Origin: an uncultured delta proteobacterium
Lineage (GTDB): Bacteria > RBG-13-61-14 > DRUE01
Assembly (NCBI GenBank): GCA_903930515.1
Contig: CAIYYW010000128.1
Span: forward strand, 1-9,043
DNA length: 9,043 nucleotides
Direction of reading: 5' to 3'
Part shown: piece by piece, positions 1-9,043 of the stretch
How the letters are laid out: every line of letters starts with the position of its first letter
Position numbering within the stretch: the first letter of the stretch is position 1
Program-made: the position numbers and the translations under genes
Notes under the pieces: model-generated
Database searches by the model: none
The model's input: the letters and a program-made list of their open reading frames with translations, nothing else
Told to the model about the DNA's origin: nothing

Positions 1-24
1 CAATTCCCGTGGCTTCAGTTGGAA

Positions 25-53
25 TTGACAATCAGCTTAATTTAGCTTATATA
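25..53 (+). promoter_or_regulatory. sigma-70-type promoter of the tRNA-Val gene
   Basis: A perfect -35 hexamer TTGACA (25-30) is followed after exactly 17 bases by TATATA (48-53), one mismatch from the -10 consensus. The expected start of transcription, near 60, lies a few bases before the mature tRNA 5' end at 65, which suits a stable-RNA promoter with a very short leader. A 7-bp inverted repeat (1-7 and 21-27) runs into the -35 box. This is read from sequence only; no transcript data are available. Confidence 0.8.
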
Positions 54-64
54 TAAAGGGTTCC

Positions 65-140
65 GGGCGGATGGCTCAGTTGGGAGAGCGTTGGCCTTAC
101 AAGCCGAAGGTCGCAGGTTCAAGTCCTGTTCCGCCCACCA
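65..140 (+). tRNA. tRNA-Val (anticodon TAC), CCA encoded
   Basis: The full cloverleaf can be drawn. The acceptor arm is GGGCGGA (65-71) with TCCGCCC (130-136). The D stem is GCTC (74-77) with GAGC (86-89). The anticodon stem is 91-95 with 103-107 around the loop CTTACAA, giving anticodon TAC at 98-100, which reads GUA valine codons. The T stem is 113-117 with 125-129 around TTCAAGT, with one G-U pair. The 3' CCA is encoded at 138-140. The gene is 76 bases long. An integrase remnant lies reversed against its 3' end, the usual layout when an element has used the 3' half of a tRNA gene as its attachment site. Confidence 0.97.
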
Positions 141-332
141 TAAACCCTTTTTTTCAATCAGTTCCAAAGGCGGGTTTTTTTGTTGCACGCTGGTAACACA
201 ATTCGGCTCAATTCCCATCCCGGTGCGTGCTATCTCTCCCACTGCCTCGGTTAGCTCCACCAGTCTTTCCCGGCGGGATTTTGCATAGCGGTTCACAGTC
301 AAATTGGGGGTGGCGTGCCGGATCAAGGTCAT
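141..332 (-). pseudogene. C-terminal remnant of a tyrosine recombinase/integrase
   Basis: Read from 332 downward, the minus strand encodes a segment beginning TLIRHATPNLTVNRYAK. This is the C-terminal active-site block of a phage-type tyrosine recombinase: the His of the second catalytic box (remnant residue 6), then ten residues on the nucleophile Tyr (residue 16, codon 285-287). The following RRERLVELTEAVGE is the usual charged tail. The spacing matches integrases common in Planctomycetota-like genomes. The N-terminal DNA-binding domain and the Arg...HxxR part of the catalytic domain are missing. Upstream of 332 the frame meets a stop at 360-362 after unrelated codons. Downstream the frame runs without a stop into the complement of the tRNA, down to 42, so the native end is unclear. 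It is non-functional and most likely a relic of integration at the tRNA-Val gene. Confidence 0.75.
142..181 (+). terminator. probable rho-independent terminator after the tRNA
   Basis: AAACCC (142-147) can pair with GGGTTT (172-177), and the T run continues to 181. Inside the loop, CCTTT and AAAGG give an alternative pairing. The stem is A/T-heavy with only three G-C pairs and the loop is long, so this is a moderate call. It is supported mainly by its position one base after the CCA end and by the uninterrupted T tract. Confidence 0.5.
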
Positions 333-345
333 GGAAACAGGGCAA

Positions 346-948
346 ATGGAGACAAATCGTTACATTATATGTAAATACCGGCCAGAGGATCGGGAGGCAG
401 TGCGAAATATTTTTGCGGAGTCCGCTTTTTTGGGAGACCCGATAGAAGGGGATCGAGAGGTGGCCGCGGATTTTCCGCTTACTATACCGATCGGGAGCCG
501 GAGAGCGCCTTTGTGGCCGAGTGGGACGGCCGGGTGGTTGGGTTTCTCCTGGGATGCCTGGATACCGCGCTCAAGGAGCGCATCAATAAAACGGAACTGG
601 CCCGACCGCTTTTTTATAAAGCTTTGCGCCGCGGACATTACTTCCGGCCCAAGAGCGTCGTTAATTTTGCCCGGCGGATGTGGGGCATCGCGCAGACATT
701 CGGCATAAGAGGCATAATGCGCGGGGAAGTTAAGCGGCTGATGCACAAGATCGCGGCCATCAAGACCGAATACCCGGCGCATTGTTCCAGGCGTGCATTT
801 GGGCACTACTTCACATAATAAACAGGCGTTGCATTTATATCTGCACTGCGGATTTGAAATAATCGTAAAAATAAGAAACCGTCACACCGGCCATCTGGTT
901 CCAGACCCGCCGGTATACGGTTTGCTTCTTGCGAGGAAGCTCAACTAA
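346..948 (+). pseudogene. decayed GNAT N-acetyltransferase (frameshift plus internal deletion)
   Basis: Three pieces of one GNAT protein lie in order. Piece 1 (346 to about 474, frame 1) has the N-terminal YRPEDREAVRNIF pattern and FLGDPIE. Piece 2 (about 474-783, frame 0) continues SAYYTDREPESAFVAEWDG with RVVGFLLGC, then a helical middle region ending EYPAH. Piece 3 (784-948, frame 1 again) is VPGVHLGTTSHNKQALHLY, CGFEII and a terminal VYGLLLARKLN before TAA. In intact relatives EYPAH is followed by LHI and the Q/RxxGxG/A acetyl-CoA binding loop, roughly 35 residues before VPGVHLG. All of that is absent here. The first frame change sits at TTTT (471-474), as if one base were lost. Without the cofactor loop the product could not be a normal acetyltransferase. 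A start at 331 is also possible. The family's substrate is unknown. Confidence 0.8.
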
Positions 949-1231
949 AGGCGCTGCGGTTTCTGTAGCATACATATCACATTTTTTTCTAACCCTCATA
1001 TTCTCCTAGGACTTTCCCGCAAGCCCTGACAGCCTTTTTTGAGATGGCCTGGCATAAGTGTTCATGGTCAGGCCCGCAGTGGAATGCCTGGCTAAGTTCT
1101 CTGCTTCCTTTCCCAATGGGATTCGCTACACTCAGCCTGTCAGAAAGGGTGTTGAGGCTGACCTAAAAAGCTGTAGACTTATTGGGGGCGGGCCAGGACA
1201 AGACCGACCCGGTATTTACGAGGAGGAAGCT
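949..1231. other. non-coding stretch between the GNAT relic and the DUF362 gene
   Basis: No convincing gene is seen in these 283 bases. Two weak inverted repeats are present: GGCCTG (1046-1051) with CAGGCC (1069-1074), and TCAGCCT (1132-1138) with AGGCTGA (1155-1161). The minus strand is open without an ATG from 1162 to 989 (57 sense codons), and I do not recognise its translation. The promoter of the downstream operon should lie here. The nearest match, TTGAGG (1153-1158) and TAGACT (1174-1179), has a short 15-base spacer and is not convincing. Confidence 0.5.
1221..1226 (+). promoter_or_regulatory. ribosome binding site fixing the DUF362 start at 1232
   Basis: AGGAGG lies five bases before ATG 1232. 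The longer in-frame start at 1058 has no comparable site and would add about 58 residues with no family resemblance. This site therefore decides the start. Confidence 0.85.
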
Positions 1232-2698
1232 ATGGGGAAGAATGAGACTGGAATCGGGAAAGATACCGTCATTATCAAGCGGTTAAATGCCGACCATGGG
1301 CAGGATACCTTTACCCAATTCCTTCCTTTGAATGGCGAAATGGTAAAGGAAATCGAAAATGCCGTAAAATACATTTTTGACAGGCTGGGAGGAGCTTCTT
1401 TAATCAAATCCAGCGGCGATGTTTACATCAAGCCGAACGCGATTGATTCCAAGGCTTACACTCACACCAGACCGGAAGTGGTGGAAGCGGTTATCCGTTA
1501 CTGGTTTGATGCGGGAGCAAAAAGGGTTTTCCTTATTGAGAATTCTACGCAATGCAATATAACGCGGCTCGTTTTCGAGTTGACCGGCTATAAGAAAATA
1601 TGCAAAAAAACCGGCGCGATCCCGGTTTATCTTGATGAGGAAGATACGGTAACCCTGAAGTTTTCCGGGAAGAAATCGTCCAAAGAAGGCGACCCCACAG
1701 GTTATGACCGCACGGAATTTGAGATTTCCAAAACGGTGTCCGAAAAACTAATTTTGGGTCGAGATAAAAACCTGTACCTAAACCTCCCGAAACTTAAAAC
1801 TCATTCGATGGGAGTGGTCACCCTGGGGATCAAGAACCAATGGGGCTTCCCTCGCCACGCGCATCGAAGCGCGGATCATAATTACAACCTTCATCACAAG
1901 CTGGTGGATGTCCTTTCACATGTCCAGCCGGACATTACCATGATCGAGGGAGTGGAGGGAACCATATACGGACACTACCCAGTCCTCTCTTTTGCCGACA
2001 AGTGTATCAAGCCGTTCAAGGTGTTGATTGGAAGCCTTAATGTAGTTGCCGCCGATATTGTCGGCGCCGCGGTTTTCGGCCTGGGCATAGATGATGTTCC
2101 TCAAATAAAGCTTGCCATAGAAAGAGGGTTGGGAGGCGGCGTTCAAAAAGCCGAAGATATCAAACTCATTGGGGATTATTCCGATCTGAAAAAGTTGGAC
2201 ATCATAGGAGACTTGAAGGATTTTAACGGCAAGTATCCATCCGACCTTTACCCGCAATTCCCCGGAGATGTAACTATCATCAAAGGAAAAGAAATGGCAT
2301 GCATAGAGGGTTGCGTCAACAATCCGGTGAGTGTTTTACAAGGTCTGGCCTATGACTTCAACGGAAAGGGCGGTTGGACTCTGATCATGGGAAAAGGTTT
2401 CGATTCCGCGGTGATAGACAACATTAAAGGCCGTGTGCTGATCGCGGGTCACTGCGCGATTGATGAGGTCTCCGAGAGGCTTATCAGCCGACTGGGAAGG
2501 CGCAATGTGTATCTCAGCGGGGAGTGCAACGATTTAAGGGCGACCAGTGAATCCATGTGCCACCTCATGAGAGTCAACCCGATGAAATTGGCGCCGATAA
2601 ACCCGATTGTCGGGGCTGGTATTCTTATTATGGCTTATGGGAATCGCACTCATGCGAAACTGGTTAATCCACTATCTTACCTCTTCAAGATGCGATGA
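1232..2698 (+). CDS. DUF362 domain protein
   Basis: The product is 488 residues with no signal peptide or clear membrane segment, so it is probably cytoplasmic. The DUF362 core spans roughly residues 60-335. It opens with DVYIKPNAIDSK (63-74), contains RPEVVEAVIRYWFDAGAKRV (80-99), the conserved NLPKLKTHSMGVVTLGIKN (184-202) and the acidic stretch DITMIEGVEGT (234-244), and closes with a VVAADIVGAAVFGL block (271-284). The C-terminal part (about 345-488) carries Cys 357, 361, 408, 432 and 443. It lacks the CxxCxxC ferredoxin cluster fused to some family members. DUF362 has no settled biochemical function; several relatives are found in anaerobes. It starts a plus-strand trio with the AGPS-like enzyme and the FGGY kinase (52-base gap to the next gene), so a role in the same pathway is inferred. 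Family call is sure; function is unknown. Confidence 0.88.
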   Translation: MGKNETGIGKDTVIIKRLNADHGQDTFTQFLPLNGEMVKEIENAVKYIFDRLGGASLIKSSGDVYIKPNAIDSKAYTHTRPEVVEAVIRYWFDAGAKRVFLIENSTQCNITRLVFELTGYKKICKKTGAIPVYLDEEDTVTLKFSGKKSSKEGDPTGYDRTEFEISKTVSEKLILGRDKNLYLNLPKLKTHSMGVVTLGIKNQWGFPRHAHRSADHNYNLHHKLVDVLSHVQPDITMIEGVEGTIYGHYPVLSFADKCIKPFKVLIGSLNVVAADIVGAAVFGLGIDDVPQIKLAIERGLGGGVQKAEDIKLIGDYSDLKKLDIIGDLKDFNGKYPSDLYPQFPGDVTIIKGKEMACIEGCVNNPVSVLQGLAYDFNGKGGWTLIMGKGFDSAVIDNIKGRVLIAGHCAIDEVSERLISRLGRRNVYLSGECNDLRATSESMCHLMRVNPMKLAPINPIVGAGILIMAYGNRTHAKLVNPLSYLFKMR

Positions 2699-2750
2699 AA
2701 AACTATGAAGGTTGTTAAATACATTAAATATACGAAAGGAAGGGACAAGG

Positions 2751-4478
2751 ATGAAAAATTCCGGAAAATTCGAGCCTGATTGGAGAGAGGATGTCCCGGC
2801 GGAGGGGTCATACCGATCCATCTTCAAGTACGACCCTAAAAAGTTCAAACACCCAAACGCCGCCTGGTATGAAATGTTCAAGCAAGAGTTCGGCTTGACC
2901 GATGAGGACTTCGCGAAAAGGCAGCCGGGAGGCGATGAACAGGTTATGCTTGATCATAAGCCCGCGTTGAGCAACGATCAGGTAAATACCTTTTTCAGCA
3001 TCGTCGGGAAGGATAATGTTTCCGCTGACGGCTACAGCAGAGTCAAGTACGGCCATGGCAAATCTATCGATGAAAATCTTGGCCTTAGGAAAGGCATAGC
3101 GGGCAAGGCGCCTGATCTCGTAGTCCATCCACGGAACAAGCAAGAGGTGGGGGAAATAGTCAAGTATTGCAACTCCCAGAGGATCGCCATCATCACCTAT
3201 GGAGCGGGATCGGGCTGTGTACTGGGCATGAGAGCGAGCAAAGGCGGGATTGCCCTGGTTATGAAGACTCACCTGAACAAGGTTCTGGCTGTTAACGAGT
3301 TGAACCAGACCGCTGTAGTCCAGCCCGGAATCATTGGGCCGGATTACGAAGCGGCCCTTAATAACGCCCCCCGGCTGTTTGGCGCCAAACGCAGTTATAC
3401 CTGCGGGCATTTTCCCCAGTCCTTTGAATTAGCTTCGGTGGGCGGATGGATACTTGCCCTGGGTTCAGGACAGGCTTCCACCTATTACGGAGACGCATAC
3501 GACATCGTTCTCAGCCAGGAATATGTGACGCCGGCAGGGATCATAAAAACCCACGCCATCCCGGGGACCGCAACCGGTCCGAAAGTGAACGACATTATGA
3601 AAGGCAGTGAAGGGTCATACGGGGTTCTGGTCGAAGCGACCATGAAAATATTCAGGCATATGCCGGGTAATCGCCAGCGTTTCGCCTTCATGTTCCCGTC
3701 CTGGAAGGCCGCGGTCAACGCGTCGCGGGAGATTGTCCAGGGAGAGTTCGGCTTGCCGGCGGTGCTCAGGATATCCGACCCCGAGGAAACCGAGATCGGT
3801 CTTAAACTAAAAGGGTTCAATGACGGCATCCTTGACGCATTCTTGAGACTCCGAGGGTTTAAGCCGATGGAACGCTGCCTTTGCATCGGCACGGTTGAAG
3901 GAGAGAAGGGCTATGCCAAACATGCAAGAAAAATGGCCTCGAAAATTTCCCGTGCCCACGGCGCCATGTCGCTGACCGGTTACGCCACCAAACAGTGGGA
4001 GCATGGAAGATACTCCGATGTTCACATGAGGGAAGACCTCCTGGATTACGGCATAATCATAGACACCTTGGAATCCGGGGTAAGCTGGGAAAACCTGCAT
4101 CGGCTTCATCAGGGAGTGCGCTCGTTCGTTAAAAGCAGACCGGGCACCATATGCATGACCCATGCTTCTCATTTTTATCCCCAAGGGACCAACCTGTATT
4201 TCATTTTTTTAATGAGGCCCAAAGACCAGCTGGAGTTTTTCCAGTTCCGCAGGCAAGTGGTGGACAGGATCATCGAACATGGCGGGTCTATAAGCCATCA
4301 CCATGGAATCGGCAGGATGTTCGCCCCTTGGATGGAGGCCCATCTCGGCAGGGAGCAGATGGAAGTGCTGCGGGCGCTAAAAAAGCATTTTGATCCCCAA
4401 AATATAATGAACCCGGGCGGAAACCTGGGGCTGGATTCCCCCGATGAGGCGGACCAGGCGACCAATCAATCGCGCTGA
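2751..4478 (+). CDS. FAD-dependent oxidase of the alkylglycerone-phosphate synthase (AGPS) family
   Basis: The product is 575 residues with an N-terminal FAD-binding (PCMH-type) domain at about 118-300: APDLVVHP, the FAD loop TYGAGSGC (149-156), TCGHFPQSFELASVGGW (217-233), VTPAGII and GSEGSYGVLVEATMKI. The C-terminal cap (about 310-560) ends with the triple-His ISHHHGIG (514-521) and FDPQNIMNPGGNLG. These follow alkyl-DHAP synthase closely, including GH...SFE...GGW, the HHH, an Arg in HMRED (427) and Tyr 476 and 483 in the equivalent places. AGPS swaps the acyl chain of acyl-DHAP for a fatty alcohol, making the ether bond. Related enzymes such as D-lactate and glycolate dehydrogenases share the fold but usually lack the triple His. 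There is no organelle signal or membrane helix. ATG 2751 is chosen over 2712 because GGAAGGG (2738-2744) lies six bases upstream. The gene sits 29 bases before the kinase. The exact substrate is not proven. Confidence 0.87.
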   Translation: MKNSGKFEPDWREDVPAEGSYRSIFKYDPKKFKHPNAAWYEMFKQEFGLTDEDFAKRQPGGDEQVMLDHKPALSNDQVNTFFSIVGKDNVSADGYSRVKYGHGKSIDENLGLRKGIAGKAPDLVVHPRNKQEVGEIVKYCNSQRIAIITYGAGSGCVLGMRASKGGIALVMKTHLNKVLAVNELNQTAVVQPGIIGPDYEAALNNAPRLFGAKRSYTCGHFPQSFELASVGGWILALGSGQASTYYGDAYDIVLSQEYVTPAGIIKTHAIPGTATGPKVNDIMKGSEGSYGVLVEATMKIFRHMPGNRQRFAFMFPSWKAAVNASREIVQGEFGLPAVLRISDPEETEIGLKLKGFNDGILDAFLRLRGFKPMERCLCIGTVEGEKGYAKHARKMASKISRAHGAMSLTGYATKQWEHGRYSDVHMREDLLDYGIIIDTLESGVSWENLHRLHQGVRSFVKSRPGTICMTHASHFYPQGTNLYFIFLMRPKDQLEFFQFRRQVVDRIIEHGGSISHHHGIGRMFAPWMEAHLGREQMEVLRALKKHFDPQNIMNPGGNLGLDSPDEADQATNQSR

Positions 4479-4507
4479 AAGTCTTTCTGTTTCATGGAAG
4501 GGCGGAA

Positions 4508-6079
4508 ATGAAAGATTCTTCTAAACAAACCGATGAGTTGATTGTTGCCATAGACGCCGGCACGCAGTCGATCAGGGCCGCGCTGGTGGATTTAGCCGGT
4601 AATATTCACGGTCTGGTCAAGACCCCGATCGAGCCTTATTTCTCCGAGCGCCCGGGGTGGGCCGAACAACAGCCCGAATACTACTGGCAGATGTTATGTA
4701 AGACCTGTCGGAAGCTATTTGATGCCAGTGAATTTCCAAAGGACAGGGTCGTCGCAGTAACCCTGACGACTCAGCGCTCAACTTTTGTCAATGTTGACCG
4801 GGATGGCAATCCCCTTCGGCCCGCCATTGTCTGGCTGGACCAGAGGAAGGCAGGCACAAAAGGTATTATCCCGGCCTTTTCCGTTCCCGTTCTCAAGGCA
4901 TTAAGACTTTATCAATTTGTCGAGTATGTGACGGGATATTGTCGCTCAAACTGGATTCAACAGAATCAACCGGAGATCTGGGAAAAAACTTATAAATTTC
5001 TTTTTCTCTCGGGATACCTTACCTATAAAATCACCGGCGAGTTCAAGGATTCCGCCGGGAATATGATTGGGACCATCCCGTTCGATGTAAAAAAGTTTGA
5101 TTGGGCGGGCAAATGGGACCTGAAATGGAAGCTGTTCCCGATGGAGAAGGAAAAGCTTCCGGAATTGGTCAAACCAACACAGTTGCTGGGACATGTCACC
5201 AATAAGGCCGCCGAAGATACCGGCCTCCCCAAGGGCCTTCCTTTATTTGCCGCTTCAAACGACAAGGCATGTGATATTGTCGGCGCGGGCTGTCTCACCC
5301 CGGATACGGCCTGCATCAGCTTCGGCACCACCGCAACCATCAATACCCAAAACGATAAGTACATTGAACTACGCCCCTTCCTGCCTCCGTATCCATCAGC
5401 GATTCCCGGTCAGTTCTATTCTGAAGTGACGGTGGTGAGGGGGCTTTGGATGGTCTCCTGGTTCAAGCAGGAGTTCGGTCTGCAAGAGAGGCTCCAGGCG
5501 CTGGAAAAGGAAGTCGCGCCGGAGGAGTTGCTGGAAAAGCTTTTAAAGGATGTGCCGCCTGGTTCCATGGGCCTGATGTGCCAGCCATACTGGACGCCGG
5601 GACCGGAACTGGCGTCATTCACCAAGGGATCCATCATCGGGTTTGGTGATGTCCATACCAGGGCCCACTTGTATCGCTCAATCGTTGAAGGAATTGTGTT
5701 TGCCCTTAAGGAAGGCGCCGAGTTAACGGAGAAAAAAAATAAAACACCCATTACCACCATCAGGGCATCCGGGGGCGGGTCCCGGAGCGATTCGATCATG
5801 CAGATTACCGCCGATGTTTTCGGACTCCCCGTTCACAGGCCTCACACCGATGAGACCTCGGCACTGGGCGCCGCAATCGATGCCGCAGTGGGGATGAAAT
5901 TCTTCCCGGATTTCAATAAGGCGGTGAACGCCATGACCCGGGTTAAGGACATTTTTGAGCCGATAAAAAAGAATGAGCAGATTTACCAGGATCTCTACCA
6001 GAGGGCTTATCTCAAAATATACAAGCAGCTTCTGCCTTTATTCAAGGAGATTCAGGATATTACCGGCTACCCGGAATAA
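4508..6079 (+). CDS. FGGY-family carbohydrate kinase
   Basis: The product is 523 residues, the normal size for the family. It has the two actin-like domains: the phosphate loop AIDAGTQSIRAALVD (14-28), the substrate segment IVWLDQRK (107-114), the catalytic-base motif ASNDKACDIVGAG (249-261, Asp 252), the second phosphate loop SFGTTATI (271-278) and the adenosine motif ASGGGSRSDSIMQI (420-433). The family phosphorylates polyols and sugars with ATP in the cytoplasm. Glycerol kinases carry QRET in the first substrate loop; here it is QRST (89-92), so the Glu that contacts glycerol is lost and the substrate may not be glycerol. GGAAGGG (4496-4502) lies five bases before the ATG. It is the third gene of the DUF362/AGPS-like trio. 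Possible substrates are dihydroxyacetone, a pentulose or another polyol. Family is certain; substrate is open. Confidence 0.9.
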   Translation: MKDSSKQTDELIVAIDAGTQSIRAALVDLAGNIHGLVKTPIEPYFSERPGWAEQQPEYYWQMLCKTCRKLFDASEFPKDRVVAVTLTTQRSTFVNVDRDGNPLRPAIVWLDQRKAGTKGIIPAFSVPVLKALRLYQFVEYVTGYCRSNWIQQNQPEIWEKTYKFLFLSGYLTYKITGEFKDSAGNMIGTIPFDVKKFDWAGKWDLKWKLFPMEKEKLPELVKPTQLLGHVTNKAAEDTGLPKGLPLFAASNDKACDIVGAGCLTPDTACISFGTTATINTQNDKYIELRPFLPPYPSAIPGQFYSEVTVVRGLWMVSWFKQEFGLQERLQALEKEVAPEELLEKLLKDVPPGSMGLMCQPYWTPGPELASFTKGSIIGFGDVHTRAHLYRSIVEGIVFALKEGAELTEKKNKTPITTIRASGGGSRSDSIMQITADVFGLPVHRPHTDETSALGAAIDAAVGMKFFPDFNKAVNAMTRVKDIFEPIKKNEQIYQDLYQRAYLKIYKQLLPLFKEIQDITGYPE

Positions 6080-6148
6080 TCGTCAAACACCCGTTACCTT
6101 AATGATTACCTTTTTATTTCTTGTTTTCGCGGTCCAGACACGATCATA
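6080..6148. other. short spacer between convergent operons
   Basis: These 69 bases separate the 3' ends of the kinase and the URO-D-like gene. There is a T-rich stretch around 6110-6126 and a direct repeat of TTACC, but no stem strong enough to call a bidirectional terminator. Confidence 0.5.
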
Positions 6149-7369
6149 TCAACTATCATGCTCCCCTTGCCGGATCTCATCAAGCGTTTCAAAAATTGTG
6201 CGGATGTTGGCAAGGGGCATGGTGTACTGCATCTCATGGGAGGTGGCCAGCACATGCCGGCCGTTCCTGCCGCCTATGCGGTAGGACCGGAGGATGTCCG
6301 CTTTGAGCTGCTCCGGCGTCCAGCTTTCTCCCTGTTGAATGTCAATGCCGGTGACAAATGTCAGGCGACCGCCGAATTCACGGTGGGCTTTTTCAAAATC
6401 ATTGCCTGATTTGGGCTGAAAGGCTTGCAGGAGGTCCAATCCCGCGTCCACATAATCCTTAAGGTGAGTCATCTGATACCCGCATGAATGGAGCAGGGCC
6501 AGCGCGCCTTCCTCATGGGCGGCATCAATGAGCCGTTTAAGGCCGGGATAGATAAACTCCTTCCACATTCGCGGTGAAAGAAAGGTGGCGTTGTCATAAC
6601 CGTAATCATCCCCGATAAAGGCTATGTCCGCACCGGCGCGGACGGAATTTACCAGCAACTCCACCTGGTAATCGATCCATTTTATCAGAAACGCCTTCAT
6701 TTCTTCGGGATATTCGCAAAGATAGAGTATGTATTTTTCAAAGCCGAATAAAAAGTTGCTGGGAAAGTCCTCCGGCCCGAAAATTTCCGTGGCAATGGAG
6801 TGGCCGGGAAACTGTTTTCGGTACCGGCGGAATACATTGTAGTAGGATTGCTTTTTCGGGTCCGGCAGTTGGTAGCCCTTTAGCGCCTCAATATCCTTTA
6901 TTGCCGGCTTGTGCATGTCAGGATAGATGCCGCCAAGGGCTATGTCAGTACCGAACATGTCCTTCATTTTGAACTGTTCGCCGAAAAACAGGGACGGCAG
7001 GTCAAGTTTGGCAAAGTGCCATGGCGTTGCCGCGACTGCAAGAATAATGTCCGACCCCAACTCCGAAGCATAGGTATCGGCGTAGTTAAAGGAATGGTAG
7101 TCTAAAAGAAGCGGCAACGCCCGCCAAATGCGAGCGGCGTCGAGTTCCCCGCCCTTGATAAACCGCTTCCACGCGAAGCGCGCCAGCATGTTTAACCCTT
7201 GATCCCGAGCCGGCTTGTATTCGGCAATGACCTTGCAAGCCGCATGCGGATTCAGCCAGATATAATAAGGCACATGGTCCACCGGCTGTCCTTTAACCGT
7301 GGCCCAGATTCGTTCACGGGGCGTCATCTCCCCGGTTGGTTGTGTCGGTCTGACCGGTATCGCTGTCAT
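6149..7369 (-). CDS. uroporphyrinogen decarboxylase (URO-D)/MtaA-like protein
   Basis: The product is 406 residues with a TIM-barrel URO-D-like pattern: MTPRERIWATVKGQPVDHVP near the N-terminus (15-34), FIGDDYGYDNATFLSPRMWK (251-270), HSCG (294-297), VDAGLDLLQAFQPK (307-320) and VTGIDIQQ (339-346). True HemE is shorter and carries other N-terminal motifs. HSCG instead recalls the zinc ligands of the cobalamin methyltransferases MtaA and MtbA, which need a third ligand (a Cys in MtaA) nearer the C-terminus. The block at 367-381 reads GRNGRHVLATSHEMQ and has no Cys. Many such proteins lie in sugar-use loci of anaerobes and have no assigned reaction. The start at 7369 is supported by GGGGGTGA upstream, one mismatch from the anti-SD complement. 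It is the last gene of a minus-strand operon, 66 bases after the cupin gene. A methyl-transfer role is only a guess. Confidence 0.82.
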   Translation of the reverse strand: MTAIPVRPTQPTGEMTPRERIWATVKGQPVDHVPYYIWLNPHAACKVIAEYKPARDQGLNMLARFAWKRFIKGGELDAARIWRALPLLLDYHSFNYADTYASELGSDIILAVAATPWHFAKLDLPSLFFGEQFKMKDMFGTDIALGGIYPDMHKPAIKDIEALKGYQLPDPKKQSYYNVFRRYRKQFPGHSIATEIFGPEDFPSNFLFGFEKYILYLCEYPEEMKAFLIKWIDYQVELLVNSVRAGADIAFIGDDYGYDNATFLSPRMWKEFIYPGLKRLIDAAHEEGALALLHSCGYQMTHLKDYVDAGLDLLQAFQPKSGNDFEKAHREFGGRLTFVTGIDIQQGESWTPEQLKADILRSYRIGGRNGRHVLATSHEMQYTMPLANIRTIFETLDEIRQGEHDS

Positions 7370-7435
7370 TATTCACCCCCAAAAAATAAAATTGCCGGCA
7401 GTTCGTCCACATCATCCCCTTGGGCTGCTGCGATG

Positions 7436-8689
7436 TTATTCCCTGGGCCCGATGGCGCGAGTTCCGTCCACTGCCTGGATATCAAGGTCCGGGTTTCCCG
7501 GGCCGAAGTGTTTGAGCATGACAATGGGATCCGCGGTGGAGGGGTTAGTGATTTTCACCCCTTCCCTGGCCGCGGCTTCATTCACGAAGCACTCGTCGTT
7601 GGTCATCTGGCCGAAGCGGATCATCGTGGGGGTCTCTATGTCCCAGACGCCCATCCTGCCGTGGCCCTGCATCATGATCATCCCGTATGCCGCGCGGTCG
7701 CGGATAATCACCGTCCGGCCCGGAAGCACGGTCAGCTCTTTGGCGCTGAAAGCCGTTGACTTGTAGCAAATCCAGTTGTCTATGTAGCCCTCGGACTTCA
7801 TCTCTTCCAGGGGCTTGACCGGCTTCGGCCTCATCAGCCGATGCTTGGCGAAGTCCGGGTCAAGGTTCAAGTCCCAGTGGATCACTTCCAGGAGGTAGTC
7901 TATGTCGCCTATTTTATCAGGAGGAGTGTCCTTCCACAGGAGGTTTTCAGGAACGATCTGGTCGCCCGTCAGGGACTGGAACATGCCGAAGACATCAGAC
8001 GCTTTCTGGGGCTCGTAGGTGCAGAGGCTGCCGGGCGCGTGCAAGATGCCCGGAGGGACATCCCAGCCCGTGCCCGGCTCTAGCCGGTAAGCTTTGGAGA
8101 TGTTGGTGATCTTGTTATCTCCCTTTGCGAAGTTGGCGAGGCACTCCCTGACCTGCGCTTTGGTCGTGCCGGGCTCAAAGCCGAAGAAGGTATATGGGAA
8201 ATCCCCGCCGTAGTTGTTCACCTGCACGGGAAAGAAGTAGGCCTCCGGCTTGCCCAACTGTCCAACCCGGGCCGCATGCTCATCACGATGGTGGACATGG
8301 TGCGGGAGCGCACCCTTGTTGTCAAAGAACTTGGAGTACATCGGCCAGCGGCCGTGCTCGCCCCAGATGCGGTCGCCGATGATCTGGCCCTTCATGTGGG
8401 TGATCGCGTCTCTCAGCAGGATCTTTTCCGTCTTGACGCCATCATCAAACACAATGAAACTCAGGCCCTCGTCCGGGCTGGTCTTCGGCCCGTTGTCCGC
8501 CGGCGTTGTGGACGAAAACCATCGCTCGTCAATCCCGCCACGGTCGCCGCCAAGGGCGTAGTAGTCATCCGGGTGGAGCTTGATCCGCCTCCCCGGCACA
8601 CAGAACGACCTCGGCACCCAGGCCGGAGCCAGCCTGACTATCCCCTTGCCCTGCTCCAGGGCAAGTTCACTTAGGCGTCCAGCTTCCAT
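7436..8689 (-). CDS. two-cupin protein related to type I phosphomannose isomerase
   Basis: The product is 417 residues. The first cupin holds a dense ligand set HHVHHRDEHA (130-139), KPEAYFF (148-153) and ILHAPGS (215-221). This is the His/Glu/His arrangement of the zinc site in type I mannose-6-phosphate isomerases (QxH, KPE, HA). WDVPPGILHAPGS sits at the expected second half of the barrel. A second cupin-like half runs from about 310 to 400 with KELTVLPGRTVII and QGHG, ending with the conserved LKHFGPGNPDL. The product probably isomerises a sugar or sugar phosphate in the cytoplasm; no substrate can be read from sequence. AAGGAG lies six bases before the ATG (plus-strand 8696-8701). The stop of the upstream gene is only 18 bases away, so the two are co-transcribed. 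Close relatives that I recall are uncharacterised proteins of Planctomycetota and Lentisphaerota genomes. It is not a canonical ManA. Confidence 0.8.
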   Translation of the reverse strand: MEAGRLSELALEQGKGIVRLAPAWVPRSFCVPGRRIKLHPDDYYALGGDRGGIDERWFSSTTPADNGPKTSPDEGLSFIVFDDGVKTEKILLRDAITHMKGQIIGDRIWGEHGRWPMYSKFFDNKGALPHHVHHRDEHAARVGQLGKPEAYFFPVQVNNYGGDFPYTFFGFEPGTTKAQVRECLANFAKGDNKITNISKAYRLEPGTGWDVPPGILHAPGSLCTYEPQKASDVFGMFQSLTGDQIVPENLLWKDTPPDKIGDIDYLLEVIHWDLNLDPDFAKHRLMRPKPVKPLEEMKSEGYIDNWICYKSTAFSAKELTVLPGRTVIIRDRAAYGMIMMQGHGRMGVWDIETPTMIRFGQMTNDECFVNEAAAREGVKITNPSTADPIVMLKHFGPGNPDLDIQAVDGTRAIGPRE

Positions 8690-8707
8690 AGTTCACTCCT
8701 TGAAAAA

Positions 8708-9043
8708 TCAGTTCAACTTTAACCTGAGAATTATATCCACGGGGTCAATATCCCCGGGCCAGATTGTCGTCTTGACGACCCCGTCCATCCGCTCCAGTTT
8801 CAGCTCTTTCCGCGCGGGCTCCAGGGAAACCCCGGCAATGTTTTTCCACCTTCGCCCAATGAACTGCACGACTATTTGCCTCGTGACCCCGTCCATGTTC
8901 ACTAAATGAAGAAGTGTGTCCCCGTTGTTGCTGGTTGCTATTGTTTTGACGCTCGGGGGCGTTACCTTCACCCCCGGAACTTGCTCGCTCCGGTAGCGCA
9001 GGGGGACGGAGTCGGTGAACAGCTTTTTTCTCGGTCGGTACCA
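8708..9043 (-). CDS. C-terminal part of a protein with a beta-rich end, possibly a glycoside hydrolase (start beyond window)
   Basis: An open minus-strand frame enters from the right edge and ends with TGA at 8708-8710, giving 111 residues without a start. Reading from the edge it begins WYRPRKKLFTDSVPLRYRSE. The rest alternates hydrophobic strands: VKTIATSNNGDTLLHLVNMD, IVVQFIGRRWKN, ELKLERMDGVVKTTI and a final DPVDIILRLKLN. The pattern LLHLVNM followed by a last strand near DP(V)D is like the small beta-sandwich that closes many glycoside hydrolases, for instance fucosidase- and galactosidase-type enzymes. This rests on pattern alone, with no catalytic residue in view. A GTG at 8971 is an internal codon, not a credible start, because the frame stays open to the edge. 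It stands first in the visible part of the minus-strand operon, 18 bases before the cupin gene. Confidence 0.55.
   Translation of the reverse strand, partial: WYRPRKKLFTDSVPLRYRSEQVPGVKVTPPSVKTIATSNNGDTLLHLVNMDGVTRQIVVQFIGRRWKNIAGVSLEPARKELKLERMDGVVKTTIWPGDIDPVDIILRLKLN

Follow-up and report, generated by a model that had tools for sequence, protein, structure and literature searches.

Layout of the locus

The stretch of DNA analysed here (9,043 nucleotides; 'the window') corresponds to bases 1–9043 of contig C128 in a source genome of 3.65 Mb, assembled in 401 contigs and 93.5% complete. It carries three genes on the same strand: the first (1232–2698, +) encodes a DUF362 protein of 488 amino acids (PF04015, E 1e-30), the second (2751–4478, +) an AGPS-like FAD enzyme of 575 amino acids (PF01565 and PF02913), and the third (4508–6079, +) an FGGY carbohydrate/polyol kinase of 523 amino acids (PF00370 and PF02782). 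Open reading frames and Pfam matches bear out the positions and families that a preliminary description of the window had given for this co-directional trio, in which 52 and 29 bases separate the genes; they likewise agree with its remark that the window holds no acyltransferase or fatty acyl-CoA reductase gene. The DUF362 and AGPS-like frames both open with ATG, a longer frame being possible for the latter from a TTG at 2712. A purine-rich, Shine-Dalgarno-like stretch lies ahead of each of the three starts; that before the DUF362 ATG (1218–1231, +), read directly from the sequence, includes GAGGAGG. Scans of the window for promoters and terminators gave no excess over shuffled sequences.

Working outwards from the operon, an Rfam search of the window returned a tRNA only, the tRNA-Val (tac) found 5' of the operon at 65–140 (+). 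Between the two, at 336–942 (+), are the remnants of a GNAT acetyltransferase, spread over at least two frames; the same-genus genome G001 has an intact relative (L140, 3832–4485), and a second genome, G002, also has a match. On the opposite strand, and convergent with the operon, 6149–7369 (-) encodes a URO-D/MtaA-like protein, to which two open reading frames that follow the operon at another locus (L029) appear by eye to be related. Beyond this, 7436–8689 (-) encodes a protein of 417 amino acids for which Pfam gives no match at E 1.

The AGPS-like protein

The top PDB match of the middle protein is Dictyostelium AGPS (2uuu, E 1.6e-71; next family 5.6e-24), in line with the assignment already made for it. 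Its AF2 model (pLDDT 80.7) leads to the same family: rows 1–37 of a Foldseek search are all AGPS, and a VIA comparison with AGPS gives a Z of 35.7 and an rmsd of 2.2 over 504 residues, starting from model residue 21, as against a Z of 30 for LDHD-type matches, in which the alignment begins only at model residue 73. The predicted structure is thus a VAO-type fold that includes the N-terminal region of AGPS, absent in LDHD. More widely, the VAO/PCMH relatives in the fold search are mostly oxidases and dehydrogenases.

Compared with the known AGPS structures (2uuu, 4bby), the protein shares, by alignment, residues R419, R515, S367 and Y578 together with the HHH motif; the catalytic R419, Y578 and HHH are retained throughout its clade, the first two being the positions altered in the AGPS mutants R419H and Y578F (PDB 4bc7 and 4bca). 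It differs from AGPS in its identity of just 28–33%, in a Gln that replaces Asp303 across the window's clade, in the lack of GNPAT or FAR partner genes in the window set, and in its place in the tree, where the clade stands alone at 99/99, apart from eukaryotic AGPS, although the deep branching order is weakly supported and the branches are long. Sequence and predicted fold, taken together, mark the protein as AGPS-like, but as a member of a clade of its own.

The FGGY kinase

Both the FGGY_N and FGGY_C domains of the kinase exceed the Pfam cut-off, with the catalytic Asp aligned. It does not reach the cut-off of either NCBIfam equivalog compared: XylB (xylulokinase) is the top-scoring, at 278 bits with a cut-off of 380, and GlpK scores 159 bits with a cut-off of 590. 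GlpK's QR motif and catalytic Asp are retained; at the position of Glu84, however, the window kinase has Ser, and the relatives shown have Ser, Ala, Leu, His or Asp. As Glu84 contacts a glycerol hydroxyl in GlpK structures, its loss would suit a substituted glycerol as substrate, and the presence of QR without Glu84 is compatible with a substituted hydroxyl on whatever the kinase phosphorylates.

The DUF362 protein

In the DUF362 tree, the window's protein and 12 others encoded beside AGPS-like genes (n = 13) form a single clade (100/100), within which the window protein is 38–43% identical to its fellow members, as compared with 24–28% to other DUF362 proteins. The sole exception is the DUF362 protein of locus L066, which is also in an AGPS-type operon yet falls outside the clade. 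Because these members were found via AGPS, the clade is no proof that such proteins are restricted to AGPS operons.

Conserved residues comprise H191, K201 and H216, and the cysteines C357, C361 and C432. An hhalign comparison of a wider DUF362 set with LarA gives an E of 4e-5 (profile controls, with the operon's other families, give 0.1 or worse) and places H191 and K201 on LarA H174 and K184, with H216 near H200. The H..K..H spacing is 10/15 in DUF362 and 10/16 in LarA. The profile of the AGPS-linked members alone, with an effective diversity of 1.8, fails to pick up LarA (E 0.095), and the AF2 model built from 13 sequences is of low confidence (pLDDT 49.7); a fold search with it yields nothing significant, the first-ranked entry being a LarA at E 0.015. 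DUF362 and LarA, the latter a family of nickel-pincer racemases, are placed in one Pfam clan, CL0471 (PMC11770544). Profile comparison and motif together indicate a remote homology to the LarA superfamily, and a nickel-pincer cofactor is possible. Saying this, LarA differs in that it acts on 2-hydroxy acids (PMC11770544).

Conservation of the gene set

The preliminary description had asked whether the genes stay together across genomes. With the AGPS-like protein alone as query, and neighbouring genes disregarded, a scan of 84,980 species (one genome per species) found 58 relatives at 49–80% identity. An FGGY kinase matching that of the window is encoded no more than 5 kb from the AGPS-like gene in 40 of these 58; for a GlpD-type glycerol-3-phosphate dehydrogenase (PF01266 and PF16901) the figure is 35, for a FadR/GntR regulator 29 and for DUF362 13. 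At the 37 loci whose flanks reach 2.5 kb or more on each side, the four genes number 28, 25, 21 and 7, respectively. Since the source genome contains 8 FGGY matches in its 3.65 Mb, an estimated 2–3% of random places would have one nearby, and the linkage of AGPS-like gene and kinase is far above chance.

The commonest gene order is GntR-GlpD-AGPS-(DUF362)-FGGY, seen in full or in part in metagenome-assembled genomes of Desulfobacterota, Myxococcota, Planctomycetota, Chloroflexota, Nitrospirota, Spirochaetota and Bacteroidota; the gene set is kept together in many anaerobic bacteria, and the linkage anticipated for the window's genes holds across phyla. The suggested connection to glycerol phosphate and DHAP is strengthened by the GlpD-type gene of most relatives, which the window itself lacks: here DUF362 stands in front and no GlpD lies beside the genes, whereas the near relatives L014, L015 and L016 do have one. 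DUF362 was considered as a general, straight substitute for GlpD, an idea dropped because several loci have both.

Phyla are intermixed in the AGPS-like clade, and a protein 78% identical to that of the window is found in G022, a genome that has only its domain in common with the source genome. The same-genus genome G001 has no close AGPS-like match but does have a DUF362 ortholog; this lies at the end of a contig (L138, G001:C685), where the assembly could have missed the AGPS gene. Such a patchy distribution of the AGPS-like gene suits a horizontally moved module. Immediately upstream of this ortholog, within which the contig ends, are an enoyl-CoA hydratase and an acyl-CoA dehydrogenase gene (1148–3739).

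Looking further afield, GlpD, AGPS and FGGY genes occur together in Novosphingobium (plasmid record), a TetR/GlpD/AGPS/YegS lipid kinase set in Streptomyces (plasmid record), with its TetR/GlpD part in Nonomuraea, and a LacI/AGPS/FGGY/ABC importer/glycerol dehydrogenase set in plasmid records of Roseibium, Paracoccus and Shinella and, by sequence, in Sinorhizobium K101. Locus L059 from Spirochaetales combines GlpA-like, FGGY and AGPS genes, the GlpA-like protein taking the role of GlpD. Judged from the encoded families, a common logic appears to recur, in full or in part: an AGPS-like enzyme, a kinase and a means of oxidising C2. Two further loci (L044, 13372–17345, and L046) have a BMP/PnrA-type ABC importer close to the kinase, AGPS-like and GlpD genes; in the window's clade, a recurrent importer was sought and none was found. 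Elsewhere, AGPS-like genes adjoin CoA-transferase genes on plasmids of Roseovarius (L171, 4546–7409) and Bradyrhizobium (L073, 5410–8509).

A candidate catabolic pathway

We suggest, at a level of confidence a little short of even, that the operon is a version of a horizontally spread catabolic set for O-substituted glycerols, most likely 1-O-alkylglycerols derived from ether lipids. The FGGY kinase would phosphorylate the free primary hydroxyl of X-O-glycerol and a glycerol-phosphate dehydrogenase would oxidise C2, generating X-O-DHAP; in either order, phosphorylation and oxidation converge on this compound, the equivalent of the AGPS product, which makes the catabolic direction the best reading. 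AGPS is able to act in reverse on its own product, and by the chemistry of the family the AGPS-like flavoenzyme could handle X-O-DHAP likewise: a flavin N5-DHAP adduct would form, X-OH would depart, and water or a carboxylate would free DHAP or acyl-DHAP. DHAP could then enter glycolysis, and a fatty alcohol β-oxidation. More speculatively, DUF362 may act as a racemase or epimerase on the C2 carbinol and so make both stereoisomers usable. The nature of the substrate (alkyl or another group), the direction of the pathway and the part played by DUF362 are all inferred.

Several signs point the same way, namely the FadR-type regulators of the window's clade, the importers beside the set in some lineages, the β-oxidation genes that precede the G001 DUF362 ortholog, and the strong co-activation of PA3026-PA3024 in Pseudomonas aeruginosa with the phospholipase C PA3464, as described in PMC8151288. 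Against it stand the mixed functions of AGPS-like relatives, the Gln at the Asp303 position and the missing GlpD: most relatives would use the GlpD of their operon for C2 oxidation, whereas in the window the step would have to come from elsewhere, perhaps from GlpA/GlpB at C173, or from DUF362, and the source genome has just one recognised DAO_C protein, a fragment of GlpA at the edge of a contig. PMC8151288 also reports a deletion of PA3026-PA3024 without phenotype on the substrates tried.

The preliminary description allowed that the set could feed ether-lipid synthesis. On this reading DHAP would come from the kinase and GlpD and be acylated by an acyltransferase encoded elsewhere, and the AGPS-like enzyme would exchange the acyl for an alkyl chain. 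The AGPS fold and residues agree with this, the source genome has three PF01553 acyltransferases above cut-off, and a synthetic scheme is the one drawn for PA3026-PA3024 in PMC8151288. Yet we now consider it unlikely, since synthesis would call for an acyltransferase and a reductase as well as for DHAP and a fatty alcohol; DHAP can be obtained without the kinase and GlpD, which add nothing to such a route and look instead like a catabolic pair. GNPAT or another DHAP acyltransferase, acyl-CoA reductase and alkyl-DHAP reductase were none of them seen to recur beside the genes in relatives, and the importers, the FadR/LacI/TetR regulators and the separation of the window's clade from eukaryotic AGPS speak against synthesis. 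The source genome also has several matches to PF07993, a family that is matched in all 14 control genomes too, and none to PF09989, sought as a marker of the PlsA/Ger-type ether route; that route is therefore not seen.

Less likely again is catabolism, by the same three-step logic, of a soluble, non-lipid conjugate such as an aryl- or glycosyl-glycerol or a conjugate of another polyol; the sugar-type and BMP-type ABC importers of Alphaproteobacteria and L044 would fit, as would the xylulokinase model as the kinase's top score (albeit below cut-off), but the window's clade mostly has FadR/GntR with no recurrent importer, and Streptomyces employs a YegS lipid kinase. We give the lowest probability of the three to the AGPS-like protein being a simple FAD-dependent dehydrogenase that oxidises a hydroxy acid or polyol phosphate and passes the electrons to DUF362 or some other protein. 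Such a role is conceivable because AGPS-like relatives are functionally mixed, with CCG Fe-S and CoA-transferase neighbours, and it draws on the prevalence of oxidases and dehydrogenases in the VAO/PCMH family and on the conserved cysteines of DUF362; the nearest protein by sequence and fold is, however, AGPS rather than LDHD or GlcD, and most relatives already have a dedicated GlpD for the oxidation. The CCG neighbour is found in the source genome itself, where L086 (G000:C125, 2–3702, -) encodes a tandem AGPS-like pair with the motif SHHHGIG and, next to it, a CCG/4Fe-4S protein, an arrangement that resembles a dehydrogenase complex.

Relation to known systems

Whilst the preliminary description put the pathway forward as a candidate undescribed one, the AGPS-like/GlpD/FGGY core has already been described once: in PMC8151288, PA3026-PA3024 form one operon of the GliR regulon with a proposed role in glycerolipid metabolism and, compared by description, correspond to the core of the relatives, with an FAD oxidoreductase (for which alkylglycerone phosphate is the proposed product), a GlpD homolog and an FGGY kinase. 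That set is accompanied by GliR, an AraC regulator, and by a YegS lipid kinase close by, and it has no DUF362; the window has DUF362, no GlpD and hence an incomplete version of the trio. It is the DUF362-bearing, GlpD-less form that is new, no account of the DUF362 version having been found in the literature searched. The MXAN_1676-1674 ether-lipid operon of Myxococcus xanthus is similarly led by an AGPS homolog, but its partner has the FAR and acyltransferase domains of a synthetic system (PMC9131029), in contrast to the kinase and DUF362 of the window set.

The job we propose for the window set, cleavage of alkyl-glycerol ethers, is that of AGMO, a different protein and a tetrahydrobiopterin-requiring monooxygenase, described as the sole enzyme known to do so (PMC9192799); in the open-access literature searched, we found neither an anaerobic pathway for alkylglycerol cleavage nor an oxygen-free ether-cutting enzyme. 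We accordingly raise, as a tentative and rather doubtful extension of the catabolic reading, an oxygen-independent cleavage of ether lipids in anaerobes, in which kinase and C2 oxidation would lead to alkyl-DHAP, the reversed AGPS homolog would free the fatty alcohol, and the LarA-clan DUF362 protein, possibly with a nickel-pincer cofactor, would handle the stereochemistry at C2 or replace GlpD. Ether cleavage, if true, would be of high interest, and a genetically defined candidate in anaerobes of the Smithella/Desulfobacteraceae type would make anaerobic recycling of ether lipids testable. It would also caution against taking agps homologs in metagenomes as a sign of ether-lipid synthesis (as in PMC11868695), and would give one DUF362 subfamily a defined context; DUF362 paralogs are abundant, with 12, 14 and 20 matches in the source genome, G001 and G002, respectively.
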